Origin: Psychrobacillus sp. FSL H8-0483
GTDB lineage: Bacteria; Bacillota; Bacilli; Bacillales_A; Planococcaceae
NCBI RefSeq assembly: GCF_038637725.1
Contig: NZ_CP152052.1
Span: 3,975,001-4,039,000 of the forward strand
DNA: 64,000 nucleotides
Direction: 5' to 3'
Shown here: positions 1 to 64,000 of the stretch, in pieces
Numbering within the stretch: position 1 is the first letter of the stretch
Layout of the letters: each line of letters begins with the position of its first letter
Translations under genes and position numbers: made by a program
The notes under the pieces: generated by a model
What the model was told of the DNA's origin: nothing
The model's database searches: none
Seen by the model: only the letters and a program-made list of their open reading frames with translations

Positions 1-686
1 TCTAAAATCATCCAGTCTGGTCTATTTCCTGAGTTACGGAAAGATTCTACTACTTCTAAACGTTTAATCGCACGTGTACGGCGTTGACCTTGTGCTGTTT
101 TTAACTCTTCTTTTAAGCTTTCTGCTTCGCCTTCTAAATCAAGTTCTTGAAGTAGACGTTTAATAGCCTCTGCACCCATAGCAGCTTGGAACTTAGTACC
201 AAACTTATCACGGTATGCACGGTATTCTTTTTCAGAAAGTAATTGTTTCTTTTCAAGAGGTGTGTCCGCAGGTTCAATTACTACATAAGAAGCAAAATAA
301 ATTACTTCTTCAAGTGATCTTGGAGACATATCCAAAATAAGACCCATACGGCTTGGAATACCTTTGAAATACCAAATATGTGACACTGGTGCAGCTAATT
401 CGATATGTCCCATACGTTCACGACGGACTTTCGAACGCGTTACTTCGACTCCACAACGATCACATACTACACCTTTATAACGAACTCGTTTGTATTTACC
501 ACAATGGCATTCCCAGTCTTTTGTAGGACCGAAAATACGTTCACAGAATAAACCATCTTTTTCAGGTTTTAATGTACGATAGTTAATCGTTTCAGGTTTT
601 TTTACTTCCCCATAAGACCATGAACGGATTTTATCAGGTGAAGCTAAACCAATTTTCATATACTCAAAATTATTAACGTCTATCAA
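1..686 (-). CDS. rpoC: RNA polymerase beta' subunit, N-terminal part (cut by window edge)
   Basis: Largest catalytic subunit of RNA polymerase, which forms the clamp and active centre with RpoB. About 228 N-terminal residues are visible; the rest, including the NADFDGD Mg-binding loop, lies beyond base 1. The zinc-ribbon cysteines are present (first pair C60-x-C62 in ECHCGKYK, second pair in CDRCG), followed by [17 protein letters not shown]. The start is a TTG at 686-684, giving [13 protein letters not shown] as in B. subtilis, with GGGAGG just upstream. It lies 117 bases after rpoB and is surely co-transcribed with it. Identity is certain; only the extent is partial. Confidence 0.98.
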
Positions 687-771
687 GGAGCCTACCTCCC
701 TTTAGTCTTGTGTCTTTTAAGTTAAAAGACTTTCCAAGTAGCTCTGCATTATGCAATTTTATACGGAAATA

Positions 772-792
772 CGGACAGGTATCACCTGTCCG
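772..792. other. Perfect hairpin between rpoB and rpoC
   Basis: A perfect 9-bp inverted repeat CGGACAGGT/ACCTGTCCG with a 3-base loop lies in the 117-base rpoB-rpoC spacer. On the plus strand it is followed by ATTTTTATT; on the coding (minus) strand the run of U is weak, so it is unlikely to end rpoBC transcription. It could be an RNA processing or stabilising hairpin, or a terminator for antisense transcripts (inference). Confidence 0.5.
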
Positions 793-803
793 ATTTTTAT
801 TCT

Positions 804-3800
804 TTATTCCACAGTTCCAACTGGTTCTTCTTCTTCTTTTGCTAGAGGCAAAATCCCAAGTGCATCAGCTGCAGGAATATCGTCATCTTCATCTAAATCA
901 CGAAGTTCAATTTCTTCTTCGTCAATTGTTAACATCTTAACGTCCATACCTAAACTTTGTAATTCCTTAATCAATACTTTAAATGATTCTGGAACTCCTG
1001 GTTCTGGTACGCTTTCTCCTTTAACGATTGCTTCATATGTTTTCACACGTCCGACAACGTCATCAGATTTAACTGTTAAGATTTCTTGCAATGTATAAGC
1101 AGCACCATATGCTTCAAGTGCCCATACTTCCATCTCTCCGAAACGTTGTCCACCAAATTGCGCTTTCCCTCCAAGAGGCTGTTGCGTAACTAATGAATAA
1201 GGTCCAGTAGATCGAGCATGTAGTTTATCATCTACCATGTGGGCAAGTTTAATCATATACATAACCCCAACAGAAACGCGGTTATCAAATGGTTCACCTG
1301 AACGACCATCATAAAGCGTCGTTTTACCATCACGGTTTAGTCCTGCTTCTTCCATTGTGTTCCAAACATCTTCTTCGTTAGCTCCATCAAATACTGGTGA
1401 AGCCATATGAACGCCTAACAGTCTAGCAGCCATACCTAAGTGTAGCTCCAATACTTGACCAATGTTCATACGAGAAGGTACCCCAAGTGGATTTAACATG
1501 ATATCAACTGGTGTGCCGTCTGGAAGGAATGGCATATCTTCTTCTGGAAGGATACGCGAGATAACCCCTTTGTTACCATGACGTCCGGCCATTTTATCCC
1601 CAACAGAGATTTTACGTTTTTGAACGATATAAGCACGAACTAATTGGTTAACGCCTGGAGATAACTCATCGCCATCTTCTCGATTGAAGACTTTTACGTC
1701 TAATACAATCCCGCCAGCACCATGTGGTACACGCAGAGATGTATCGCGAACTTCACGAGCTTTTTCACCGAAAATAGCGTGAAGCAGACGTTCTTCCGCA
1801 GTAAGTTCTGTAACTCCTTTTGGCGTTACTTTCCCTACTAAAATGTCACCATCGCGAACTTCTGCCCCAATACGGATAATTCCTCGATCGTCTAAGTTGC
1901 GTAATGCATCTTCCCCGACATTAGGTATATCTCTCGTAATTTCCTCAGGTCCAAGCTTCGTATCACGTGATTCTGATTCATATTCTTCAATGTGGACTGA
2001 AGTATATACATCGTCTTTCACAAGACGCTCGCTCATAATAACAGCATCCTCGTAGTTGTATCCGTCCCATGTCATGAAGGCTACTAGCACGTTACGTCCT
2101 AAAGCTAGTTCTCCTTGCTCCATAGAAGGCCCGTCTGCAAGAATATCCAGAGGTTTTACAAGATCTCCAACTTTAACAATTGGACGTTGGTTAATAGATG
2201 TTCCGTGGTTAGAGCGTTCGAATTTGTGTACTTTATAAGATGTTAAATCACCTTTAACTTCCTTACCATCGACTTCTTCAATTCGTCTAACACGAATTTC
2301 TTTCGCTTCAACGTGCTCTACGATTCCGTGGTACTTCGCAATAACGGCCGCACCAGAATCACGTGCATTTACATGTTCCATACCAGTTCCCACGAAAGGA
2401 GCTTCTGGGTTTAACAAAGGAACAGCTTGACGTTGCATGTTCGCTCCCATTAGTGCACGGTTGGAGTCATCGTTTTCTAAGAAAGGAATACACGCTGTCG
2501 CTGCAGAAACTACTTGTTTCGGCGAAACGTCCATGTAATCTATTTGTTCTTTTTTAAATACTGTGTTATCTCCACGGAAACGACCTACTACTTCTTCTTT
2601 TAAGAATGCACCATCTTCCGATAATGGAGAGTTAGCTTGTGCAACCACATAGTTATCCTCTTCATCAGCAGTCAAGTAGTCAATTCGTGAAGTTACTAAG
2701 CCTGTTTCAGGGTCAACTCGACGATATGGAGTTTCAATAAATCCAAATTTATTCACTTTAGCAAAGCTTGAAAGTGAGTTAATCAGACCAATATTCGGTC
2801 CCTCAGGAGTTTCAATTGGACACATACGACCATAGTGAGAGTAATGAACGTCACGTACTTCAAAGCCAGCACGTTCACGCGTTAAACCACCAGGTCCAAG
2901 CGCTGAAAGACGACGTTTATGCGTAAGTTCAGCAAGTGGGTTTGTTTGGTCCATGAACTGAGATAATTGAGAACTACCAAAGAATTCTTTAATAGACGCA
3001 ATTACTGGACGGATATTAATCAATTGTTGTGGAACGATTGCTTGTGTGTCGTTGATAGACATACGCTCACGAACTACACGCTCCATACGAGAAAGACCAA
3101 TACGGAATTGGTTTTGTAGTAACTCCCCTACTGAACGTAAACGACGGTTACCAAGATGATCGATATCATCCGTGTTTCCAACGTTAAATAAAAGGTTGAA
3201 GAAATAACCAATAGAAGAGACAATATCAGCTGGCGTAATATTTTTTACTTCATTTTCAACATACGCGTTACTAATAACGTTGATTTCTTTTTGGTCTTCA
3301 TCATTTGGTGCATATATTTTAATGGATTGAACAGTAATATCGTCTTCTAAAACACCACCAACTTGGGAGAATGTTTTGAAGCCAATTCCATTTTCTAAAT
3401 GAGGGATTAGTCGATCTAATACTCGGCGATCGATAAGCGTACCCGCTTCTACTAATATCTCACCTGTCTCTGGATCCACTAGCGTTTCCGCTACTGTTTG
3501 ATTAAACAAACGGTTTTTTATATGCAGTTTTTTATTCATTTTGTAACGACCAACGTTGGCTAAGTCATAGCGTTTCGCGTCAAAGAAGCGAGAATATAAT
3601 AAGCTCTTAGCACTTTCAACTGTTGGTGGTTCACCAGGACGTAAACGCTCGTAGATTTCAAGTAACGCTTTTTCAGACGTTTCTGTGTTATCTTTTTCTA
3701 GCGTGTTACGTAAATATTCATTATCACCAATTAAGTCGATGATTTCTTGATCTGATCCAAAGCCTAATGCGCGAAGTAAAACAGTTACTGGCAATTTACG

Positions 3801-4361
3801 CGTGCGATCGATACGAACGTAAACTACGTCTTTTGCATCGATTTCATATTCTAACCATGCACCGCGGTTTGGAATTACGGTAGCTCCAAAACCTTTTTTA
3901 CCATTTTTGTCTGTTTTATCATGGAAGTAAACACTTGGTGAACGGACTAACTGAGATACAATAACGCGCTCAGCTCCATTGATAACGAAAGTACCAGTCT
4001 CAGTCATTAATGGGAAATCACCCATGAAGACATCTTGTTCTTTCACTTCATCCGTTTCTTTGTTGTGGAGACGTACTTTTACGCGCAATGGTGCTGCGTA
4101 TGTAGCGTCACGTTCTTTTGATTCGTCGACTGAATATTTCGGTTCATTCAAACTATAGTCGACAAATTCAAGTGATAGATTGCCTGTAAAGTCCTCGATT
4201 GGTGAAATGTCTTTGAACATTTCACGTAAACCTTCCTCAAGGAACCATTCGTAAGATGCTGTTTGAATTTCGATTAGATTCGGAAGTTCAAGCACCTCAC
4301 TAATACGCGCAAAACTTCTGCGTTGGCGGTGTTGTCCGTACTGAACTAGTTGACCTGTCAA
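804..4361 (-). CDS. rpoB: RNA polymerase beta subunit
   Basis: Second catalytic subunit of RNA polymerase, close in sequence to B. subtilis RpoB from TGQLVQYG to the acidic C-terminus. The rifampicin pocket (about residues 458-487) reads [20 protein letters not shown], the wild-type sensitive form, so no rifampicin-resistance substitution is seen there. The start is taken as TTG at 4361 because GAGGGGTGA sits five bases upstream and the protein then begins MTGQ as in B. subtilis. A GTG nine bases further up (4370) overlaps that ribosome binding site and is unlikely. Length is then 1185 residues. It is followed by rpoC and preceded by a strong promoter and two hairpins. Confidence 0.98.
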
Positions 4362-4393
4362 CTCATTCACCCCTCAATTAAAGCGATATTAGG

Positions 4394-4470
4394 TCTTTTC
4401 GATATGAACATTTTAGTGTATGATATCGAAAGACAAAAAGAAAACGAGTTCTTAATAAGAGCTCATTTTC
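4394..4470 (-). other. Two consecutive hairpins in the rpoB 5' leader
   Basis: Two inverted repeats lie between the rpoB promoter and its start. The upstream one (4440-4470) pairs GAAAA-GAG-TCTT with AAGA-CTC-TTTTC and is followed on the minus strand by TTTTTGTCTTT, so it looks like a rho-independent terminator or attenuator. The second (4394-4433) pairs TCTTTCGATAT with ATATCGAAAAGA. Their position inside the transcribed leader suggests attenuation or processing of rpoB mRNA (inference). Confidence 0.5.
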
Positions 4471-4565
4471 GGTTAACCAAACTTTTTCTCGGCCAGTATA
4501 CCCATTTTTACTAGCGTTTATTCAAAAGGGCATACGTCCTCAAAATAATATTTTTGCATTTTATT

Positions 4566-4594
4566 ATAATATCATAGCGATTTTGTCAAGTCAA
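4566..4594 (-). promoter_or_regulatory. SigA promoter for rpoBC
   Basis: On the minus strand TTGACT (4594-4589), 17 bases, then TATTAT (4571-4566) with a TG one base upstream (extended -10). A shifted reading TTGACA-15-TATAAT overlaps it. It overlaps the stop codon of the upstream methyltransferase gene and fires towards rpoB. Confidence 0.75.
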
Positions 4595-5193
4595 TCTTTT
4601 GAAGCTTTTATAATCCAATAGCCTTTTTCTTTGCTTACAACTTCTACTTGACCAAAAATCTCCTCTAAAAAACTAAAAGTAGATGGTGCCCCTTGTTTCT
4701 TTTGAATCACAACCCACAATTCTCCCCTTGAAACCAACTTTTCATAGGAATCTTTGTAAAAACGGAAAATAGTCTCTTTTCCAGCACGAATCGGTGGATT
4801 AGTTATAATAGCCGCAAAGTTCGCAGTGTTAACTGCTGACAACCCATCACTTTCATAGATTCGTACATTTTGTATCCCGTTAGCAGCAGCATTTTTTTCT
4901 GCAAGTTGGATTGCACGTGTGTTAACATCTATTAAATGAACTGTTCTTTCTTCATTTGCTTTTGCAACGGAAAGACCTATTGGCCCATATCCACAACCTA
5001 TATCTAAAAAGTCTCCTTCAAGATCAGGTGCTTGAAAAGCATCGATTAATACACGGGAGCCAAAATCTACTTCGCTCTTACTAAATACACCAGCATCTGT
5101 TTCAAATCGAAAATTATGACCGAGCAAAGTGAAATTCCAATGGCGAGGCTTACTTTCCGTTTGAGGTTTTCTAGAATAATAATGATCAGACAC
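4591..5193 (-). CDS. rsmC: RsmC/YbxB-type SAM-dependent methyltransferase
   Basis: Class I SAM methyltransferase homologous to B. subtilis YbxB and related to RsmC, which methylates G1207 of 16S rRNA; the exact target in Bacillales is less certain. Visible are the SAM-binding motif LDIGCGYGPIG, the acidic residue after motif II (LIDVN), and the catalytic NPPIRAGK of N-2-guanine methyltransferases. At 200 residues it matches YbxB and lacks the extra N-terminal domain of E. coli RsmC. The GTG at 5193 is chosen because GGAGGG lies seven bases upstream; an in-frame GTG at 5208 overlaps that site. It sits between rplL and rpoB as in Bacillus. Confidence 0.9.
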   Translation of the reverse strand: MSDHYYSRKPQTESKPRHWNFTLLGHNFRFETDAGVFSKSEVDFGSRVLIDAFQAPDLEGDFLDIGCGYGPIGLSVAKANEERTVHLIDVNTRAIQLAEKNAAANGIQNVRIYESDGLSAVNTANFAAIITNPPIRAGKETIFRFYKDSYEKLVSRGELWVVIQKKQGAPSTFSFLEEIFGQVEVVSKEKGYWIIKASKD

Positions 5194-5216
5194 CGAATAA
5201 CCCTCCACAATACATA

Positions 5217-5250
5217 CGAAGAAAAGCCCGTCGTTTACTGACGAGCTTTT
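5217..5250 (-). terminator. Rho-independent terminator after rplL
   Basis: Hairpin AAGCTCGTC/GACGGGCTT with loop AGTAAAC on the minus strand, followed by TTTCTTC. It ends the rplJ-rplL transcription unit just before the methyltransferase gene. Confidence 0.8.
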
Positions 5251-5271
5251 TTCTTCGAGCTGTACAAAAAA

Positions 5272-5634
5272 TTACTTAACTTCTACGTTTGCGCCAACTT
5301 CTTCAAGTTGAGCTTTCATAGCTTCTGCATCTTCTTTAGATACGCCTTCTTTAATTGCTTTTGGAGCGTTATCTACTACTTCTTTAGCTTCTTTCAAGCC
5401 AAGACCAGTGATTTCGCGAACAACTTTAATTACTTTAATTTTTTGGTCTCCTGCAGATGCAAGGATTACGTCAAATTCAGTTTGTTCTTCAGCTGCAGCA
5501 GCACCGCCACCTGCAACCATTGCTACTGGAGCAGCAGCTGTTACACCGAATTCTTCTTCGATTGCTTTTACTAAGTCGTTTAACTCAAGAACTGTCATTG
5601 ATTTGATAGCTTCTAAGATTTGCGCATTATTCAT
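5272..5634 (-). CDS. rplL: Ribosomal protein bL12 (L7/L12)
   Basis: Stalk protein of the 50S subunit that recruits translation GTPases; present in several copies per ribosome through L10. The 120 residues show the N-terminal dimerisation domain (about 1-30), the Ala/Gly-rich hinge ([18 protein letters not shown]) and the C-terminal domain with [26 protein letters not shown] stands just before the ATG. It follows rplJ by about 70 bases and shares the L10-controlled leader. Certain. Confidence 0.98.
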
Positions 5635-5706
5635 TTTATTTTCCTCCTATAATTGGATAGTTATTAGGCTAATAGCCGTTTTTTACTCGTTAAGCCGCGT
5701 AATAAA

Positions 5707-6207
5707 TTATGCGCCTTGTTCTTCTTTTTGCTCTGCAACAGCTTTTGTTGCAAGTGCAAAGTTGCGTACTGGAGCTTGAAGTACTGAAAGAAGCATAGAA
5801 AGAAGACCTTCGCGTGATGGAAGTTCCGCTAATGCTTTCACATCTTCAGCAGATGCTGCAATACCTTCGATGATACCAGCTTTAATTTCAAGCTGTTCGT
5901 TCTTTTTAGCAAAATCATTAATGATTTTTGCAGGTGCAACTACGTCTTCGTTAGAAAATGCAACTGCGTTTGGACCAACAAGATATTCATTAATCCCGTC
6001 AATTCCAGCAATTTCAGTAGCACGGCGTGTAAGAGAGTTTTTGTAAACTTTGAATTCCACACCAGCTTCACGAAGTTGTTTACGTAGTTCTGTTACTTGC
6101 GAAACATTTAAACCACGGTAATCAACTACTACTACTGAAGCAGCAGCTTTAAACTTTTCTGCAATATCTTGCACTTGCACTTTTTTCGTTTCAATTGCTT
6201 TGCTCAT
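5707..6207 (-). CDS. rplJ: Ribosomal protein uL10
   Basis: Stalk base protein that binds 23S rRNA and carries L7/L12 dimers on its C-terminal helix. The 166-residue product begins [18 protein letters not shown] and contains [20 protein letters not shown], typical of the family. The ATG at 6207 is preceded by AGGAGGTG; an open frame of 46 more codons upstream runs through the L10 leader RNA and is not coding. First gene of the rplJ-rplL unit, with an autoregulatory leader. Confidence 0.98.
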
Positions 6208-6400
6208 TTTGGCACCTCCTATAAGAATTGGCCATTTATACCGACAAAAGAAAAGCCTCTGATCTACTGGTAGACACAGAGGCAGAAAGTCATCATCTAA
6301 AAAGAATCTGAATTTGCTTGTCCTCGGTAGGATATTAAGTGACATGTCACTCCTACTGTCTTCGGTACAAATGTATATTTCACAACAAAAGTCATCTTAA
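6208..6400 (-). ncRNA. L10 leader (rplJ autoregulatory leader RNA)
   Basis: The minus-strand leader contains CCGAAGACAGTAGG and ATATCCTACCGAGG (about 6320-6366), the paired elements of the Firmicutes L10 leader, which binds the L10(L12)4 complex and mimics the 23S rRNA site. It is followed by a terminator hairpin and then the rplJ ribosome binding site. This is the arrangement of a feedback attenuator; the motif was recognised by eye, not by a covariance model. Confidence 0.8.
6245..6283 (-). terminator. Attenuator terminator in the rplJ leader
   Basis: On the minus strand GCCTCTG-TGTCTACC-AGTAGA-TCAGAGGC forms a long stem, followed by TTTTCTTTTG. It is placed between the L10-binding part of the leader and the rplJ start, so excess L10 would favour premature termination (established mechanism; its operation here is inference). 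Confidence 0.75.
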
Positions 6401-6422
6401 CAGATTGACTTTTAGATGTCAA

Positions 6423-7118
6423 TTATTTTTTCACTGATTGAGCGTCAACTTTTACAGCTGGACCCATAGTAGTTGTAACATTTACAGACTTCATATAGAT
6501 ACCTTTAGCAGCAGCTGGTTTAGCTTTTTGGACTACATCAAATACAGCTAAGAAGTTTTCTACTAACTTGTCGTCTTCAAAAGAAACTTTTCCGATAGGA
6601 GCATGAATAATCCCTGCTTTGTCAGCACGGTATTCTACTTTACCAGCTTTAATTTCTCCGATAGCTTTTGTTACGTCAAATGTAACTGTACCTGTTTTAG
6701 GGTTTGGCATTAAGCCTTTTGGTCCAAGTACACGACCGATTTTACCAACTTCACCCATCATGTCTGGAGTAGCTACGATTACATCGAAGTCAAACCATCC
6801 TTGTTGGATTTTAGTAATGTATTCTACATCACCTGCATAGTCTGCACCAGCAGCTTCTGCTTCTTTTAGTTTTTCACCTTTAGCGAATACTAATACACGT
6901 TGAGTTTTACCAGTTCCGTTTGGAAGCACAACTGCCCCACGGATTTGTTGGTCATTTTTACGTGTATCGATTCCTAAACGGAAAGCAACTTCTACCGTTG
7001 CATCGAAATTAACTGTGCTTGTTTTTTTTGCAAGCTCGATTGCCTCTTTAGCTGAGTACAATGTATTGTTATCAACTAATTTAGCTGCTTCTTGTAACTT
7101 TTTACCTTTGTTAGCCAT
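6423..7118 (-). CDS. rplA: Ribosomal protein uL1
   Basis: Binds helices 76-78 of 23S rRNA at the mobile L1 stalk and, in many bacteria, represses its own operon by binding a copy of that site in the rplK mRNA. The 231 residues start [16 protein letters not shown] and include the signature [20 protein letters not shown] stands at good distance before the ATG. It lies 128 bases downstream of rplK. Confidence 0.98.
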
Positions 7119-7168
7119 TTTAAATGTCCTCCTTGAAGTGGTTTTAGCGGAATAAACCTCCCACGTGT

Positions 7169-7205
7169 AAAGGTTGCAGTCATCCTAAGGAATAACTACA
7201 ACCTT
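7169..7205 (-). other. Hairpin in the rplK-rplA spacer
   Basis: An imperfect inverted repeat AAGGTTGTAGTT/AGTGCAACCTTT... (about 10 bp, loop CCTTAGG) lies in the spacer. There is no clear U run after it, so it is more likely an mRNA processing or stability element than a terminator. Confidence 0.45.
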
Positions 7206-7246
7206 CCAAAAAAACAAATGCGTCATATCAAAATGCACATTAAGTA

Positions 7247-7672
7247 TTAGTCTACGATCGTAATACCCATGCTACGTGCAGTACCTTCTACCATCAGCAT
7301 AGCTGTTTCAACAGATGCTGCATTTAAATCTGGCATTTTTTGTTCTGCGATTTCGCGAACTTTATCACGTTTCACTGTCGCCACTTTTACGCGGTTTGGT
7401 TCACCTGATCCAGATTGAATACCTGCTGCTACTTTAAGTAACACTGCTGCCGGCGGAGTTTTTGTAATGAAAGTAAATGAACGATCTTCAAATACAGAAA
7501 TTTCAACCGGAATGATTAGACCTGCTTGATCTGCAGTACGTGCGTTGAACTCCTTACAGAATCCCATGATGTTAACACCCGCTTGTCCTAATGCAGGACC
7601 AACCGGTGGCGCTGGGTTTGCTTTACCAGCAGGAATTTGTAATTTTACAACTTTAATCACTTTTTTAGCCAC
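7247..7672 (-). CDS. rplK: Ribosomal protein uL11
   Basis: Binds the GTPase-associated region of 23S rRNA, where it senses uncharged tRNA together with RelA-type enzymes. The 141 residues start [20 protein letters not shown] and show [22 protein letters not shown]. The start is GTG at 7672, five bases after AAGGAGGTG; in-frame codons upstream belong to the structured leader. It heads the rplK-rplA unit, 171 bases after nusG. Confidence 0.97.
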
Positions 7673-7698
7673 GAGACACACCTCCTTAAGTCCGTGAT

Positions 7699-7723
7699 GT
7701 GGTAATTGGGTTGCCCCTCCCAC
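7699..7723 (-). promoter_or_regulatory. Putative L1-binding stem-loop in the rplK leader
   Basis: GTGGGAGGGGCAACCC...TTACCAC on the minus strand resembles the L1-binding stem of 23S rRNA (GUGG/CCAC closing pairs and GGGAGG internal region) and sits directly upstream of the rplK ribosome binding site. This is the known location for L1 autogenous control; binding is inferred. Confidence 0.55.
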
Positions 7724-7801
7724 TCAAATATCTGTCTCTCAGCTTTTCGCTGATAACATTAGAAAATTCATACAGACATATTTTTACGTCTGACCTTTGA
7801 A

Positions 7802-7830
7802 ATGATACCACTTTTCTATTTTTTTCGCAA
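7802..7830 (-). promoter_or_regulatory. SigA promoter for rplK-rplA
   Basis: TTGCGA (7830-7825), 17 bases, TATCAT (7807-7802) with TG one base upstream. It lies between nusG and rplK. Confidence 0.6.
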
Positions 7831-7843
7831 GTGTCAATAAAAA

Positions 7844-8377
7844 TTATAATTTAATAACTTGCTCGAAGTCTAATTCCATGTTAGTTTCTCGACCAAACAT
7901 ATCTACCGATACTGTAACTTTTCCTTTTTCTGCATCGATCAGTTCTACTTTACCTTGGAAATGAGCGAATGGACCTTCTAGAACTTCTACTAGTTCTCCA
8001 ACACTAAAGTCTACTTCTACTTTACCTTCATTCATGCCCATTTGTTTTAACATGGAGTCCACTTCTTCTGGAGGTAGAGGTGTTGGCTTTGTTCCTCCAC
8101 CTGAAGAACCAAGGAATCCAGTTACTCCTGGCGTATTTCGAACAACATACCAAGCGTCATCTGTCATAATTAATTCCACGAATACATATCCAGGGAAAGT
8201 TTTTCTCAAGACGACACGCTTTTTCCCATCTTTAAAATCTGTTTCTTCTTGTTCAGGGATAAATACACGGAAAATTTTATCTTGCATCCCCATAGTTTCT
8301 ACTCGTTTTTCCAAGTTTGCTTTTACTTTATTTTCATACCCAGAGTACGTATGAACGACATACCAATTTTTTTCCAT
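7844..8377 (-). CDS. nusG: Transcription elongation/antitermination factor NusG
   Basis: Binds the RNA polymerase clamp and stimulates pausing or elongation, and couples to the ribosome. The 177 residues begin MEKNWYVVHTYSGYENKVK; the NGN domain fills the first ~110 residues and the KOW motif (VGELVEVLEGPFAHFQG) lies near 125-150, ending with the MFGRETNMELDFEQV strand. The start matches B. subtilis. Its ribosome binding site is unusual: GGAGG is about 24 bases upstream with a small hairpin in between. A terminator-like hairpin separates it from secE. Confidence 0.97.
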   Translation of the reverse strand: MEKNWYVVHTYSGYENKVKANLEKRVETMGMQDKIFRVFIPEQEETDFKDGKKRVVLRKTFPGYVFVELIMTDDAWYVVRNTPGVTGFLGSSGGGTKPTPLPPEEVDSMLKQMGMNEGKVEVDFSVGELVEVLEGPFAHFQGKVELIDAEKGKVTVSVDMFGRETNMELDFEQVIKL

Positions 8378-8410
8378 ATCATCAGGACTACGCGTCCTTC
8401 CCTCCTTTTC
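8375..8410 (-). promoter_or_regulatory. Unusual nusG ribosome binding site with a hairpin spacer
   Basis: AAAAGGAGGG (8410-8400 region) is followed by AGGAC-GCGTA-GTCCT (8398-8384), which can fold to a 5-bp hairpin, then GATGAT and the ATG. Folding the hairpin brings the SD to about eight bases from the start. No other SD is seen closer to the ATG. Confidence 0.55.
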
Positions 8411-8419
8411 TTAGACAAA

Positions 8420-8452
8420 TGAAAAAACCCGTTCGATTACTATGACGGGCTA
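8420..8452 (-). terminator. Terminator-like hairpin between secE and nusG
   Basis: AGCCCGT/ACGGGTTTTTT on the minus strand with a 12-base loop and six T. It lies immediately upstream of the nusG ribosome binding site, so it may attenuate read-through from sigH-secE into nusG. The plus strand also carries a short T run. Confidence 0.6.
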
Positions 8453-8480
8453 TTTTTAGAAAATATTTACATGCTACGTT

Positions 8481-8666
8481 TTATAATGCCAAATACCAAC
8501 GGAAAAGTTCTGAAATCCCTAAATCTACAATAGCAAAAAATATAGCCATTACTACAACTGTAGCTAGTACAATTACCGTATATCGCGTTAGCTCTTTACG
8601 TCTTGGCCAGCTTACTTTTCTCATTTCAGACATTACATTTTTAAAAAATCCACCAACATTAGCCAT
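8481..8666 (-). CDS. secE: Preprotein translocase subunit SecE
   Basis: Small essential subunit of the SecYEG channel that clamps SecY. The 61 residues show the amphipathic motif FFKNVMSEMRKVSWPRRKEL followed by one membrane segment (about residues 29-52), the short single-span form normal for Gram-positives. GGAGG lies 9 bases before the ATG. It is placed between rpmG and nusG as in Bacillus. Confidence 0.97.
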   Translation of the reverse strand: MANVGGFFKNVMSEMRKVSWPRRKELTRYTVIVLATVVVMAIFFAIVDLGISELFRWYLAL

Positions 8667-8708
8667 TTAGCTAAACCTCCACATGGAAAATCTATTTTAC
8701 TCTCATAT

Positions 8709-8858
8709 TCACAATGTTTGTTTATGAAGTGTATGAGCGTTACAATGCGTGCAGTATTTTTTTCTTTCTATACGTATAGATGTGCTCTCTTTTGATGTAG
8801 GGACCGTATAATTTCGGTTACCACATTGCATACAACTCAAGACAATTTTCTTAGTCAT
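8709..8858 (-). CDS. rpmG: Ribosomal protein bL33 (zinc-binding type)
   Basis: A 49-residue L33: it begins MTKKIVLSCMQCGNRNYTV and ends YCTHCNAHTLHKQTL. Four cysteines (C9, C12, C36, C39) form the zinc ribbon, so this is the C+ paralogue; Bacilli often also carry a zinc-free one induced on zinc limitation. AGGTGAT precedes the ATG. Location between sigH and secE is as for rpmGB of B. subtilis. Confidence 0.95.
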   Translation of the reverse strand: MTKKIVLSCMQCGNRNYTVPTSKESTSIRIERKKYCTHCNAHTLHKQTL

Positions 8859-8934
8859 TTTATCACCTTTTCGGCGTATAAGTCTTTTTCAAGATTATCA
8901 CCTTAGAGAAACGGTGTCAACAAATTCCCAGGCT

Positions 8935-9579
8935 TTACACATAATTACTACCAATCTCCATATACCGCTCCAACTTTCGCTTTACTCGCTGTAGTGCATT
9001 GTCAATTGATTTTACATGCCGGTTTAATTCCTCAGAAATTTCTTGATAAGACTGTCCATCCAAATATAAAGCAAGTACTTGCTGTTCCAATTCACTTAAA
9101 ATTTCACCCATCTTACCTTCCATGTAATCATAATGCTCTCTGTTAATGATTAACTCTTCTGGATCGTCGATAACAGAACCAGCAATCATGTCCATAAGCG
9201 TTCGATCAGATTCTTCATCATAGATAGGCTTATCCAAGGAAACATATGAATTTAGCGGAATATGTTTTTGACGAGTTGCTGTTTTAATTGCTGTTATAAT
9301 TTGTCGAGTAATACATAACTCTGCAAAAGCTCGAAAAGAAGCTAATTTCTCTTCTTTAAAATCTCGGATCGCTTTGTATAATCCAATCATTCCTTCTTGG
9401 AGTATATCTTCCTTATCCGCTCCTATTAAAAAATAGGACCTACCTTTCATCCGAACAAATGAACGATACTTGGTAATTAAATAATCTAGCGCTTCAGTGC
9501 TCCCTTGATGAACCATCTCTACAAGCTCTTCATCTAGTAATCTATCCAATTGTTGTAGATCCAATTCTGTCTTTTCCAA
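8935..9579 (-). CDS. sigH: RNA polymerase sigma-H factor (SigH/Spo0H)
   Basis: Sigma-70 family factor that directs transcription at the transition to sporulation and competence. Region 2 reads ALDYLITKYRSFVR...YFLIGADKEDILQEGMIGLYKAIRDF, followed by CITRQIITAIKTATRQKH, and region 4 ends with the helix-turn-helix SYQEISEELNRHVKSIDNAL. The start is set at TTG 9579 because GAGGTGA lies five bases upstream. An ATG at 9615 would fall at the predicted transcription start and has no ribosome binding site. Length 214 residues, against 218 in B. subtilis. Confidence 0.95.
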   Translation of the reverse strand: MEKTELDLQQLDRLLDEELVEMVHQGSTEALDYLITKYRSFVRMKGRSYFLIGADKEDILQEGMIGLYKAIRDFKEEKLASFRAFAELCITRQIITAIKTATRQKHIPLNSYVSLDKPIYDEESDRTLMDMIAGSVIDDPEELIINREHYDYMEGKMGEILSELEQQVLALYLDGQSYQEISEELNRHVKSIDNALQRVKRKLERYMEIGSNYV

Positions 9580-9616
9580 TGAAGTCACCTCAGCTAAATT
9601 ATGAATATTTACCATA

Positions 9617-9646
9617 AGTATACAGGAAGAAAATTTACAGCGTCAA
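9617..9646 (-). promoter_or_regulatory. SigA promoter for sigH
   Basis: TTGACG (9646-9641), 18 bases, TATACT (9622-9617) on the minus strand. It lies in the rae1-sigH junction, as the vegetative promoter of B. subtilis sigH does. It supports the TTG start of sigH. Confidence 0.7.
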
Positions 9647-9650
9647 TGAA

Positions 9651-10160
9651 TCATTTCATTCCTCTTCGCCATTTTTCGAAAATTTCTGCAATTTCGTCAG
9701 ATAATGGGATGGTCGAAGTTGGCTTATTCTCTTGTATATGCTTAACTTTCTTCGTAATATTCGATGAGATAGAAAACATTTCAATTTCAAGTTCTCTTGC
9801 AGATTTTCTTAGAGCTCCTTGCCCAAATATAACTCTTTGCTCCGTCATATCGGATGTTGCTACGTAAATTTGTGTTCTTCTATTACTTAATTCTAGCGTT
9901 AGCTTTTCAATTCGTTCATCAGCAGTTTCATTTTCTCTCGTATAAATTATTTCGACATCATTTTGTTTCTTTTTATTTTCTAAACCGGGCACTAAATGTG
10001 CATCAAAAACAACAATCACTCGAATACCTGTAAATGCTTTATATTCTGCCATTAGCTCAATTAGTCGGTCTCTAGCGTCTAGTAATTTATTATTTTTTAA
10101 CTTCCTTAACTCGCTCCATGCGCCGATGATATTATATCCATCGACAAGTAGAATCTGCAT
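9651..10160 (-). CDS. rae1: Ribosome-associated endoribonuclease Rae1 (YacP)
   Basis: NYN (PIN-like) nuclease that in B. subtilis enters the ribosomal A site and cuts mRNA in a translation-dependent way. The 169 residues show LLVDGYNIIGAW at the N-terminus and conserved acidic residues (VVFDAH, ENETADERIEKL, VATSDMTEQ) expected for metal binding. AAAGGA stands before the ATG. It begins four bases after rlmB ends, so translation is probably coupled. Confidence 0.93.
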   Translation of the reverse strand: MQILLVDGYNIIGAWSELRKLKNNKLLDARDRLIELMAEYKAFTGIRVIVVFDAHLVPGLENKKKQNDVEIIYTRENETADERIEKLTLELSNRRTQIYVATSDMTEQRVIFGQGALRKSARELEIEMFSISSNITKKVKHIQENKPTSTIPLSDEIAEIFEKWRRGMK

Positions 10161-10164
10161 CTTC

Positions 10165-10926
10165 TTATCCTTTAAGCGGTTTTCTTACGCGCAATACTTC
10201 ATATAAAAGTATGGACGCAGCTACAGACGCATTCAAGCTAGTTACATGCCCAACCATTGGCAAATGGTAAAGAAAGTCACATTTTTCTTTTAATAGACGA
10301 CTCATTCCTTTTCCTTCACTACCAATTATGAGAGCAAGTGGTAGTGTTGCATCCATATTTCGATAATCGGTAGATTTTGATGCATCTGTTCCAGCAATCC
10401 AAACACCACGATCTTTTAGCTCATCTACAGTTTGCGACAAGTTTCCTGCACGATATACAGGAATGTGTTCAATCGCCCCTGTTGATGCCTTTGCAACAAC
10501 CGCGGTTAACCCGACTGCACGTCTTTTTGGAATAATAATTCCGTGTGCTCCTACCGCATCCGCCGTTCGCATGATAGACCCAAGATTATGCGGATCTTCA
10601 ATTTCATCTAAAATTATAAAAAGAGGGTCCTCTTGCTTACTAGCTGCTAAATTAAATAAATCATCTAGTTCTGCATAGCGATACGCAGCGACAGAAGCGA
10701 CAATTCCTTGATGGTTTGCGTCCGTTAAGCCGTCCAATTTCTTTTTCGGTACAAATTGAACAATAATTCCTGCATCTTTTGCTAATTGAATTATTTCAGA
10801 AACACCACTTTTTTGAACGCCTTCCGCAATCCAAACTTTGTTCATATCTCTTCCTGAACGCAACGCCTCTACTACGGGGTTTTTCCCAGCAATAATTTCT
10901 CCTGTTTGTTCTGTTTGCTCTGCCAT
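10165..10926 (-). CDS. rlmB: 23S rRNA (guanosine-2'-O)-methyltransferase RlmB/TrmH family
   Basis: SPOUT-class methyltransferase; RlmB methylates G2251 in the P loop of 23S rRNA. N-terminal substrate-binding domain (about 10-85, IAGKNPVVEALRSGRD) and C-terminal knotted domain with ILDEIEDPHNLGSIMRTADA, ALIIGSEGKGMS and LPMVGHVTSLNASVAASILLYE, the three SPOUT motifs. The ATG directly follows the mrnC stop (TAGATG). 253 residues, normal length. Confidence 0.94.
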   Translation of the reverse strand: MAEQTEQTGEIIAGKNPVVEALRSGRDMNKVWIAEGVQKSGVSEIIQLAKDAGIIVQFVPKKKLDGLTDANHQGIVASVAAYRYAELDDLFNLAASKQEDPLFIILDEIEDPHNLGSIMRTADAVGAHGIIIPKRRAVGLTAVVAKASTGAIEHIPVYRAGNLSQTVDELKDRGVWIAGTDASKSTDYRNMDATLPLALIIGSEGKGMSRLLKEKCDFLYHLPMVGHVTSLNASVAASILLYEVLRVRKPLKG

Positions 10927-11346
10927 CTACTTTTTCTCCTCTTTCTGTTCATCAATATACTGAATTGCAAACTGAAGCACTTCCTGCAAACGTTCTTTCT
11001 GCTCACTCAAGTATAAGCTTCCAATAACCGCCTCAAACGCTGTACTATAATGATATGTTTGGACATCTGTATTTTTCGGAACTGTACCAGACTTTGCATT
11101 TCGACCTCTTCTTAGCACGGCTTCCTCTTCTTCTGTTAAAAACTGCGTATTCAACATTTCACGTACAATTGTTGCTTGCGCTTTTGCAGATACATATTTT
11201 GTACCTTCTCTATGCAAAATATTCGGTTTAACTCGCCCAGATCGGATGAGATGCTCTCGAACGACTTGTTCGAATACAGCATCTCCCATATAGGCTAAAG
11301 CTAATGAATTTAATTGTTTTACGTCTGACAACTTAAAGTTTCCCAC
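10927..11346 (-). CDS. mrnC: Mini-ribonuclease III
   Basis: RNase III-like enzyme without the double-stranded-RNA-binding domain; it matures 23S rRNA in B. subtilis. The 139 residues show the catalytic motif [20 protein letters not shown] and the second acidic site [15 protein letters not shown] start with AGAGGATA upstream. It begins four bases after cysS and abuts rlmB. Confidence 0.93.
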
Positions 11347-11350
11347 AAGT

Positions 11351-12751
11351 TTATCCTCTTTTCCATCGGATACCTTGCGCAGTATCTTCTAAAATAATGT
11401 TCATAGCTTTTAATTGATCTCTTATTTCATCAGCACGAGCAAAGTTACGATCCTTTCTCGCCTGATTACGTTCTTCTATGAGCGCATCAATTTCCTCATC
11501 TAGTACTTCTTTTTCTTTCGCAAGAGATAGACCCAAAACAGCCGTTAGCTCATCAAAAATAGTGAGGAATTGTTTCAACACTTGTTCAGATGTTTGCTTT
11601 TCAAGTAAATACGTATTTGCAAGCTTTGATAATTCAAAAATCGCCGCAATTCCGTTCGCTGTATTGAAGTCATCATCCATTGCTGTTTCAAATTGCACTT
11701 TAACCTCTTGGATTTTATGCAACCATACATCATGATGATCCCCTAAATCTGCCGTTGCATCCAAGCGGTGCAAGACATTTGCGTATGCAGTACGAATTCG
11801 CTCAAGTCCTGCCTCCGCTTGCTCTACTAAATCCTGAGAGTAGTTAATTGGATTACGGTAATGTACACTAAGCATAAATAGACGTAATATTTGCGGGTCA
11901 ATTTGCTTACGAATATCATTAACTAACACGAAATTACCAAGTGATTTGGACATTTTTTCATTATCTATATTAATATAACCGTTGTGCATCCAATATCTCG
12001 CAAAGGTTTTGCCCGTTCTTGCTTCCGATTGTGCAATTTCATTTTCATGGTGTGGGAAAGTTAAATCCTGTCCACCTGCGTGGATATCAATCGTATCACC
12101 TAGTATTTCACGTGCCATAACAGAGCATTCTATATGCCAGCCCGGACGTCCTTGACCCCATGGACTTTCCCAGAAAATCTCTCCTGGTTTCGCAGCTTTC
12201 CAAAGAGCAAAATCTAATGCATCCTCTTTCTTAACACCAGTTTCAATACGAGCCCCCACTTTTAAATCATCTACCGATTGGTGCGATAATTTGCCATATC
12301 CATCAAACTTTCTTGTGCGATAATATACGTCCCCTTGAGACTCGTAGGCATATCCTTTTTCTTCCAACGCTTCGATGAATTCAATGATTTCATTCATGTG
12401 ATCTGTTACACGTGGATGCGAATCAGCCTTACTGCATCCTAAGGCTTCCACATCAGCAAAATATGCTTTTATAAAACGAGCCGTTAATTCAGATACGTCT
12501 TCCCCTAACTCATTTGCTGCCTTAATGATTTTGTCATCAACATCGGTGAAATTCGATACATACGTCACTTCATACCCTCGGTACTGCAGATATTTTCGTA
12601 CAGTATCGTAGACAATTACAGGACGAGCATTCCCTATGTGAATGTAATTGTAGACTGTTGGTCCACACACATACATTTTTACCTTTCCTTCTTCCATTGG
12701 TATAAATGGTTCTTTTTCACGTTTTAATGTATTAAATATTTGAATTGTCAT
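11351..12751 (-). CDS. cysS: Cysteinyl-tRNA synthetase
   Basis: Class I synthetase charging tRNA-Cys. HIGH-type motif HIGNARP near residue 38, zinc ligands including C28 (CGPTVYN), the ECSVMA and [19 protein letters not shown] blocks, and KMSKSLGN near residue 266. 466 residues, as usual. The ATG overlaps the cysE stop by four bases (ATGA), so cysE-cysS are translationally coupled and both lie behind the T-box. Confidence 0.97.
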
Positions 12752-13404
12752 GACATTTGTCTCTCCTTTTCATTTGTTAAACGTTCAACTTCCTGTTCAA
12801 GCTCTGCAATTTTAGCTTCCATCTTTTTACATCGATCGGCAAACGGATCTGGCAAATCTTGATGATCCAGATTTCTTTTTACTTTCACACCATCTTGAAT
12901 TACAACTACGCCAGGTATGCCAACAACAGTAGAGTTAAACGGTACATCTTTTAATACAACCGAACCTGCACCTACCTTGCTATTTTCCCCAATTGTAATG
13001 GATCCTAATACTTTCGCTCCTGTTGCAACAAGCACATTATTTCCAAGGGTTGGATGTCTTTTACCCTTCTCTTTCCCTGTCCCACCTAGTGTAACGCCTT
13101 GGTAAATAGTACAGTCGTCTCCAATTTCACATGTTTCTCCAATGACTACACCTGAACCATGGTCGATAAAAAAACGTCGGCCAATTGTTGCTCCTGGGTG
13201 AATTTCGATGCCAGTAAAAAATCGGCTTATTTGCGAGATTGCACGTGCAAGGAAAAAGAACTTCTTTTTATAAAAAGCATGAGCAATTCGATGATTCCAA
13301 ATGGCATGTAAACCTGCGTAAGTTAAAATGACTTCGAGTTTACTAGTAGCTGCGGGATCTTGTTCAAAAACCACAGCTATATCTTCTTTCAAACGTGCAA
13401 ACAT
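12748..13404 (-). CDS. cysE: Serine O-acetyltransferase
   Basis: Catalyses the first step of cysteine synthesis, serine plus acetyl-CoA to O-acetylserine. The C-terminal half has the left-handed beta-helix hexapeptide repeats ([40 protein letters not shown]) with the catalytic Asp/His in DHG. A C-terminal coiled coil ([14 protein letters not shown]) follows. Start at ATG 13404 after GGGAGG; nine upstream in-frame codons contain the ribosome binding site. 218 residues. Controlled by the T-box immediately upstream. Confidence 0.95.
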
Positions 13405-13429
13405 GGCATTTCCTCCCTTTTTTTTGAAC

Positions 13430-13720
13430 AAAAAAAGTCTCTGTCTATAAATATAGACAGAGACGCAAATAAGCGCGGTTCCACTCTGATTGGAAACATA
13501 TAAATATCTTTCCCACTTAGCATCTTTAACGCAGATGATACGTCCAGCCTACTATAATGTTCGGCATGGCACTCTGAGGTGCATTTCAGTAACTCATTGG
13601 CTCAGACCACTTTCAGCCGGTGATGGTCCTCTCTAAAGAACATGCGTTACTTACTTCTCCTCGTCTTAGCTTTTCTATTACTTCCGTTCGGAATTTGTAC
13701 CCTCATTTTCACACCTTACA
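13430..13720 (-). promoter_or_regulatory. Cysteine T-box riboswitch upstream of cysE-cysS
   Basis: On the minus strand: stem I with AGAGAG, the distal GCTGAAAGTGG loop region, a specifier region GAAATGCACC with TGC (13583-13581, a Cys codon), the T-box core TGGAACCGCG (13483-13474), and then the terminator hairpin GTCTCTGTCTATA/TATAGACAGAGAC (13437-13464) followed by seven T. Uncharged tRNA-Cys is expected to stabilise the antiterminator. The gltX-cysE location matches the known B. subtilis T-box. Confidence 0.93.
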
Positions 13721-13733
13721 AGCGGAAAGTCAA
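13705..13733 (-). promoter_or_regulatory. Probable promoter for the cysE-cysS T-box transcript
   Basis: TTGACT (13733-13728), 17 bases, GAAAAT (13710-13705) with TG one base upstream. It lies directly after the gltX stop codon and before the T-box. Confidence 0.5.
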
Positions 13734-13735
13734 TC

Positions 13736-15199
13736 TTATTGTTTTGCGTATTTAGCGACGCGAGCAATAACTTTTTCTTTGCCGATTAAGCTGATAGCAT
13801 CTGCTAATTCAGGACCATGAGTTTGACCAGTTGTAACCACACGAATTGGCATAAATAGATTTTTTCCTTTATGACCCGTTTCTTTTTGTACCGCTTTAAT
13901 GGAAGATTTTATTTCTGTTGCTTCAAAAGTTACTAGACTTTCTAATTGTGCTTTAAAAGCTACCATAACTTCCGAAACCTGCTCCCCCGCCAGCACTTCT
14001 GATGCTTCTTCATTATATGCAAGTTCATCATTAAAGAATAAGGAAGATAATTCAACGATTTCTGCTCCAAAACTCATTTGATCATGATAAAGAGCAATCA
14101 GGTTTGTAGTCCAAGTTTGTTGTTCTTCCGATAACTCCATAGGTAGAAGTCCTTCTTTTTGCAAATGTGGCAGCGCAAGCTCTACTACTTTTTCTAGTGG
14201 TAGTTGCTTAATATATTGGTTATTCATCCATGTTAATTTTTGTTTATCAAACATAGATGGAGATTTAGATAGACGGTTAACATCAAAGATTTTGATGAAC
14301 TCCTCTTTCGAGAAGATTTCCTCTTCCCCTTCAGGAGACCATCCTAAAAGTGCAAAAAAGTTAAACATTGCTTCTGGCAAATACCCAAGATCTTTATATT
14401 GCGTGACAAACTGAATAATCGACTCATCACGTTTGGAAAGCTTTTTACGACTTTCGTTAATAATTAGCGTCATATGACCATATTTCGGATATTCCCAGCC
14501 AAATACATCGAATACCATAAGTTGCTTCGGTGTATTCGATAAATGTTCTTCGCCACGGAATACATGTGAGATTTTCATCAGACGATCATCTAATACTACC
14601 GCATAGTTATAAGTTGGGATTCCGTTAGCTTTTACAAGAACCCAATCGCCAACATCTTTCGATTCAAACGTCACTGTACCACGAACTAAATCTTCAAATG
14701 TATATGTTACATTTTCTGGTACACGCATACGAATTGTATAGGCTGTTCCTGCAGCTTCTTTTGCTTGCACTTCTTCTGGAGATAAGTTTCTGCACTTACC
14801 ATTGTACATTGGAGCAGCTACTCCGTTTTCTTTTTGAACTTCACGATCTGCTTCTAACTCTTCCGATGTACAGAAACATTTATAAGCATGTCCCTTTTCT
14901 AACATCTCTTCTGCATGTTTTGTATATATATCTAGACGCTCCATTTGACGGTAAGGTGCATAAGGTCCACCAATATCAACAGACTCATCATAGTCGATCC
15001 CTAACCATTGTAGGTTTTCAAGCTGCGATAATTCGCCACCTTCGATATTACGTTCAATATCTGTATCTTCAATACGAACGATAAATTTCCCGTTATGATG
15101 ACGAGCATATAAATAGTTAAATAATGCTGTGCGTGCTCCTCCGATATGCAAATTACCTGTTGGACTTGGTGCGTAGCGTACGCGTACTTCTTGTGTCAT
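13736..15199 (-). CDS. gltX: Glutamyl-tRNA synthetase
   Basis: Class I synthetase charging tRNA-Glu and, in bacteria with GatCAB, also tRNA-Gln. HIGH-type motif [15 protein letters not shown] at residues 10-24, zinc-finger cysteines in CFCTSEE, and the KLSKRD form of KMSKS near 255. 487 residues with a typical anticodon-binding C-terminus. AGGAGG lies before the ATG. It is separated from ispF by 169 bases containing a conspicuous hairpin. Confidence 0.97.
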
Positions 15200-15290
15200 T
15201 GTAAATCCTCCTAGTTTTCGTGCGTATCAAATACAATTTCAATATGAAGGAATTTCTCCCCATATATAATTAATTTAATTGTTATTACTA

Positions 15291-15325
15291 CCCACTAATG
15301 GATGGCCACCGTCCAATAATGTGGG
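15291..15325 (-). other. Hairpin in the ispF-gltX leader
   Basis: CCCAC-taa-TGGAtGG-cca-CCgTCCA-ataat-GTGGG folds into a two-part stem on either strand. No U run follows on the minus strand, so it is not an obvious terminator. No T-box core sequence is present. Function unknown. Confidence 0.5.
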
Positions 15326-15368
15326 ATAAACTTTATTTATTTTACCACTGCTACTGTGTTTTTTAAAG

Positions 15369-15848
15369 TTAGTCTTTTTTCAGTAGAAGAATCGTTGCCA
15401 TAGAAGCAATTCCTTCTTCACGACCGGTAAATCCTAACTTTTCTGTTGTAGTTGCTTTTACATTCACTTGCGATACATCGGCTTGAAGTAGTTCGGCAAC
15501 GCGCGTACGAATTGTTTCAATGTAAGGAGCCATTTTGGGCTTTTGTGCAATAATTGTACAATCTATGTTTCCTAATTTATATCCACGAGCATCTACCAGT
15601 TTCCAAATATGCTCCAATAACTTCGCTGAATCTGCATCTTTAAAATCAGGATCTGTATCCGGAAAGTGTCTCCCTATATCCCCTTCTCCAATCGCCCCCA
15701 GAGCCGCGTCTGTAATTGTATGAAGTAACACATCTGCATCTGAATGCCCAATAAGTCCTCTTTCATAAGGAATCGTAATTCCTCCTATAATTAACGGTCG
15801 ATTATCCGCAAATTCATGTACATCAAAACCTTGCCCAATTCGCATCAT
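15369..15848 (-). CDS. ispF: 2-C-methyl-D-erythritol 2,4-cyclodiphosphate synthase
   Basis: Fifth enzyme of the MEP isoprenoid pathway. Metal ligands appear in GQGFDVHEF and in the [15 protein letters not shown] signature; [14 protein letters not shown] and [18 protein letters not shown] are also family motifs. Start ATG 15848 after AGGAGG (ATG 15845 is equally possible). 159 residues. It starts directly after ispD ends. Confidence 0.96.
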
Positions 15849-15849
15849 T

Positions 15850-16542
15850 TTATCGTTCCTCCTGTTCACGTTTATTTAATAGTATCTCTCCAAATAGAAG
15901 ATCTTCCTTTGTTGTCATTTTCACATTATCATATGTACTTTCCACAATACGAACTTGCTCACCTAATCTTTCCACAAGCATTGCTTCATCGGTACCTAAG
16001 AAAAGTTCTTCTTCTGCTAGTCTTTCCGCTTTTTCTAGCAAATCATACTGAAATGCTTGGGGTGTTTGGATAATCCAAAGGCTTTCTCGATCGACTGTTT
16101 CTTGAATTATACCATCTTCCACTTTTTTCATCGTATCCTTCGCTCTTACTGCAGCCACCGCAGCTCCAAATTTCTCCGCCGTTTGCACAAGCTGATGAAT
16201 TACTTCTTGTTTAATAAAGGGTCTTGCAGCATCATGCACAAGTACAATCCCTTTAGATAGAGAAGCCTTTAAGCATGCATACACGCTATGCTGCCGTTCT
16301 GCTCCACCTTCTGTAATGGCAGCAACTTTAGTAATACGATATTCTTTAAGCAAGTTTTCAATAAAATCTTGTTCCTCTTTTTTCACTGCTAATACAATTT
16401 CGGCACATCTAGGATCTTGCTCAAATACGCGTAAAGTATGAATTAAAACAGGGATACCCTTTAATTGAATAAAGAGCTTGTTCTGTCCAGCCCCCATCCG
16501 TTTCCCGCTACCTGCAGCAGGTAATAACACTGTATATTTCAC
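15850..16542 (-). CDS. ispD: 2-C-methyl-D-erythritol 4-phosphate cytidylyltransferase
   Basis: Third step of the MEP pathway: couples CTP to methylerythritol phosphate. The nucleotide-binding [12 protein letters not shown] lies at residues 6-17, with [10 protein letters not shown] and IQTPQAF further on. 230 residues, close to B. subtilis. It is followed immediately by ispF; together they make a compact isoprenoid pair. Confidence 0.95.
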
Positions 16543-16564
16543 TTCGTTTCCTCCTACATCACAT

Positions 16565-16607
16565 AGAAAAAGGGCGTATTCCTACATTACCTTAGGAAAC
16601 AACCCTT
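16565..16607 (-). terminator. Terminator between yacL and ispD
   Basis: AAGGG-ttg-TTTCCTA/TAGGAATA-cg-CCCTTTTT on the minus strand forms a stem closed by the U run. It suggests that ispD-ispF is partly uncoupled from yacL. Confidence 0.65.
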
Positions 16608-16612
16608 CTTCC

Positions 16613-17698
16613 TTATTTCGATTCTTGTGGTTTTGCAAAAATCATACGACCCGCAGAAGTTTGCAATACACTAGTCACTTCTACATTGATTGCTTGTCCC
16701 ATATATGATTTACCGCCTTCTACAACAATCATCGTACCATCATCTAAGTAAGCAACACCTTGATTATATTCTTTCCCATCTTTAATAACCACGACATGCA
16801 TTATTTCCCCGGGAATAACTACAGGCTTTACTGCATTCGCCAAGTCATTAATATTGAGAACACGTACTTTGTGCAAATCACATACTTTATTTAGATTAAA
16901 GTCGTTTGTAACTACAATCCCATTCATATTCTTAGCTAATCGTACAAGTTTTAAATCTACTTCTTGAATATCTTCAAAATCCTCTTCCACGATTAACACC
17001 GCTGAAGCTCGCTCTGTCTGTAATTTTTTTAATACATCTAAACCACGGCGTCCTCTTGTTCGTTTAAGTGTATCTGAGGAATCCGCAATATGCTGTAATT
17101 CCGTAAGTACAAACTGAGGTACTACCAATACACCTTCTATAAATCCTGTTTCCGAAATATCTGAAATACGGCCATCAATAATTACACTTGTATCCAGTAA
17201 TTTATAAGTGCCCATTGTTAAGCCTTTTTCATCTTCATCGATTGTTTTTTTCTTATTCGTTTGTTGTTTTGAAGGTGTAAATACATGAAGTAACTCGTCC
17301 CTTTTTTTAAATCCTACTTGGAAACCTAAATAACCAAGAATAATAGATAAAAGTACCGGGATAACAGAGCGTACAACAGGAATTTCAATACTATTTACCG
17401 CTGATCCAAGTAAAAATGCAACGATTAATCCAATGACAAGTCCAAGCGTTCCAAAAAGCAAGTCACCAATTGGCGCTTTTAAAAGACGCTCTTCCATCCA
17501 TTTGATAAAATTCATCAAGTAATCTGTTAAAAATAATGCTGCAACATAAAGTAAAATTGCCCCAATTACAACTGATACATATGGATTGTTCATCCAAGGG
17601 ATTTCAGATAAATTAATGAATTCGTATAAGGCCGGTAAGAATAATAATCCCAATGTACCACCTATTAAAACAAACGCAATTTGAATAATCCATTTCAT
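16613..17698 (-). CDS. yacL: YacL-type PIN/TRAM membrane protein
   Basis: Four predicted membrane segments fill the first ~130 residues, then a PIN nuclease-like domain (LLDTSVIIDGRISDI, RGRRGLDVLKKLQ, VVTNDFNLNKV) and a C-terminal TRAM domain (VEGGKSYMGQAINVEVTSVLQTSAGRMIF). Function is not firmly known; the PIN acidic residues suggest RNase activity. ATG 17698 follows GGAGGTGG (a TTG one codon before is possible). 361 residues against 366 in B. subtilis. It has its own promoter, and disA does not separate it from radA here. Confidence 0.9.
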   Translation of the reverse strand: MKWIIQIAFVLIGGTLGLLFLPALYEFINLSEIPWMNNPYVSVVIGAILLYVAALFLTDYLMNFIKWMEERLLKAPIGDLLFGTLGLVIGLIVAFLLGSAVNSIEIPVVRSVIPVLLSIILGYLGFQVGFKKRDELLHVFTPSKQQTNKKKTIDEDEKGLTMGTYKLLDTSVIIDGRISDISETGFIEGVLVVPQFVLTELQHIADSSDTLKRTRGRRGLDVLKKLQTERASAVLIVEEDFEDIQEVDLKLVRLAKNMNGIVVTNDFNLNKVCDLHKVRVLNINDLANAVKPVVIPGEIMHVVVIKDGKEYNQGVAYLDDGTMIVVEGGKSYMGQAINVEVTSVLQTSAGRMIFAKPQESK

Positions 17699-17726
17699 CA
17701 AAATATTCCACCTCCGTCTAAAATTC

Positions 17727-17756
17727 ATTATACTTCCAAATTCCATATTAAGTCTA
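17727..17756 (-). promoter_or_regulatory. Promoter upstream of yacL
   Basis: TAGACT (17756-17751), 18 bases, perfect TATAAT (17732-17727) on the minus strand, 30 bases before the yacL start. Confidence 0.6.
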
Positions 17757-17788
17757 TTATGTTGATAGGGGGCCCCATCAGCTCCCTG

Positions 17789-19159
17789 TTAGGAAAAAGC
17801 CTCTTTCATTGCTTCATTTACTGATTCTATGCCCACGACTTGAATTCCTTTTGGATAATCCCAGCCGCCCATATTTGAAGCTGGAACAATTGCTCTTTTA
17901 AACCCTAATTTCGCTGCTTCTTGTACACGTTGTTCGATTCTGGATACTCTTCTCACTTCTCCCGTTAACCCTATTTCTCCAATAAAACAATCTGTAGGCG
18001 TTACTCCTGTATCTCGAAAACTAGAAACGATACTTACTAGGACGGCTAAATCGATTGCAGGTTCATCTAGTTTGACTCCACCAGCAACTTTTATATAAGC
18101 ATCTTGCGTTTGAAGTAATAATCCCATACGTTTTTCCAACACTGCCATCAGTAAAGATACGCGATTTTGATCGATTCCGGTAGCCATCCGTTTAGGATAA
18201 TTAAAACTAGATTGTGTCACGAGTGCTTGGATTTCCACTAAAATTGGCCTAGTCCCCTCCATAGAAGCAACAATAGCCGAACCTGCAGATCCATGTGACC
18301 GTTCCTGCAAAAATAATTCAGAAGGATTTAATACTTCCTTTAGTCCTTGCTGAACCATTTCAAATATAGCAATTTCATTTGTAGACCCAAATCTATTTTT
18401 TTGTGAACGTAAAATTCTATAAGTATGGTGTCGCTCCCCTTCAAAATATAGAACAGTATCAACCATATGCTCTAATATACGAGGCCCAGCAATTTGCCCC
18501 TCTTTAGTTACGTGTCCCACTAAAAAGATTGCAATGTTCTTCGTTTTAGCAATACGCATTAGTTCAGCTGTACTTTCACGAACTTGAGAGACACTTCCTG
18601 GTGCACTCGTCACTTCTGGGTGATGTACTGTTTGGATTGAGTCAACAATGACAAATCGCGGCTCCACACTCTCAATTGTCTCATTAATTAATTCAAGATT
18701 TGTTTCTGCATAAATATAAAGCTCAGACGAAATAACACCTAAGCGCTCCGCACGAAGCTTCGTTTGTCTAATCGATTCTTCACCGGAAATGTATAAAACA
18801 CGTTCACCTTTGTTTGCAAGTAACGCCGAAACCTGTAATAGTAAAGTCGACTTTCCTATACCCGGATCTCCACCTATTAGAACAAGTGACCCCGGTACAA
18901 TTCCTCCACCGAGTACACGATTTAACTCAACAAGATCTGTTGCTACTCGCGGCGCATCTACTGATTCAATCGCCGTTATTGGCGTTGCCTTCTGTGCTAC
19001 TCCTGTAGAATGCTGAAATGATCGTTTTGGTCCTTTTGACACGATCTCCGTCTCTTCTACCATCGTATTCCAATCACCGCACCCTGGACATCTTCCCATC
19101 CATTTAGCTGCCTCGTATCCACATGAATTACACATAAATTTCGTTTTCTTCTTCGCCAT
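17789..19159 (-). CDS. radA: DNA repair/recombination protein RadA
   Basis: RecA-like ATPase that promotes branch migration. The N-terminal zinc finger has C-x2-C...C-x2-C ([19 protein letters not shown]), then Walker [12 protein letters not shown], the RadA KNRFGS motif ([12 protein letters not shown]) and a C-terminal Lon-protease-like domain. 456 residues, normal. AGGAGG before the ATG. A strong terminator separates it from clpC, so its transcription may depend on read-through or another promoter. Confidence 0.96.
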
Positions 19160-19174
19160 TTCATCCTCCTATGT

Positions 19175-19212
19175 ATAAAAAGGGCATTCCGCATGTAAAG
19201 TTCGGAATGCCC
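19175..19212 (-). terminator. Strong terminator between clpC and radA
   Basis: Perfect 10-bp stem GGGCATTCCG/CGGAATGCCC with an 11-base loop, followed by TTTTTAT on the minus strand. It ends the ctsR operon after clpC. Confidence 0.9.
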
Positions 19213-19218
19213 GCTATA

Positions 19219-21666
19219 TTAGTTTTCTGTCACTGCAGCCGTTGTACGAACAACGAATTCATCGTTTTCTACATCAAATACGACGTGCTGACCATTTAGT
19301 ACTTCACCTTTTAATAATTCTTCAGAAAGACGATCTTCTACATGTTTTTGCAATGCTCGACGTAACGGACGTGCACCATACACAGGATCGTATCCTTCCG
19401 TTGTAATTTTTTCTTGAGCCGCTTCTGTTAGCTCCAAATCTATGCCTTGCTCTTTCAGGCGTTTAGCTAACTGCTCAATCATAAGAGTAACGATTTCTTT
19501 TAAATGCTCTCTTTCTAGAGAATGGAACACAATCATCTCATCTAAACGGTTTAAGAATTCTGGGCGGAATGCTTTTTTCAATTCTTCTAGCATTTTACCT
19601 TTCATATCTTTGTAATCTGTTTTCCCACCCTCTTGTAGATTAAATCCAACATATTTATTGAATTTAAGCGCATCTGCTCCTACATTGGATGTCATGATGA
19701 CAACTGTATTACGGAAATCGACTGTACGTCCTTTAGAATCTGTTAGTCGGCCATCCTCTAATACTTGAAGAAGAATATTAAACACATCTGGATGCGCTTT
19801 TTCAATTTCATCCAGCAGGATAACAGAGTAAGGTTTACGACGCACTTTTTCCGTTAATTGTCCACCATCCTCAAATCCAACGTATCCTGGGGGAGAGCCC
19901 ACAAGACGTGAAGTTGAATGTTTTTCCATGTACTCGGACATATCTACACGAATCATTGCATCTTCGTCACCAAACATAACTTCTGCTAATGCACGAGCAA
20001 GTTCCGTTTTACCAACACCAGTAGGTCCTAAGAAAATAAATGAGCCAATTGGACGCTTAGGATCTTTTAGACCGGCACGTGCGCGACGAATTGCACGGGA
20101 AATCGCATCTACAGCCTCTTTTTGACCAATTACTCTTTCATGTAATTTGTCTTCTAACTTCAATAACTTCTCAGATTCTGTTTGAGCAAGTCTAGAGACC
20201 GGCACTCCAGTCCACATAGAAACAACAGAGGCAATATCTTCAACTGTTACTTCTGATTCTTCTTTTCCTTGTTTTTCTTTCCAATTGTTTTTCATTTTTT
20301 CTAGCTCTTCTTTAAGCTTTTGCTCTTTGTCACGGAAAGATGCAGCTTTTTCAAATTCCTGACTTTGAACAGCAGCATTTTTCTCCGAACGGACCGCTTC
20401 TAATTTCGCTTCTAATTCTTTTAAATTTGGTGGCGTTGTGTAAGAGCGTAGTCGAACCTTTGATCCAGCTTCATCAATTAAATCGATCGCTTTATCTGGT
20501 AAGAAGCGATCCGAAATATAACGATTGGACATTTTAACAGCAGCTTCTACCGCTTCATCTGTAATTTTCACACGGTGATGTGCTTCGTAGCGATCACGTA
20601 AGCCGTAAATAATTTGAATAGCCTCATCTACAGATGGTTCATCCACTTGAATTGGTTGGAATCGACGTTCAAGTGCAGCATCCTTTTCGATATATTTACG
20701 ATACTCATCTAATGTTGTCGCACCGATACATTGAATTTCTCCACGTGCTAACGCAGGTTTTAAAATATTGGAAGCATCAATTGCTCCTTCTGCTCCGCCT
20801 GCTCCAATAAGTGTATGAAGTTCATCAATGAATAAAATAACATTTCCAGCTTGACGAATTTCATCCATTACTTTTTTCAAACGATCCTCAAATTCTCCAC
20901 GATATTTCGTTCCAGCAACAACTGTCCCCATATCAAGTGTCATAACACGTTTATCACGCAAAATTTCTGGTACTTCGTTTTGTACAATTTGCTGTGCAAG
21001 TCCTTCCGCAATTGCGGTTTTACCAACACCAGGTTCTCCGATTAAAACAGGATTATTTTTTGTGCGACGTGCCAAAATTTCAATAACACGGGTAATCTCC
21101 TTGCTACGACCTATGACTGGATCAAGTGTACCTTCTCTTGCAATTTGTGTTAAATCACGTGCTAAACCATCTAAAGTCGGAGTGCTTGCAGGAGCAGCAC
21201 TGTTGTTACCATTACTGTGAGATTGATCTGTGCTTCCAAGTAATTGAAGTACTTGCTGACGCGCTTTGTTTAAGCTAACACCTGCATTATTCAAAACTCT
21301 AGCAGCCACACCTTCACCTTCTCGGATTAGAGCTAGTAATAGATGCTCTGTACCAATGTAAGAATGCCCTAGTTTTCGAGACTCATCTACAGAGAGTTCA
21401 ATTACCTTTTTCGCTCGAGGAGTGTAGTGAACGATTGGACCAACTTCTTCTGCCCCAGTTCCTACTAACTCCTCGATTCCTGTTTCAATCACTTTCGGAT
21501 CTACTTCAATTGCTTCTAAAGCTTTCGCTGCAATACCGCTACCTTCACGAATTAACCCTAGTAATATATGTTCTGTACCAATTGATTCGTGCTTTAAACG
21601 TATAGCTTCTTCTTGTGCTAGTTGTAATACTTTTTGTGATCTTTGTGTGAATCGATTAAACATCAT
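19219..21666 (-). CDS. clpC: ClpC, Hsp100 AAA+ chaperone of the ClpCP protease
   Basis: Unfoldase that, with MecA or McsB as adaptor, feeds proteins to ClpP. Double Clp-N repeat (1-145), first AAA domain with [13 protein letters not shown], an M-domain/UVR coiled coil (about 410-460), second AAA domain with [13 protein letters not shown], and the C-terminal D2-small domain. It ends without extra domains at 815 residues. ATG 21666 overlaps the mcsB stop (ATGA) after GGAGAGGG, giving the MMF start of B. subtilis ClpC. Last gene of the CtsR operon. Confidence 0.97.
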
Positions 21667-22757
21667 GCAATACCCTCTCCTTTTGTTTTCGGTTTTTCTC
21701 CCTTTTGCAACCGTTCCCTTAACAACTTCGCTCGAAACATATCTCGTTCCGAAGTATTTAACGTCGTTCCAGCATACATTTGCAGAAACCCTGGTTGCAT
21801 AAACACCATGCATTCGTTCAAAATGGTCACATCTACATCTTTAATGAGTCCCATGTCTATACCTAAACGAACATCCGACAAGCATCTAGCAGCCTCTTCG
21901 GTTGTCATTATACGAGCATATGACAACGTCCCTAAAGATCGATACAACCGATCCTCTAGTGTATTGGCTGAGTGCTTTAAGAGTGCATCTCGCGCTTCTC
22001 TTTCTTTTTGGATAATTTGTTCTGTAATACTTTGAAGATCGGCAAGTATGTCTTCTTCTGTCTTACCAAGTGTCGTTTGATTAGACACTTGGTATACATT
22101 TCCGAGCGCTTCACTACCTTCCCCATATATCCCTCTTACAACCATCCCTAATCTAGAAATGATTGTTACAATTCGGTTGATTTGCTTTGTCTTAGTTAAT
22201 GCCGGTAAATGCATCATAACGGATGCACGTAAGCCGGTTCCGGTGTTTGTCGGACAACTCGTTAAATACCCGAATTGCTCATCAAAGGCATATGGTAATT
22301 CCTTTTCTAATAATCGATCTATTGTGTCAGCTTGCGCATATGCTTGTTGAATTTGAAGACCAGGGAAAAGGCATTGAATACGAATATGATCTTCCTCATT
22401 TACCATTACACTTACAGATTCATCTTCGGATAATAAAACAGATCCAGTCATCGGCGAGTTAGCAAGCTTTGGACTAATTAAATGCTTTTCCACTAGCACT
22501 TGTCGATTTAGTTCCGACACATCTTTAATTTGTATAGAAGAAAAGTTCATTTGTAATTCTTCATCGGCATCCACAAGTGTAGCGGAAACGGATTGGTCAA
22601 TTTTATGCGCCTCATCTTCTGTAAATGCAAGTGGGAATCGATACCCATTTAAATTTCTAGCTAATCGAATTCTTGTACTCATGACTATATCTGAATGCTC
22701 TCCATTTCCAACCATCCAACTAGAAATAGAATTATCTAAAAAGCGTTCAATCGACAT
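21663..22757 (-). CDS. mcsB: McsB protein-arginine kinase
   Basis: Phosphoguanidino kinase-like enzyme that phosphorylates arginines on CtsR and other proteins, marking them for ClpCP. It shows [15 protein letters not shown], the ATP-site blocks NEEDHIRIQ and [20 protein letters not shown], and [19 protein letters not shown]. The start is ATG 22757 after GGGAGGTGA, overlapping the end of mcsA by 11 bases. 364 residues. Confidence 0.95.
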
Positions 22758-23292
22758 TCGTTTCGTCACCTCCCGTGACAAGCTGACTTTCAAGATCCCT
22801 TGCTTCATCCCTTAGTCTTGCAGCATCCTCAAATTGTTCGGTTTCAACAGCCTCTTTCATTTGAGAACGAATGGCTTCAATGCGTTTTTTCAATGCTATC
22901 TTTTCACCAATTGCCCCCGGCGCTTTCCCAATATGGGTTGTATTTCCATTATGCAAACGTTTAAATACATTCGGTAGTTGTTGTCGAAAACTATCGTAAC
23001 AAGAAGCACAGCCGAATTTCCCTTCATCTAAAAAACGTTGTATGGACCAACCGCATTCTTCACACTCTAATGGAGGCTTTTTTTGCCTTTGCTGCATTGG
23101 CTGCTGATCTGCATGGTTAAACCAATTGGATAGGAGTTGATGAAGAGATAACGGATCTTGTTTATACTCTACATAAAACGGGTGGAGACTATTTGCACAG
23201 ACCTCACAATAATGTCGTTCAAAGTGTTCACCGTTATGCACTTGTGTAACCGTCACTTTTGCCGGTCTCTGCTTACAATTTTCACAAATCAC
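22747..23292 (-). CDS. mcsA: McsA, activator of McsB
   Basis: Zinc-finger protein that activates the McsB kinase and senses heavy metals and redox state in B. subtilis. Four CxxC pairs are visible (CENC, CEVC, CEEC, CASC), and a UVR motif occupies the C-terminus (IEAIRSQMKEAVETEQFEDA). 181 residues; GTG start. It lies between ctsR and mcsB in the classic order. Confidence 0.94.
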   Translation of the reverse strand: MICENCKQRPAKVTVTQVHNGEHFERHYCEVCANSLHPFYVEYKQDPLSLHQLLSNWFNHADQQPMQQRQKKPPLECEECGWSIQRFLDEGKFGCASCYDSFRQQLPNVFKRLHNGNTTHIGKAPGAIGEKIALKKRIEAIRSQMKEAVETEQFEDAARLRDEARDLESQLVTGGDETNVD

Positions 23293-23315
23293 TTTTCAAC
23301 ACACCCCGCTCATTT

Positions 23316-23783
23316 TTAACTTTTTTGATATTTTAATGTTAATAGCATGGCACATAATATACGCGCACGTATTTCATCCCTTGCTGGTAGTGGAATAGCA
23401 AGTGTTGTTCGATTAAGCGCCGCTAAAATGAGCTTCGCTTCTCTTGTTGTAATCACTTCTTCCTCTAGCAGTCGGAACACAATGTCTTCCGTAACTGATT
23501 CAGCTGCACCATTTTCTAGTCTTTGTATTATATGCTCAATCAATTCTGCTTTCGTATGCGCCCGAACGCGGAGGATTCGAATATATCCACCACCACCACG
23601 TTTACTTTCCACTAAGTAACCGCGATCTTGGGTAAACCGTGTGTTGATAACATAGTTTATTTGAGATGGAACACATTGAAATTTTTCAGCAATTTCACTT
23701 CTTTTAATTTCAATTTGCCCCTTACTCTCTTCTTCGATAATCGACTTCAAATAACCTTCAATAATGTCAGATATATTTTTCAT
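23316..23783 (-). CDS. ctsR: CtsR, class III heat-shock repressor
   Basis: DNA-binding repressor of clpC, clpP and related genes, inactivated by heat and McsB. The winged helix-turn-helix reads SEIAEKFQCVPSQINYVINTRF with the wing RGGGGYIRI (tetraglycine thermosensor loop), followed by the dimerisation domain. 155 residues; GAGGTGA precedes the ATG. First gene of the operon, with its own operator just upstream. Confidence 0.96.
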   Translation of the reverse strand: MKNISDIIEGYLKSIIEEESKGQIEIKRSEIAEKFQCVPSQINYVINTRFTQDRGYLVESKRGGGGYIRILRVRAHTKAELIEHIIQRLENGAAESVTEDIVFRLLEEEVITTREAKLILAALNRTTLAIPLPARDEIRARILCAMLLTLKYQKS

Positions 23784-23798
23784 CTTCTCACCTCTTTA

Positions 23799-23856
23799 GC
23801 AAACTGACTTTGACTAACTTTGACTATATTATATCGAGAAAATAATCCATGTGCAA
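23799..23856 (-). promoter_or_regulatory. ctsR operon promoter with CtsR operator
   Basis: Promoter TTGCAC (23856-23851), 17 bases, TATAAT (23833-23828). Directly downstream are two direct heptads AGTCAAA (23825-23819 and 23815-23809) separated by three bases, the CtsR box, then a partial AGTTTGC. The operator overlaps the start point, so CtsR would block initiation. Confidence 0.88.
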
Positions 23857-23881
23857 TTGATATGATTTTCTTAGGAAGGCA

Positions 23882-23915
23882 CAAAAAAACTACTAACCAG
23901 AACAGTTAGTAGTTT
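23882..23915 (-). terminator. Terminator after rsgA
   Basis: Perfect stem AACTACTAAC/GTTAGTAGTT (10 bp, 6-base loop) followed by TTTTTT on the minus strand. It insulates the ctsR operon from the rsgA transcript. Confidence 0.85.
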
Positions 23916-23976
23916 AAGGGTGTATCAATATTCCAACTTATATTCCAAAAACTTTTTCATTTGTATATTAATACAT

Positions 23977-25020
23977 TTATTTTTTCTTCCTGTGTATTTT
24001 CGTTAGTTGTTTCCACTTATTCACTTCTGCTTTTTTGGCAACTAGATCATTTTTTCGTTCAATATGTGCAAGCTCTCTCATCAACTTCACATAACTTTTA
24101 TAACGCTCTTGTTTCAATGCACCTGTATAAATAGCTTCTTGAATTGCGCATCCCGGCTCTTTTTCATGTTTGCAATCTCGGAAGCGACATCCATCCGCAA
24201 GTTCTTCAATATCTTGGAAGCTTGCGCTAATCCCATCACTTGTATCCCAAAGTTGGAATTCTCTCATTCCCGGGGTATCAATTAATAAACCACCCTCCGG
24301 CAATAAAGTAAGTTCTCTATGCGTTGTGGTATGACGCCCTTTGCTATCATCTTCTCGAATATTGTTTACTACCATTACTTCTTCACCAGACAAAGCATTA
24401 ATTAAAGAGGACTTGCCAACTCCAGAAGATCCTAGAAGAGCACCTGTTTTACTGCCAGATAAAAGATTTGCAAGGCTATCGATTCCTTCACCTGTTACAC
24501 TACTCACTGCAAATACATCTACACCAAAAGCGATTGATTCTACTTCATTTATATAAAATGCCAAATCATCACATGCGTCTTTTTTCGTCAAAACAACAAC
24601 TGGTGTTGCACCCGAATCCCATGCGGCTAATAAATATCGCTCTAATCTACGTAAATTAAAGTCGTGATTAAGAGACATAACAAGAAATACATAATCAACA
24701 TTAACTGCGATTAACTGAATTTCCGTTGTTAAGCCAGCAGCTTTTCTGGAAAACTGTGAACTACGTGGAAGCACGTCTTGAATGATTCCTTTTTCTTCCC
24801 CCGGCATTTGTTCGAGGACAACCCAATCTCCAACTGCCGGAAATGCTTCGCGGCCATGGTCAAACTTGAATTTCCCTGATAGAGAGCATAACCATTCCCC
24901 TTCGTTAGTCATGACACGATACAAATTTTTATGCTCAAGTAATACGCGACCTGCGATCCCTTTACTCAACATTTTTTCTTCCCATTTATTATTCCAACCA
25001 TATTGTTCGATTAAATTCAA
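23977..25020 (-). CDS. RsgA-type circularly permuted GTPase (paralogue)
   Basis: Ribosome small-subunit biogenesis GTPase family (YjeQ/RsgA). Order of motifs is permuted as expected: G4 LTKKD, then G1 LGSSGVGKSSLINAL, G3 LIDTPGMREFQ, with an N-terminal OB domain and a C-terminal zinc knuckle (C-x5-C-x1-H...C: GCRFRDCKHEKEPGC). At 347 residues it is longer than the usual ~290-residue RsgA, mainly at both ends, and resembles the second paralogue seen in many Bacillales. TTG start after AGGAGG. Monocistronic between two terminators. Confidence 0.88.
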   Translation of the reverse strand: MNLIEQYGWNNKWEEKMLSKGIAGRVLLEHKNLYRVMTNEGEWLCSLSGKFKFDHGREAFPAVGDWVVLEQMPGEEKGIIQDVLPRSSQFSRKAAGLTTEIQLIAVNVDYVFLVMSLNHDFNLRRLERYLLAAWDSGATPVVVLTKKDACDDLAFYINEVESIAFGVDVFAVSSVTGEGIDSLANLLSGSKTGALLGSSGVGKSSLINALSGEEVMVVNNIREDDSKGRHTTTHRELTLLPEGGLLIDTPGMREFQLWDTSDGISASFQDIEELADGCRFRDCKHEKEPGCAIQEAIYTGALKQERYKSYVKLMRELAHIERKNDLVAKKAEVNKWKQLTKIHRKKK

Positions 25021-25044
25021 TTTAACTTCCTCCTAATTTCCATA

Positions 25045-25083
25045 TAAAAAAACCATGACTGCACGAATCAGCAATCATGGTTT
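25045..25083 (-). terminator. Terminator of the small peptide transcript
   Basis: AACCATGA/TCATGGTT stem with a 16-base loop, followed on the minus strand by TTTTTTTATAT. It lies 90 bases after the peptide stop codon and just before the rsgA start. Confidence 0.8.
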
Positions 25084-25175
25084 CCCGGTCATTAGTAAAG
25101 AAGCATCTCAAAAAGTGTAGCGAAATACATTTGTTTGTCTGTTACAAGCAAATGAAATGCATATTCGTTCTACAA

Positions 25176-25241
25176 TTAGAGACAAACGGAGTGGGACATC
25201 ATGAACTTACTGATTCGTTGATTAGTATTTACAATAGCCAT
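25176..25241 (-). CDS. 21-residue peptide gene with its own promoter and terminator
   Basis: ATG 25241 to TAA 25176 encodes a 21-residue peptide starting MAIVNTNQRISKF and ending SHSVCL. AAAGGAGTGA sits six bases upstream of the ATG, and a consensus promoter lies just before that, so this short frame is unusually well equipped for expression. The single cysteine is the penultimate residue. It lies downstream of, and on the same strand as, an ABC exporter. I do not recognise the sequence. It could be a signal or regulatory peptide, or the transcript (about 220 bases) could act as a small RNA. Confidence 0.6.
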   Translation of the reverse strand: MAIVNTNQRISKFMMSHSVCL

Positions 25242-25272
25242 AATGCCTCACTCCTTTCCTTAAGTTATTTTC

Positions 25273-25301
25273 AGAATACAACAATAATAAAATCTAGTCA
25301 A
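25273..25301 (-). promoter_or_regulatory. SigA promoter for the 21-residue peptide gene
   Basis: TTGACT (25301-25296), exactly 17 bases, TATTCT (25278-25273) on the minus strand. It overlaps the region just after the ABC permease stop codon. Confidence 0.75.
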
Positions 25302-25308
25302 CAAAAAT

Positions 25309-26259
25309 TTACGCTGCTACATCGCGTTTTATAAACGACCAATAACTAATTACTAAAAATACAAGCATGTAGACAGAAACCACTGCGATTGAAAACGACA
25401 TCGTCATCCCATCAATCAACGGTTGCCCATTCCCTATATATTGCGTCAAATTAGTGTTAGCAAATAAAATATACTTAGCCAGTTCGAATTTGAATGCTAG
25501 CATATACGTAATATTTACCCCTGCGAACATAAGAAATATAGAAATTCCTATTGCAAGTGAACTAGAACGGAATACAGATCCAACCATAAAAGCCAACATC
25601 CCAATAACTAACACGTTTACTAGAGAAAGTCCCATTAGAAGTAGTAGTCTTACCCAAAATGAAACCTCTACCACTTTTCCGTTCACCACTTCTAAACTTG
25701 TTCCAGGTGACGAATCAAAGAAAATATATGCAGCAATTATTCCTACCAATAAACTAATTGAAGCCATGAAAACAGCATATAATCCGACCGTCAACAACTT
25801 CGAAGTCAAAATCTTCCCCCTACTCACAGGTCGTGTTAATAACATTTTAATAGTCCCTTGAGAAAACTCTGAAGCAACGATTCCTCCTGCAACAACAACT
25901 GTGAATAATGTAATTACGGAAAGCATACCAGGAATTTCATTGATAAATCCTTTAACACTCTCTGAGGTTATTGGAGCAATATCCTTCTCTAAACGATGCT
26001 TTTCAACTGTTATAGAATCTTTTAAATCCTGCAACTCCTCTTTAGACAAATTCGGATCCGTTAATTGTGATTCTAATAGCTTAACTTGCTCTTGAGAAGC
26101 TATTTTCCAATCATCTGTAGGGCTCTCACCTATAGGGCTCTTAATCCATTTAAAAATACCAGCTGATCCAATCATTAATAGGGCTATTAACACCACCATT
26201 ACCCAAGTTGCTTTTTTACTCCATAATTTCATCCATTCATTTCTTATGAGATTCAGCAA
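25309..26259 (-). CDS. ABC transporter permease (ABC-2 type)
   Basis: Membrane subunit of an exporter in the BcrB/NatB class. About six membrane segments: one near 20-40, a long extracellular loop with charged helices (45-105), then five more to the C-terminus, including FTVVVAGGIVASEFSQGTIKMLL, the typical amphipathic ABC-2 motif. TTG 26259 is chosen because AGGAGG lies eight bases upstream; a GTG nine bases earlier overlaps it. It overlaps the ATPase gene by 23 bases, so the pair is coupled. Substrate unknown. Confidence 0.88.
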   Translation of the reverse strand: MLNLIRNEWMKLWSKKATWVMVVLIALLMIGSAGIFKWIKSPIGESPTDDWKIASQEQVKLLESQLTDPNLSKEELQDLKDSITVEKHRLEKDIAPITSESVKGFINEIPGMLSVITLFTVVVAGGIVASEFSQGTIKMLLTRPVSRGKILTSKLLTVGLYAVFMASISLLVGIIAAYIFFDSSPGTSLEVVNGKVVEVSFWVRLLLLMGLSLVNVLVIGMLAFMVGSVFRSSSLAIGISIFLMFAGVNITYMLAFKFELAKYILFANTNLTQYIGNGQPLIDGMTMSFSIAVVSVYMLVFLVISYWSFIKRDVAA

Positions 26260-27160
26260 TTTGCCCACCTCCTGTTAATTCTAAGAATTGATCTTCCAAC
26301 GATTTTCGATGCGGATTAATTTGGAATAATTGTAGATTATTTGCTACCATTTCACCGACTAAAACAGGAACATCTTCCGATGAAAGCTGTACGACAAAAC
26401 CATTCCCCAAAACCTCTGTAGATATGTTTTTGGAAGATAAGAAAGCCTCCGCTTTCTCTTTTGGAGATACTTCCATGTAGTAATGTGATTCTTCCTCTTC
26501 TTTTACTTCTCTAATAGATATAAGTTTTCCATTTTGAATAACTGCGATTCTATCACACATTAACTCAATTTCTGCTAATAAATGGCTAGATACAAAAATA
26601 GAAACGCCTTCTTCTTCCGCAATTTTGCGTAAGTACATACGGAACTCTCTAATACCTGCTGGGTCTAGTCCATTCGTTGGCTCATCTAGTATTAAAAATT
26701 TTGGTCGATGCAAGAGTGCTTGGGCTAGCCCTAAACGTTGACGCATTCCAAGCGAATACTTCGATACCTTTTCATGAATTCTGTTTTGCAGACCCACTTG
26801 GGCAATTACTTCATCTATTCGCTCTTTCGTTACGCTTTTATTCATTCGAGCAAAATGAAGTAAGTTTTTATATCCACTCATAAACTTATACATCTCGGGA
26901 TTTTCTACTATCACTCCGACTTTACTCATTGATCCCTCAAAATCAGAAGAAATAGCTTGCCCGTCGATAAATACTTCTCCTGACGTTGGTTTCATAAGTC
27001 CTGTCATCATTCGAATAGTCGTTGTTTTCCCCGCTCCATTTGGCCCTAGAAAACCCGTTATTTGACCTGCATATAAATCTAAACTAAGGTCGTCAATAAG
27101 TTTCTTTTTGCCTATTACTTTTGTTAAATTTTGAAGCTTAACGATTAGCTTCTTTTCCAT
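26237..27160 (-). CDS. ABC transporter ATPase, BcrA-like
   Basis: Nucleotide-binding subunit partnered with the ABC-2 permease downstream. Walker A GPNGAGKTTTIRMM near residue 38, signature YSLGMRQRLGLAQ, Walker B FLILDEPTNGLDP, and a short C-terminal extension of about 80 residues. The family exports lantibiotics, bacitracin or other compounds; the substrate here cannot be told. GGAAGGTGAT precedes the ATG. No two-component system is adjacent, which differs from most bacitracin-sensing modules. Confidence 0.9.
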   Translation of the reverse strand: MEKKLIVKLQNLTKVIGKKKLIDDLSLDLYAGQITGFLGPNGAGKTTTIRMMTGLMKPTSGEVFIDGQAISSDFEGSMSKVGVIVENPEMYKFMSGYKNLLHFARMNKSVTKERIDEVIAQVGLQNRIHEKVSKYSLGMRQRLGLAQALLHRPKFLILDEPTNGLDPAGIREFRMYLRKIAEEEGVSIFVSSHLLAEIELMCDRIAVIQNGKLISIREVKEEEESHYYMEVSPKEKAEAFLSSKNISTEVLGNGFVVQLSSEDVPVLVGEMVANNLQLFQINPHRKSLEDQFLELTGGGQIAESHKK

Positions 27161-27236
27161 TTACATCACCTTCCCTAAATGAATGTGTCGTCCACATTGC
27201 TATTTCGTATTCTGCCTTTCCTAATGCCCTATAAGT

Positions 27237-27264
27237 TATACGTTTATCGTTAAGAAAAGTTCTA
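27237..27264 (-). promoter_or_regulatory. Possible ECF-sigma-type promoter of the ABC transporter
   Basis: On the minus strand TAGAAC (27264-27259), 16 bases, CGTATA (27242-27237), which resembles the AAC-N16-CGT pattern of extracytoplasmic-function sigma factors. No good SigA promoter is seen in the same stretch. Weak evidence. Confidence 0.3.
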
Positions 27265-27341
27265 TTTTTTTCAATTATTTTTCATAAATTCCATTACAGG
27301 GTTTTTATTCTTACGATAAATGCAGGTAGGAGGGAATATAA

Positions 27342-27595
27342 ATGGAATTCAACGCTACACTTGCGAAGCAGTATGACAGTGGAATTAGAAGAGCTTTACC
27401 TACTTAAAAAGTTACTGGCTAGACACGACAAAACTTTCTATAGAAGAGATTGATGAAATGGAGAAGGAAATCCTTTCCCTTTCTTATGTACCTGAAGATG
27501 TGGTTGAACAATTACTTCAACAAGCAGGTTTTACACGCATTACAAAGTTTTTCTCTACTACGCTTTTCAGTGGTTGGATTTGTTATAAAGCTTAG
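27342..27595 (+). pseudogene. Decayed class I SAM methyltransferase gene
   Basis: An ATG with AGGAGGG upstream starts MEFNATLAKQYDSGIRRALP, the N-terminus of a familiar methyltransferase type, but the glycine-rich SAM-binding core is missing. After a frameshift the remainder continues as YWLDTTKLSIEEIDEME and ends EQLLQQAGFTRITKFFSTTLFSGWICYKA in another frame, the C-terminus of the same family. So about two thirds of the gene was deleted internally and the reading frame is broken at least twice. Identification is from memory of the family. Confidence 0.75.
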
Positions 27596-27705
27596 AAGTA
27601 AGAAAAGCAGCATGTGCTGCCCTTTAAGTGCACCTTGTCTTTCGCCAATTCCAGCGTGCTTTGGACGAAACGTTGGCTATACTATTACCTTGGGATTTTT
27701 AGAGG

Positions 27706-27746
27706 AGCTTGATGTGACTGGGTCACATCAAGCTCCTTCTTTTTTG
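27706..27746 (+). terminator. Perfect 15-bp terminator
   Basis: GGAGCTTGATGTGAC/GTCACATCAAGCTCC with a 3-base loop, followed by TTCTTTTTT on the plus strand. It lies downstream of the decayed methyltransferase and probably once served that gene. Confidence 0.85.
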
Positions 27747-27854
27747 GTAATCTTATGGCGAATGTTTGTCCGTCTCCCTCTTGGATTGTGAAAGAGCATG
27801 GTGCATCATTTGGTTTGGATAATGAAAGAAGAAATACTTTCTTATTTTTTTAAG

Positions 27855-27897
27855 GCGTCCGAAGATACAATTTCGGATGCTCTCCCCTTTTTTATTA
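27855..27897 (+). terminator. Second terminator-like hairpin
   Basis: GCGTCCGAA/TTCGGATGC with a short loop, then a C/T-rich tract ending TTTTTTATT. The stretch 27747-27854 before it shows only short broken frames; no gene is supported there. Confidence 0.5.
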
Positions 27898-27962
27898 AAC
27901 GATACTACCTATTTTTCTCTATTTCCACTTTCTTGATAAGCGAAAGGAAGTACACCAGTTCA

Positions 27963-28111
27963 TTGATTGGAGCGGAAGGCGGCGACTCCTAGGGGATTAG
28001 CAAGCAAATCAAGACCCTGGACTGAGCGCAGCGAAATTAATTTTTGCGACAAGCTTGCGCAGGAGCAAGGGAAGCTGCCCCCTGGAAGCGTCCGCCTGTA
28101 GCGGAAATCAA
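27963..28111. repeat. Dispersed palindromic repeat, family A copy 1
   Basis: A 149-base GC-rich island bounded by TTGATT (27963) and AATCAA (28111). Inner inverted core AGGCGG/CCGCCT, and GGAGCGGAAGGCGGCGACTCC on one side with TCCGCCTGTAGCGGAAATCAA on the other. The reverse complement aligns by eye with the copy at 58885-59008 (shared TTGATTTCCG, GTCTT, GGAGTCGCCG, CAATCAA). It follows ykfD and may act as the 3' end structure of the dpp-ykf mRNA. Confidence 0.75.
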
Positions 28112-28191
28112 CCTGTTCATGTAATAAAAATTTATCTACTTCCTTATTCTTTAAATAAAAGAGTTTTGCTTCTTCACGACGGCTTTTCCAG

Positions 28192-29154
28192 TTAGTTATA
28201 TAAATGACACGCAACAAAATGTCCAGCTGCTTGTTCTTTCCATTCCGGCTTTTTATCTACACAAATATCCATTGCATGTGCACAACGTGTTCGAAATACA
28301 CAACCAGAAGGAGGATTTATCGGACTAGGCAACTCACCTTGCAATAGTATTCGTTCCCGTGATTCCTCTATATCGGGATCTGGAATAGGAATTGCTGATA
28401 ATAATGCCTGCGTATACGGATGCAAAGGATTATCGTATAACTGATTGCTCGTAGTTAGCTCCACCATATGTCCCAAATACATTACTCCGATGCGATCGGA
28501 AATATATTTCACCATGGATAAATCATGGGCGATAAACAAATACGTTAGCCCTTTTTCTTTTTGTAATCGCTGTAGCAATTTTACTACTTGTGCTTGAACG
28601 GAAACGTCTAGTGCTGAAATTGGTTCGTCTGCAATAATAAACTCAGGGTCTAGAGCTAGTGCTCGAGCAATACCGATACGCTGTCTTTGTCCACCTGAAA
28701 ATTCATGTGGATAACGATTGGCATGATCTCGATTGAGCCCCACATCTTCTAACAACTTATACACTCTCGTTTTTACCTCTTCTTTAGAGTTATACAGTTT
28801 ATGAACTTCCATTGGTTCCGCAATAATTTCAAGCACCGTGGACCGAGGATTTAGTGATGCATATGGGTCCTGGAAAATCATTTGCATCTTTTTCAAATAC
28901 TCTTTTCGTTCTTTCTCGCTCATTTCATGTACATTTTTTTCTTCAAACAGAACATTACCTTCTGTTTTATTGTACAATCCTAAAATCGTTCGTCCTGCAG
29001 TAGATTTTCCACAACCGGACTCTCCAACAAGACCAAATGTTTCCCCTTTTACGATATCAAAACTAATCCCATCTACGGCTTTTAATGTTTTTCCGTGACC
29101 AAGATCAAAATGGCGTTTTAAATCTTGTACGGACAAAAGAACTTGTTCCGTCAT
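28192..29154 (-). CDS. ykfD: Oligopeptide/murein peptide ABC transporter ATPase (YkfD/OppF type)
   Basis: OppF-class ATPase: Walker A GLVGESGCGKSTAGR near residue 45, the Q-loop MIFQDPYASLNPR, signature FSGGQRQRIGIARAL, Walker B FIIADEPISALDV, and the C-terminal oligopeptide-transporter extension with PSGCVFRTRC (iron-sulfur-like cysteine cluster region). It would pair with DppD as the second ATPase, since the dpp genes themselves encode only one. Last gene of the nine-gene operon, 11 bases after ykfC. 320 residues. Confidence 0.92.
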   Translation of the reverse strand: MTEQVLLSVQDLKRHFDLGHGKTLKAVDGISFDIVKGETFGLVGESGCGKSTAGRTILGLYNKTEGNVLFEEKNVHEMSEKERKEYLKKMQMIFQDPYASLNPRSTVLEIIAEPMEVHKLYNSKEEVKTRVYKLLEDVGLNRDHANRYPHEFSGGQRQRIGIARALALDPEFIIADEPISALDVSVQAQVVKLLQRLQKEKGLTYLFIAHDLSMVKYISDRIGVMYLGHMVELTTSNQLYDNPLHPYTQALLSAIPIPDPDIEESRERILLQGELPSPINPPSGCVFRTRCAHAMDICVDKKPEWKEQAAGHFVACHLYN

Positions 29155-29165
29155 GTAAATCCCCC

Positions 29166-30089
29166 CTAAACGGCATATCTTCTTACTGCGCAGATTTCCT
29201 TTTCCAGCTTGGATCCTTCTAACATTAAAATTTCAACTGTTTTCCCTGTAGAGGGGGAGTGCAATAATTGCCCGTTTCCATAATAAAACCCCACATGACG
29301 CACGGGTCCAGTTCCCTCATCATTTGCAAAAAACAGTAAATCTCCTTTTTTCCAAGAGGATGGATCGCCAATAGAAACTTCTTCACCACTCCGGGCTTGA
29401 TCACTTGCATCGCGCGGAATTAAGTATCCACAAGCCTTCAGCATATTGTATGAAAATCCAGAGCAATCGTATCCGTACGGAGACATTCCCCCCCACAAAT
29501 ACGGCAAATCTAAGTAAAGCTCCCCTAAAGCTACTGCCTCTTCTGCAAGGAGTTTAGGATACTGCTCCGTGGATACTGCATAGTCAGCATCTTTCTTTAA
29601 CAACAATGCATCTCCATGAGGTGTTTGGACTTTAAAATATGGTGCCTCTTCTGAAAAAACTGGAAGCGTCGTATTAAAAGGGACAATCAACAGAGGCTTC
29701 TCTTTCATGTCCCACAGTTGTGCTTTTATGGAAGATACTCGTACAACCCCAATAGAGTTCAATTGCTCCGACTTTTTTAATTGTGCTAAAGGTACCCACC
29801 CAGGATAGCCACGACTATCTTTTTTAGAAGGTTGCCACACAGCAATGATTTTTGCCCATTCTCCTTCTATCTCTTCTACTAGCACTGGTTCTCCGTAAAG
29901 GAGTTGCGTTTGTACACGATTTTCATTGCATAGTGCAAGTCGTTCATTGTACGTCAATGCTTCAAGCCATTCTGCCAACAGTACTGGGTTTGCAACTCCT
30001 GGTGCATCCAACTCTCTCATAGAAGTCGGTTCTGTCCAAACAGTTGCAACTTTTACCGAACACACCCATTCATTCGCTTTTGTTGTCAT
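29166..30089 (-). CDS. ykfC: Gamma-D-glutamyl-L-diamino acid endopeptidase (NlpC/P60)
   Basis: Cytoplasmic enzyme cutting the D-Glu bond in tripeptide murein fragments, giving L-Ala-D-Glu for YkfB. Two SH3b-like regions (about 10-160) precede the NlpC/P60 domain with catalytic C209 in YGYDCSGFSYN, H265 in RHVGFY and H277 in LLHSPS. No signal peptide, consistent with an intracellular role. It starts three bases after ykfB. 307 residues. Confidence 0.92.
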   Translation of the reverse strand: MTTKANEWVCSVKVATVWTEPTSMRELDAPGVANPVLLAEWLEALTYNERLALCNENRVQTQLLYGEPVLVEEIEGEWAKIIAVWQPSKKDSRGYPGWVPLAQLKKSEQLNSIGVVRVSSIKAQLWDMKEKPLLIVPFNTTLPVFSEEAPYFKVQTPHGDALLLKKDADYAVSTEQYPKLLAEEAVALGELYLDLPYLWGGMSPYGYDCSGFSYNMLKACGYLIPRDASDQARSGEEVSIGDPSSWKKGDLLFFANDEGTGPVRHVGFYYGNGQLLHSPSTGKTVEILMLEGSKLEKEICAVRRYAV

Positions 30090-30092
30090 CTA

Positions 30093-31181
30093 CTAACCCC
30101 CAACTCTTTTCAAACGTAAAATGCCAAGACCAGGTTCTTTTGAAAACGTAATCTTACTTCCTTCATATATGACCCCACCAATCAAAGGATCGCTGACGAG
30201 CATGAGTGGGGCGTCAAAATCGTAAAATTGAATATTCGGTTGACTAGCGGCAAAATGAGCTGCCGCAGTAATTCCTAGCTTTGTTTCAATCATGCTTCCT
30301 ACCATGCAAGCAACCCCATTTGCTTCTGCCAGCGTATTTATCTTTTTAGCATTATAAATACCACCTGATTTCATCAGTTTAATATTTATCAAATCAGCTG
30401 CTCGCATCTCTAAAACTCGTTTTGCATCATGGATAGAAAATACACTTTCATCTGCCATAATGGGAGTATCTGTACAATCTGTGACATATTTTAACCCTTC
30501 GATATCATGAGCAGGAACGGGTTGTTCCACTAATTGAATCTCGAACCCTGCATCTTCCATCGTTCGAATTGCTCGTACAGCTTCTTTAGCATTCCATCCT
30601 TGATTGGCATCAAGCCTTAATTTTGGTTTATTTCCTATTCGTTCTCGAATTGCCTGTATACGGGCAATATCTTCTTTTATATCGCCTATACCCACTTTTA
30701 CTTTCAGCACATGAAACCCGTCTTTGACATAACGTTCCGCATCATCCGCCATTTCAACTGGGTCATTTACACTCACTGTAAAATCGGTTTCTAGCGTATC
30801 TCGATATCCGCCAAGATATTGAAACAAAGGATATCCGGACTGACGGGCAATTAAATCATAAATGGCCATGTCAACAGCGGCTTTAGCACTTGTATTTCTA
30901 ACAAGAGAAGCATTCAATTTTTGGAAAACGCGCTCACTATCCATTACATCAAGCCCTATAAGCTGTGGAGCAATAATTTCATTAATCGCATACCGAATAC
31001 TCGCCATGGACTCTCCAGTAATTACATGCGTAGGAGGTGCCTCACCATACCCTGTAGAGCCTTCCTTTGTAGTTAGCTTTACGTAAACAGAATAGGCTGT
31101 TGTAACCGTTCGAAGTGCGGTTTTAAAAGGCTTTGTAAGTGGTACAGCGACATCAAATGTTTCAATGGACTGAATTATCAA
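30093..31181 (-). CDS. ykfB: L-Ala-D/L-Glu epimerase
   Basis: Enolase-superfamily enzyme of the muconate-lactonising group that epimerises the Glu of L-Ala-D-Glu. Shows VPLTKPFKTALRTV (capping domain), the KVKVG pair of catalytic lysines, metal ligands in LRLDANQGW, VEQPV and MADESVF, and the second lysine in INIKLMKSGG. TTG 31181 follows GGGGGAG; the longer open frame upstream runs into ykfA. It starts 13 bases after ykfA. 362 residues. Confidence 0.94.
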   Translation of the reverse strand: MIIQSIETFDVAVPLTKPFKTALRTVTTAYSVYVKLTTKEGSTGYGEAPPTHVITGESMASIRYAINEIIAPQLIGLDVMDSERVFQKLNASLVRNTSAKAAVDMAIYDLIARQSGYPLFQYLGGYRDTLETDFTVSVNDPVEMADDAERYVKDGFHVLKVKVGIGDIKEDIARIQAIRERIGNKPKLRLDANQGWNAKEAVRAIRTMEDAGFEIQLVEQPVPAHDIEGLKYVTDCTDTPIMADESVFSIHDAKRVLEMRAADLINIKLMKSGGIYNAKKINTLAEANGVACMVGSMIETKLGITAAAHFAASQPNIQFYDFDAPLMLVSDPLIGGVIYEGSKITFSKEPGLGILRLKRVGG

Positions 31182-31194
31182 CAGATCTCCCCCT

Positions 31195-32118
31195 TTATTC
31201 AACTCCTGGTAAAATAACAAGCGATAAGTTATCTGCGTCCAACTGAGCGTCTGCTCCAAGTGGAACGGCAAAATGCGGTTGACAATGTCCTATTTTAAAC
31301 CCTTTTACAGCGGGCTTTCCTAGATTCCCTAAGTAATGGTTAAATACCTCTTCCAATGATAATGAAACCTTCCGTTTTTTAGGATCAGCGTCCAGAAAAT
31401 CACCAATTACAAAACCAGCTGCTGCATCTAATTTCCCTGCCTGCCGTAGTTGATTAAGCATCCCATCTACTCGGTATGGCTCTTCTCCGATATCTTCAAT
31501 TAATAACAACTTCCCTTTTGTATCTATCTCGTATTTGGTTCCAATTCCACTTGCAAGAAGTGATAGATTTCCACCTGTCAACTCACCTCTTGCAATTCCA
31601 GATGAAACTTGTGTTAAAGGAGAAACGGCTTCTGTATAGTGAAGCTCCATTGGTTGAAACAATTGCAAAAACATCTTTTTGGATAGCTCTTCAAACGAGC
31701 TTTTTCCTACATCTGAAGCTAACATAGGACCATGGAAAGTAATGATATCAGAATATAAATTCATAGCTGTATGTAAAAAAGTAATATCTGAATAGCCCCA
31801 GAAAATTTTCGGGCATTCATTCATTAATTGAAAATCTATCTTATCCGTATACCTACCAGAACCGTAGCCTCCACCTGCACAAATAATCCCAGCTATGTTC
31901 GGGTCAGCGAACATCTCATGTAAATCTTCTAAACGTTCTTCATCTGTACCAGCAAGATAACCATATACATTTTCTATACTTTTCCCCATTCGATAAGATA
32001 ATCCTAACTCCTCTAAAAACGATAGAGAGCGTTTAAGTTGTTCGAGGTTAGGTGGACTTGCAGGAGCAATAATTCCAATCGTGTCCCCTTTTCTCAATCT
32101 TTTTGGACGTTTTCTCAT
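31195..32118 (-). CDS. ykfA: LD-carboxypeptidase (S66 family)
   Basis: Removes the terminal D-Ala from murein tetrapeptides in the cytoplasm. Nucleophile serine S110 in FWGYSDIT, with ICAGGGYGSGRY before it and the Glu/His relay in LLLIEDIGEEPYRVDGML and GFKIGHCQPH. The start is ATG 32118 after AAAGGAGG; 13 in-frame codons upstream are untranslated. 307 residues. First of the ykf genes, separated from dppE by a structured spacer. Confidence 0.93.
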   Translation of the reverse strand: MRKRPKRLRKGDTIGIIAPASPPNLEQLKRSLSFLEELGLSYRMGKSIENVYGYLAGTDEERLEDLHEMFADPNIAGIICAGGGYGSGRYTDKIDFQLMNECPKIFWGYSDITFLHTAMNLYSDIITFHGPMLASDVGKSSFEELSKKMFLQLFQPMELHYTEAVSPLTQVSSGIARGELTGGNLSLLASGIGTKYEIDTKGKLLLIEDIGEEPYRVDGMLNQLRQAGKLDAAAGFVIGDFLDADPKKRKVSLSLEEVFNHYLGNLGKPAVKGFKIGHCQPHFAVPLGADAQLDADNLSLVILPGVE

Positions 32119-32151
32119 ATGTAATTTTCCTCCTTTTATAATGAAGGTTAT

Positions 32152-32250
32152 GTTCAATTAGGCTGTTGCTCTAAGCATATAATTTGTGGTAGAACCCGCG
32201 CAGAATGCACGCGGATTCTACCAAATAACAAAATGGAGTTTAACAGCACC
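32152..32250 (-). other. Structured dppE-ykfA spacer
   Basis: On the minus strand an outer stem GCTGTT...CTC / GAG...AACAGC encloses a strong hairpin GGTAGAATCCGCG/CGCGGGTTCTACC (32188-32222, 13 pairs including one G-U). No U run follows the inner hairpin. Most likely an mRNA stability or processing element that sets the ratio of dppE to ykf transcripts (inference). Confidence 0.5.
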
Positions 32251-32254
32251 ATAA

Positions 32255-32286
32255 TGAAAAGGGGCGGCACCTTTAGCAAGTGCCGC
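32255..32286 (-). terminator. Partial terminator after dppE
   Basis: GCGGCAC-ttg-c-taa-a-g-GTGCCGC forms a 7-8 bp stem followed by CCCTTTTC on the minus strand and by TTCTTTTTT on the plus strand. A leaky terminator after a binding-protein gene would give excess dppE mRNA over ykf. Confidence 0.55.
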
Positions 32287-32293
32287 TTCTTTT

Positions 32294-33949
32294 TTAGTTT
32301 TTATCAGCCCATTTTAAATCCATATATCCAACTGGATGTCTAACAATTCCTGAAACAGATGGTTTTTCAAGTGTTACTTGGTTGTAATAATATAGTGGGA
32401 ATATAGGCATTTCATCCATTAATAATTTATCTGCTTGTATTAATAATTCCCAACGTTTAGTTGCATCTTTCTCGTTCTTGATATCCGCAATTAATTTATC
32501 AAATTCTGCATTAGACCAAGTTGTACGATTCATAGAAGAACCTGTGATAAAGCTTTCTAATGCATTCACTGGATCAGCATAGTCAAATAAGAAAGAGGAA
32601 CGCGACATTTGGTACTTAAACTCTTTTTGTTCCGAAGCAAAAACACTTGCCTCTACATTTTGTAATGCTACCTCAACACCTAGAACTTCTTTAAATTTAC
32701 TTTGAAGTGCTTCTGCAATTTTCTTATGTGAATCGCTTGTTGAATATGTTAACGTAACTGCAGGTAATTCAGAATAACCTTCCTCTTTCATACCTTCTGC
32801 TAATAGTGCTTTCGCTTTTTCTGCATCATGTTTTATTAATACGCCAGCAGTATCTCTAAATTCTTTTCCATCTGGACCGATAAATCCATAAGGAACAAAG
32901 CCCTCAGCTGGTTTTTGCCCGACTTTCGTTACAAAATCAACGATTTCCTGTTGATTAACAGCATAACCAAATGCTTGACGAATTTTTTTATTCGTGAATG
33001 GTTCCATTGATGTGTTGAATCGATAGAAATATAAACCAGCCTGATCTTCATTTTTTAGTTCTGGGTCATTTATTAAACTTTCTGCAAGTTCAGATGGTAC
33101 TCCAGAAGTATCTAGTTCACCTGTTTGATACATTTGGTATTCTGTATTGGAGTCATTAATCATTGCCCATTGTACTTTATCAAGCTTTACTGTGTTAGCG
33201 TCCCAATAGTTTTCGTTTTTAGCAAATGTAAAACTTACATCATGCTTCCACTCAGTTAATTTAAATGGACCATTTCCTACGAAAGATTCCGCTTCTGTAA
33301 ACCAAGTAGGATTTGCTGTTGCTACTTTTTCATTGACTGGGAAAAAGCTTGGGTTGGTAATAATATTTAAAAATGCCTCGGTTGGAGCAGCCAATTTTAC
33401 TTCAAAAACTTTATCTTCTAACGCTTTAATAGCTACTGCATCTACAGTACCTTCTCCGCTATTGTATGCTTCGGCTCCTTCAATGAAATACGCTAGGAAA
33501 GCTGCTGGAGAAGCAGTTTCTGGATTTAACATATGCAACCAACCATATACAAAATCACTCGCTACCACGGGATCTCCATTAGACCATTTTGCATTATCAC
33601 GAATCGTAAATGTATACGTTAAGCCGTCTTCTGATATATCTATTTTCTCTGCAGTAGCTTCTTCTGCTACATGATCTTTAGAAAGTCTTACTAAGCCTTC
33701 CATAAGGTTATTTAATGCACTCCAAGATACTGCATCAAATCCTATTGATGGATCAAATGAGGTTGGTTCATTACCATTGTTTAAGTAAAGTACTTTCTCA
33801 GCTTTTGTAACTGGCTCTTCTTTTTCTTCCCCTTCTGTCTCTGGCTCTTTCTCTGTATTTGTCTTTTCTCCCGCGTCTTTAGTAGCTGTACATGCACTTA
33901 ACACAAGAACAAAAAATGCTACAAAGATTAATGATAACCATTTCTTCAT
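32294..33949 (-). CDS. dppE: Dipeptide-binding lipoprotein
   Basis: Extracellular substrate-binding protein of the SBP_bac_5 family. Lipoprotein signal with lipobox VLSAC (lipidated C20), then a Glu/Lys/Thr-rich linker and the family fold (YTFTIRDNAKWSNGDPV, VASDFVYGWLHMLN). In B. subtilis DppE binds the murein tripeptide L-Ala-D-Glu-meso-DAP. Start ATG 33949 after GGGGGA. 551 residues. Confidence 0.92.
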   Translation of the reverse strand: MKKWLSLIFVAFFVLVLSACTATKDAGEKTNTEKEPETEGEEKEEPVTKAEKVLYLNNGNEPTSFDPSIGFDAVSWSALNNLMEGLVRLSKDHVAEEATAEKIDISEDGLTYTFTIRDNAKWSNGDPVVASDFVYGWLHMLNPETASPAAFLAYFIEGAEAYNSGEGTVDAVAIKALEDKVFEVKLAAPTEAFLNIITNPSFFPVNEKVATANPTWFTEAESFVGNGPFKLTEWKHDVSFTFAKNENYWDANTVKLDKVQWAMINDSNTEYQMYQTGELDTSGVPSELAESLINDPELKNEDQAGLYFYRFNTSMEPFTNKKIRQAFGYAVNQQEIVDFVTKVGQKPAEGFVPYGFIGPDGKEFRDTAGVLIKHDAEKAKALLAEGMKEEGYSELPAVTLTYSTSDSHKKIAEALQSKFKEVLGVEVALQNVEASVFASEQKEFKYQMSRSSFLFDYADPVNALESFITGSSMNRTTWSNAEFDKLIADIKNEKDATKRWELLIQADKLLMDEMPIFPLYYYNQVTLEKPSVSGIVRHPVGYMDLKWADKN

Positions 33950-34005
33950 CCTAAATCCCCCTTTATATTCTATATGTGAATGCACTTGCGCGCGTTCATC
34001 CAGCC

Positions 34006-35130
34006 TTAGATTTTTACCTGTAATACTTTAGCCCTTTCATCTTGGAGCCAACAATCTACTGCATGTGTTTCTGATACTTTTGTTGTAAAAGGATAAACAT
34101 GATCACACACTTCCATTGCGTACTGACAACGAGCGGTAAATGGGCATCCCGTTGGTGGGGAGAATAAATCTGGCGGAGTTCCATCAATTGGTTGCAGTTC
34201 TTCATCTACTAAATCTAATCGTGGAACAGAATTTAGTAGGCCCTTTGTATATGGATGCTCAGGAGTATAAAAGATTTCTCGTTTATCGCCAATTTCTACT
34301 ATTTTCCCAGCATACATAACAGCAATTCGATCCGCGATTTTTGCAACTACCCCTAAATCATGGGTGATTAATATAATGGATATATCCGTTTTTCGTTGGA
34401 TTTCTTCAAACAACTCTAAAATTTGCGCTTGAATTGTGACATCTAACGCCGTTGTGGGCTCATCTGCTATTAATAGTTCTGGATCGCAAATAAGAGCAAT
34501 GGCAATTACAATACGTTGACGCATCCCTCCCGAGAATTGATGAGGAAATTGCTTTAATCGCTCCTCGGGATTTGGTATTCCTACCAAACTCAGCATCTCT
34601 ATCGCTTTCCTTTTAGCTTCTTGCTTTCCAATTTCTTTATGAGTACGAAGTCCCTCCGTTAACTGTTCTCCAATTGTTAGTGTTGGATTTAACGCAGTCA
34701 TTGGATCTTGGAATATCATAGAAATATCGACACCTTGAATTTTCCTAATCTGCGCTTTAGACATTTTAGTTAATTCTTTTCCTTTAAAAAAAATACTTCC
34801 ATTTTTAATCATCCCAGCTGGCTCTGGAATTAACCCCATAATTGCATTAGAAGTTACACTTTTACCACATCCAGACTCTCCAACTATCGCAAGTGTTTCT
34901 CCTTTGTACAGGTCAAAGTTAACTCCTCTAACCGCTTCTACTTCCCCGCCATATGTGCGAAATGAAACATGTAAATTATCTACTTGCAACATTTTTTCAG
35001 CAGATATATTTTTCTTTTCTCTCACCTTATTTTTTATCTTAATTGAGTCATCTGTTTGAAGAGTTATTGCTACTTCGTCTACTTTTCCACTATTGAGCTC
35101 TTTAGAATTAGCTAATGGATGTTCATTCAT
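34006..35130 (-). CDS. dppD: Dipeptide ABC transporter ATPase with an N-terminal extension
   Basis: OppD-class ATPase: Walker A AIVGESGCGKSVTSN, signature FSGGMRQRIVIA, Walker B LLIADEPTTALDV, and the C-terminal cysteine-containing oligopeptide extension (PPTGCPFTARCQYAMEVC). It is about 40 residues longer than B. subtilis DppD: the domain only starts near MLQVDNLHVSF (residue 46). The long start is well supported, since AGGAGGTGA lies six bases before ATG 35130 and no ribosome binding site precedes the internal ATG. The extension is polar and lysine-rich, with no known motif. Confidence 0.92.
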   Translation of the reverse strand: MNEHPLANSKELNSGKVDEVAITLQTDDSIKIKNKVREKKNISAEKMLQVDNLHVSFRTYGGEVEAVRGVNFDLYKGETLAIVGESGCGKSVTSNAIMGLIPEPAGMIKNGSIFFKGKELTKMSKAQIRKIQGVDISMIFQDPMTALNPTLTIGEQLTEGLRTHKEIGKQEAKRKAIEMLSLVGIPNPEERLKQFPHQFSGGMRQRIVIAIALICDPELLIADEPTTALDVTIQAQILELFEEIQRKTDISIILITHDLGVVAKIADRIAVMYAGKIVEIGDKREIFYTPEHPYTKGLLNSVPRLDLVDEELQPIDGTPPDLFSPPTGCPFTARCQYAMEVCDHVYPFTTKVSETHAVDCWLQDERAKVLQVKI

Positions 35131-35136
35131 AAATTC

Positions 35137-36084
35137 TCACCTCCTAAGCTTCGGATCAAGTGCATCTTGCAGACCATCCCCTAACACATTAAATGCAAAC
35201 ATCGTTAAGGAGATAAAGAATGCCGGGAAGAATAAACGCCACCAATGACCAGATAAAATAACGGGTAATGCATCATTTGCCATTACACCCCAACTTGCAA
35301 AAGGCGCTTGAATTCCTAGACCTAAGAAACTAAGAAATGCCTCTGCAAAAATGGCACTTGGAACGGTAAGCGTCATCTGTACAATAATAGGTCCCATCGT
35401 ATTTGGTAGTAAGTTTTTACGAATAATTCTGGACGTTTTTGCACCAAATGATTTGGACGCTGTCACAAATTCATAGTTCTTTATTTGCAATACTTGCCCA
35501 CGCACAATTCGAGCCATTCCTACCCATCCAGTCACGGTCAGCGCAACGATAATGGTCGTTAAGCTTGGCCCCATCACAACCATCAATAAAATAACAACTA
35601 GTAAATGTGGAAGCCCATATAACACTTCTATTACTCGCATCATCACTGCATCCACACGACCACCTTTATAGCCGCTGATACCGCCATAAATAATGCCAAT
35701 GAAAAAATCGATTAGCGCTGCCATTACGCCTACAAATAAGGAAACTCTAGCACCATACCATGTTCTCGTAAAAACATCGCGACCAGCCTCATCTGTACCA
35801 AACCAGTGGCTACTTGATGGAGCTTTATTTTGATTTGGATAGTTGGTTTCGTCAATAGCATATGGAGAAAACATTGGACCTAAAATAGCAAACAGCGTGA
35901 GTAGTATAAGGAATATAAGTCCGGCCATCGCTAGCTTGTTTTTCCGCAACCTTCTCCAAGCATCCTTCCAATACGATAAAGAAGGTCTCACTACAGACTC
36001 TGCCTTTCCCTGTTCTTTTAGTTTTGGACGAAACCATTCATCCTTTACATGTTGTGGGGATACCACATCTTGTGGACTCGTCAT
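35137..36084 (-). CDS. dppC: Dipeptide ABC transporter permease DppC
   Basis: Inner-membrane permease of the OppC class: N-terminal cytoplasmic stretch of about 45 residues, one membrane segment (near 50-72), then five more in the binding-protein-dependent domain with the EAA-type loop (MARIVRGQVLQIKNYEFV...). The start ATG overlaps the dppB stop by one base (TAATG). 315 residues. Confidence 0.93.
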   Translation of the reverse strand: MTSPQDVVSPQHVKDEWFRPKLKEQGKAESVVRPSLSYWKDAWRRLRKNKLAMAGLIFLILLTLFAILGPMFSPYAIDETNYPNQNKAPSSSHWFGTDEAGRDVFTRTWYGARVSLFVGVMAALIDFFIGIIYGGISGYKGGRVDAVMMRVIEVLYGLPHLLVVILLMVVMGPSLTTIIVALTVTGWVGMARIVRGQVLQIKNYEFVTASKSFGAKTSRIIRKNLLPNTMGPIIVQMTLTVPSAIFAEAFLSFLGLGIQAPFASWGVMANDALPVILSGHWWRLFFPAFFISLTMFAFNVLGDGLQDALDPKLRR

Positions 36085-37019
36085 TATGCATCCCCCTCTT
36101 TTCGATGTAATTTTATTCGTGGATCTAGAAGGCCATAGACAATATCCACTAGAAATAGCATGAATACTAGGAATGCACTATAAAATACTGTAGTACCCAT
36201 TATTACTGGATAATCTCGGTTATTAATACTCTCCACAAAATATTTCCCCATGCCTGGGATTGCAAAAATGCGTTCAATTACAAAGGTGCCAGTTAGTATA
36301 CCAGCAAGCATCGTACCCATAATCGTCACGACAGGCATAAGCGCATTTCTTAATGCATGCCTAACTACAATTCTTAGTGGTGAAAGTCCTTTTGCACGGG
36401 CCATTTTAATATAATCCTGTGTCAGCACTTCGAGCATACTGGACCTCGTTAAACGAGCAATAATTGCGGTTGGCCCCGTAGAGAGTGCAAGTGTAGGTAA
36501 TATCATATGTAACGGACTGCTCCAGGTAGCTGCAGGAAGCCACTCCAAGTTCACTGCAACTTGTTGAATTAATAACGTTGCAAGTACAAAATTTGGTACA
36601 GATATGCCAACAACCGCGAAGGTCATGGCTAAATAATCAATAATGCCGTTATGCCGCAGCGCTGCTAGTGTACCTAATATTATTCCAGATAGTAATGCTA
36701 CGAGTATCGTAACCATTCCAAGCTCGAACGAAATAGGGAATCCTCTTGCAAGTAATTCATTTACTGTTTCATTTGGCTTTTTAATAGAAGGACCAAAGTC
36801 AAACGTTACGATAGACTTTAAATAATATAAATATTGAATATACATCGGCTCATCTAGTTTATAAAACTTTTCTAAGTTTGCTTGAATGGTAGGATTAGAG
36901 GTTCGTTCCCCGTCAAACGGAGAACCAGGAATCGAGTGCATTAACCCAAAAGTTAAAGTGGAAATGATAAGGATTGTTGCAATCATCATGAGAAAACGTT
37001 TAATAATATACTTTGTCAT
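36084..37019 (-). CDS. dppB: Dipeptide ABC transporter permease DppB
   Basis: Inner-membrane permease of the OppB class with six membrane segments, the first at residues 9-28, and the EAA-type loop near ARAKGLSPLRIVVRHALRNA. Ends YGLLDPRIKLHRKEG, typical for the family. 311 residues; 14 bases after dppA. Confidence 0.93.
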   Translation of the reverse strand: MTKYIIKRFLMMIATILIISTLTFGLMHSIPGSPFDGERTSNPTIQANLEKFYKLDEPMYIQYLYYLKSIVTFDFGPSIKKPNETVNELLARGFPISFELGMVTILVALLSGIILGTLAALRHNGIIDYLAMTFAVVGISVPNFVLATLLIQQVAVNLEWLPAATWSSPLHMILPTLALSTGPTAIIARLTRSSMLEVLTQDYIKMARAKGLSPLRIVVRHALRNALMPVVTIMGTMLAGILTGTFVIERIFAIPGMGKYFVESINNRDYPVIMGTTVFYSAFLVFMLFLVDIVYGLLDPRIKLHRKEGDA

Positions 37020-37033
37020 CAGAAAGCTTCCTC

Positions 37034-37858
37034 CTAACAGAATTTCGCTTGCATTGCTAGCTCTACCATGACAAGCATCGCTCGATATGCTTCTAATATA
37101 TCGATTGCTTCAAACTTTACTATCGTCGTCCCTTCTATAATTTCACAGCCAGGCATGAGGGCTGCCCATTCTGCTTGTCCATAGTTTGCAAACTCGATAC
37201 GCAATACTGGATTTTTTGGTGGAGTGAGTGGTTGAATCTGATCACGCTTACTAATTGCTTCTGCTATTCTCTCTCTTAATAACGCTTGGGCTTTTTGAGG
37301 ATGCAATGTCTTAACTGCCGACCTTGAAATAGATTGTTTTACAGCTGCAGTCACTACACCAGGTATAAGCGCTTCTGCTTCTCTACAAGCTCCGTCATCT
37401 CCTGCAACCATAATGACAGGCACACCATAATAACCTGCGACATACGCATTAAATCCAAGCTCACCAATGACTACTTCGTTTATAAAGATATTCCGAACGC
37501 CAAAAATCATGGAATGACTCATTACACCTGGTTGTCCAGCTCTTGAATGGTAACCTGCAAAAACTGCTCCTATATATGTTTCATCTAGAGACTGTACCAT
37601 TGAATACGGTTTTAGATCTCCTGTGATTAAAGAAGCTTCTGGATGTAACTCCTCTACTAAAATATTATTCATTTTAGAATGACTGTCATTTACCAACACT
37701 TCTTTTACACCTTTCGATAAAGCCCCTTCCACGATAGCGTTTGCTTCTTGTGTCATTATACGTCTTGAACGTTCATAATTATGCTTACTGGAGTCTACGA
37801 AGGTATGGTCTGGTAATCCCGTAATCCCTTCCATATCAACTGAAAGAAAAAGCTTCAT
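37034..37858 (-). CDS. dppA: D-aminopeptidase DppA
   Basis: Zinc-dependent, decameric D-amino-acid-specific aminopeptidase (M55 family) that acts on D-Ala-D-Ala-type peptides. Metal-site residues are visible in SVDMEGITGLP, VNDSHSKMN, GYHSRAG and SMIFGVRNI. ATG 37858 is preceded by AGGGGGCG; six in-frame codons upstream are not used. 274 residues, same as B. subtilis. First gene of dppABCDE-ykfABCD. Confidence 0.95.
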   Translation of the reverse strand: MKLFLSVDMEGITGLPDHTFVDSSKHNYERSRRIMTQEANAIVEGALSKGVKEVLVNDSHSKMNNILVEELHPEASLITGDLKPYSMVQSLDETYIGAVFAGYHSRAGQPGVMSHSMIFGVRNIFINEVVIGELGFNAYVAGYYGVPVIMVAGDDGACREAEALIPGVVTAAVKQSISRSAVKTLHPQKAQALLRERIAEAISKRDQIQPLTPPKNPVLRIEFANYGQAEWAALMPGCEIIEGTTIVKFEAIDILEAYRAMLVMVELAMQAKFC

Positions 37859-37918
37859 AATACGCCCCCTATTCATCTGTTTTTTACATCAATTATTTCC
37901 ACTTATGGAATAACTATC

Positions 37919-37947
37919 ACTTTATCAAAATATACCGAAAATTACAA
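37919..37947 (-). promoter_or_regulatory. dpp operon promoter with a CodY-like box
   Basis: TTGTAA (37947-37942), 17 bases, TAAAGT (37924-37919). AATTTTCGGTATATT (37943-37929) overlaps it and matches the CodY box AATTTTCWGAAAATT at 12 of 15 positions. The dpp operon of B. subtilis is a CodY target, which fits; binding is inferred. Confidence 0.5.
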
Positions 37948-38008
37948 TATATTCGAAGAGTTGAAGTGGGTATATTTATTAAAATAAAAAATAAAAGATC
38001 CATAATGG

Positions 38009-38200
38009 TGTTATAGATGAAAAATCCGCTCGCTTTTCGCGGACGAACTGCCAAGATGTTGGTCACAGCGCCCTTTCTACGTCGAAAGGCGTAGCCGATA
38101 GACGCAAATCCGCTATGGGGTCTTGGCAGCCCATTTTTCCGCAAGAGTCTCGCAGATTTTTGTCACAAAATATATGCTTCTCAAAAAAAGCAGCGTAACT
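38009..38200. repeat. Dispersed palindromic repeat, family B copy 1 (longest)
   Basis: Begins GTTATAGATGAAAAATCCGC and ends GATTTTTGTCACAAAATATATGC. The halves are inverted: AAAAATCCGC against GCAGATTTTT, and CTGCCAAGA (38048-38056) against TCTTGGCAG (38121-38129). Partial copies occur at 40304, 49912 and 59170 (reverse). It fills most of the dppA-cotD gap together with the cotD terminator. Confidence 0.75.
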
Positions 38201-38212
38201 TTACCCAGCCAA

Positions 38213-38249
38213 ATAAAAAAGCAAATGCTCTTATAAAAAGGGCATTTGC
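38213..38249 (-). terminator. Terminator after the cotD-like gene
   Basis: GCAAATGC/GCATTTGC (8 bp, loop CCTTTTTATAAGA) followed by TTTTTTATTT on the minus strand, 30 bases after the stop codon. Confidence 0.8.
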
Positions 38250-38278
38250 AATCTACGACACGCTTTTGCACATTGTAT

Positions 38279-38629
38279 TTAGTATCGAGGTTGACCCGGA
38301 AACATTTGTTGTTGTGGAAACGGCTGTTGGAATCCACCTTGTTGCCACGGATTGTTCATAGGATAAGCTTGTTGAGATCCTGGTACACGGACGGTTTCGT
38401 TGGTTTGTGTATAGAAATGCTGAGGGACATTGACAACATGTTCTCTATTCACATTCACAAACGGATGGATAACAGGTTGCATTCTCGGTAAAAAAGTATC
38501 CCGAACTCGATATTGTGGTGGACATACTATTGGTTGAGCAGCTGGTTGTAGCCAAGGTACTTGCTGGCAATGACATGATTGACCCATTACCTTTTGATGC
38601 CCGCATGAATGACATGGACGTTGGTTCAT
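38279..38629 (-). CDS. CotD-family spore coat protein
   Basis: Small Pro/Gln/His-rich protein of 116 residues. N-terminal cysteine motif CHSCGHQ...SCHCQQ, then PIVCPPQYRVRDTFLPRMQP, PVIHPFVNVNREHVVNVPQH and a Gln/Pro/Phe-rich tail. The middle part resembles the CotD inner-coat family. The start is ATG 38629, well placed after AAGGAGGTGAT. Expected to be made late in the mother cell, but I see no convincing SigK promoter. Monocistronic with a terminator. Assignment by composition and pattern. Confidence 0.7.
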   Translation of the reverse strand: MNQRPCHSCGHQKVMGQSCHCQQVPWLQPAAQPIVCPPQYRVRDTFLPRMQPVIHPFVNVNREHVVNVPQHFYTQTNETVRVPGSQQAYPMNNPWQQGGFQQPFPQQQMFPGQPRY

Positions 38630-38741
38630 GATAAAATCACCTCCTTCTTTCACTTATACTAGTAAATGCAAAAATCTGCCTTACAAGCTAGACAAACACC
38701 TCAGTTCATTGCAAATAAATATCTCTTGTTTCCTTAGACTC

Positions 38742-38779
38742 GAAAAAAATGCCAAAGAGGAATTGACATTCTCTTGGCA
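38742..38779 (-). terminator. Terminator after the phosphatase gene
   Basis: AATGCCAAGAGAATG/...CTCTTTGGCATT stem followed by TTTTTTCG on the minus strand. Confidence 0.75.
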
Positions 38780-38789
38780 TTTTCATTGA

Positions 38790-39215
38790 TTAATTACTGT
38801 AAATTCTTTTTAAAGCTGCTTTTTGATCTGCTTTGACGTTAATTTTCGGACGAATCGATTTTGCTTTTATTTCTGCTTCTTCAATGGATTTCGCCAAGCC
38901 TAATTCCATTAAAGTTGCTACTGCTATAGTGCCAGCTCTACCTCCCCCAGATGTACAGTGAAAGTATACGTTTTTTCCTTCCTTATACGCCTTCACTACT
39001 TCATCAACTGCAGCTTTTATCGATTTGTCTTGATGAGGCGCTTCGTCTGCTATTGGTTGGTGTATACATACTTCTTCTGCTGGATGCTCTTTTTTCGCCA
39101 TTCTTAAATCAAAGATGACATCAATTTTTTCATTTTCTAAAAGAGGCTCTACTCCGTCTACTCCCCCAACAAAAATCCTGTCGGCTATAAGTGCTTCATA
39201 ATTCTTTTCAGACAT
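38790..39215 (-). CDS. Dual-specificity-type protein phosphatase
   Basis: The P-loop HCTSGGGRAG carries catalytic C87 and R93 of the cysteine-phosphatase CX5R motif, and the ~140-residue size fits a single DSP domain. A likely general acid lies in the loop IADEAPHQD. It is not the low-molecular-weight type, where CX5R is N-terminal. AAGGTGG precedes the ATG. Substrate unknown; divergent from corA with 91 bases between the starts. Confidence 0.85.
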   Translation of the reverse strand: MSEKNYEALIADRIFVGGVDGVEPLLENEKIDVIFDLRMAKKEHPAEEVCIHQPIADEAPHQDKSIKAAVDEVVKAYKEGKNVYFHCTSGGGRAGTIAVATLMELGLAKSIEEAEIKAKSIRPKINVKADQKAALKRIYSN

Positions 39216-39306
39216 AGCTAGACCACCTTATTTTTTTACCGTTATTATAACATAGAATTTATGGGATAATAGAAGTAGAAGATTTGGTAAGAGGGAGGTT
39301 TTAGAA

Positions 39307-40269
39307 TTGATTCGAACACTTGGGATTACAGCTAACTTCGACATAATAAATGATTTTCCTTTAGAAAGGATTAAGGAAAAGACGTTTGAATGGTATTGGG
39401 TAGATATTAGTGAACCAACGAAGGAAGAGGAATTGTTACTTAGTTCGTTTTTTCATTTTCATCCATTGGCTATTGAAGACTCCTTACTAAGACTTCAACG
39501 TCCTAAAGTGGATTTTTATGATGGGTATTCCTTTTTCGTTTTACATACTTTTAATGAAGAAACGTTAGAAGCAGAAGAACTAGATATTTTTGTGGGCCAA
39601 GATTATGTTGTAACGTTCCATTTTCCACATATGCATGAATTAGAGGAGGCACGGGAACGAATAATTAAAAGTCCAAAAGGATGGGACCGTGGTGCCATTC
39701 ATGCAACTTATCATATTGTAGACAAAGTCGTAGATGCATACTTCCCTATCATTTATAAAATTGAAGATTATTTAAATGAAGTTGAAGATCAGCTAACATT
39801 TGATATGCGCCACTTATCCATGAATCAAGTGTTCGATCTTCGAAGTGATTTACTTCGATTACGCCGTACTATCATTCCCATGCGAGATCTGCTTTATCGA
39901 ATAATGAACTCGGAACGGTTAAATTTACATCAATCGGAACGAACTTATTTTGCGGACATATACGATCACTTACTAAAGCTTACGGAAATGGTTGAATCTA
40001 ACCGAGAGTTAACTGCTGATATACGAGACAGTCATGTGTCTATAAATGCTAGTCGCATGAACCGAATAATGATGATTCTAACGATAGTTTCAACTGTATT
40101 TATTCCTTTGACATTTATCGTTGGTGTGTATGGGATGAATTTTGAGCATATGCCGGAATTGAAATGGGATTACGGTTATTTTGCAGTGTTGGCACTAATG
40201 ATTCTCATTGCTTTATCCATGCTTGCTTGGTTTAAATACAAAGGCTGGTTTAATTTGTTTAAAAACTAA
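39307..40269 (+). CDS. corA: CorA-family magnesium/divalent cation transporter
   Basis: Large acidic cytoplasmic domain (1-250) followed by two membrane segments; the selectivity motif YGMNF follows the first, near residue 275. The C-terminus is basic (KYKGWFNLFKN) as in CorA channels. TTG start after GGGAGG, with an extended -10 (TGGGATAAT near 39261-39269) upstream. 320 residues. No riboswitch is seen upstream, so control is unclear. Confidence 0.92.
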   Translation: MIRTLGITANFDIINDFPLERIKEKTFEWYWVDISEPTKEEELLLSSFFHFHPLAIEDSLLRLQRPKVDFYDGYSFFVLHTFNEETLEAEELDIFVGQDYVVTFHFPHMHELEEARERIIKSPKGWDRGAIHATYHIVDKVVDAYFPIIYKIEDYLNEVEDQLTFDMRHLSMNQVFDLRSDLLRLRRTIIPMRDLLYRIMNSERLNLHQSERTYFADIYDHLLKLTEMVESNRELTADIRDSHVSINASRMNRIMMILTIVSTVFIPLTFIVGVYGMNFEHMPELKWDYGYFAVLALMILIALSMLAWFKYKGWFNLFKN

Positions 40270-40303
40270 TTTTTAGAACTGGTTAGCCGTTGAATGTCTA
40301 TTA

Positions 40304-40375
40304 TGCAGGAGCCTCGCGGATTTTCATCACAAAATATATGCCTTTAAAAAACAACAGCCTTATTTAACAAACCCA
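40304..40375. repeat. Dispersed repeat, family B right end (copy 2)
   Basis: GCAGGAGCCTCGCGGATTTT followed by CATCACAAAATATATGC and TTTAAAAAACAACAGCC. Same right end as the copies at 38140-38200 and 49953-50005. It lies between corA and the RtcB gene, just upstream of the latter's ribosome binding site. Confidence 0.65.
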
Positions 40376-40395
40376 TTATATAAAGAGGTGAAATT

Positions 40396-41490
40396 TTGAT
40401 AGAAATAAAAGGAACATATAATAACGCCATTGTTTTTACAGATACGATTGAAGATACAGCACAGCTACAGGTAGAGCAGCTTTGTAATCTACCCTTTTTA
40501 CAAGATACGAAAATAAGAATGATGCCCGACCTTCATGCAGGAAAAGGCTGCACTGTCGGAACAACCATGACAATTACAGATAAGGTTGTCCCTAACTTTG
40601 TTGGTGTTGATTTAGGTTGTGGAATGATTTGTGCAAAACTGGATGTCCAAAAGGAACATATTGACTTTGAAAAATTAGACAAAACCATTAAGAAAAATGT
40701 GCCGAGTAGTACTCGCATTCGTCAAAAGGAACATCGCAACACTATAGAAATACCTTTCGCTGAAGTCGCTGCTCCCATTAATGAAAAAAGAGCTCGGTTA
40801 AGTTTAGGTACACTTGGCGGCGGAAATCATTTTATTGAACTAAATGAAGCAAAGGATGGAAGAATTTATTTAGTTATTCATTCTGGAAGCAGAAATCTAG
40901 GAAAACAAATTGCTGAGCATTATCAACAAGTTGCACATCAAACGCTTGGAAACGCTGTTTCAAAAGATCTTGCGTATGTAGAGGGAGAAAAGATGAAGGA
41001 TTACTTATTCGATCTCTCTATTGCGCAGAAGTATGCAGCATACAATCGAAAAACAATGGTTGAAGTAATTTGCAGAGGCATGAATTGGGATATAGAATCT
41101 GAGTTCGACACCATTCATAATTACATTGATTTAGATCATATGATATTACGTAAAGGTGCTATTTCAGCTCAAGAAGGGGAAATCGTCATTATTCCAATGA
41201 ATATGCGGGATGGTTCGCTCATATGTCGTGGAAAAGGAAATCCTGACTGGAATTATTCTGGCCCCCATGGTGCAGGGCGATTGATGAGTCGTTCACAAGC
41301 CAGAAAGATTGTCGCATTGGAAGATTTTCAAGCTACTATGAAGGATGTTTGGAGTACCTCTGTTGTAGCAAGCACGGTGGATGAATCTCCATTTGCATAT
41401 AAAGATATGAAAGATATACTATCTCATATTGATGATACAGTTGATGTGCTGGAAGTCATTAAACCGATTTATAATTATAAAGCACATTAA
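40396..41490 (+). CDS. RtcB-family RNA ligase
   Basis: RtcB joins 2',3'-cyclic phosphate or 3'-phosphate ends to 5'-OH ends using GTP. Metal and guanylylation residues are present: D72 and C75 in GVDLGCGM, GTLGGGNHF (N144, H145), H162 in HSGSRNLG, AISAQEGE and the guanylylated H291 in GPHGAGR. At 364 residues it is shorter than E. coli RtcB (408). No archease or RtcA gene is nearby. TTG start after AGAGGTGAA. Role in this organism unknown; release-factor repair (prfH) is not adjacent. Confidence 0.9.
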   Translation: MIEIKGTYNNAIVFTDTIEDTAQLQVEQLCNLPFLQDTKIRMMPDLHAGKGCTVGTTMTITDKVVPNFVGVDLGCGMICAKLDVQKEHIDFEKLDKTIKKNVPSSTRIRQKEHRNTIEIPFAEVAAPINEKRARLSLGTLGGGNHFIELNEAKDGRIYLVIHSGSRNLGKQIAEHYQQVAHQTLGNAVSKDLAYVEGEKMKDYLFDLSIAQKYAAYNRKTMVEVICRGMNWDIESEFDTIHNYIDLDHMILRKGAISAQEGEIVIIPMNMRDGSLICRGKGNPDWNYSGPHGAGRLMSRSQARKIVALEDFQATMKDVWSTSVVASTVDESPFAYKDMKDILSHIDDTVDVLEVIKPIYNYKAH

Positions 41491-41748
41491 AAAACAGGAA
41501 TTTCATAGGTTCAGAGGGAGAAAACGTAAAGTAACAGGTTAATTAGCGGGCAATTCGTATAGGAATCCGCCTTATTATTTTTGTTGGTATGATAGATATA
41601 ATTGGGAAAAAATTGTAAAATGGCAAGGTAGAAGGTGAGCAATTTCTTTTGATTTTCCTAAACTTAATGATTATCCTCCTTATGGTTAATAATGCTTGGA
41701 TGCAGTGAAATTGTTGGTTAGAGGAAAGTAATTGGAGGTATATTAATA

Positions 41749-41949
41749 ATGACCATCGTTGTCTTTCTTATAATTGCTTGGATTCTAAGCTGGTTTAAAT
41801 TTGAACAAATATTTATCCAAGCATTTCAAGAGCTTTTCAACAAAGAAGTTACAAAAGCAAGTTATTATTTCATCTTTTTTTGTATAGGTGTAATAGGTGA
41901 CATCACTTTACTTTTTAAGGGTACTTTTTATGATAAATTACCTTCCTAA
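41749..41949 (+). CDS. Small membrane protein, unknown
   Basis: 66 residues with two membrane segments (about 3-17 and 40-58) joined by a loop with KFEQIFIQAFQELFNKEV. GGAGG lies ten bases before the ATG. I do not recognise a family. The 258 bases before it (41491-41748) hold no supported gene, only an AT-rich stretch. Confidence 0.55.
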   Translation: MTIVVFLIIAWILSWFKFEQIFIQAFQELFNKEVTKASYYFIFFCIGVIGDITLLFKGTFYDKLPS

Positions 41950-42164
41950 AAGATAATCGAGATTAAGTAGTAATGCAAAAGAATTTCAGACTGAAAGAAA
42001 ACGCTTGTTAGACATGGAACAATCCTTTGGAGAAGCTGAGCTACAGTATTAGTAATGAGCAGTCGACCAAGTGGGAGTAAAGAAGAATGCAAGCATTTGT
42101 AAAAAAAGTATTGGATCGCATCTGTTATTCCAGTAAAGGGAGCATTAATTTAACAACATAAAAT
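41950..42164. other. Gene-free stretch, possible coding remnant
   Basis: A 30-codon frame without a start (reading NAKEFQTERKRLLDMEQSFG on the plus strand, about 41973-42052) ends at a stop and has coding-like composition. It may be the tail of a lost gene. Nothing else is supported here. Confidence 0.25.
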
Positions 42165-42197
42165 AACGCAGGAGTTCAAAACCCCTGCGTTTTATTG
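42165..42197 (+). terminator. Rho-independent terminator
   Basis: AACGCAGG/CCTGCGTT with loop AGTTCAAAACC, followed by TTATT on the plus strand. It would end any transcript from the small membrane protein gene at 41749. Confidence 0.7.
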
Positions 42198-42313
42198 TGC
42201 GATTTAGTAACTAAAACGGGTGCTGTTTTATTGGTTCATTGCCTTGTTAAATCACTTTTTCTACTCCACAACCGAACTATTTATGAATTTCACCAGCTTT
42301 TTCCCTTTTTTAT

Positions 42314-43120
42314 TTATTGATTGCCCGTCCAACTGTAAAATAAAGCTGCAAAAGTTAGTTTTTCTGTATGTGACAAATCGGGTGAAAGCGATACGTGGAC
42401 GTTATACGCCTGTATTTCAAATGCGGGATGAGTGGCGTACGGAAATATACCAAAACGATATGTTGCTAACCGTTTCCCACTAGAATCATTGACATCAATA
42501 TCTCCATACATACTTTTCGCCTCCATTTCATGCGTTTTTTCATTGTTTGCATCAAAAATAATAGCTCTATTTTTAACAGATACAGTAGGCATGACGACAG
42601 TAGATATATGAGTTTTTGTATGATCATACACTTTTAGCTGAATAAACTTTAATTTATTTTTAAATGTAAATTGACTTACAAGCTTACCATCTATTGTTTT
42701 TAATTCATATGTAATAGGAAAAAACATACCTCCTTGAAAAATAGCAAACGCAGATAAATTTCGAATAAGTTGATGATCTTCTGAAGGTGTAATTTTATAG
42801 AGTCGTTCTCCCATGCCAGAGACTAAGTAACTTTGAGGAATGAATGATATATCTCTTTGAAAGTTAAGTTCTTTAACTGGAAAATCAGCGGAGAAATACT
42901 GACTATCGACTATTTGCTCGTCCGGTAATTTGTCCGCCGCACTTTGAAAGAAAAAAGAAGAACTATACATAATAAATAAAGTTATCCCCAATACAAGATG
43001 CGTTTCATAGTCCTTCCACATGCCATCCCTAAAAACAAATAATATCGCTATGTATACTACCAGCCCAATTAAGGATCCAACCTTTGCGTATTTTGCATTT
43101 CGTTCGTATAGATGTTTCAT
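42314..43120 (-). CDS. Uncharacterised membrane protein
   Basis: 268 residues. Two membrane segments at the N-terminus (about 13-32 and 43-58) and a long soluble part (65-268) rich in beta-strand-like sequence (KLVSQFTFKNKLKFIQLKVY). Family not recognised. The soluble part may resemble tubby/LURP-like scramblase folds (very tentative). ATG 43120 is placed after GAGGTGAT; a GTG nine bases upstream is part of that site. Confidence 0.65.
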   Translation of the reverse strand: MKHLYERNAKYAKVGSLIGLVVYIAILFVFRDGMWKDYETHLVLGITLFIMYSSSFFFQSAADKLPDEQIVDSQYFSADFPVKELNFQRDISFIPQSYLVSGMGERLYKITPSEDHQLIRNLSAFAIFQGGMFFPITYELKTIDGKLVSQFTFKNKLKFIQLKVYDHTKTHISTVVMPTVSVKNRAIIFDANNEKTHEMEAKSMYGDIDVNDSSGKRLATYRFGIFPYATHPAFEIQAYNVHVSLSPDLSHTEKLTFAALFYSWTGNQ

Positions 43121-43177
43121 GTTTATCACCTCTTCAAATGCTTACGGGCAAGCGATCAAAAAGTTTCATAGAAAACC

Positions 43178-43222
43178 TTAAAACCCTTCCAAAGTTACAT
43201 ACATAACTTTGGAAGGGCTTTT
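43178..43222. terminator. Bidirectional terminator
   Basis: CCCTTCCAAAGTTA/TAACTTTGGAAGGG, a perfect 14-bp stem with a 6-base loop, with TTTTAAGG on the minus strand and CTTTTATTATTTT on the plus strand. It ends the gene at 43224-43598. Confidence 0.85.
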
Positions 43223-43223
43223 A

Positions 43224-43598
43224 TTATTTTACTACAGCATGATTAAAAATCTTTTTCAAGAAATACCAAAGCACATATAAGCCCATGAGCATAAACAGGA
43301 TAATTAATCCTGTCTCGAACGCTTGCGGCAAGCCAAATGTATCTAAAAAAATTTGAAACATCACTAGCATATAAATAATTCCTGTGATACCCGCTAATAA
43401 CACAATTCCTATAATTGCTAGCAAAGAATTAGATAACTTTTTAATATGGTGTCGGTTTTTTATTAGTTCCAAAATAATAACAAGTATAATTGCGATGAAA
43501 GTAATGGTTACTTCCTGTAAATAGATAGAGTTGATTAGATAAATAGCAAGTAACATAATCATCAGATACTTATACAGTTCATCCAGTTGTTTTAGCAC
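43224..43598 (-). CDS. Small integral membrane protein, unknown
   Basis: 124 residues with four hydrophobic segments (about 11-25, 29-45, 60-82, 95-113) and a basic C-terminus. GTG start, weak ribosome binding site (GGGAAGTGA). Family not recognised. It follows the thioesterase gene by 19 bases and is probably co-transcribed with it. Confidence 0.65.
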   Translation of the reverse strand: MLKQLDELYKYLMIMLLAIYLINSIYLQEVTITFIAIILVIILELIKNRHHIKKLSNSLLAIIGIVLLAGITGIIYMLVMFQIFLDTFGLPQAFETGLIILFMLMGLYVLWYFLKKIFNHAVVK

Positions 43599-43617
43599 TT
43601 AGTCACTTCCCACTTGG

Positions 43618-44091
43618 TTAGTATTTCATATCTAAGCGTTGTCTTCGGTGTGTGCGTCTAGCAGGACCTGATTCAAATAGACGTTTTTCTTCTTCTGTTT
43701 CGGGGTGAATACCGCGTACAGGAATCGGTCTACCACTTTCATCTACTGCAACCATCGTTACAAAAGATTCGGTTGTTAACTTCTCTTCGCCAGTTAAGGG
43801 ATTCATCGATGTTACTCGAACATATACTTCCATGGAAGAACGACCTGTTGAAGAAACAATCGCATCTAGTTCAATAACATCTCCCACTTTTGCAGGTGAT
43901 AAAAAATCAACGGAATCAATAGAAGCAGTAACTACTCCTGTCTTTGCATGTTTCATCGATGTAATTGCTGCAATTTCATCTATATATGCCAGTACTTTTC
44001 CTCCGAAGATTGTTTCATGATGGTTCGTGTCTGGTGGAAGAATTAAATGGGTTTGGATAGTTCTTGATTGGCTCATCGGATTTGTATTCAT
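43618..44091 (-). CDS. Acyl-CoA thioesterase, hotdog fold (YkhA-like)
   Basis: 157 residues of the 4HBT/YciA-type: NHHETIFGGKVLAYIDEIAAI holds the conserved Asn and the Asp of the active site, followed by DSVDFLSPAKVGDVI and YVRVTSMNPLTGE. Hydrolyses medium- or long-chain acyl-CoA. AGAGGAG precedes the ATG. The basic C-terminal tail RRTHRRQRLDMKY is an extra feature. Confidence 0.88.
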   Translation of the reverse strand: MNTNPMSQSRTIQTHLILPPDTNHHETIFGGKVLAYIDEIAAITSMKHAKTGVVTASIDSVDFLSPAKVGDVIELDAIVSSTGRSSMEVYVRVTSMNPLTGEEKLTTESFVTMVAVDESGRPIPVRGIHPETEEEKRLFESGPARRTHRRQRLDMKY

Positions 44092-44424
44092 TATGCATAA
44101 CTCCTCTAGTTGTATTTCTTATTTAATTTAATCTCTACTATAAATATTATTGTCTAAATCTCTACATGTAATCCAGACTCTAAATTATTTACAAGCGCTA
44201 TTGCTTCCTCTTATTATTATAAGGCATTATAGTAAATATCGGTGCAAAAACTTCATTACACACTATCGTCATGTCCTATTTCACATTTGTTAATACAGTT
44301 GATGTGAGTGTCCGTATCACAAACTACCGACTGACCACAATTTTAATCCCTTGCGATGTCGCTCTTCAAACTCGATATCATTAGTCTTTCCTTCATTACT
44401 TTGAGTATACCATGATGGTTAGTT
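44092..44424. other. 333-base stretch without a supported gene
   Basis: AT-rich sequence between two minus-strand genes. Short broken frames on the minus strand (for example reading NDIEFEERHRKGLKLWSVGS) may be a gene remnant, but no start, ribosome binding site or terminator supports them. Confidence 0.3.
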
Positions 44425-45381
44425 CTAGTCCGAAGACGTAGCTGCCACACTTGTTGCTGCAATAGCAGAAATCATCATTGCTTGCTGCGCTTGAAGAAGC
44501 ATTTCAAGGGAAGTTGCCATTGAGATTGCTGCTGTTGTATAGGTATCTTTTGACGATCTCATTTCCCATCCTAGCGCTATTGGGAATGCGCTTTCCTTGT
44601 ACCACGCAAATAATTTCATGCTTGCTAATGATTCATAGGTTGAAACGATTGCATTTAGTTGTTCTTCAGTCATTTTCAACACTGCCATAAATCCGATCAT
44701 TGGATACTGGGATCCATTAGTTTTTATTTTGACGCTTTTTAAGCCGTCTCGAATAATGACAGCTCTTGCCACCAAATCTTCATCGTAATCAGGACTTGAA
44801 TATGTTAAGACTTGTGACATCCACTGTAATTCGTTTCCTGAATAAAACTTATGATTTCGCAGATCTTGATAATAGCGATTCATCGATTCTGCACGAACTA
44901 CCGTATCTCCATCTAGTTTTCCTAAAAACATCGCATATGGATAATCATCGCTGGAAGTTAAAAATCGATGATGTTTTTTCATGTCCGTCATCAGTTGCTG
45001 CGCACGTGTCATCTCTTCTGCCCAAGCTTCTTTCTCATCGGACATCAGTAAAGCAGCGAGATACGTATAGCTATTTACTTTAAAGGAAGACTTTTTTAAC
45101 GCCTCTACTTTTTCCAATAAAAGATCAACTGCTTGCTCGGGATCTAGACCCCCTGCATCTAGTGTAGCAACAAAAAGTGGATGTAAATGAGAACGCAACG
45201 GTGAAAATATTCCTGCTTTCTTTTTAATACAGGCTTCCATGTCCTTGAATCTTTTTTCATCAAACTTTTTCTCTAAAATTACGTAATATCCTGCGAGCGA
45301 TAATGTCACTCGTTTGTCCACACCCCAACCTACTGCTTTTTTTAGTAAGCTGAATGTCTCTTCTATCTTTTGATTGATCAT
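44425..45381 (-). CDS. DUF4003-like protein
   Basis: 318 residues, largely helical, with no signal peptide; the tail (LLQAQQAMMISAIAATSVAATSSD) is small-residue and hydrophobic. Length and motifs (KRVTLSLAGYYVILEKKF, SPLRSHLHPLFVATLD) fit the DUF4003 family of Firmicutes as I recall it. Function unknown. AAAAGGAGTGA precedes the ATG. Monocistronic and divergent from rluF. Confidence 0.65.
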   Translation of the reverse strand: MINQKIEETFSLLKKAVGWGVDKRVTLSLAGYYVILEKKFDEKRFKDMEACIKKKAGIFSPLRSHLHPLFVATLDAGGLDPEQAVDLLLEKVEALKKSSFKVNSYTYLAALLMSDEKEAWAEEMTRAQQLMTDMKKHHRFLTSSDDYPYAMFLGKLDGDTVVRAESMNRYYQDLRNHKFYSGNELQWMSQVLTYSSPDYDEDLVARAVIIRDGLKSVKIKTNGSQYPMIGFMAVLKMTEEQLNAIVSTYESLASMKLFAWYKESAFPIALGWEMRSSKDTYTTAAISMATSLEMLLQAQQAMMISAIAATSVAATSSD

Positions 45382-45437
45382 ATGTGCTCACTCCTTTTCT
45401 TTTTTACGCTCTTTCCTCTAAAATAGTTTCAATTTTT

Positions 45438-45445
45438 GTTATAAT
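45438..45445 (+). promoter_or_regulatory. Extended -10 promoter for rluF
   Basis: TG-T-TATAAT with no good -35; TATAAT lies at 45440-45445, about 30 bases before the start codon. Confidence 0.5.
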
Positions 45446-45474
45446 TATTACAACAAGAAAAGTAGGTGTCGATT

Positions 45475-46182
45475 ATGCGTATTAATAAATTTTTAAGTGA
45501 AGCAGGAATTATTTCAAGACGTGGAGCGGACAAATGGATCCTAGAAGGAAAAGTAACGATAAATGGCGAAGTAGCAGAGTTAGGAAGTAAAGTTCAGGCT
45601 GGCGACGATGTACGGGTTGACGGAAAACCAATTGTCGTGGAACAGCCTTTAGTTTACCTTGTATTAAATAAACCCGTAGGTATTACGAGCACAACTGAAC
45701 GTCATATTAAAGGTAATATTATTGACTACATTAATCATCCGCTTCGTATTTTCCATATTGGCCGTCTTGATAAAGACTCAGATGGGCTCATTTTACTAAC
45801 AAATGACGGTGATATCGTAAATGAGATACTACGAGCAGAAAATAGTCATGAAAAAGAATATGTCGTGACAGTCAATGAAAAAATTACAGTTACATTCTTA
45901 GAAAAAATGGCTGCTGGTGTAAACATATTAGGGACGAAAACACTACCTTGTAAAGTGAAAAAAGTAGGTCCAAATACGTTTAACATTACGTTAACACAAG
46001 GTTTAAACCGCCAAATCAGAAGAATGTGCTCTGCACTCGGCTTTACCGTGAAAAGGCTACAACGCATACGAATCATGAACATTACAATTGAAGGTCTTGC
46101 CATTGGGGAATGGAGAGAACTAACAGCAACTGAAAAAGAAGAATTGTTTACGACACTTAACTATTCACCAAAAAGGAAATAG
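45475..46182 (+). CDS. rluF: Pseudouridine synthase, RluF/RsuA family
   Basis: N-terminal S4 domain (MRINKFLSEAGIISRRGADK) and catalytic domain with HIGRLDKDSDGLILLTNDGD, where the Asp of GRLDKDSDG is the nucleophile. The C-terminal NRQIRRMCSALGF is the family motif III. RluF modifies 23S rRNA (2604 in E. coli) and may also modify tRNA-Tyr. ATG 45475 follows AGGTG; a GTG nine bases earlier is less likely. 235 residues. Confidence 0.93.
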   Translation: MRINKFLSEAGIISRRGADKWILEGKVTINGEVAELGSKVQAGDDVRVDGKPIVVEQPLVYLVLNKPVGITSTTERHIKGNIIDYINHPLRIFHIGRLDKDSDGLILLTNDGDIVNEILRAENSHEKEYVVTVNEKITVTFLEKMAAGVNILGTKTLPCKVKKVGPNTFNITLTQGLNRQIRRMCSALGFTVKRLQRIRIMNITIEGLAIGEWRELTATEKEELFTTLNYSPKRK

Positions 46183-46199
46183 CAAAGAGGGGGGATTGG

Positions 46200-46919
46200 A
46201 TGTTAGCTTTAAAAAATACGGAAAACCTAACTGGAGCATTAATCAGTGGGGATTTTTGGGACTTAGATGAGCTTTGTACGACGATCTATCATCTTACAAG
46301 AAACCAAGATCGAAATTTAGAATGGCAAGGTGCTCGAATTCGTCTACTTAGTATCGCCTACGATTTGCGTCATGCATACCAAGGGGAACGCAATGTTGAA
46401 TTTGTTGCAAATGGGTTACATAAAGCAACCATGAAAGCACATGATTTTATCGCACCTGAAAATAATATATATTATTCTGCGGAGATACTCTGGCCTGAGC
46501 TTGCTTTCGCATTTGTTGCAATTAATGATTTTATTAAACTTTATAAAAAGGAGGAGGAAGCTACAGATTATGATATAAATGTCGTAAATGCTCGTAAGTT
46601 TCAAGCCATTATCGCGAAAGGATTAAAGGAGAATATGTCCAAAGAGGAGTATACCTTTTTCCTTTCCTCCGTTTCTTCACGAAATGCATCTGTGCAGGAA
46701 TACGCCGTTCAATATATTGATACGTTGAATTTATCTTACATAGAAATGCCAAGAGAGCAGCGTTCGAACTCTTTTGCCGCTATCATTCATAATATTATTG
46801 TCGATAACAATGAATACGATTCTTTTAAAAGAAAAGTACTGACAGAAGCCAGTAAAACGAAATGCTCTATACATGATTTACGACTAGATATAGAATATCC
46901 AGAACATATCGAGTGGTAA
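46200..46919 (+). CDS. Uncharacterised protein (DUF6904-like)
   Basis: 239 soluble residues, no signal peptide or membrane segment. The N-terminus LKNTENLTGALISGDFWDLDELCTTI and RLLSIAYDLRHAYQGERNVE resemble a Bacillales family I recall as DUF6904; function unknown. GGGGGG precedes the ATG. It starts 17 bases after rluF, so the two are co-transcribed. Confidence 0.65.
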   Translation: MLALKNTENLTGALISGDFWDLDELCTTIYHLTRNQDRNLEWQGARIRLLSIAYDLRHAYQGERNVEFVANGLHKATMKAHDFIAPENNIYYSAEILWPELAFAFVAINDFIKLYKKEEEATDYDINVVNARKFQAIIAKGLKENMSKEEYTFFLSSVSSRNASVQEYAVQYIDTLNLSYIEMPREQRSNSFAAIIHNIIVDNNEYDSFKRKVLTEASKTKCSIHDLRLDIEYPEHIEW

Positions 46920-46943
46920 CAGAATGTCTGCGACACTTGACAT

Positions 46944-46998
46944 AAAACCAAATGGTTTCGTATTATTAATTTAACGAAACCATTTGGTTTTATTTTAT
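46944..46998 (+). terminator. Long perfect hairpin terminator
   Basis: AAAACCAAATGGTTTCGT/ACGAAACCATTTGGTTTT, about 17 bp perfect with a short AT loop, followed by ATTTTATTA. The stem itself contains the palindrome CCAAATGG. Confidence 0.8.
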
Positions 46999-47017
46999 TA
47001 AGAAAGTAGGCGTATTA

Positions 47018-47440
47018 ATGGAAAATAAACTAGAAGATATTATACAAACCGTTGTAATAAATGCACCAATTCAAAAAGTGTGGGAAACCGTATCAACTTC
47101 AGAAGGTATAGCAGACTGGTTCATGCCAAATGACTTCCAACTAGAATTGGGACATGAGTTTCACATTCAATCACCTTTTGGTCCATCACCTTGTAAAGTA
47201 ACAGAAGTAAACCCTCCAAATAAACTTTCTTTTATTTGGGACACAGATGGTTGGATTGTATCATTTATTTTAAAAGAGATTGGTGACAAAACTGAGTTCA
47301 CTCTTATTCATGGTGGGTGGAAACAATCAACTGACATTATCACAAAACCCAATGAGGATAGTGCTGTAATTCGTGAAAGAATGGCTTATGGCTGGGAAGG
47401 TATTGTTCAAGGTCGTCTAAGAAAGGTTGTTGAAAACTAA
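47018..47440 (+). CDS. SRPBCC (AHSA1-type) protein
   Basis: 140 residues with the START-like pattern [26 protein letters not shown] and the ending [14 protein letters not shown], typical of AHSA1/CalC-like proteins encoded beside an ArsR regulator. Binds a hydrophobic ligand in related proteins; ligand unknown. AAGTAGG precedes the ATG. The stop TAA is directly followed by the GTG of the regulator. Confidence 0.85.
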
Positions 47441-47779
47441 GTGTCTTCTTCTGCACAGAAATATGATGTCTTTCAGGCAATAGCAGATCCCACTCGGAGA
47501 GAAGTTCTAAAATTACTTGCGGAAAAAGAGTTACCTATTTCCGAGATTACTTCTCATTTTTCAATGAGCCGTACCGCAATAGCAAAGCATCTTCATGTTC
47601 TATCTGAAGCTGAATTAGTGTCGGGGCATAAGGTTGGTAGAGAAAAAAGATATCGCCTTCACCCAGAGTCTTTTAAAGAATTAAAAGAGTGGCTTTCCTA
47701 TTACGAACAATTTTGGAATAACAAACTTTCTATTCTTAAACATGTTGTAGAGAAGGATAATGAAGATGACTTTAACTAA
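47441..47779 (+). CDS. ArsR-family transcriptional regulator
   Basis: 112 residues, winged helix-turn-helix with ISEITSHFSMSRTAIAKHLHVL as recognition region and VGREKRYRLHPESFKELKEW as wing and tail. There are no cysteines, so no metal-binding site of the classic ArsR type; it belongs to the SRPBCC-linked subgroup. GTG start adjoining the upstream stop. Confidence 0.88.
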   Translation: MSSSAQKYDVFQAIADPTRREVLKLLAEKELPISEITSHFSMSRTAIAKHLHVLSEAELVSGHKVGREKRYRLHPESFKELKEWLSYYEQFWNNKLSILKHVVEKDNEDDFN

Positions 47780-47783
47780 AAAA

Positions 47784-47818
47784 AACAGACCGACTAAAAA
47801 TTGTCGGTCTGTTTTTAT
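47784..47818. terminator. Bidirectional terminator between converging genes
   Basis: AACAGACCGAC/GTCGGTCTGTT, perfect 11 bp with loop TAAAAATT, T runs on both strands. It serves both the arsR transcript and the Mur ligase transcript. Confidence 0.9.
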
Positions 47819-47820
47819 AT

Positions 47821-49362
47821 TTAAGAATTTCCAGCTACACGCTTTTGAAGTGGTTGGAATAATTTCTTTTTGTCCATGTCTGGTCGAATGGTTTCTAATT
47901 GTTCTAATGCGATTTTTGCACCATAGTCCATTCCTTGGCAACCGGCTAGCAGTAAAAGATCCCCATCCGCTATTTCGTTCAGGCTATGCTCAATTGCTTC
48001 TGGCAATTCTTCATATAAATGAACACTTATTCCTTTTTCATCCATTACCTCTTTAAATATTGCAAGCTCCGCATCTGAAACGACATCCTTTTGTGTAACA
48101 TGAGACCGACTAAGCGTTGCAATGACTTCATGAATTCCTAGTTTAGGAGCCCATCTTGCAATTGCTTCTGCGTTTTCTTTATTTACCGTAACTCCACGAT
48201 CACCACGAATTGCATACACAAGTGAAACACGGTTAAAATCCATTTTTTCTAATGTACCAAGCGTGATATCTATATTCCCACTGTTTGCGAAGTGATCATC
48301 AATGATTTTAAAATCGTCCTCAAAAATGATTTCAAAACGACGTTCAACCCCGACAAACTCAGATAAGCTATTTTGAATTGTTGACACCGGCACTTCACAT
48401 AATAATCCGATGACGATGCTAACCATTGAATTATAGACAGAGTGGAAACCAGGTGTAGAAAGCTCTATGTTAAATTGTTGTTTTGGAATAACCACGTCTG
48501 CTGTTGCTAAGTCCTTCGTGATATTTACCGTAAACTTTGCTCGTCCCGTGGATAAATCCAAATTTGTACAAATAACATCTGCAGATTGTTCTTTTACACC
48601 AACTGTAATAACTTTCGCTTTTGTTTGATTCACAAGCGAAGCTGAATACGCATCATCTAGATTTAATATAGCAATTTTATCTGCTCCAGCATTGCGAATT
48701 AAACTGGATTTATGTTCAAAATAATTTTCAAACGACGAATGTAAATCGATATGCTCACGGCTAATATTATTTAAAGTGACAATATCAAAATCGACACAAC
48801 CTACTCTATTTAATTCCAGTGCAGAAGAAGAAACCTCCATCGTAGCATGAGTGACCCCTTCTTCTACCATTTGCGCGTAAAAACGTTGCAAATCAAGAGA
48901 TTCTGGCGTTGTTAGTTCAGAAGGCTCCGCATAATCACCGATTTTTACAACAACCGTTCCCATTAATCCCGTTTTCAGATCATGATTCTCTAAAATAGCA
49001 TTGGTCATAAAGGAAGTAGAAGTCTTTCCGTTTGTTGCAGTAATTCCAATTGTTTTTAATTTTCGAGTTGGATGATCATAAAACGCATCTGCAAGTGTCG
49101 CAAGTGCAAGACGTCCGCTTTCCACTTTATACTGAGGAACTGCTAAACCTTCTATAAAGTCCTCTACAACAAGTGCTACTGCTCCATTTTCAACTGCTTG
49201 TCCAGCATATTGATGACCATCCGTTTTGAATCCTTTTACGCATACAAATACTTGTCCTTTTTCTACTTTACGTGAGTTGTATGCGAGTCCTGTGATATTT
49301 ATATGTTGAGCATTTTTGACTTCTAAAATAGGTATATGCTTCATTAATTTTGTTAATTCCAT
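47821..49362 (-). CDS. MurE-like Mur ligase without the usual specificity motif
   Basis: Mur ligase of the MurE type: ATP loop TATNGKTSTS (about 108-117), TTPESLDLQ, EVSSSALELNRV, the carbamylated-lysine site NYFEHKSSLI (K218), NSMVSIVIGLL and RRFEII. The core is complete, so an active ATP-dependent amino-acid ligase is expected. The DNPR motif selecting meso-diaminopimelate, and the DNPA-type motif of lysine-adding enzymes, are missing; the region reads EVIATLSRSHVTQKDVVSD instead. It lies outside a division/cell-wall cluster, so it is likely a second enzyme beside a housekeeping MurE. Start ATG 49362 after AAGGTGG. 513 residues. Confidence 0.8.
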   Translation of the reverse strand: MELTKLMKHIPILEVKNAQHINITGLAYNSRKVEKGQVFVCVKGFKTDGHQYAGQAVENGAVALVVEDFIEGLAVPQYKVESGRLALATLADAFYDHPTRKLKTIGITATNGKTSTSFMTNAILENHDLKTGLMGTVVVKIGDYAEPSELTTPESLDLQRFYAQMVEEGVTHATMEVSSSALELNRVGCVDFDIVTLNNISREHIDLHSSFENYFEHKSSLIRNAGADKIAILNLDDAYSASLVNQTKAKVITVGVKEQSADVICTNLDLSTGRAKFTVNITKDLATADVVIPKQQFNIELSTPGFHSVYNSMVSIVIGLLCEVPVSTIQNSLSEFVGVERRFEIIFEDDFKIIDDHFANSGNIDITLGTLEKMDFNRVSLVYAIRGDRGVTVNKENAEAIARWAPKLGIHEVIATLSRSHVTQKDVVSDAELAIFKEVMDEKGISVHLYEELPEAIEHSLNEIADGDLLLLAGCQGMDYGAKIALEQLETIRPDMDKKKLFQPLQKRVAGNS

Positions 49363-49498
49363 CAAAATAGCCACCTTTTATTGTAAAATCTTTTCAATCA
49401 AGTTTACCTCAATTCAGAAAAGAAGGGAACTAAAAGCCCAGTTTGAACACTTTAATTGCGACATCCTGAAAATGAATTGGATTACTTTATAAAAATAG

Positions 49499-49533
49499 AA
49501 AAACCGAGAAGCTTAGCCTTCTCGGTTTTTTTA
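49499..49533. terminator. Bidirectional terminator
   Basis: AAACCGAGAAG/CTTCTCGGTTT, perfect 11 bp with a 6-base loop, T runs on both sides. It ends the gene at 49534. Confidence 0.88.
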
Positions 49534-49827
49534 TTATATTGCTTCGTTATAATGTTGTTTACAAAAAGCAAGTACGGTTGCTTCTTCTTCCTCTTCTAAG
49601 GCAAAATCTAATACTTTGCCGTTGCTTCGGTTTAAGAAATGGTATTGCACGATACGTTCTTCCGTCTCTACTACTGCTAAAATAACTCGTAAATCTAATG
49701 AATTTTGTTCGTCAAATAACTCGTCATCTTCCGGTACTTCGATACCCAATAATAGTTCGTATCGATCTCCCACTATGATACCTGTCGGATCTTTTATTTT
49801 TTCAACCTCGTAGGATGTTATATTCAC
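49534..49827 (-). CDS. Small acidic cytoplasmic protein (DUF6509-like)
   Basis: 97 residues, strongly acidic (EDDELFDEQNS, LEEEEEATVLA). DPTGIIVGDRYELLLGIEV and KVLDFALEEEEE match a Bacillales family recalled as DUF6509, function unknown. GTG 49827 is the start because GGAGGTG lies six bases upstream; a GTG nine bases earlier is part of that site. Confidence 0.7.
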   Translation of the reverse strand: MNITSYEVEKIKDPTGIIVGDRYELLLGIEVPEDDELFDEQNSLDLRVILAVVETEERIVQYHFLNRSNGKVLDFALEEEEEATVLAFCKQHYNEAI

Positions 49828-49911
49828 AAAGTCCACCTCCGTTTATACAGTTTAGCATTTTTAAATAGAAATTAATCCATTTTCTTTTTTTCTTGTTAGC
49901 TCTGTTAAATG

Positions 49912-50008
49912 TTAATGTTGTTATAGACGAAAATCCGCTCGCTTTCCGCGGATTTCCGTCACAAAATATATTCTTTTAAAGAACAACGGCATAATTTAAC
50001 TGAGCTTT
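49912..50008. repeat. Dispersed repeat, family B copy 3 (internally deleted)
   Basis: GTTGTTATAGACGAAAATCC and GCTCGCTTTCCGCGG of the left end run straight into GATTTCCGTCACAAAATATA and TTCTTTTAAAGAACAACGGC of the right end, without the middle. It sits just upstream of the promoter for the gene at 50053. Confidence 0.7.
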
Positions 50009-50010
50009 CT

Positions 50011-50019
50011 TGTTATAAT
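50011..50019 (+). promoter_or_regulatory. Extended -10 promoter
   Basis: TG-T-TATAAT (TATAAT at 50014-50019) directly after repeat copy 3; no good -35. It would drive the small membrane protein at 50053. Confidence 0.5.
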
Positions 50020-50052
50020 GAAAAAAGAAACGGTTGTAAAGGAGAGGACATA

Positions 50053-50238
50053 TTGAAACTAAGTGCTGAAAAAATTATATACATCATTGTACCACTCTAT
50101 CTTTTGTTATTAGTATTTGGACAAGGACTTAATACTATACTTTATTCCATTTTTTCATTTGTACTTGGAATTACGATGCTATATCTCGCATTTTCTTTAT
50201 TACGAAAGCAACGAAATGAGCGAAAAAATCGAAAGTGA
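50053..50238 (+). CDS. Small membrane protein, unknown
   Basis: 61 residues with two hydrophobic segments (about 7-24 and 28-48) and a basic tail RKQRNERKNRK, so the C-terminus is likely cytoplasmic. TTG start after GGAGAGG. Family not recognised. Its own promoter and terminator frame it. Confidence 0.6.
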   Translation: MKLSAEKIIYIIVPLYLLLLVFGQGLNTILYSIFSFVLGITMLYLAFSLLRKQRNERKNRK

Positions 50239-50240
50239 TA

Positions 50241-50267
50241 ATCCTGCATATGTCAGCAGGATTTTTC
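50241..50267 (+). terminator. Terminator after the small membrane protein
   Basis: ATCCTGC/GCAGGAT with loop ATATGTCA, then TTTTC on the plus strand. It overlaps the 3' end of the converging beta-lactamase-like gene. Confidence 0.75.
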
Positions 50268-51266
50268 TATTTCACTCATAACTTTATAGGCACCTTTGGA
50301 TTTGTTTGCACATACTACAACTCTTATGTCTGAAGTAGGGTAATACGCGGAGTGAAAGCTTACTCCTGGATCATATCCCATTACGTGATACTTATAGACG
50401 TTCTCTTCTTTTTTCTTTATCCACACACCGTAACCATAATAGTCCCCATCTTCTTCCTGTGCATAAGGAGTGAGTAACTTATTTGTCGTGGATTTGCTTA
50501 GGAGTTTATGATTAATAAGAGAGTCCCAAAATGACTCCATATCCTCTACAGTTACGAAAGCTCCACCATCAGATCCACCTTGTATTGGGAGTGAATACAT
50601 ATTTGTTTTCCAACTACCATCTTCGTTATCAATATAACCAATTGCCGTTTTTCCAGGTAGAGAATCCAAAGCAAAATAACCTGAATTCTCCATTCCTGCT
50701 TTTTCAAAAATATATTTTTGTATATAGTCTGTAAAAACGAGTCCACTCAACTTTTCAACTATTAAACCTAACACAATAAACCCTGCATTATTATAGTGAA
50801 ATTTTTCCCCTGGATTACATTTCATCTGTTCGTTTTGAAATAACGGCAGAAAATCTTGAAGTCGTCGCATATGATACATTGGTTTTTCTATCCATAACTC
50901 TTCAAAGTCATCCATAGTCTCTTCGTCAAAGTAGTCTGGAATACCTGAAGTATGCGTTAAAAGATGATGTACAGTAATATCTTCATGATAATGAGGAAAC
51001 GATAGATCTAAACATTCATTTAACTTTGTCTCGAAAGATAATCTCCCCTTCTCTACTAACTGGCCTATAGCAACCGCAGTAAAGATTTTACATCCCGAAG
51101 CAATTCCATATCGCGTTCCCACTACATTTTCAATTTGATCAGCACGATTAGCGTAACCAAAACAAGACTGAGCAAGTACTGTTTTCCCCTGTTTAACAAA
51201 CGTAGACCCCGAAAATTGAATTTCTTTTTGTATATTGACTATCTTCTCAATTAAATTATTTCCCAT
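50253..51266 (-). CDS. Serine beta-lactamase-like protein (class C fold)
   Basis: Penicillin-binding-protein/beta-lactamase superfamily: nucleophile motif S57-G-C-K60, second motif YNN (HYNNAGF) and a C-terminal HxG-like strand (YHVMGYDPG). No signal peptide, so it is probably a cytoplasmic esterase or peptidase rather than a secreted beta-lactamase. GGGGGAA precedes the ATG. 337 residues. Substrate unknown. Confidence 0.85.
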   Translation of the reverse strand: MGNNLIEKIVNIQKEIQFSGSTFVKQGKTVLAQSCFGYANRADQIENVVGTRYGIASGCKIFTAVAIGQLVEKGRLSFETKLNECLDLSFPHYHEDITVHHLLTHTSGIPDYFDEETMDDFEELWIEKPMYHMRRLQDFLPLFQNEQMKCNPGEKFHYNNAGFIVLGLIVEKLSGLVFTDYIQKYIFEKAGMENSGYFALDSLPGKTAIGYIDNEDGSWKTNMYSLPIQGGSDGGAFVTVEDMESFWDSLINHKLLSKSTTNKLLTPYAQEEDGDYYGYGVWIKKKEENVYKYHVMGYDPGVSFHSAYYPTSDIRVVVCANKSKGAYKVMSEIEKSC

Positions 51267-51606
51267 TCCTATTCCCCCTTGTATAGCTTCTTATTTTCCA
51301 TTGATCAGGAACAACTTAAGTAATAAATGCGAGCTCTATAATTATTACTTCTTTACATTTTCTGTTCCACATCAAATTACTCCTGCTTTTTTCATGTATT
51401 TTCTTTCCACATTTCAATTGTAATCTATTTATACATGTGTCGTTCTTAACTAAAAAAGACCTCACTAGAATTAAAAATTTTAGATACAAACTACAGTTCC
51501 TTTTGGTATAGAAATGAAAAATGTAAAAATTTATTCCTCCTCGATGCATGCTTTAAAGATTCATGCAAAATAAAAAAAAGCGAATATTACACTTAACAAA
51601 GGCTAA
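51267..51606. other. 340-base stretch without a supported gene
   Basis: AT-rich. A 77-codon minus-strand frame (51316-51549) begins within a ribosome-binding-like GAGGAGG but its ATG lies before that site and its composition is not protein-like. The end near 51572-51616 can pair AAAAGCGA with TCGCTTTT and is followed by T on the minus strand, a possible terminator of the VOC gene. Confidence 0.35.
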
Positions 51607-52269
51607 TTAGTCGCTTTTCTCTATTATTACTTTTCCATCTTTCAATACTATAATCTCTGGGCCATGTATTAGCTCTATTTTTAATGGAGATGTTTCGCTC
51701 ATTCTCTTTGAAAAATACCATCTCCGCTGAGGAGGAACTAACAATATAAATGTATCCTTTCTTCCTAAGAAATTTAGTTCTTCTGGCACTATGCTCACAT
51801 GACCTAAAACAGGAATACCAATATCCTGCAGCTGCTCGCCCACCTCATCTACAAAAGACGTTGTAATACTAACCTCACTTAAGTTAAGCAAAGAATCTAC
51901 ACTAAAATCACTCCATTTATCTACATTCCTTCTTGCAATTAGCTCTATCACATTTCCAGAAGGATCTTCAAAATAAAAGGCATCCGCTTCAAAACGAGCA
52001 TAATAGATTTCGTCTACTGCATCTTCTCTATTTAGAGAAACTCTCTCTTTTGCCCAATGTTTCGCTAGAGTGAACTGATTACCAGGAATATTAACAGCAA
52101 AGTGATACAAGGTTGCTTGAGTAGTTTCGCGAAAGATGAGCGTGGAGGTTCCAATCGACACCTCAAAATGGTTATCACTAGATGCAAGAATAGTAAGCTC
52201 CAGCACATTTCCGTAAAAGCCTTTTAACTGTTTCAGTTGATTTGTATATAATGTAACTGTCTTAAACAT
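51607..52269 (-). CDS. VOC (glyoxalase/dioxygenase) superfamily protein
   Basis: 220 residues. The first half shows the VOC pattern TVTLYTNQLKQLKGFYGNVL, LYHFAVNIP and FEADAFYFEDPSGNVIELIARR; the second half is a degenerate second copy. Metal ligands appear incomplete, so the reaction cannot be stated. GGGGTGAG precedes the ATG. It follows the ASCH gene by 12 bases, so they form a pair. Confidence 0.8.
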   Translation of the reverse strand: MFKTVTLYTNQLKQLKGFYGNVLELTILASSDNHFEVSIGTSTLIFRETTQATLYHFAVNIPGNQFTLAKHWAKERVSLNREDAVDEIYYARFEADAFYFEDPSGNVIELIARRNVDKWSDFSVDSLLNLSEVSITTSFVDEVGEQLQDIGIPVLGHVSIVPEELNFLGRKDTFILLVPPQRRWYFSKRMSETSPLKIELIHGPEIIVLKDGKVIIEKSD

Positions 52270-52281
52270 AGTCTCACCCCA

Positions 52282-52725
52282 TTATTTAATGTCAATCAAT
52301 TCAAAACGTTCACAAACGAGTAGCATATCATCTGAAAACCCCAACCCTACTTCTTCTAGTTCCTTTGTAAAAAATTTAATATGTACATTTCTCCAATAAT
52401 TGTATGAACGGTCTCCTTCACCTTCTGCGTAAGCGAATTCTTCGGGTACTTCGTTCATAGGAATTACGGTTACCTCGGAAGTTCGAATCATACAAATAGG
52501 TTCATCTTTGCTATTAAGGATAATACTATAGTCATCTACTTTAGGTAGAGGCTCTTTTTCTATTTCGTAAAATATATGCCCGGAGCACGTCGCGGATTTC
52601 ACTCCATTCTTAACAAGCTGCGCTAGTTCATCTGGATTTCCACCAAACTGCCATGCTGTAACAAATGACGGTTTTTCTTTTCCTTTCCAAAAACTATTCC
52701 AATAATTTTGTGCTTGTTGATTCAT
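52282..52725 (-). CDS. ASCH-domain protein
   Basis: 147 residues. FWKGKEKPSFVTAWQFGGNPDE, the VKNGVKSATCS motif and VCMIRTSEVTVIPMNEV-type core fit the ASCH family of putative RNA-binding or amidohydrolase proteins (YqfB-like). The start is ATG 52725 after GAGGTG; an in-frame ATG 18 bases upstream would overlap that site. Confidence 0.82.
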   Translation of the reverse strand: MNQQAQNYWNSFWKGKEKPSFVTAWQFGGNPDELAQLVKNGVKSATCSGHIFYEIEKEPLPKVDDYSIILNSKDEPICMIRTSEVTVIPMNEVPEEFAYAEGEGDRSYNYWRNVHIKFFTKELEEVGLGFSDDMLLVCERFELIDIK

Positions 52726-52798
52726 AGAGTGCACCTCATTCATTAAAAATTCAGATAATTAAAGTATAGTAAACAACATCTAAAAATACTATTGATAA

Positions 52799-53100
52799 TT
52801 AAGAATTGTACGAGAGCTTTTCAACAAACACTTAATCAATACGTTGTCTATGTATGAAGAATTAGAAGAACAAAAAAATAAACGGCTGAAGAAAATTTAC
52901 TGCATGTCATGAAGCATTTTCAAAATCAAAATGGTATTCTAACAGAAGCATCTTCTAAATAGATGGAAAGCTTAAGCGAAGTAAGATTTATGAATTAATA
53001 GGAGAAGAACACTTTTTTTGAACATACTGGAGAAGCAATCAATTATGCACTACAAGTGATTAATCACCAAGCATGTATTGGTTGTCAGCATTTTGTATAA
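52799..53100 (+). pseudogene. Decayed gene of unknown family
   Basis: Coding-like pieces in three frames line up on the plus strand: RELFNKHLINTLSMYEELEE, then AEENLLHVMKHFQNQNGILT, then KLKRSKIYELIGEEHFF, then EHTGEAINYALQVINHQACI ending GCQHFV and a stop at 53098. They read as one protein of about 100 residues broken by at least three frameshifts and lacking a start. Family not identified. Confidence 0.6.
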
Positions 53101-53130
53101 AACTATCCAATCCAAAGAGGAGAGAATCTA

Positions 53131-54306
53131 ATGACAAATAAACTATATTATAAAGATGCTTATTTACAATCATTTTCAGCAAAAATAGTGGATCAGAAAC
53201 AGAATTATGTTGTCCTTTCAGATACAGCTTTCTATCCTACGGGTGGAGGCCAACCTCATGATTTTGGTCACCTAAATGGTGTTGCAGTTACGAACGTAGA
53301 GGTAGTAGATGGGGAGATAAGACACTTTCTTGTAGAGGCGCTACCTGAGAATACCTTTGAAGTGGAAGGAATAATCGATTGGAAAAGACGCTTTGACCAT
53401 ATGCAGCAGCATACAGGTCAACATATTTTAACCGCTGCTTTTGACAATCTTTTTGGATTTAAAACAGTTAGTTTCCACTTAGGAAAAGATACTGCGACCA
53501 TCGATTTAGATATTAGTGCAGTTTCAGAGCAACAATTAAAAGAGGTGGAACTACACGCTAATCAAATCATCTTGGAAAATCATCCTATCGAAACAAAGTG
53601 GGTTACAGAAAAAGAGCTCGACCAATTCGCACTTCGAAAAACAACAACTGTGAAGGAGGATATCCGACTCGTCATTATTCCAGAATTCGATTACAATGCT
53701 TGCGGAGGTACACATCCAAAAGAAACAGGACAAGTTGGTCTCATTAAGATTTTACAAACAGAGAAGCAAAAACATTTGACTCGAGTGGAATTCGTATGTG
53801 GTGAGAGAGTTATTACACATTTACATCGAAAACAACAAGTGATCCTAGATTTAATTAGCACATTAAGCTCGCCTGAAGAAAAGTTAGGTGAGGCAGTAAG
53901 AACTTTATTAGAAAATGGGAAATCAACAGATAAGCAAGTATCGGAATTGAAGGAAGTACTTCTAAAATACGAAGCAAAAGAATTAATAGAAAAAGAACAA
54001 GGATCAATCATTACGTCGGCTTTCCAGAATCGTTCTATTCAAGAACTTCAAAGACTAGCAAAAATACTTGTAGCAGAGTCCCCCGAAACACTGTGTTTAC
54101 TTGTTTCAGAAAATGATGGACGCATACAAATAGTCGCGGCTAAAGGAAATTCTGTGAAACAAAGTATGAAGGAACTTATAACAAGCTTGCTTCCTCTCTT
54201 CAATGGAAAAGGTGGCGGCAATGATACGATGGCTCAAGGCGGCGGAGAAGCTCTATTATCTAGCGAACAACTATTAACAAAATCGCTCGAATTTATTCAA
54301 TCATAA
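53131..54306 (+). CDS. Alanyl-tRNA editing protein, AlaX type
   Basis: Free-standing editing domain that deacylates Ser- or Gly-tRNA-Ala. Zinc ligands H94 and H98 (QQHTGQHIL) plus C191 and H195 (NACGGTHPKE) are all present; GGGQPHD precedes them. The C-terminal ~150 residues form a DHHA1 domain ending with the glycine-rich GKGGGNDTMAQGGG, so this is the long AlaX form. GAGGAGAG precedes the ATG. 391 residues. Confidence 0.9.
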   Translation: MTNKLYYKDAYLQSFSAKIVDQKQNYVVLSDTAFYPTGGGQPHDFGHLNGVAVTNVEVVDGEIRHFLVEALPENTFEVEGIIDWKRRFDHMQQHTGQHILTAAFDNLFGFKTVSFHLGKDTATIDLDISAVSEQQLKEVELHANQIILENHPIETKWVTEKELDQFALRKTTTVKEDIRLVIIPEFDYNACGGTHPKETGQVGLIKILQTEKQKHLTRVEFVCGERVITHLHRKQQVILDLISTLSSPEEKLGEAVRTLLENGKSTDKQVSELKEVLLKYEAKELIEKEQGSIITSAFQNRSIQELQRLAKILVAESPETLCLLVSENDGRIQIVAAKGNSVKQSMKELITSLLPLFNGKGGGNDTMAQGGGEALLSSEQLLTKSLEFIQS

Positions 54307-54375
54307 TAACCGTTCCACAAAAATCCTCCTCACATATACTATGTTGAATGTGTAGTGAAAGGAGGAATAATAACT

Positions 54376-54846
54376 ATGACAAATCAATTTCCGTTTCCCC
54401 AAGGCCAACAGGGACCTCCCTTTGGAATGCCAGGGATGCCGCAATTCCCAGGTCAAGGACAGTTTCCTGGACAGTTCCCGGGTCAAGGGCAGTTCCCAGG
54501 GCAATTCCCGGGTCAAGGACAGTTTCCTGGACAGTTCCCAGGTCAGGGGCAATTCCCGGGTCAAGGACAGTTTCCGGGTCAGCAAAACCCAGAAGGAAAT
54601 GCTCCAACTAGCCCACCTCCATCCTTCGTCCCGCAACAGTCTGTAAGTGCTTTCGCTGTTGATCCTGGTGCCATAAGAGGCTGCTTATTCCGTAATACTT
54701 TTATCTGGCTCCGTAATGGAAACTCTTTCTGGTTCTTCCCTACGTTTGTCGGAAGACAATCTGTAGCAGGCTTTAGATGGACTGGACGTAGATGGACTTA
54801 TTATGGAACAGATTTAAATAGAATTTCATCTTTTCAATGCTTCTAG
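54376..54846 (+). CDS. PGQGQF-repeat protein with a conserved C-terminal domain
   Basis: 156 residues. N-terminal Pro/Gly/Gln/Phe-rich repeat (about residues 8-70) of PGQGQFPGQF units, a linker NPEGNAPTSPPPSF, and a C-terminal Trp/Arg/Phe-rich module (GCLFRNTFIWLRNGNSFWFF, GFRWTGRRWTYYGTDL). There is no signal peptide. Similar architecture occurs in small Bacillales proteins thought to be spore- or surface-associated; I do not know its function. AAAGGAGG precedes ATG 54376. It follows the AlaX gene by 69 bases and has its own terminator. Confidence 0.7.
   Translation: MTNQFPFPQGQQGPPFGMPGMPQFPGQGQFPGQFPGQGQFPGQFPGQGQFPGQFPGQGQFPGQGQFPGQQNPEGNAPTSPPPSFVPQQSVSAFAVDPGAIRGCLFRNTFIWLRNGNSFWFFPTFVGRQSVAGFRWTGRRWTYYGTDLNRISSFQCF
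54448..54582 (+). repeat. In-frame 30-base tandem repeat
   Basis: About four and a half copies of a 30-base unit coding PGQGQFPGQF, with only synonymous differences between copies. The length is likely to vary between strains by slippage or recombination. Confidence 0.85.
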
Positions 54847-54857
54847 GAAAAGCGCAA

Positions 54858-54890
54858 TTGCGTACTAATCATTTTAGTGCGCCTTTTTTA
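54858..54890 (+). terminator. Terminator after the repeat protein
   Basis: GCGTACTAA/TTAGTGCGC stem (9 bp, one G-U) with loop TCATT, followed by CTTTTTTAT. It overlaps the 3' end of the converging gene at 54888. Confidence 0.7.
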
Positions 54891-55166
54891 TGGCCTATTT
54901 CGATACGCTCTAAGAGAAGTTTTTAGGGAAGCATAAAGTCCAACTGCTGCACCACTATAAAAAAAGCCCATGAAAATACCAGCAGGTAAATTATGTGGAT
55001 GGCTAATAAAAATCGAAATAACTAGTCCAATAATTGTTGCAACTGTTGATACGTATTGGGGACGAATAGGTAATATTTTTTTTAATATTTCAGTCAAAAT
55101 TATGACGACCGGTACAGCCCAAATTGAGTCCCATATATTTGTTTGTATAATAGGAAATTCTGTCAT
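54888..55166 (-). CDS. Small membrane protein, unknown (holin-like size)
   Basis: 92 residues with three hydrophobic segments (about 12-28, 40-53, 60-78) and a basic end RAYRNRP. The conserved-looking ISIFISHPHNLPAGIFMGFF marks a helix hairpin. Size and topology resemble holins, but no lysin or phage gene is near, so that is only a resemblance. AAGGGG precedes the ATG. Confidence 0.6.
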   Translation of the reverse strand: MTEFPIIQTNIWDSIWAVPVVIILTEILKKILPIRPQYVSTVATIIGLVISIFISHPHNLPAGIFMGFFYSGAAVGLYASLKTSLRAYRNRP

Positions 55167-55286
55167 TTTATTAACTTTCCCCTTTTCACATTTTTCTGTT
55201 TAGTATATACAAAATTTCAATAGTCAATACTAGAGGCTGTATGAAGTATGGTATCCTGAAATCGATACCACTTTTTTCTATTTTAC

Positions 55287-55340
55287 TTTACAACCTTCGA
55301 GTCGCGGAGTAAAATTAAATTTAGCTAGGTAAATTTAATT
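55287..55340 (+). promoter_or_regulatory. Promoter and perfect MarR-type operator
   Basis: TTTACA (55287-55292), 17 bases, TAAAAT (55310-55315). Overlapping its -10 is a perfect 11-bp inverted repeat AATTAAATTTA (55313-55323) and TAAATTTAATT (55330-55340) with spacer GCTAGG. Placed between promoter and marR start, so autorepression is expected. Confidence 0.8.
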
Positions 55341-55363
55341 CTTGTTAAAGGGGTCAATTAGAC

Positions 55364-55759
55364 ATGAATCCACTTATTCATGAACTTTTTCAGAAATCAC
55401 GTTTCTTATCCTATGAAGTAAATATCACTTTAAAAAAACACGACCTTTACTCTTCCCAATGGTCTGTTTTAAATTGTATTCAAATACATAGGAAAATGAC
55501 TTTAACTCAAATTTGGAAATATTTAAACGTGGAAGCTCCCACTATTACCCGAACAGTTAATCGATTGGCTGATCTTGGATGGTTAGAAATTACGCCTGGA
55601 AAAGATCGACGTGAAAAATTTGTTCAATTGTCCGCAAGAGCTATACAAGATTTCCCAGCAATAAAAGCATCTGTGATGGAGTTTGAAGATCGAATGGTCT
55701 CTAACCTTTCAAATGAAGAGGAGAAACTCTTATTAGAGCTTTTACAAAAAATAAAGTAA
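55364..55759 (+). CDS. MarR-family transcriptional regulator
   Basis: 131 residues; winged helix-turn-helix with MTLTQIWKYLNVEAPTITRTVNRLADLGWL and the wing PGKDRREKFVQLS. Likely represses itself and the transporter gene 12 bases downstream in response to a small ligand. AAAGGGG precedes the ATG. The perfect inverted repeat upstream is its probable operator. Confidence 0.88.
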   Translation: MNPLIHELFQKSRFLSYEVNITLKKHDLYSSQWSVLNCIQIHRKMTLTQIWKYLNVEAPTITRTVNRLADLGWLEITPGKDRREKFVQLSARAIQDFPAIKASVMEFEDRMVSNLSNEEEKLLLELLQKIK

Positions 55760-55771
55760 GGAGTTTCGCAG

Positions 55772-56941
55772 TTGAACAAGAAAGAACCAATATGGACCAA
55801 ACCTTTTATAAGTTTGTTTAGCACAAACTTCACCATATTTATTATTTTCTATGGTCTAGTTTCCGTACTTCCTCTTTATGCAACAGACATCCTGTCTCGT
55901 TCAGATGAAGATGCTGGTTTACTTATGACCATCTTTTTAATTTCCGCCATCATTATGCGACCTTTTACTGGGAAGCTATTAGACATTGCTGGAAAGAGAA
56001 AAATGCTATGGATTAGTTTGTTTTTCTACTTAGTTTGTACAGTTCTATATTACTTTATCGAACCTTTTAGTATTTTATTAGTTTTACGTTTTGTACAAGG
56101 GATTTGGTTTAGTATTGTCACAACAGCAAGTGGGTCTCTTGCAGCTGATAATATCCCTGTCTCTAGACGCGGAGCTGGATTAGGCTATTTTACAATGTCT
56201 ACAAATTTAGCAGTTGTAGTTGGACCTTTTATCGCTTTAACCGTTGTACAATATTTCTCGTATGACGCATTGTTTCTAACAATGAGTATTTTACTTGTCT
56301 TTGGTGCATTGACTTCGTTATTCATACCCGCGGAAAACAAACCTGCTGTTCCTCCCGCTAAAACAAAAATGACTTGGAATGACTTGTTTGAGAAAAAAGC
56401 TGTACCAGTTGCATTGATTGCAAGTCTTGTTGCATTTTCTTATGCAAGTATTTTGTCCTATTTATCGATCTACTCACAAGAAAAAGAGGTCTTGCATCTC
56501 ACGAGTAGCTTTTTTGCAGTTTTTGCTGCAGTTATGCTTTTAACAAGACCATTCACGGGAAGAATTTTTGATGAAAAAGGACCAAAGTATATAGTCATTC
56601 CCGGTTTAGTTTCGTTTATTATTGGTTTAATTTTACTTGCGTATATGAATAGTCCATTTATGTTCTTACTTTCTGGGGCCTTTATCGGCTTAGGGTATGG
56701 AGCAGTTGTACCGAGCTTTCAAACACTTGCCATTCAATCTACCAAGAACGAACGAAGTGGCTATGCAACGGCAACGTTTTTTACACTATTTGATACGGGA
56801 CTAGCTATCGGCTCTTATGTACTCGGCATCATCGCTACTCAGCTTGGCTATCAAATTTTGTATTTAGTATCTAGTGTAATAATAGCAGTTACACTCGTAA
56901 TTTTTATATTGCGTCAAAGAAAAACACAACGTCCGGATTAA
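55772..56941 (+). CDS. MFS transporter, multidrug-efflux type
   Basis: 389 residues with 12 predicted membrane segments; motif A-like IMRPFTGKLLDIAGKRKML after segment 2 and RPFTGRIFDEKGPKY in the second half, and motif C-like GAGLGYFTMSTNLAVVVGP in segment 5. These place it among 12-TM drug:proton antiporters. TTG start after AAGGAG. Co-transcribed with marR and followed by a terminator. Confidence 0.88.
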   Translation: MNKKEPIWTKPFISLFSTNFTIFIIFYGLVSVLPLYATDILSRSDEDAGLLMTIFLISAIIMRPFTGKLLDIAGKRKMLWISLFFYLVCTVLYYFIEPFSILLVLRFVQGIWFSIVTTASGSLAADNIPVSRRGAGLGYFTMSTNLAVVVGPFIALTVVQYFSYDALFLTMSILLVFGALTSLFIPAENKPAVPPAKTKMTWNDLFEKKAVPVALIASLVAFSYASILSYLSIYSQEKEVLHLTSSFFAVFAAVMLLTRPFTGRIFDEKGPKYIVIPGLVSFIIGLILLAYMNSPFMFLLSGAFIGLGYGAVVPSFQTLAIQSTKNERSGYATATFFTLFDTGLAIGSYVLGIIATQLGYQILYLVSSVIIAVTLVIFILRQRKTQRPD

Positions 56942-56960
56942 GTCTGACGTTGTGTTTTTT
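56921..56960 (+). terminator. Terminator after the MFS gene
   Basis: AAAACACAACGTC/GACGTTGTGTTTT, perfect 13 bp with a 12-base loop holding the stop codon, followed by TT. Confidence 0.85.
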
Positions 56961-57085
56961 ATCCTATAAACTAAACCACTTCTACAATTTCTTTCAATAG
57001 AAGCTTTATTTTTATTGTGTATGTATGTATATAAACCCTGTATTTGGTAAGACTTGAGAGGACAAATATTTTGGGAGGGAACAAA

Positions 57086-57622
57086 ATGAAAAAACAATAC
57101 ATGATTATTTTAGTTTTGGCATTGGTTCTACTAAGTGGTTGTAATTTTCCATCTGTAGATGCCAATTTAAATGAACAAGTGCAAGTTTCATTGATTAATA
57201 CAGAAGGGAAAGAAGTAGGAAAAGCAACACTTACAGAAAACCCAAAGGGAGTCCATATTCTCCTCAAAGCGGAGGGATTAACACCTGGTGTAAAGGGTAT
57301 TCATTTCCATGAAACGGCTAAATGTGAAAAACCTAGCTTTGAAACAGCTGGAAAACACTTTAATCCCGAAGGAAAAGAGCATGGGTTTCAAAATCCAAAA
57401 GGCTATCATGCTGGAGATTTGCCTAACATAGAAGTTGGCGAAGATGGTAAAGTAGAGTTAGAAACTATTTCACCAGCAGTTGTATTAACTGCAGGGAAAA
57501 GTAATTCATTATTAGATGCAGATGGTAGCGCTATTATTATTCATGAAAATGCTGATGATTATAAAACAGATCCCGCTGGGAATTCTGGAAAGCGGATTGT
57601 ATGTGGGGAAATTAGTAAATAG
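57086..57622 (+). CDS. Cu/Zn superoxide dismutase-like lipoprotein
   Basis: 178 residues. Lipoprotein signal with LLSGC (lipidated C19), then a SodC domain. All seven metal ligands can be assigned: H73 and H75 (GIHFHET), bridging H91, H99, H108, D111 and H153. B. subtilis YojM is known to lack two copper ligands, so this homologue looks more likely to be active. The conserved Arg/Cys end SGKRIVCGE is present. Start ATG 57086 after GGGAGG. Anchored outside the membrane, it would dispose of external superoxide. Confidence 0.85.
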   Translation: MKKQYMIILVLALVLLSGCNFPSVDANLNEQVQVSLINTEGKEVGKATLTENPKGVHILLKAEGLTPGVKGIHFHETAKCEKPSFETAGKHFNPEGKEHGFQNPKGYHAGDLPNIEVGEDGKVELETISPAVVLTAGKSNSLLDADGSAIIIHENADDYKTDPAGNSGKRIVCGEISK

Positions 57623-57639
57623 TTTGGAGGTTAAATCTT

Positions 57640-58722
57640 ATGAGAAAAATAGGCTGGCTTCTCCTTTTCGTTTTAGCGATTTTCTTCTCTAGGCCACTTT
57701 GGGAAGAGTATTCTGTTAAATATGTTGACCTTTCTTTTCTCGAGCCTATAGATGAATGGATCGATTCTATTGAAGTAGCTCAATATTTGAATGAAGCAAA
57801 AGCATACTGGATGGAAATTAAGGATGAGCCAGCCACTAAAATTTCCTCCAATCAAGAAAAACTTCCTGGAAACGGCATTGAATTAGATCAAATGGCAATA
57901 GGCATGAAAAAAAGTGAAATTGAAAAAATTCATGGTAATGCCAAACGAGTAAGTTTGAATGAATATAATTTAGTGTGGCATACGTATCATGAAAATTATC
58001 AAAATTTCATGATGGTTTCGTATGATAAAAACAATACAGTGAATGCAATGTTCACAAATCAACCTTCTGAATCTTCTTTTTTAGGCTTAAATATGGATAG
58101 TACGAGAGATGATATTCTCTCTAAACTTGGAGAGCCTATAAAGAAACTAAAGAAAGGAAATATTATCTATATACTACCCGATTCTGGGGAGTATGATTTG
58201 TTTCTAATCGATGAAAACTATGTAACATTCTTTTATGACCTACATGAAAATAACACGATTACTGCAATCCAAATTGTAAAAAAATCAGTAGAGAACAACC
58301 ATCAAAGTACATTCGGAATACCTTCCGAGGAACTAAAAAAAGGATTTGAATTTCAACTTTTTGATCTAACAAATGCTGCTCGAGTTCTTCGAGGACTCTC
58401 TGTACTCACATATGATGAGGCAGTTAGTGACACTGCTCGCAAACATAGCGAGGATATGGCGACTCATAATTATTTTAGTCATGAAAATTTAAATGGCAAA
58501 TCTCCATTCAATCGTCTCGAAGAAGATGGTTTAGTCTTCTCCTATGCAGGAGAAAATTTAGCTTACGGACAAACGAGTAGCATTTTTGCTCATGAAGGAC
58601 TTATGAATTCTATTGGACACCGTAAAAATATTCTAAGTGCTGATTATCGTAACTTAGGAGTTGGTACTGCGTTTAATGAACAATCCACTCCATACTATAC
58701 AGAAAACTTTTATACAAAATAA
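57640..58722 (+). CDS. CAP-domain protein with N-terminal CAP-associated domain
   Basis: 360 residues. N-terminal membrane segment (5-20) that may act as signal anchor; middle domain (80-220) with the repeated pattern MKKSEIEKIHG and MDSTRDDILSKLGEP; C-terminal CAP domain (about 235-360) with ARKHSEDMATHNYFSHENL, AGENLAYG and GHRKNILSADY. Same architecture as B. subtilis YlbC/YhcR-side proteins; role unknown. GGAGG precedes the ATG, 17 bases after sodC. Confidence 0.85.
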   Translation: MRKIGWLLLFVLAIFFSRPLWEEYSVKYVDLSFLEPIDEWIDSIEVAQYLNEAKAYWMEIKDEPATKISSNQEKLPGNGIELDQMAIGMKKSEIEKIHGNAKRVSLNEYNLVWHTYHENYQNFMMVSYDKNNTVNAMFTNQPSESSFLGLNMDSTRDDILSKLGEPIKKLKKGNIIYILPDSGEYDLFLIDENYVTFFYDLHENNTITAIQIVKKSVENNHQSTFGIPSEELKKGFEFQLFDLTNAARVLRGLSVLTYDEAVSDTARKHSEDMATHNYFSHENLNGKSPFNRLEEDGLVFSYAGENLAYGQTSSIFAHEGLMNSIGHRKNILSADYRNLGVGTAFNEQSTPYYTENFYTK

Positions 58723-58826
58723 GAAAAGTGCATAGCGCCCTTTAAGTACAAAACCTGTTCGTAGACGTTTCCGGATTGCTATAGAATGTACTTTAGCTAC
58801 ATTTTACTGTGTTATTTTTAGGAGAG

Positions 58827-59118
58827 GAGGCTGTCCCTAAAGTCATATAGTGAGTGACTGAGAGATGGTCCCTTTTCCAATGTATTGATTTCCGTTCCAG
58901 ACGGAAGCTTTCCGCGGGCATGGCTTCAGTCTCCTCGTCGCTTTCGCTCCTGCGGGGTCTTCAGCTCATGCTATTCCCGCTGGAGTCGCCGTCTTTCACT
59001 ACAATCAATTGCCTACAAAAAATAGTAGTCTTAATAAAAATTATACAAAAAACAGGTGTGGAAAAAGACTCGTTTTTCTACACCTGCTTCAATTTATGGG
59101 CTTATTGGACAGCCCGCT
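58827..59118. mobile_element. MITE-like composite with GGCTGTCC inverted ends
   Basis: GGCTGTCC (58829-58836) and its reverse complement GGACAGCC (59107-59114) bound 290 bases that code for nothing. Inside lie repeat A copy 2 and a long hairpin AGGTGTgGAAAAA/TTTTTCtACACCT (59053-59087). Size, terminal inverts and lack of genes suggest a non-autonomous element; no transposase is in the window. Confidence 0.5.
58885..59008. repeat. Dispersed palindromic repeat, family A copy 2
   Basis: TTGATTTCCGTTCCAGACGG at the left and GGAGTCGCCGTCTTTCACTA followed by CAATCAA at the right, with GCTCCTGCGGGGTCTT in the middle. Aligns with the reverse complement of 27963-28111. Found in the gap between the CAP gene and alkD. 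Confidence 0.75.
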
Positions 59119-59169
59119 CTCTTTTTTCGGTAATTTTGTAATTTTTGTCTTTCCGCCTTCCTACAACTT

Positions 59170-59235
59170 TAGGCAACAGTTATCTTGGCAGTTCGTCCGC
59201 GGAAAGCGAGCGGATTTACAGGTAACAACATGATC
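59170..59235. repeat. Dispersed repeat, family B copy 4 (reverse orientation, left part)
   Basis: The reverse complement reads GTTACCTGTAAATCCGCTCG, CTTTCCGCGGACGAACTGCC and AAGAT, matching 38026-38056. The right half of the element is absent. Confidence 0.65.
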
Positions 59236-59250
59236 ATCTAACTGAGCCTC

Positions 59251-59925
59251 TCATTTAATATGCTTCAAAGCTTCTCGTTTGCTCAAAGCAGCAAGTTGCG
59301 TACTTTCTACAAAATGGCGAACAACTTCTGGACTTGTTTTTGCATATTCCCTTAACACCCAACCTATTGCTTTTTGAATGAAAAATTCTTTGGAAGCACG
59401 GTGGCGATCAATTGTTGCAAATAATAACTCTTCATTCGTAGCATTTTTGTATTTTAGCTGATGTAAAATAGAAGCCCGGTTTGTCCACATACTTGAAGAC
59501 TTAGCCCACTCAAGCATCACTGTTTCTCCTTCTGCTCTATTGGATTTCACAATGTCTCCAACAATAGTAGGTGCAATAGCATCCACACTATCCCACCATG
59601 AGTGACTCTCCATTAACTTTAAGCAAAAAGGTAAATCCTCTACTCTTAGGTTCTTTTTATATTTACCTAATAATTCGATTGCCACGTAATGATATTCTCG
59701 CTCCTCTAATTGAAAAATCGCCCATACTACCTCGTATAACTCTTCATATGGAGGAAGCTCATTTTCTTTTATTAGTGCACGAAATAACATTCTGCGTTCA
59801 GGAGTTTTAATTCCTAAAAACGGGAACTTGTTTTTCATATATTTTGCCATCGATATTGCATTTTCCTCATTTCGATGTGGCTCCATATAGCTTTTTACAA
59901 GCTCTGTTGTCCAATTAGATTTCAT
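59251..59925 (-). CDS. DNA alkylation repair enzyme, AlkD-like
   Basis: 224 residues of HEAT-like helices. AlkD excises N3- and N7-alkylpurines without base flipping; the key Trp/Asp/Trp residues appear as SWWDSVDAIA and QKAIGWVLREYA. GAGGG precedes the ATG. It lies nine bases after the nitroreductase-like gene and may be co-transcribed. Confidence 0.9.
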   Translation of the reverse strand: MKSNWTTELVKSYMEPHRNEENAISMAKYMKNKFPFLGIKTPERRMLFRALIKENELPPYEELYEVVWAIFQLEEREYHYVAIELLGKYKKNLRVEDLPFCLKLMESHSWWDSVDAIAPTIVGDIVKSNRAEGETVMLEWAKSSSMWTNRASILHQLKYKNATNEELLFATIDRHRASKEFFIQKAIGWVLREYAKTSPEVVRHFVESTQLAALSKREALKHIK

Positions 59926-59934
59926 ACATAACCC

Positions 59935-60666
59935 TCATTTCAATTGAAATCCTTTACTCGCAAGGAACTTAGCCATATGCGGGCGACGAGGACTTTCTAA
60001 GAAATCAGCCATTTGCTTTGTCCAATTTGCTACTTTTTGGTTAGAACCACGACTTGCATAATACTCTTCCATTGTTTGATCGTATTCCTTTAACAACGTT
60101 TCGTATTTCGAGCTATCGTATATGTTCTCATGTAATATTGCCTCCACCGGTAGACGCGGCTTTACTTCATTTTCCTGGTCGGGGACCCCTAGAGTAATTG
60201 CAAATAACGGAAAAACCCCTTCTGGTAAATCAAACAAACGACTGATTTCTTCTGGTTCATTGCGTACACCACCTATGTAGCATATTCCAAAACCTTTAGA
60301 CTCCGCTGCAATGACTAGATTTTGTGCAAATAAAGCAACATCTACTGTACCAACTAATACGTTTTCTGTAGTATCCATTTCAATCTTCGTATCATGTATT
60401 TGACCTGCTACTTGTAGACGATGAAAATCCGCGCAAAGTAATAGAGCTGCTCCTGCTGTCTCGAATTGCTTAGGGTTTCTAGAAAGTCTGCCAAGTTCTT
60501 CTTTTTTCTCTACATCTGTCACCCAAATAACGCTATATGCTTGTACAAAATGAGAGCTTGCTGCATGTTGAGCAGTTTTAACTAATTCTGAAACTTCTTC
60601 TCTCGATAACGAATAATCTTTGTATTTTCGAACAGATGCATGAGCTCGTAACAATTCCTGAACCAT
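59935..60666 (-). CDS. NADPH-dependent oxidoreductase, NfsA/FRP type nitroreductase
   Basis: 243 residues, FMN-binding nitroreductase fold: HASVRKYKDYSLS (phosphate-binding Arg), AASSHFVQAYSVIWV, GFGICYIGGVRN and PLFAITLGVPDQ. Reduces nitroaromatics, quinones or flavins. ATG 60666 follows GAGGGG; five upstream codons contain that site. Length and C-terminal insert place it in the NfsA/Frp subfamily. Confidence 0.9.
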   Translation of the reverse strand: MVQELLRAHASVRKYKDYSLSREEVSELVKTAQHAASSHFVQAYSVIWVTDVEKKEELGRLSRNPKQFETAGAALLLCADFHRLQVAGQIHDTKIEMDTTENVLVGTVDVALFAQNLVIAAESKGFGICYIGGVRNEPEEISRLFDLPEGVFPLFAITLGVPDQENEVKPRLPVEAILHENIYDSSKYETLLKEYDQTMEEYYASRGSNQKVANWTKQMADFLESPRRPHMAKFLASKGFQLK

Positions 60667-60734
60667 TTTAAATCCCCTCATTTATTCCTAAGATTTTATA
60701 TTTAGTATAACGGAATCTAACGAAACGAAGTAAT

Positions 60735-60779
60735 AAAAAGCGAATTAGAAAGTCCAAATAGACCCTCCAATCCGCTTTT
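60735..60779 (-). terminator. Terminator after the DUF779 gene
   Basis: AAAGCGGATTGGAGGGTC/GGACTTTCTAATTCGCTTTT, an imperfect long stem followed by T on the minus strand. Confidence 0.65.
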
Positions 60780-60781
60780 AT

Positions 60782-61138
60782 TTAGGCTTGTAATTGATTA
60801 TTTTCTTCTGTGGTAAATGCACGGGATCTTGTTAAAAAACGTTTACCTTCTACTCCTTCAAGGGAAAACATTCCACCTCGTCCATCCACAACATCGATGA
60901 TTAATTGTGTATGCTTCCAGTAATCAAACTGATTTTTGTGCATATAAAAGGGCACTTCACCAATACGACCTAATAATACATCTTGGTCTCCCACGATTAA
61001 ATCGCCATCTGGATAGCACATGGGAGAAGAACCATCGCAGCAGCCCCCTGACTGATGAAACATAAGTGGTCCATGCTTAGTTTTTAATAATTCAATGAGT
61101 TCCAGTGCAGCGTCTGTTGCGATAACGCGTTCAACCAT
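60782..61138 (-). CDS. DUF779 protein linked to aldehyde dehydrogenase
   Basis: 118 residues. The cysteine-rich MFHQSGGCCDGSSPMC and the GDVLLG-type strand are hallmarks of DUF779, which is found next to AcoD/ExaC-type aldehyde dehydrogenases; biochemical role unknown. AGAGGGTGAG precedes the ATG. It starts 20 bases after the dehydrogenase. Confidence 0.88.
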   Translation of the reverse strand: MVERVIATDAALELIELLKTKHGPLMFHQSGGCCDGSSPMCYPDGDLIVGDQDVLLGRIGEVPFYMHKNQFDYWKHTQLIIDVVDGRGGMFSLEGVEGKRFLTRSRAFTTEENNQLQA

Positions 61139-61158
61139 CTACACTCACCCTCTCTTTA

Positions 61159-62679
61159 TTAAAAGAATCCTAGTTTATTTTCATTGTAACTTACTAGTAA
61201 ATTTTTTGTTTGTTGGTAATGACTTAACATCATTAAATGGTTCTCACGGCCGATACCAGACATTTTATAACCACCAAATGCTGCATGTGCTGGATATTGG
61301 TGATAGCAGTTTGTCCACACACGTCCTGCTTGGATACTACGTCCAAAACGGTATGCCGTGTTCATATTACGTGTCCAAATACCAGATCCTAAACCATATA
61401 AAGTATCATTTGCAATTTCTAGTGCTTCTTCTTTCGTTTTGAAAGTAGTTACGGACACTACTGGTCCAAAAATTTCTTCTTGGAAAATACGCATACTGTT
61501 ATTACCTTTAAATACGGTTGGTTTAATATAATACCCATCTGCCAATTCACCATCTAGTGTATTACGTTTACCACCAATTAAACACTCTGCTCCTTCTTGC
61601 TTCCCTATATCTAAGTAAGACAAGATTTTTTCCATCTGCTCGGTAGATGCTTGTGCACCCATCATGACAGATGGATCTAGTGGGTTTCCTATATTAATCG
61701 CTTCTACACGAGCTAGGACGCGCTCCATGAATTTGTCATAAATAGATTCTTGAATAAGCACACGAGATGGACACGTGCATACTTCCCCTTGATTTAAAGC
61801 AAACAGAACAAATCCTTCTACTGCTTTATCTAAAAAAGCATCGTCTTCATCCATAATATCTTCAAAGAAAATATTTGGTGATTTCCCTCCAAGTTCTAAT
61901 GTGACTGGAATTAAGTTTTGAGAAGCATATTGCATGATTAAGCGACCAGTAGTCGTTTCACCTGTAAATGCAATTTTACTTATTCGCGGACTAGATGCCA
62001 GTGGCTTCCCTGCTTCTAAACCAAAGCCATTGACAATATTCACAACACCTGGTGGTAATAAGTCACCAATTAACTCCATAAGTACTAATATAGATGCTGG
62101 TGTCTGTTCGGCTGGCTTTAACACAACGCAGTTACCTGCTGCAAGAGCAGGAGCCAGTTTCCAAACGGCCATAAGAATTGGGAAGTTCCAAGGGATGATT
62201 TGCCCTACAACACCTAGTGGCTCATGGAAATGATATGCAACCGTGTCGTTATCAATCTGACTAAGCCCGCCTTCTTGTGCTCGTATAGCACCTGCAAAAT
62301 AGCGGAAGTGATCAATAGCGAGTGGTAAATCCGCATTTAATGTTTCGCGAACGGCTTTCCCGTTATCCCATGTTTCTGCTATTGCAAGCACTTCTAAATT
62401 TTCTTCTATACGATTTGCGATTTTATTTAATATATTTGACCTTTCAGCTACTGAAGTTTTGCCCCATGCATCTTTCGCAGCATGTGCTGCATCTAAAGCA
62501 AGCTCAATGTCTTCTGCAGTTGAACTTGCAACCTGTGTAAATACTTTTCCTGTTACTGGTGTAACGTTTTCAAAATATTGACCATTTACCGGGGGTGTCC
62601 ACTCGCCATTAATATAGTTTTCATACTTGTCCTTAAACGAAACCTTCGAGCCTTCTGTATTAGGAAATGCATAAACCAT
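61159..62679 (-). CDS. Aldehyde dehydrogenase (AcoD/ExaC type)
   Basis: NAD-dependent aldehyde dehydrogenase, probably for acetaldehyde. Catalytic C301 in GEVCTCPSR and base E262 in [12 protein letters not shown] site [20 protein letters not shown] and [11 protein letters not shown] 62679 follows GGGGAGG; 20 upstream codons are not used. 506 residues. Followed by DUF779 and preceded by a perfect cre box, so it should be under catabolite control. Confidence 0.93.
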
Positions 62680-62742
62680 TCTAAAATTCCTCCCCTTGGA
62701 TCTTTTTACGCGCATTCTAAATCTTATGCAAACAAGCATTTA

Positions 62743-62757
62743 TGTATGCGCTTACAA
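62743..62757 (-). promoter_or_regulatory. CcpA cre box upstream of the aldehyde dehydrogenase
   Basis: TTGTAAGCGCATACA on the minus strand agrees with WTGNAANCGNWNNCW at every fixed position. It lies about 65 bases before the start codon. CcpA control is inferred. Confidence 0.7.
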
Positions 62758-62831
62758 AACTACTTAAATAAAAATAGTCTTATATTAATATTTACATAAT
62801 TTATGAAAAATTTCAATTATTCTAACTATAT

Positions 62832-62874
62832 TTTAAAAAATGACTTGAGTACACTTAATGCACCCAAATCATTT
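62832..62874 (-). terminator. Terminator after the luciferase-like oxidoreductase
   Basis: AAATGA-t-TTG...CAA-g-TCATTT stem followed by TTTTTAAAATAT on the minus strand. Confidence 0.6.
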
Positions 62875-62882
62875 AGAAAAAG

Positions 62883-63920
62883 CTATTTACTTGTCTCTCT
62901 TCTTACAATAGGAACAACTTCATTAGCGAAAAGTTCAAGTCCTTTTGCAACATCACTAAATGATTGTCCACCAATATCCATTTGTGCAATAAAACGTTGG
63001 TGTCCAAATAGCTCATGTTGTTGAAGAATTTTTTCAGTAATTTGCTGTGGACTACCTACAAATAGCGCAGTTTCTGGACTTGCCATATGTTCAAAATCGG
63101 AACGAGACATTCTTGTTTCCATTCCTCTTTGTTTATTTACGTAAGCCCAATAATTTGAGTAATATGGATAAAACTCGTCTTTTGCTTGTTGTGTATCTTT
63201 GGCGATATATGTGTGACCCGTTACTGCAACACGTAAACTATCACGAGAATGACCTGCTTCTATTGCAGCCTGATAATATAAATCTACAAGTGGTTTAAAA
63301 TGCATTGGATTTCCACCAAGTATAGCTAAAGCCAATCCTGTTCCAAGTCTCCCAGCTCTAGCTGCGCTTTCAGGAGTACCACCGACACCAATCCAAATAG
63401 GAAGCTCCTCTTGAATCGGCCTAGGAGAGATCATTGCATTTTTAAGGTTAGAACGAAATTTCCCTTGCCATGTTACTATTTCTTCCCTGTTCAATTGTTG
63501 GAGCAATTTTATATTTTCTTCAAATAAAGCATCGTAATCGCTCAAGTCATACCCGAAAAGGGGAAAAGACTCCACAAATGCTCCTCGTCCAGCTATTATT
63601 TCAGCTCTTCCATTAGAAATTTGATCTAATGTAGCAAAATCCTCAAACAAGCGAACAGGATCCAATGTACTTAAAACAGACGTTGTACTCGTTAGTTTGA
63701 TGCGCTCTGTTACTTGGGCAATGGCAGAAAGAACAATTGCCGGGGAAGATGTAGCGTAATCTAGTCTATGATGTTCTCCAATTCCGAAAATATCAAGACC
63801 CGCATCATCAGCCAATTTCCCTAGTTCTATTATTTCTCTTAAACGCTGCGATGTACTAATTGTTTCTCCAGTATGCGGATTAGGACCTAAATCGCCTAAT
63901 GTGTAAATTCCAATTTCCAT
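62883..63920 (-). CDS. Luciferase-like flavin-dependent oxidoreductase
   Basis: 345-residue TIM barrel of the bacterial-luciferase family: IGEHHRLDYATSSPAIVLSA, VLSTLDPVRLFEDFATLDQ, GRAEIIAGRGAFVESFPLFG and LPIWIGVGGTPESAARAG. Uses reduced FMN (or F420 in other lineages) from a partner reductase. GCGGAG precedes the ATG. The gene directly upstream (3 bases) may be the FMN reductase. Confidence 0.88.
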   Translation of the reverse strand: MEIGIYTLGDLGPNPHTGETISTSQRLREIIELGKLADDAGLDIFGIGEHHRLDYATSSPAIVLSAIAQVTERIKLTSTTSVLSTLDPVRLFEDFATLDQISNGRAEIIAGRGAFVESFPLFGYDLSDYDALFEENIKLLQQLNREEIVTWQGKFRSNLKNAMISPRPIQEELPIWIGVGGTPESAARAGRLGTGLALAILGGNPMHFKPLVDLYYQAAIEAGHSRDSLRVAVTGHTYIAKDTQQAKDEFYPYYSNYWAYVNKQRGMETRMSRSDFEHMASPETALFVGSPQQITEKILQQHELFGHQRFIAQMDIGGQSFSDVAKGLELFANEVVPIVRRETSK

Positions 63921-63923
63921 TGT

Positions 63924-64000
63924 TTACTCCGCTTCTGAAACAACTGAAAAACGTTCATTGATATGCTTAGGATTTTCAATTTCATCTACAATGGCAATTG
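63924..64000 (-). CDS. C-terminal end of an upstream gene (cut by window edge)
   Basis: 25 residues ending AIVDEIENPKHINERFSVVS followed by EAE and a TAA at 63926-63924. It ends three bases before the luciferase-like gene, so the two overlap in an operon. The tail resembles NADPH-dependent FMN reductases, which would suit the partner, but too little is visible to be sure. Confidence 0.55.
   Translation of the reverse strand, partial: IAIVDEIENPKHINERFSVVSEAE

Follow-up and report, generated by a model that had tools for sequence, protein, structure and literature searches.

In ermC-type attenuation, a short upstream open reading frame (uORF) controls the release of a sequestered downstream Shine-Dalgarno (SD) sequence. 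In the leader of Bacillus subtilis vmlR, stalled ribosomes block an anti-antiterminator, and vmlR is switched on by drugs that stall ribosomes at initiation (PMC9226507). Stalled ribosomes likewise block an anti-antiterminator in rli80, the leader of Listeria monocytogenes hflXr, whose uORF carries RLR, the arrest motif of macrolide-sensing leader peptides (PMC6310831, where ermC-type translation attenuation is also named). A further uORF-containing RNA structure, the uORFC-6-1 motif before hflX in Bacillales, was found computationally (PMC8632094). The name rsgA is absent from the main text of the structured-RNA surveys PMC8632094, PMC11109978 and PMC6429828. Titles and abstracts of the open-licence PMC literature yielded, among the matches listed, no uORF, leader or attenuator of rsgA.

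The window, by which we mean the whole stretch of 64,000 nucleotides of Psychrobacillus sp. FSL H8-0483 DNA that was analysed, contains what is most likely a vmlR/hflXr-like, ribosome-mediated attenuator in front of rsgA2, the name given here to a second RsgA-type GTPase gene. Comparison of sequences makes it probable that this segment acts in cis as a ribosome-sensing transcription attenuator of rsgA2. Re-reading of the sequence placed a promoter, a ribosome-binding site, a short frame and a terminator on the minus strand, in the rsgA2 5' leader between an ABC-2 permease gene (end 25309) and rsgA2 (start 25020). The SigA-type promoter, TTGACT-17-TATTCT, occupies 25273..25301 (TTGACT 25301-25296, TATTCT 25278-25273), and the uORF, also recognizable in homologous leaders, spans 25176..25241 with 21 codons and a TAA stop (MAIVNTNQRISKFMMSHSVCL), preceded by the SD AAAGGAG (25257-25251), which is part of region 1 and conserved in alignment A1. 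The regulated gene, rsgA2, runs from 25020 to 23977 on the same strand, begins with TTG behind the SD AGGAGG (25034-25029) and encodes a 347-aa RsgA-type GTPase, as judged from its sequence and domain match. The initial annotation had named the promoter, ribosome-binding site, 21-codon frame and terminator, and all are indeed present and conserved; we also agree that ordinary annotation would easily miss them. Its remark that they exceed chance holds for their conservation (17/18 genomes, 86 leaders) and not for the promoter match alone, as 10 kb contain 14 promoter-like matches against a shuffle mean of 27.

With vmlR the rsgA2 leader shares a uORF inside an anti-antiterminator hairpin, an antiterminator and an intrinsic terminator, and the TTNTTT NusG motif of vmlR has a candidate counterpart (PMC9226507). 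The vmlR uORF has 3 codons, however, against 19-29 in rsgA2 leaders; vmlR encodes an ABCF ATPase, and its switch is proven by experiment whereas the rsgA2 leader is known by comparison. With rli80 the likeness extends to the regulated gene, as both are uORF attenuators ahead of a ribosome-GTPase paralogue, and the other genomic copy of hflX is not involved in resistance; in contrast, the rli80 uORF has 14 codons with RLR, and the rsgA2 family leaders are without RLR (PMC6310831). The uORFC-6-1 motif resembles the rsgA2 leader as a computationally found, uORF-containing RNA structure ahead of a ribosome GTPase gene but differs in the gene itself, in its Arg-Leu-Arg peptide and in an RNA structure that lies wholly downstream of the uORF start codon (PMC8632094).

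The same genome also encodes a canonical RsgA of 294 aa that is 32% identical to RsgA2, and we take the neighbours of its gene to be an rpe-like gene and one whose product resembles the C-terminal part of PrkC. RsgA2 has domain matches above cut-off to PF03193 (RsgA_GTPase, 184.5 bits) and TIGR00157 (184.1 bits) and also matches solved RsgA structures; by sequence, rsgA2 is a paralogue of canonical rsgA. The start of rsgA2 was picked as TTG or GTG with a strong SD ahead in 11 of 14 loci, one of the three ATG picks (L128) being probably wrong, and such starts perhaps keep basal rsgA2 expression low.

Of the 18 other genomes available for the genus, 17 match the 290-base leader block, and the sole congener without it (G004) also lacks a match to rsgA2. 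Within Psychrobacillus, rsgA2 follows the leader in 18/18 loci, whereas the exporter permease adjoins it in 8/18; upstream of the other ten lies an OppF homologue 91-93% identical to one at 28192-29154 of the window. Because of this difference we assign the leader to rsgA2 and not to the exporter, so that neither the self-contained peptide gene of the initial annotation nor its tie to an ABC exporter can be retained, and an exporter-linked peptide was rejected. Of the roles it had offered, the regulatory one fits a conserved leader of rsgA2.

The linkage extends through the family. A first covariance model, R1, found matches in 93 of 261 family genomes, and a second, R2, built from 88 aligned matches and applied at E<=0.01, found them in 176 of the 261 and in 16 of 19 genera, the order-level search covering the same 261 genomes. 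Where the surrounding DNA was examined, 82 of 84 model matches (59/60 + 23/24) are followed by rsgA2 in the same orientation, no more than about 0.5 kb away. A gene for rsgA2 (E<=1e-60) is present in 213 family genomes, and model matches, their position checked for 84 loci, occur in 174 of these against 2 of the 48 genomes without rsgA2; the remaining 39 of the 213 have no R2 match. At the class level, a search of 398 genomes at E<=0.001 gave matches in 23, and the single match outside the family again lies immediately before an RsgA gene (45% identity). The R2 match at about 1500-1690 of L196 (genome G085; E 5e-4) has a short frame and a hairpin and stands in a 3.2-kb locus without rsgA2, being either a chance match or the attenuator of another gene. 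Comparison thus shows both the parts of the leader and their linkage to rsgA2, and it strongly supports, at the level of sequence, a regulatory element of rsgA2. The tiny frame is very probably not a gene of its own; it would be the sensor of an RNA switch before rsgA2.

The 88 rows of the leader set correspond to 86 distinct loci, since L148 equals L053 and L046 equals L150, and exclude L146 (an extra weak match in G013 that is not before rsgA2) and L056 (whose leader is identical to that of L055); the doubled loci remain in the fold averages over genera and in a larger set of 107 leaders, and the key counts were redone on 86. A TTGAC-N17..19-TANNNT promoter is present in 81 of the 86 distinct leaders, compared with 0.5% of mononucleotide shuffles, a rate computed for the set with two loci counted twice (83/88). 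All of them (86/86, from 10 genera) contain an ATG-initiated uORF, 19-29 codons long, together with a hairpin of terminator type that carries a U-run.

The uORF is open in all 86 distinct leaders, and within a motif type the spacing from its AUG to the conserved motif changes in multiples of three. Offsets are 30, 33, 36 and 45 in Planococcus and 30, 39, 42 and 48 in Sporosarcina, where a match at 40 reflects a shift of the search pattern with the register unchanged on reading; a third motif type gives 33 and 36, its only other match, at 86, falling in an unrelated leader. A frame lost while the promoter stays, which the initial annotation had proposed to look for, is therefore not what these leaders contain. 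Comparison shows the frame to be conserved as coding, and translation is predicted. The peptide, in contrast, shows little conservation. Its codons 3-8 differ from species to species while frame, start signals and RNA pairings persist, indicating that the peptide sequence is not the main target of selection, and part of the conserved C-terminal half of the uORF serves as the pairing partner of the SD. RLR, the drug-arrest motif, occurs in none of the 86 family leaders, the window peptide included.

At residue 2 of the uORF, 82 of 107 leaders encode Ala, Ser or Thr (and 16 Val), compared with 15 of 46 genes of the window for the first three; this set counts two loci twice, and L176, one of 20 added loci, gave no start. 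An Ala/Ser/Thr context is linked to chloramphenicol/linezolid-type arrest. We considered the bias as a possible sign of such arrest; second-codon bias, pairing of the start codon and relatedness explain it equally well.

The RNA pairings read as a three-way switch, in which a 1:2 pairing would free the terminator (OFF) and a 2:3 pairing would disrupt it (ON). The leader transcript as a whole folds much better than dinucleotide shuffles (z -5.9). Region 1 (25238..25254) is the 5' strand of helix P2, the anti-antiterminator, and covers the uORF SD and AUG; in the predicted fold it pairs (25254-25238) with uORF codons 13-18 (25204-25188), the 3' strand of P2 in region 2 (25188..25204), and 94.6% of P2 cells are paired. 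Region 2 overall comprises codons 8-18, and its antiterminator strand, codons 8-17 (25192..25219), is also complementary to region 3 (25063..25086), the 5' arm and loop of the intrinsic terminator, which is recognizable in homologous leaders. Region 4 (25045..25062) supplies the terminator 3' arm and U-run. A further helix, P1, joins 25256..25262 to 25096..25102 with 90.6% of its cells paired and covaries at one pair (A-U in 18 rows, G-C in 11). Its 3' strand, located in the alignment, contains TTCTTT, which fits TTNTTT; this candidate NusG motif stands between stop codon and terminator in 18/18 Psychrobacillus and 43/86 distinct leaders, both being raw counts. The linker UAAUGACCGGG ahead of the terminator is conserved in most Psychrobacillus rows. 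An additional long-range pairing of the uORF start (GGCAUUA) with the linker UAAUGACC, which on inspection seemed feasible in Planococcus but weak in Psychrobacillus, was not adopted.

Swapping strands between genera separates the two pairings of region 2. Across the 86 distinct leaders, the antiterminator duplex reaches -26.9 kcal/mol with the leader's own terminator against -13.3 kcal/mol with terminators of other genera, and the own pairing beats every other-genus swap in 67/86 (69/88 with two loci doubled); relative to shuffles its mean z is -5.4 (range -8.2 to -2.1). The preference is uneven, as the own antiterminator of g12 (Paenisporosarcina) is hardly above the swaps (-19.6 vs -18.7) and 30% of swaps equal the own pairing in g5. 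For P2 the same test is weak, with -21.3 kcal/mol for the own strand against -16.2 for those of other genera and the own strand best in 15/86.

In 18/18 Psychrobacillus sequences the eight terminator-loop bases can pair with uORF codons 8-11, with compensatory changes, and over the 7 distinct rows 56/56 cells pair, compared with 9-22 of 35-49 cells when the register is slid by 1-3. These bases are unpaired in the predicted hairpin of 15/18 rows, the other 3 having a 6-base loop. Three positions covary with the pair kept, two changing from A-T to T-A (one also to G-T) and the third appearing as G-C, G-T and A-T. In alignment A1, which is uncorrected and has Planococcus rows off by one column at the terminator, the antiterminator columns hold 18 cells changed on both sides vs 7.2 in shuffles and 3 pairs with two-sided changes vs 2.0 (a value reached by 25/500 shuffles). 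The OFF structure holds 26 such cells vs 10.3, and its two-sided pairs (4) and pair types (21) are not above shuffles. Comparison of the sequences thus shows the anti-antiterminator, antiterminator and terminator to be mutually exclusive, with the antiterminator strong and P2 weaker in the swap test.

From these pairings we infer that the leader is transcribed and translated and that ribosomes control read-through in the following direction. Transcription would begin at the SigA promoter, which closely follows the upstream gene. In the default OFF state of the switch, the uORF SD and AUG would pair with codons 13-18 (1:2) and the terminator would form (3:4), giving only an RNA of about 220 bases. 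A ribosome halted in the start region or within the first few codons would block 1:2, leaving codons 8-17 to pair with the terminator loop and 5' arm (2:3); RNA polymerase would then pass the terminator, and RsgA2 would be produced. The position of the ribosome would be the signal and the peptide itself probably a by-product; the inducer would most likely be a drug or condition that keeps ribosomes on a start codon or close to it.

Equilibrium folding with the ribosome footprint kept unpaired, two crude approximations, is consistent with read-through prompted by stalled ribosomes. For the window leader the terminator has a probability of 0.95 without a ribosome; placing a ribosome on codon 1 brings the antiterminator to 0.63 and the terminator to 0.32, on codon 2 these become 0.25 and 0.70, and on codons 3-22 the terminator returns to 0.94-0.95. 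Averaged over genera, antiterminator and terminator stand at 0.44 and 0.48 when codon 1 is occupied, the ribosome-free values being 0.01 and 0.93, so that the shift is present and is not a clear win. When the transcript ends at the terminator loop, the antiterminator of the window leader scores 0.97-0.50 for codons 1-5, 0.00 for codons 6-15, 0.07 for codon 16 and 0.82-0.97 for codons 17-22, and without a ribosome 0.14 (Psychrobacillus mean 0.78). In these models a ribosome held at the start would be the clearest ON signal, and the antiterminator formed without a ribosome and at codons 17-22 leaves room for a leaky switch or for one that responds to late pauses.

We scanned named genomes with an rsgA2 alignment and analyzed the best 80 of 590 relatives (loci L199-L278, Planococcaceae included). 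R2 matches (E<=0.01) lie upstream of rsgA2 in 32 of these 80. Many Bacillaceae carry a leader of unrelated sequence with the same logic, setting a uORF segment CACAGCCC against a terminator arm GGGCUGUG. A uORF was picked in 77 of the best 80 loci by loose criteria without a base rate, the picks in L230 and L278 being likely wrong. An earlier duplex test was too permissive on the 80 loci, and an ungapped helix test was used instead. By this test, among the best 80 loci, pairing of the uORF to downstream sequence has p<=5/100 in 46/77 and p<=1/100 in 31/77, P2 passes in 16/77, 3:4 in 53/77 and all three helices in 9/77; the uORF-to-downstream helix fails in 31/77 and P2 in 61/77. Bulged antiterminators are missed by the ungapped test, as leader-bearing Planococcus and Sporosarcina loci failed it (for example L200, L202, L209-L211).

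In seven of the best 80 loci, from Oceanobacillus, Virgibacillus, Lentibacillus, Ornithinibacillus and Anoxybacillus (L252, L255, L258, L260, L261, L264 and L266), the partner of region 3 is the ribosome-binding site of rsgA2, for example as uORF GGAGGAA / UUCCUCC / SD GGAGGAA, and for this reason their output looks translational. Some rsgA2 leaders outside the family thus apparently mask the rsgA2 SD rather than terminate. Such Oceanobacillus-type leaders resemble the SD release of ermC-type attenuation, whereas the window leader would act on a terminator and not on an SD. RLR occurs in 3 of the 77 picked uORFs among the best 80 loci, all in Bhargavaea (L214-L216), where the peptides end in TRLRGAF; its place near the end of these uORFs suggests that some rsgA2 leaders could sense macrolide-type stalls.

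A cis-acting leader need not use its uORF as the sensor: a ligand or protein, as in a riboswitch or through a ribosomal protein or RsgA2 itself, might stabilize 1:2 or 2:3. The strong conserved structure, the linker UAAUGACCGGG in most Psychrobacillus rows and the covarying pair in P1 would suit such a leader, which we nevertheless consider improbable. A ligand-binding RNA would not need a frame, and the frame is kept through changes of spacing; moreover, the sequence is wholly different between families while the uORF logic is retained. A known Rfam element was rejected, as no family matched at gathering score in the window leader and no leader family in 14 other rsgA2 loci. The single Rfam hit at those loci is a purine riboswitch elsewhere, downstream of rsgA2 in Brevibacillus panacihumi (L226 2683-2784).

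Still less probable is an independent gene, either for a small protein (a signal, a toxin or a peptide associated with a transporter) or for a small RNA with a dual function, the terminator then ending the element's own transcript. That the segment has its own promoter, ribosome-binding site and terminator with a frame open in 86/86 distinct leaders is what such a gene would show, and the RNA of about 220 bases predicted for the OFF state could have a role in trans. Against both, the peptide varies while its pairing with the terminator is kept, swapped antiterminators lose half the energy, the linkage is to rsgA2 and not to the exporter, and many of the other Bacillales rsgA2 loci among the best 80 retain the logic with unrelated peptides. 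A trp-type attenuator sensing charged tRNA through particular codons shares the 1:2 / 2:3 / 3:4 arrangement but is very improbable, as the leader peptides, read by eye, contain no run of a single codon, codons 3-8 vary between species and the regulated gene encodes a ribosome GTPase rather than a biosynthetic enzyme.

With a ribosome-sensing attenuator as the preferred reading, the leader also bears on what RsgA2 might do. RsgA, which works on the 30S subunit, is a checkpoint of 30S ribosome assembly; the part of HflX is to split or recycle ribosomes. The parallel with HflX and HflXr, a housekeeping GTPase and its attenuator-controlled paralogue, is the basis of the role proposed here, in which RsgA2 may by analogy be a ribosome-repair or protection paralogue. 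In a broader and more tentative form, which we hold to be possible though somewhat short of an even chance, RsgA2 would be a stress-induced 30S GTPase and counterpart of HflXr, a duplicated assembly factor that repairs or protects drug-hit or stuck initiating ribosomes. It would be silenced across Bacillales by uORF switches whose sequences have been replaced repeatedly and whose output shifts between termination and SD masking with the logic kept. A second RsgA copy behind apparently ribosome-sensing leaders in many Bacillales suggests a response to translation stress rather than routine assembly, a testable claim on a widespread gene for which the family model carries just the name "ribosome small subunit-dependent GTPase A". 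For annotation more generally, an isolated "peptide gene" with its own terminator calls for a check of the next gene before a function is proposed.

Two other leaders on the minus strand of the window were recognized by Rfam, a T-box leader at 13456-13676 (RF00230, 116.7 bits) and a ribosomal protein L10 leader at 6240-6383 (RF00557, 73.4 bits).
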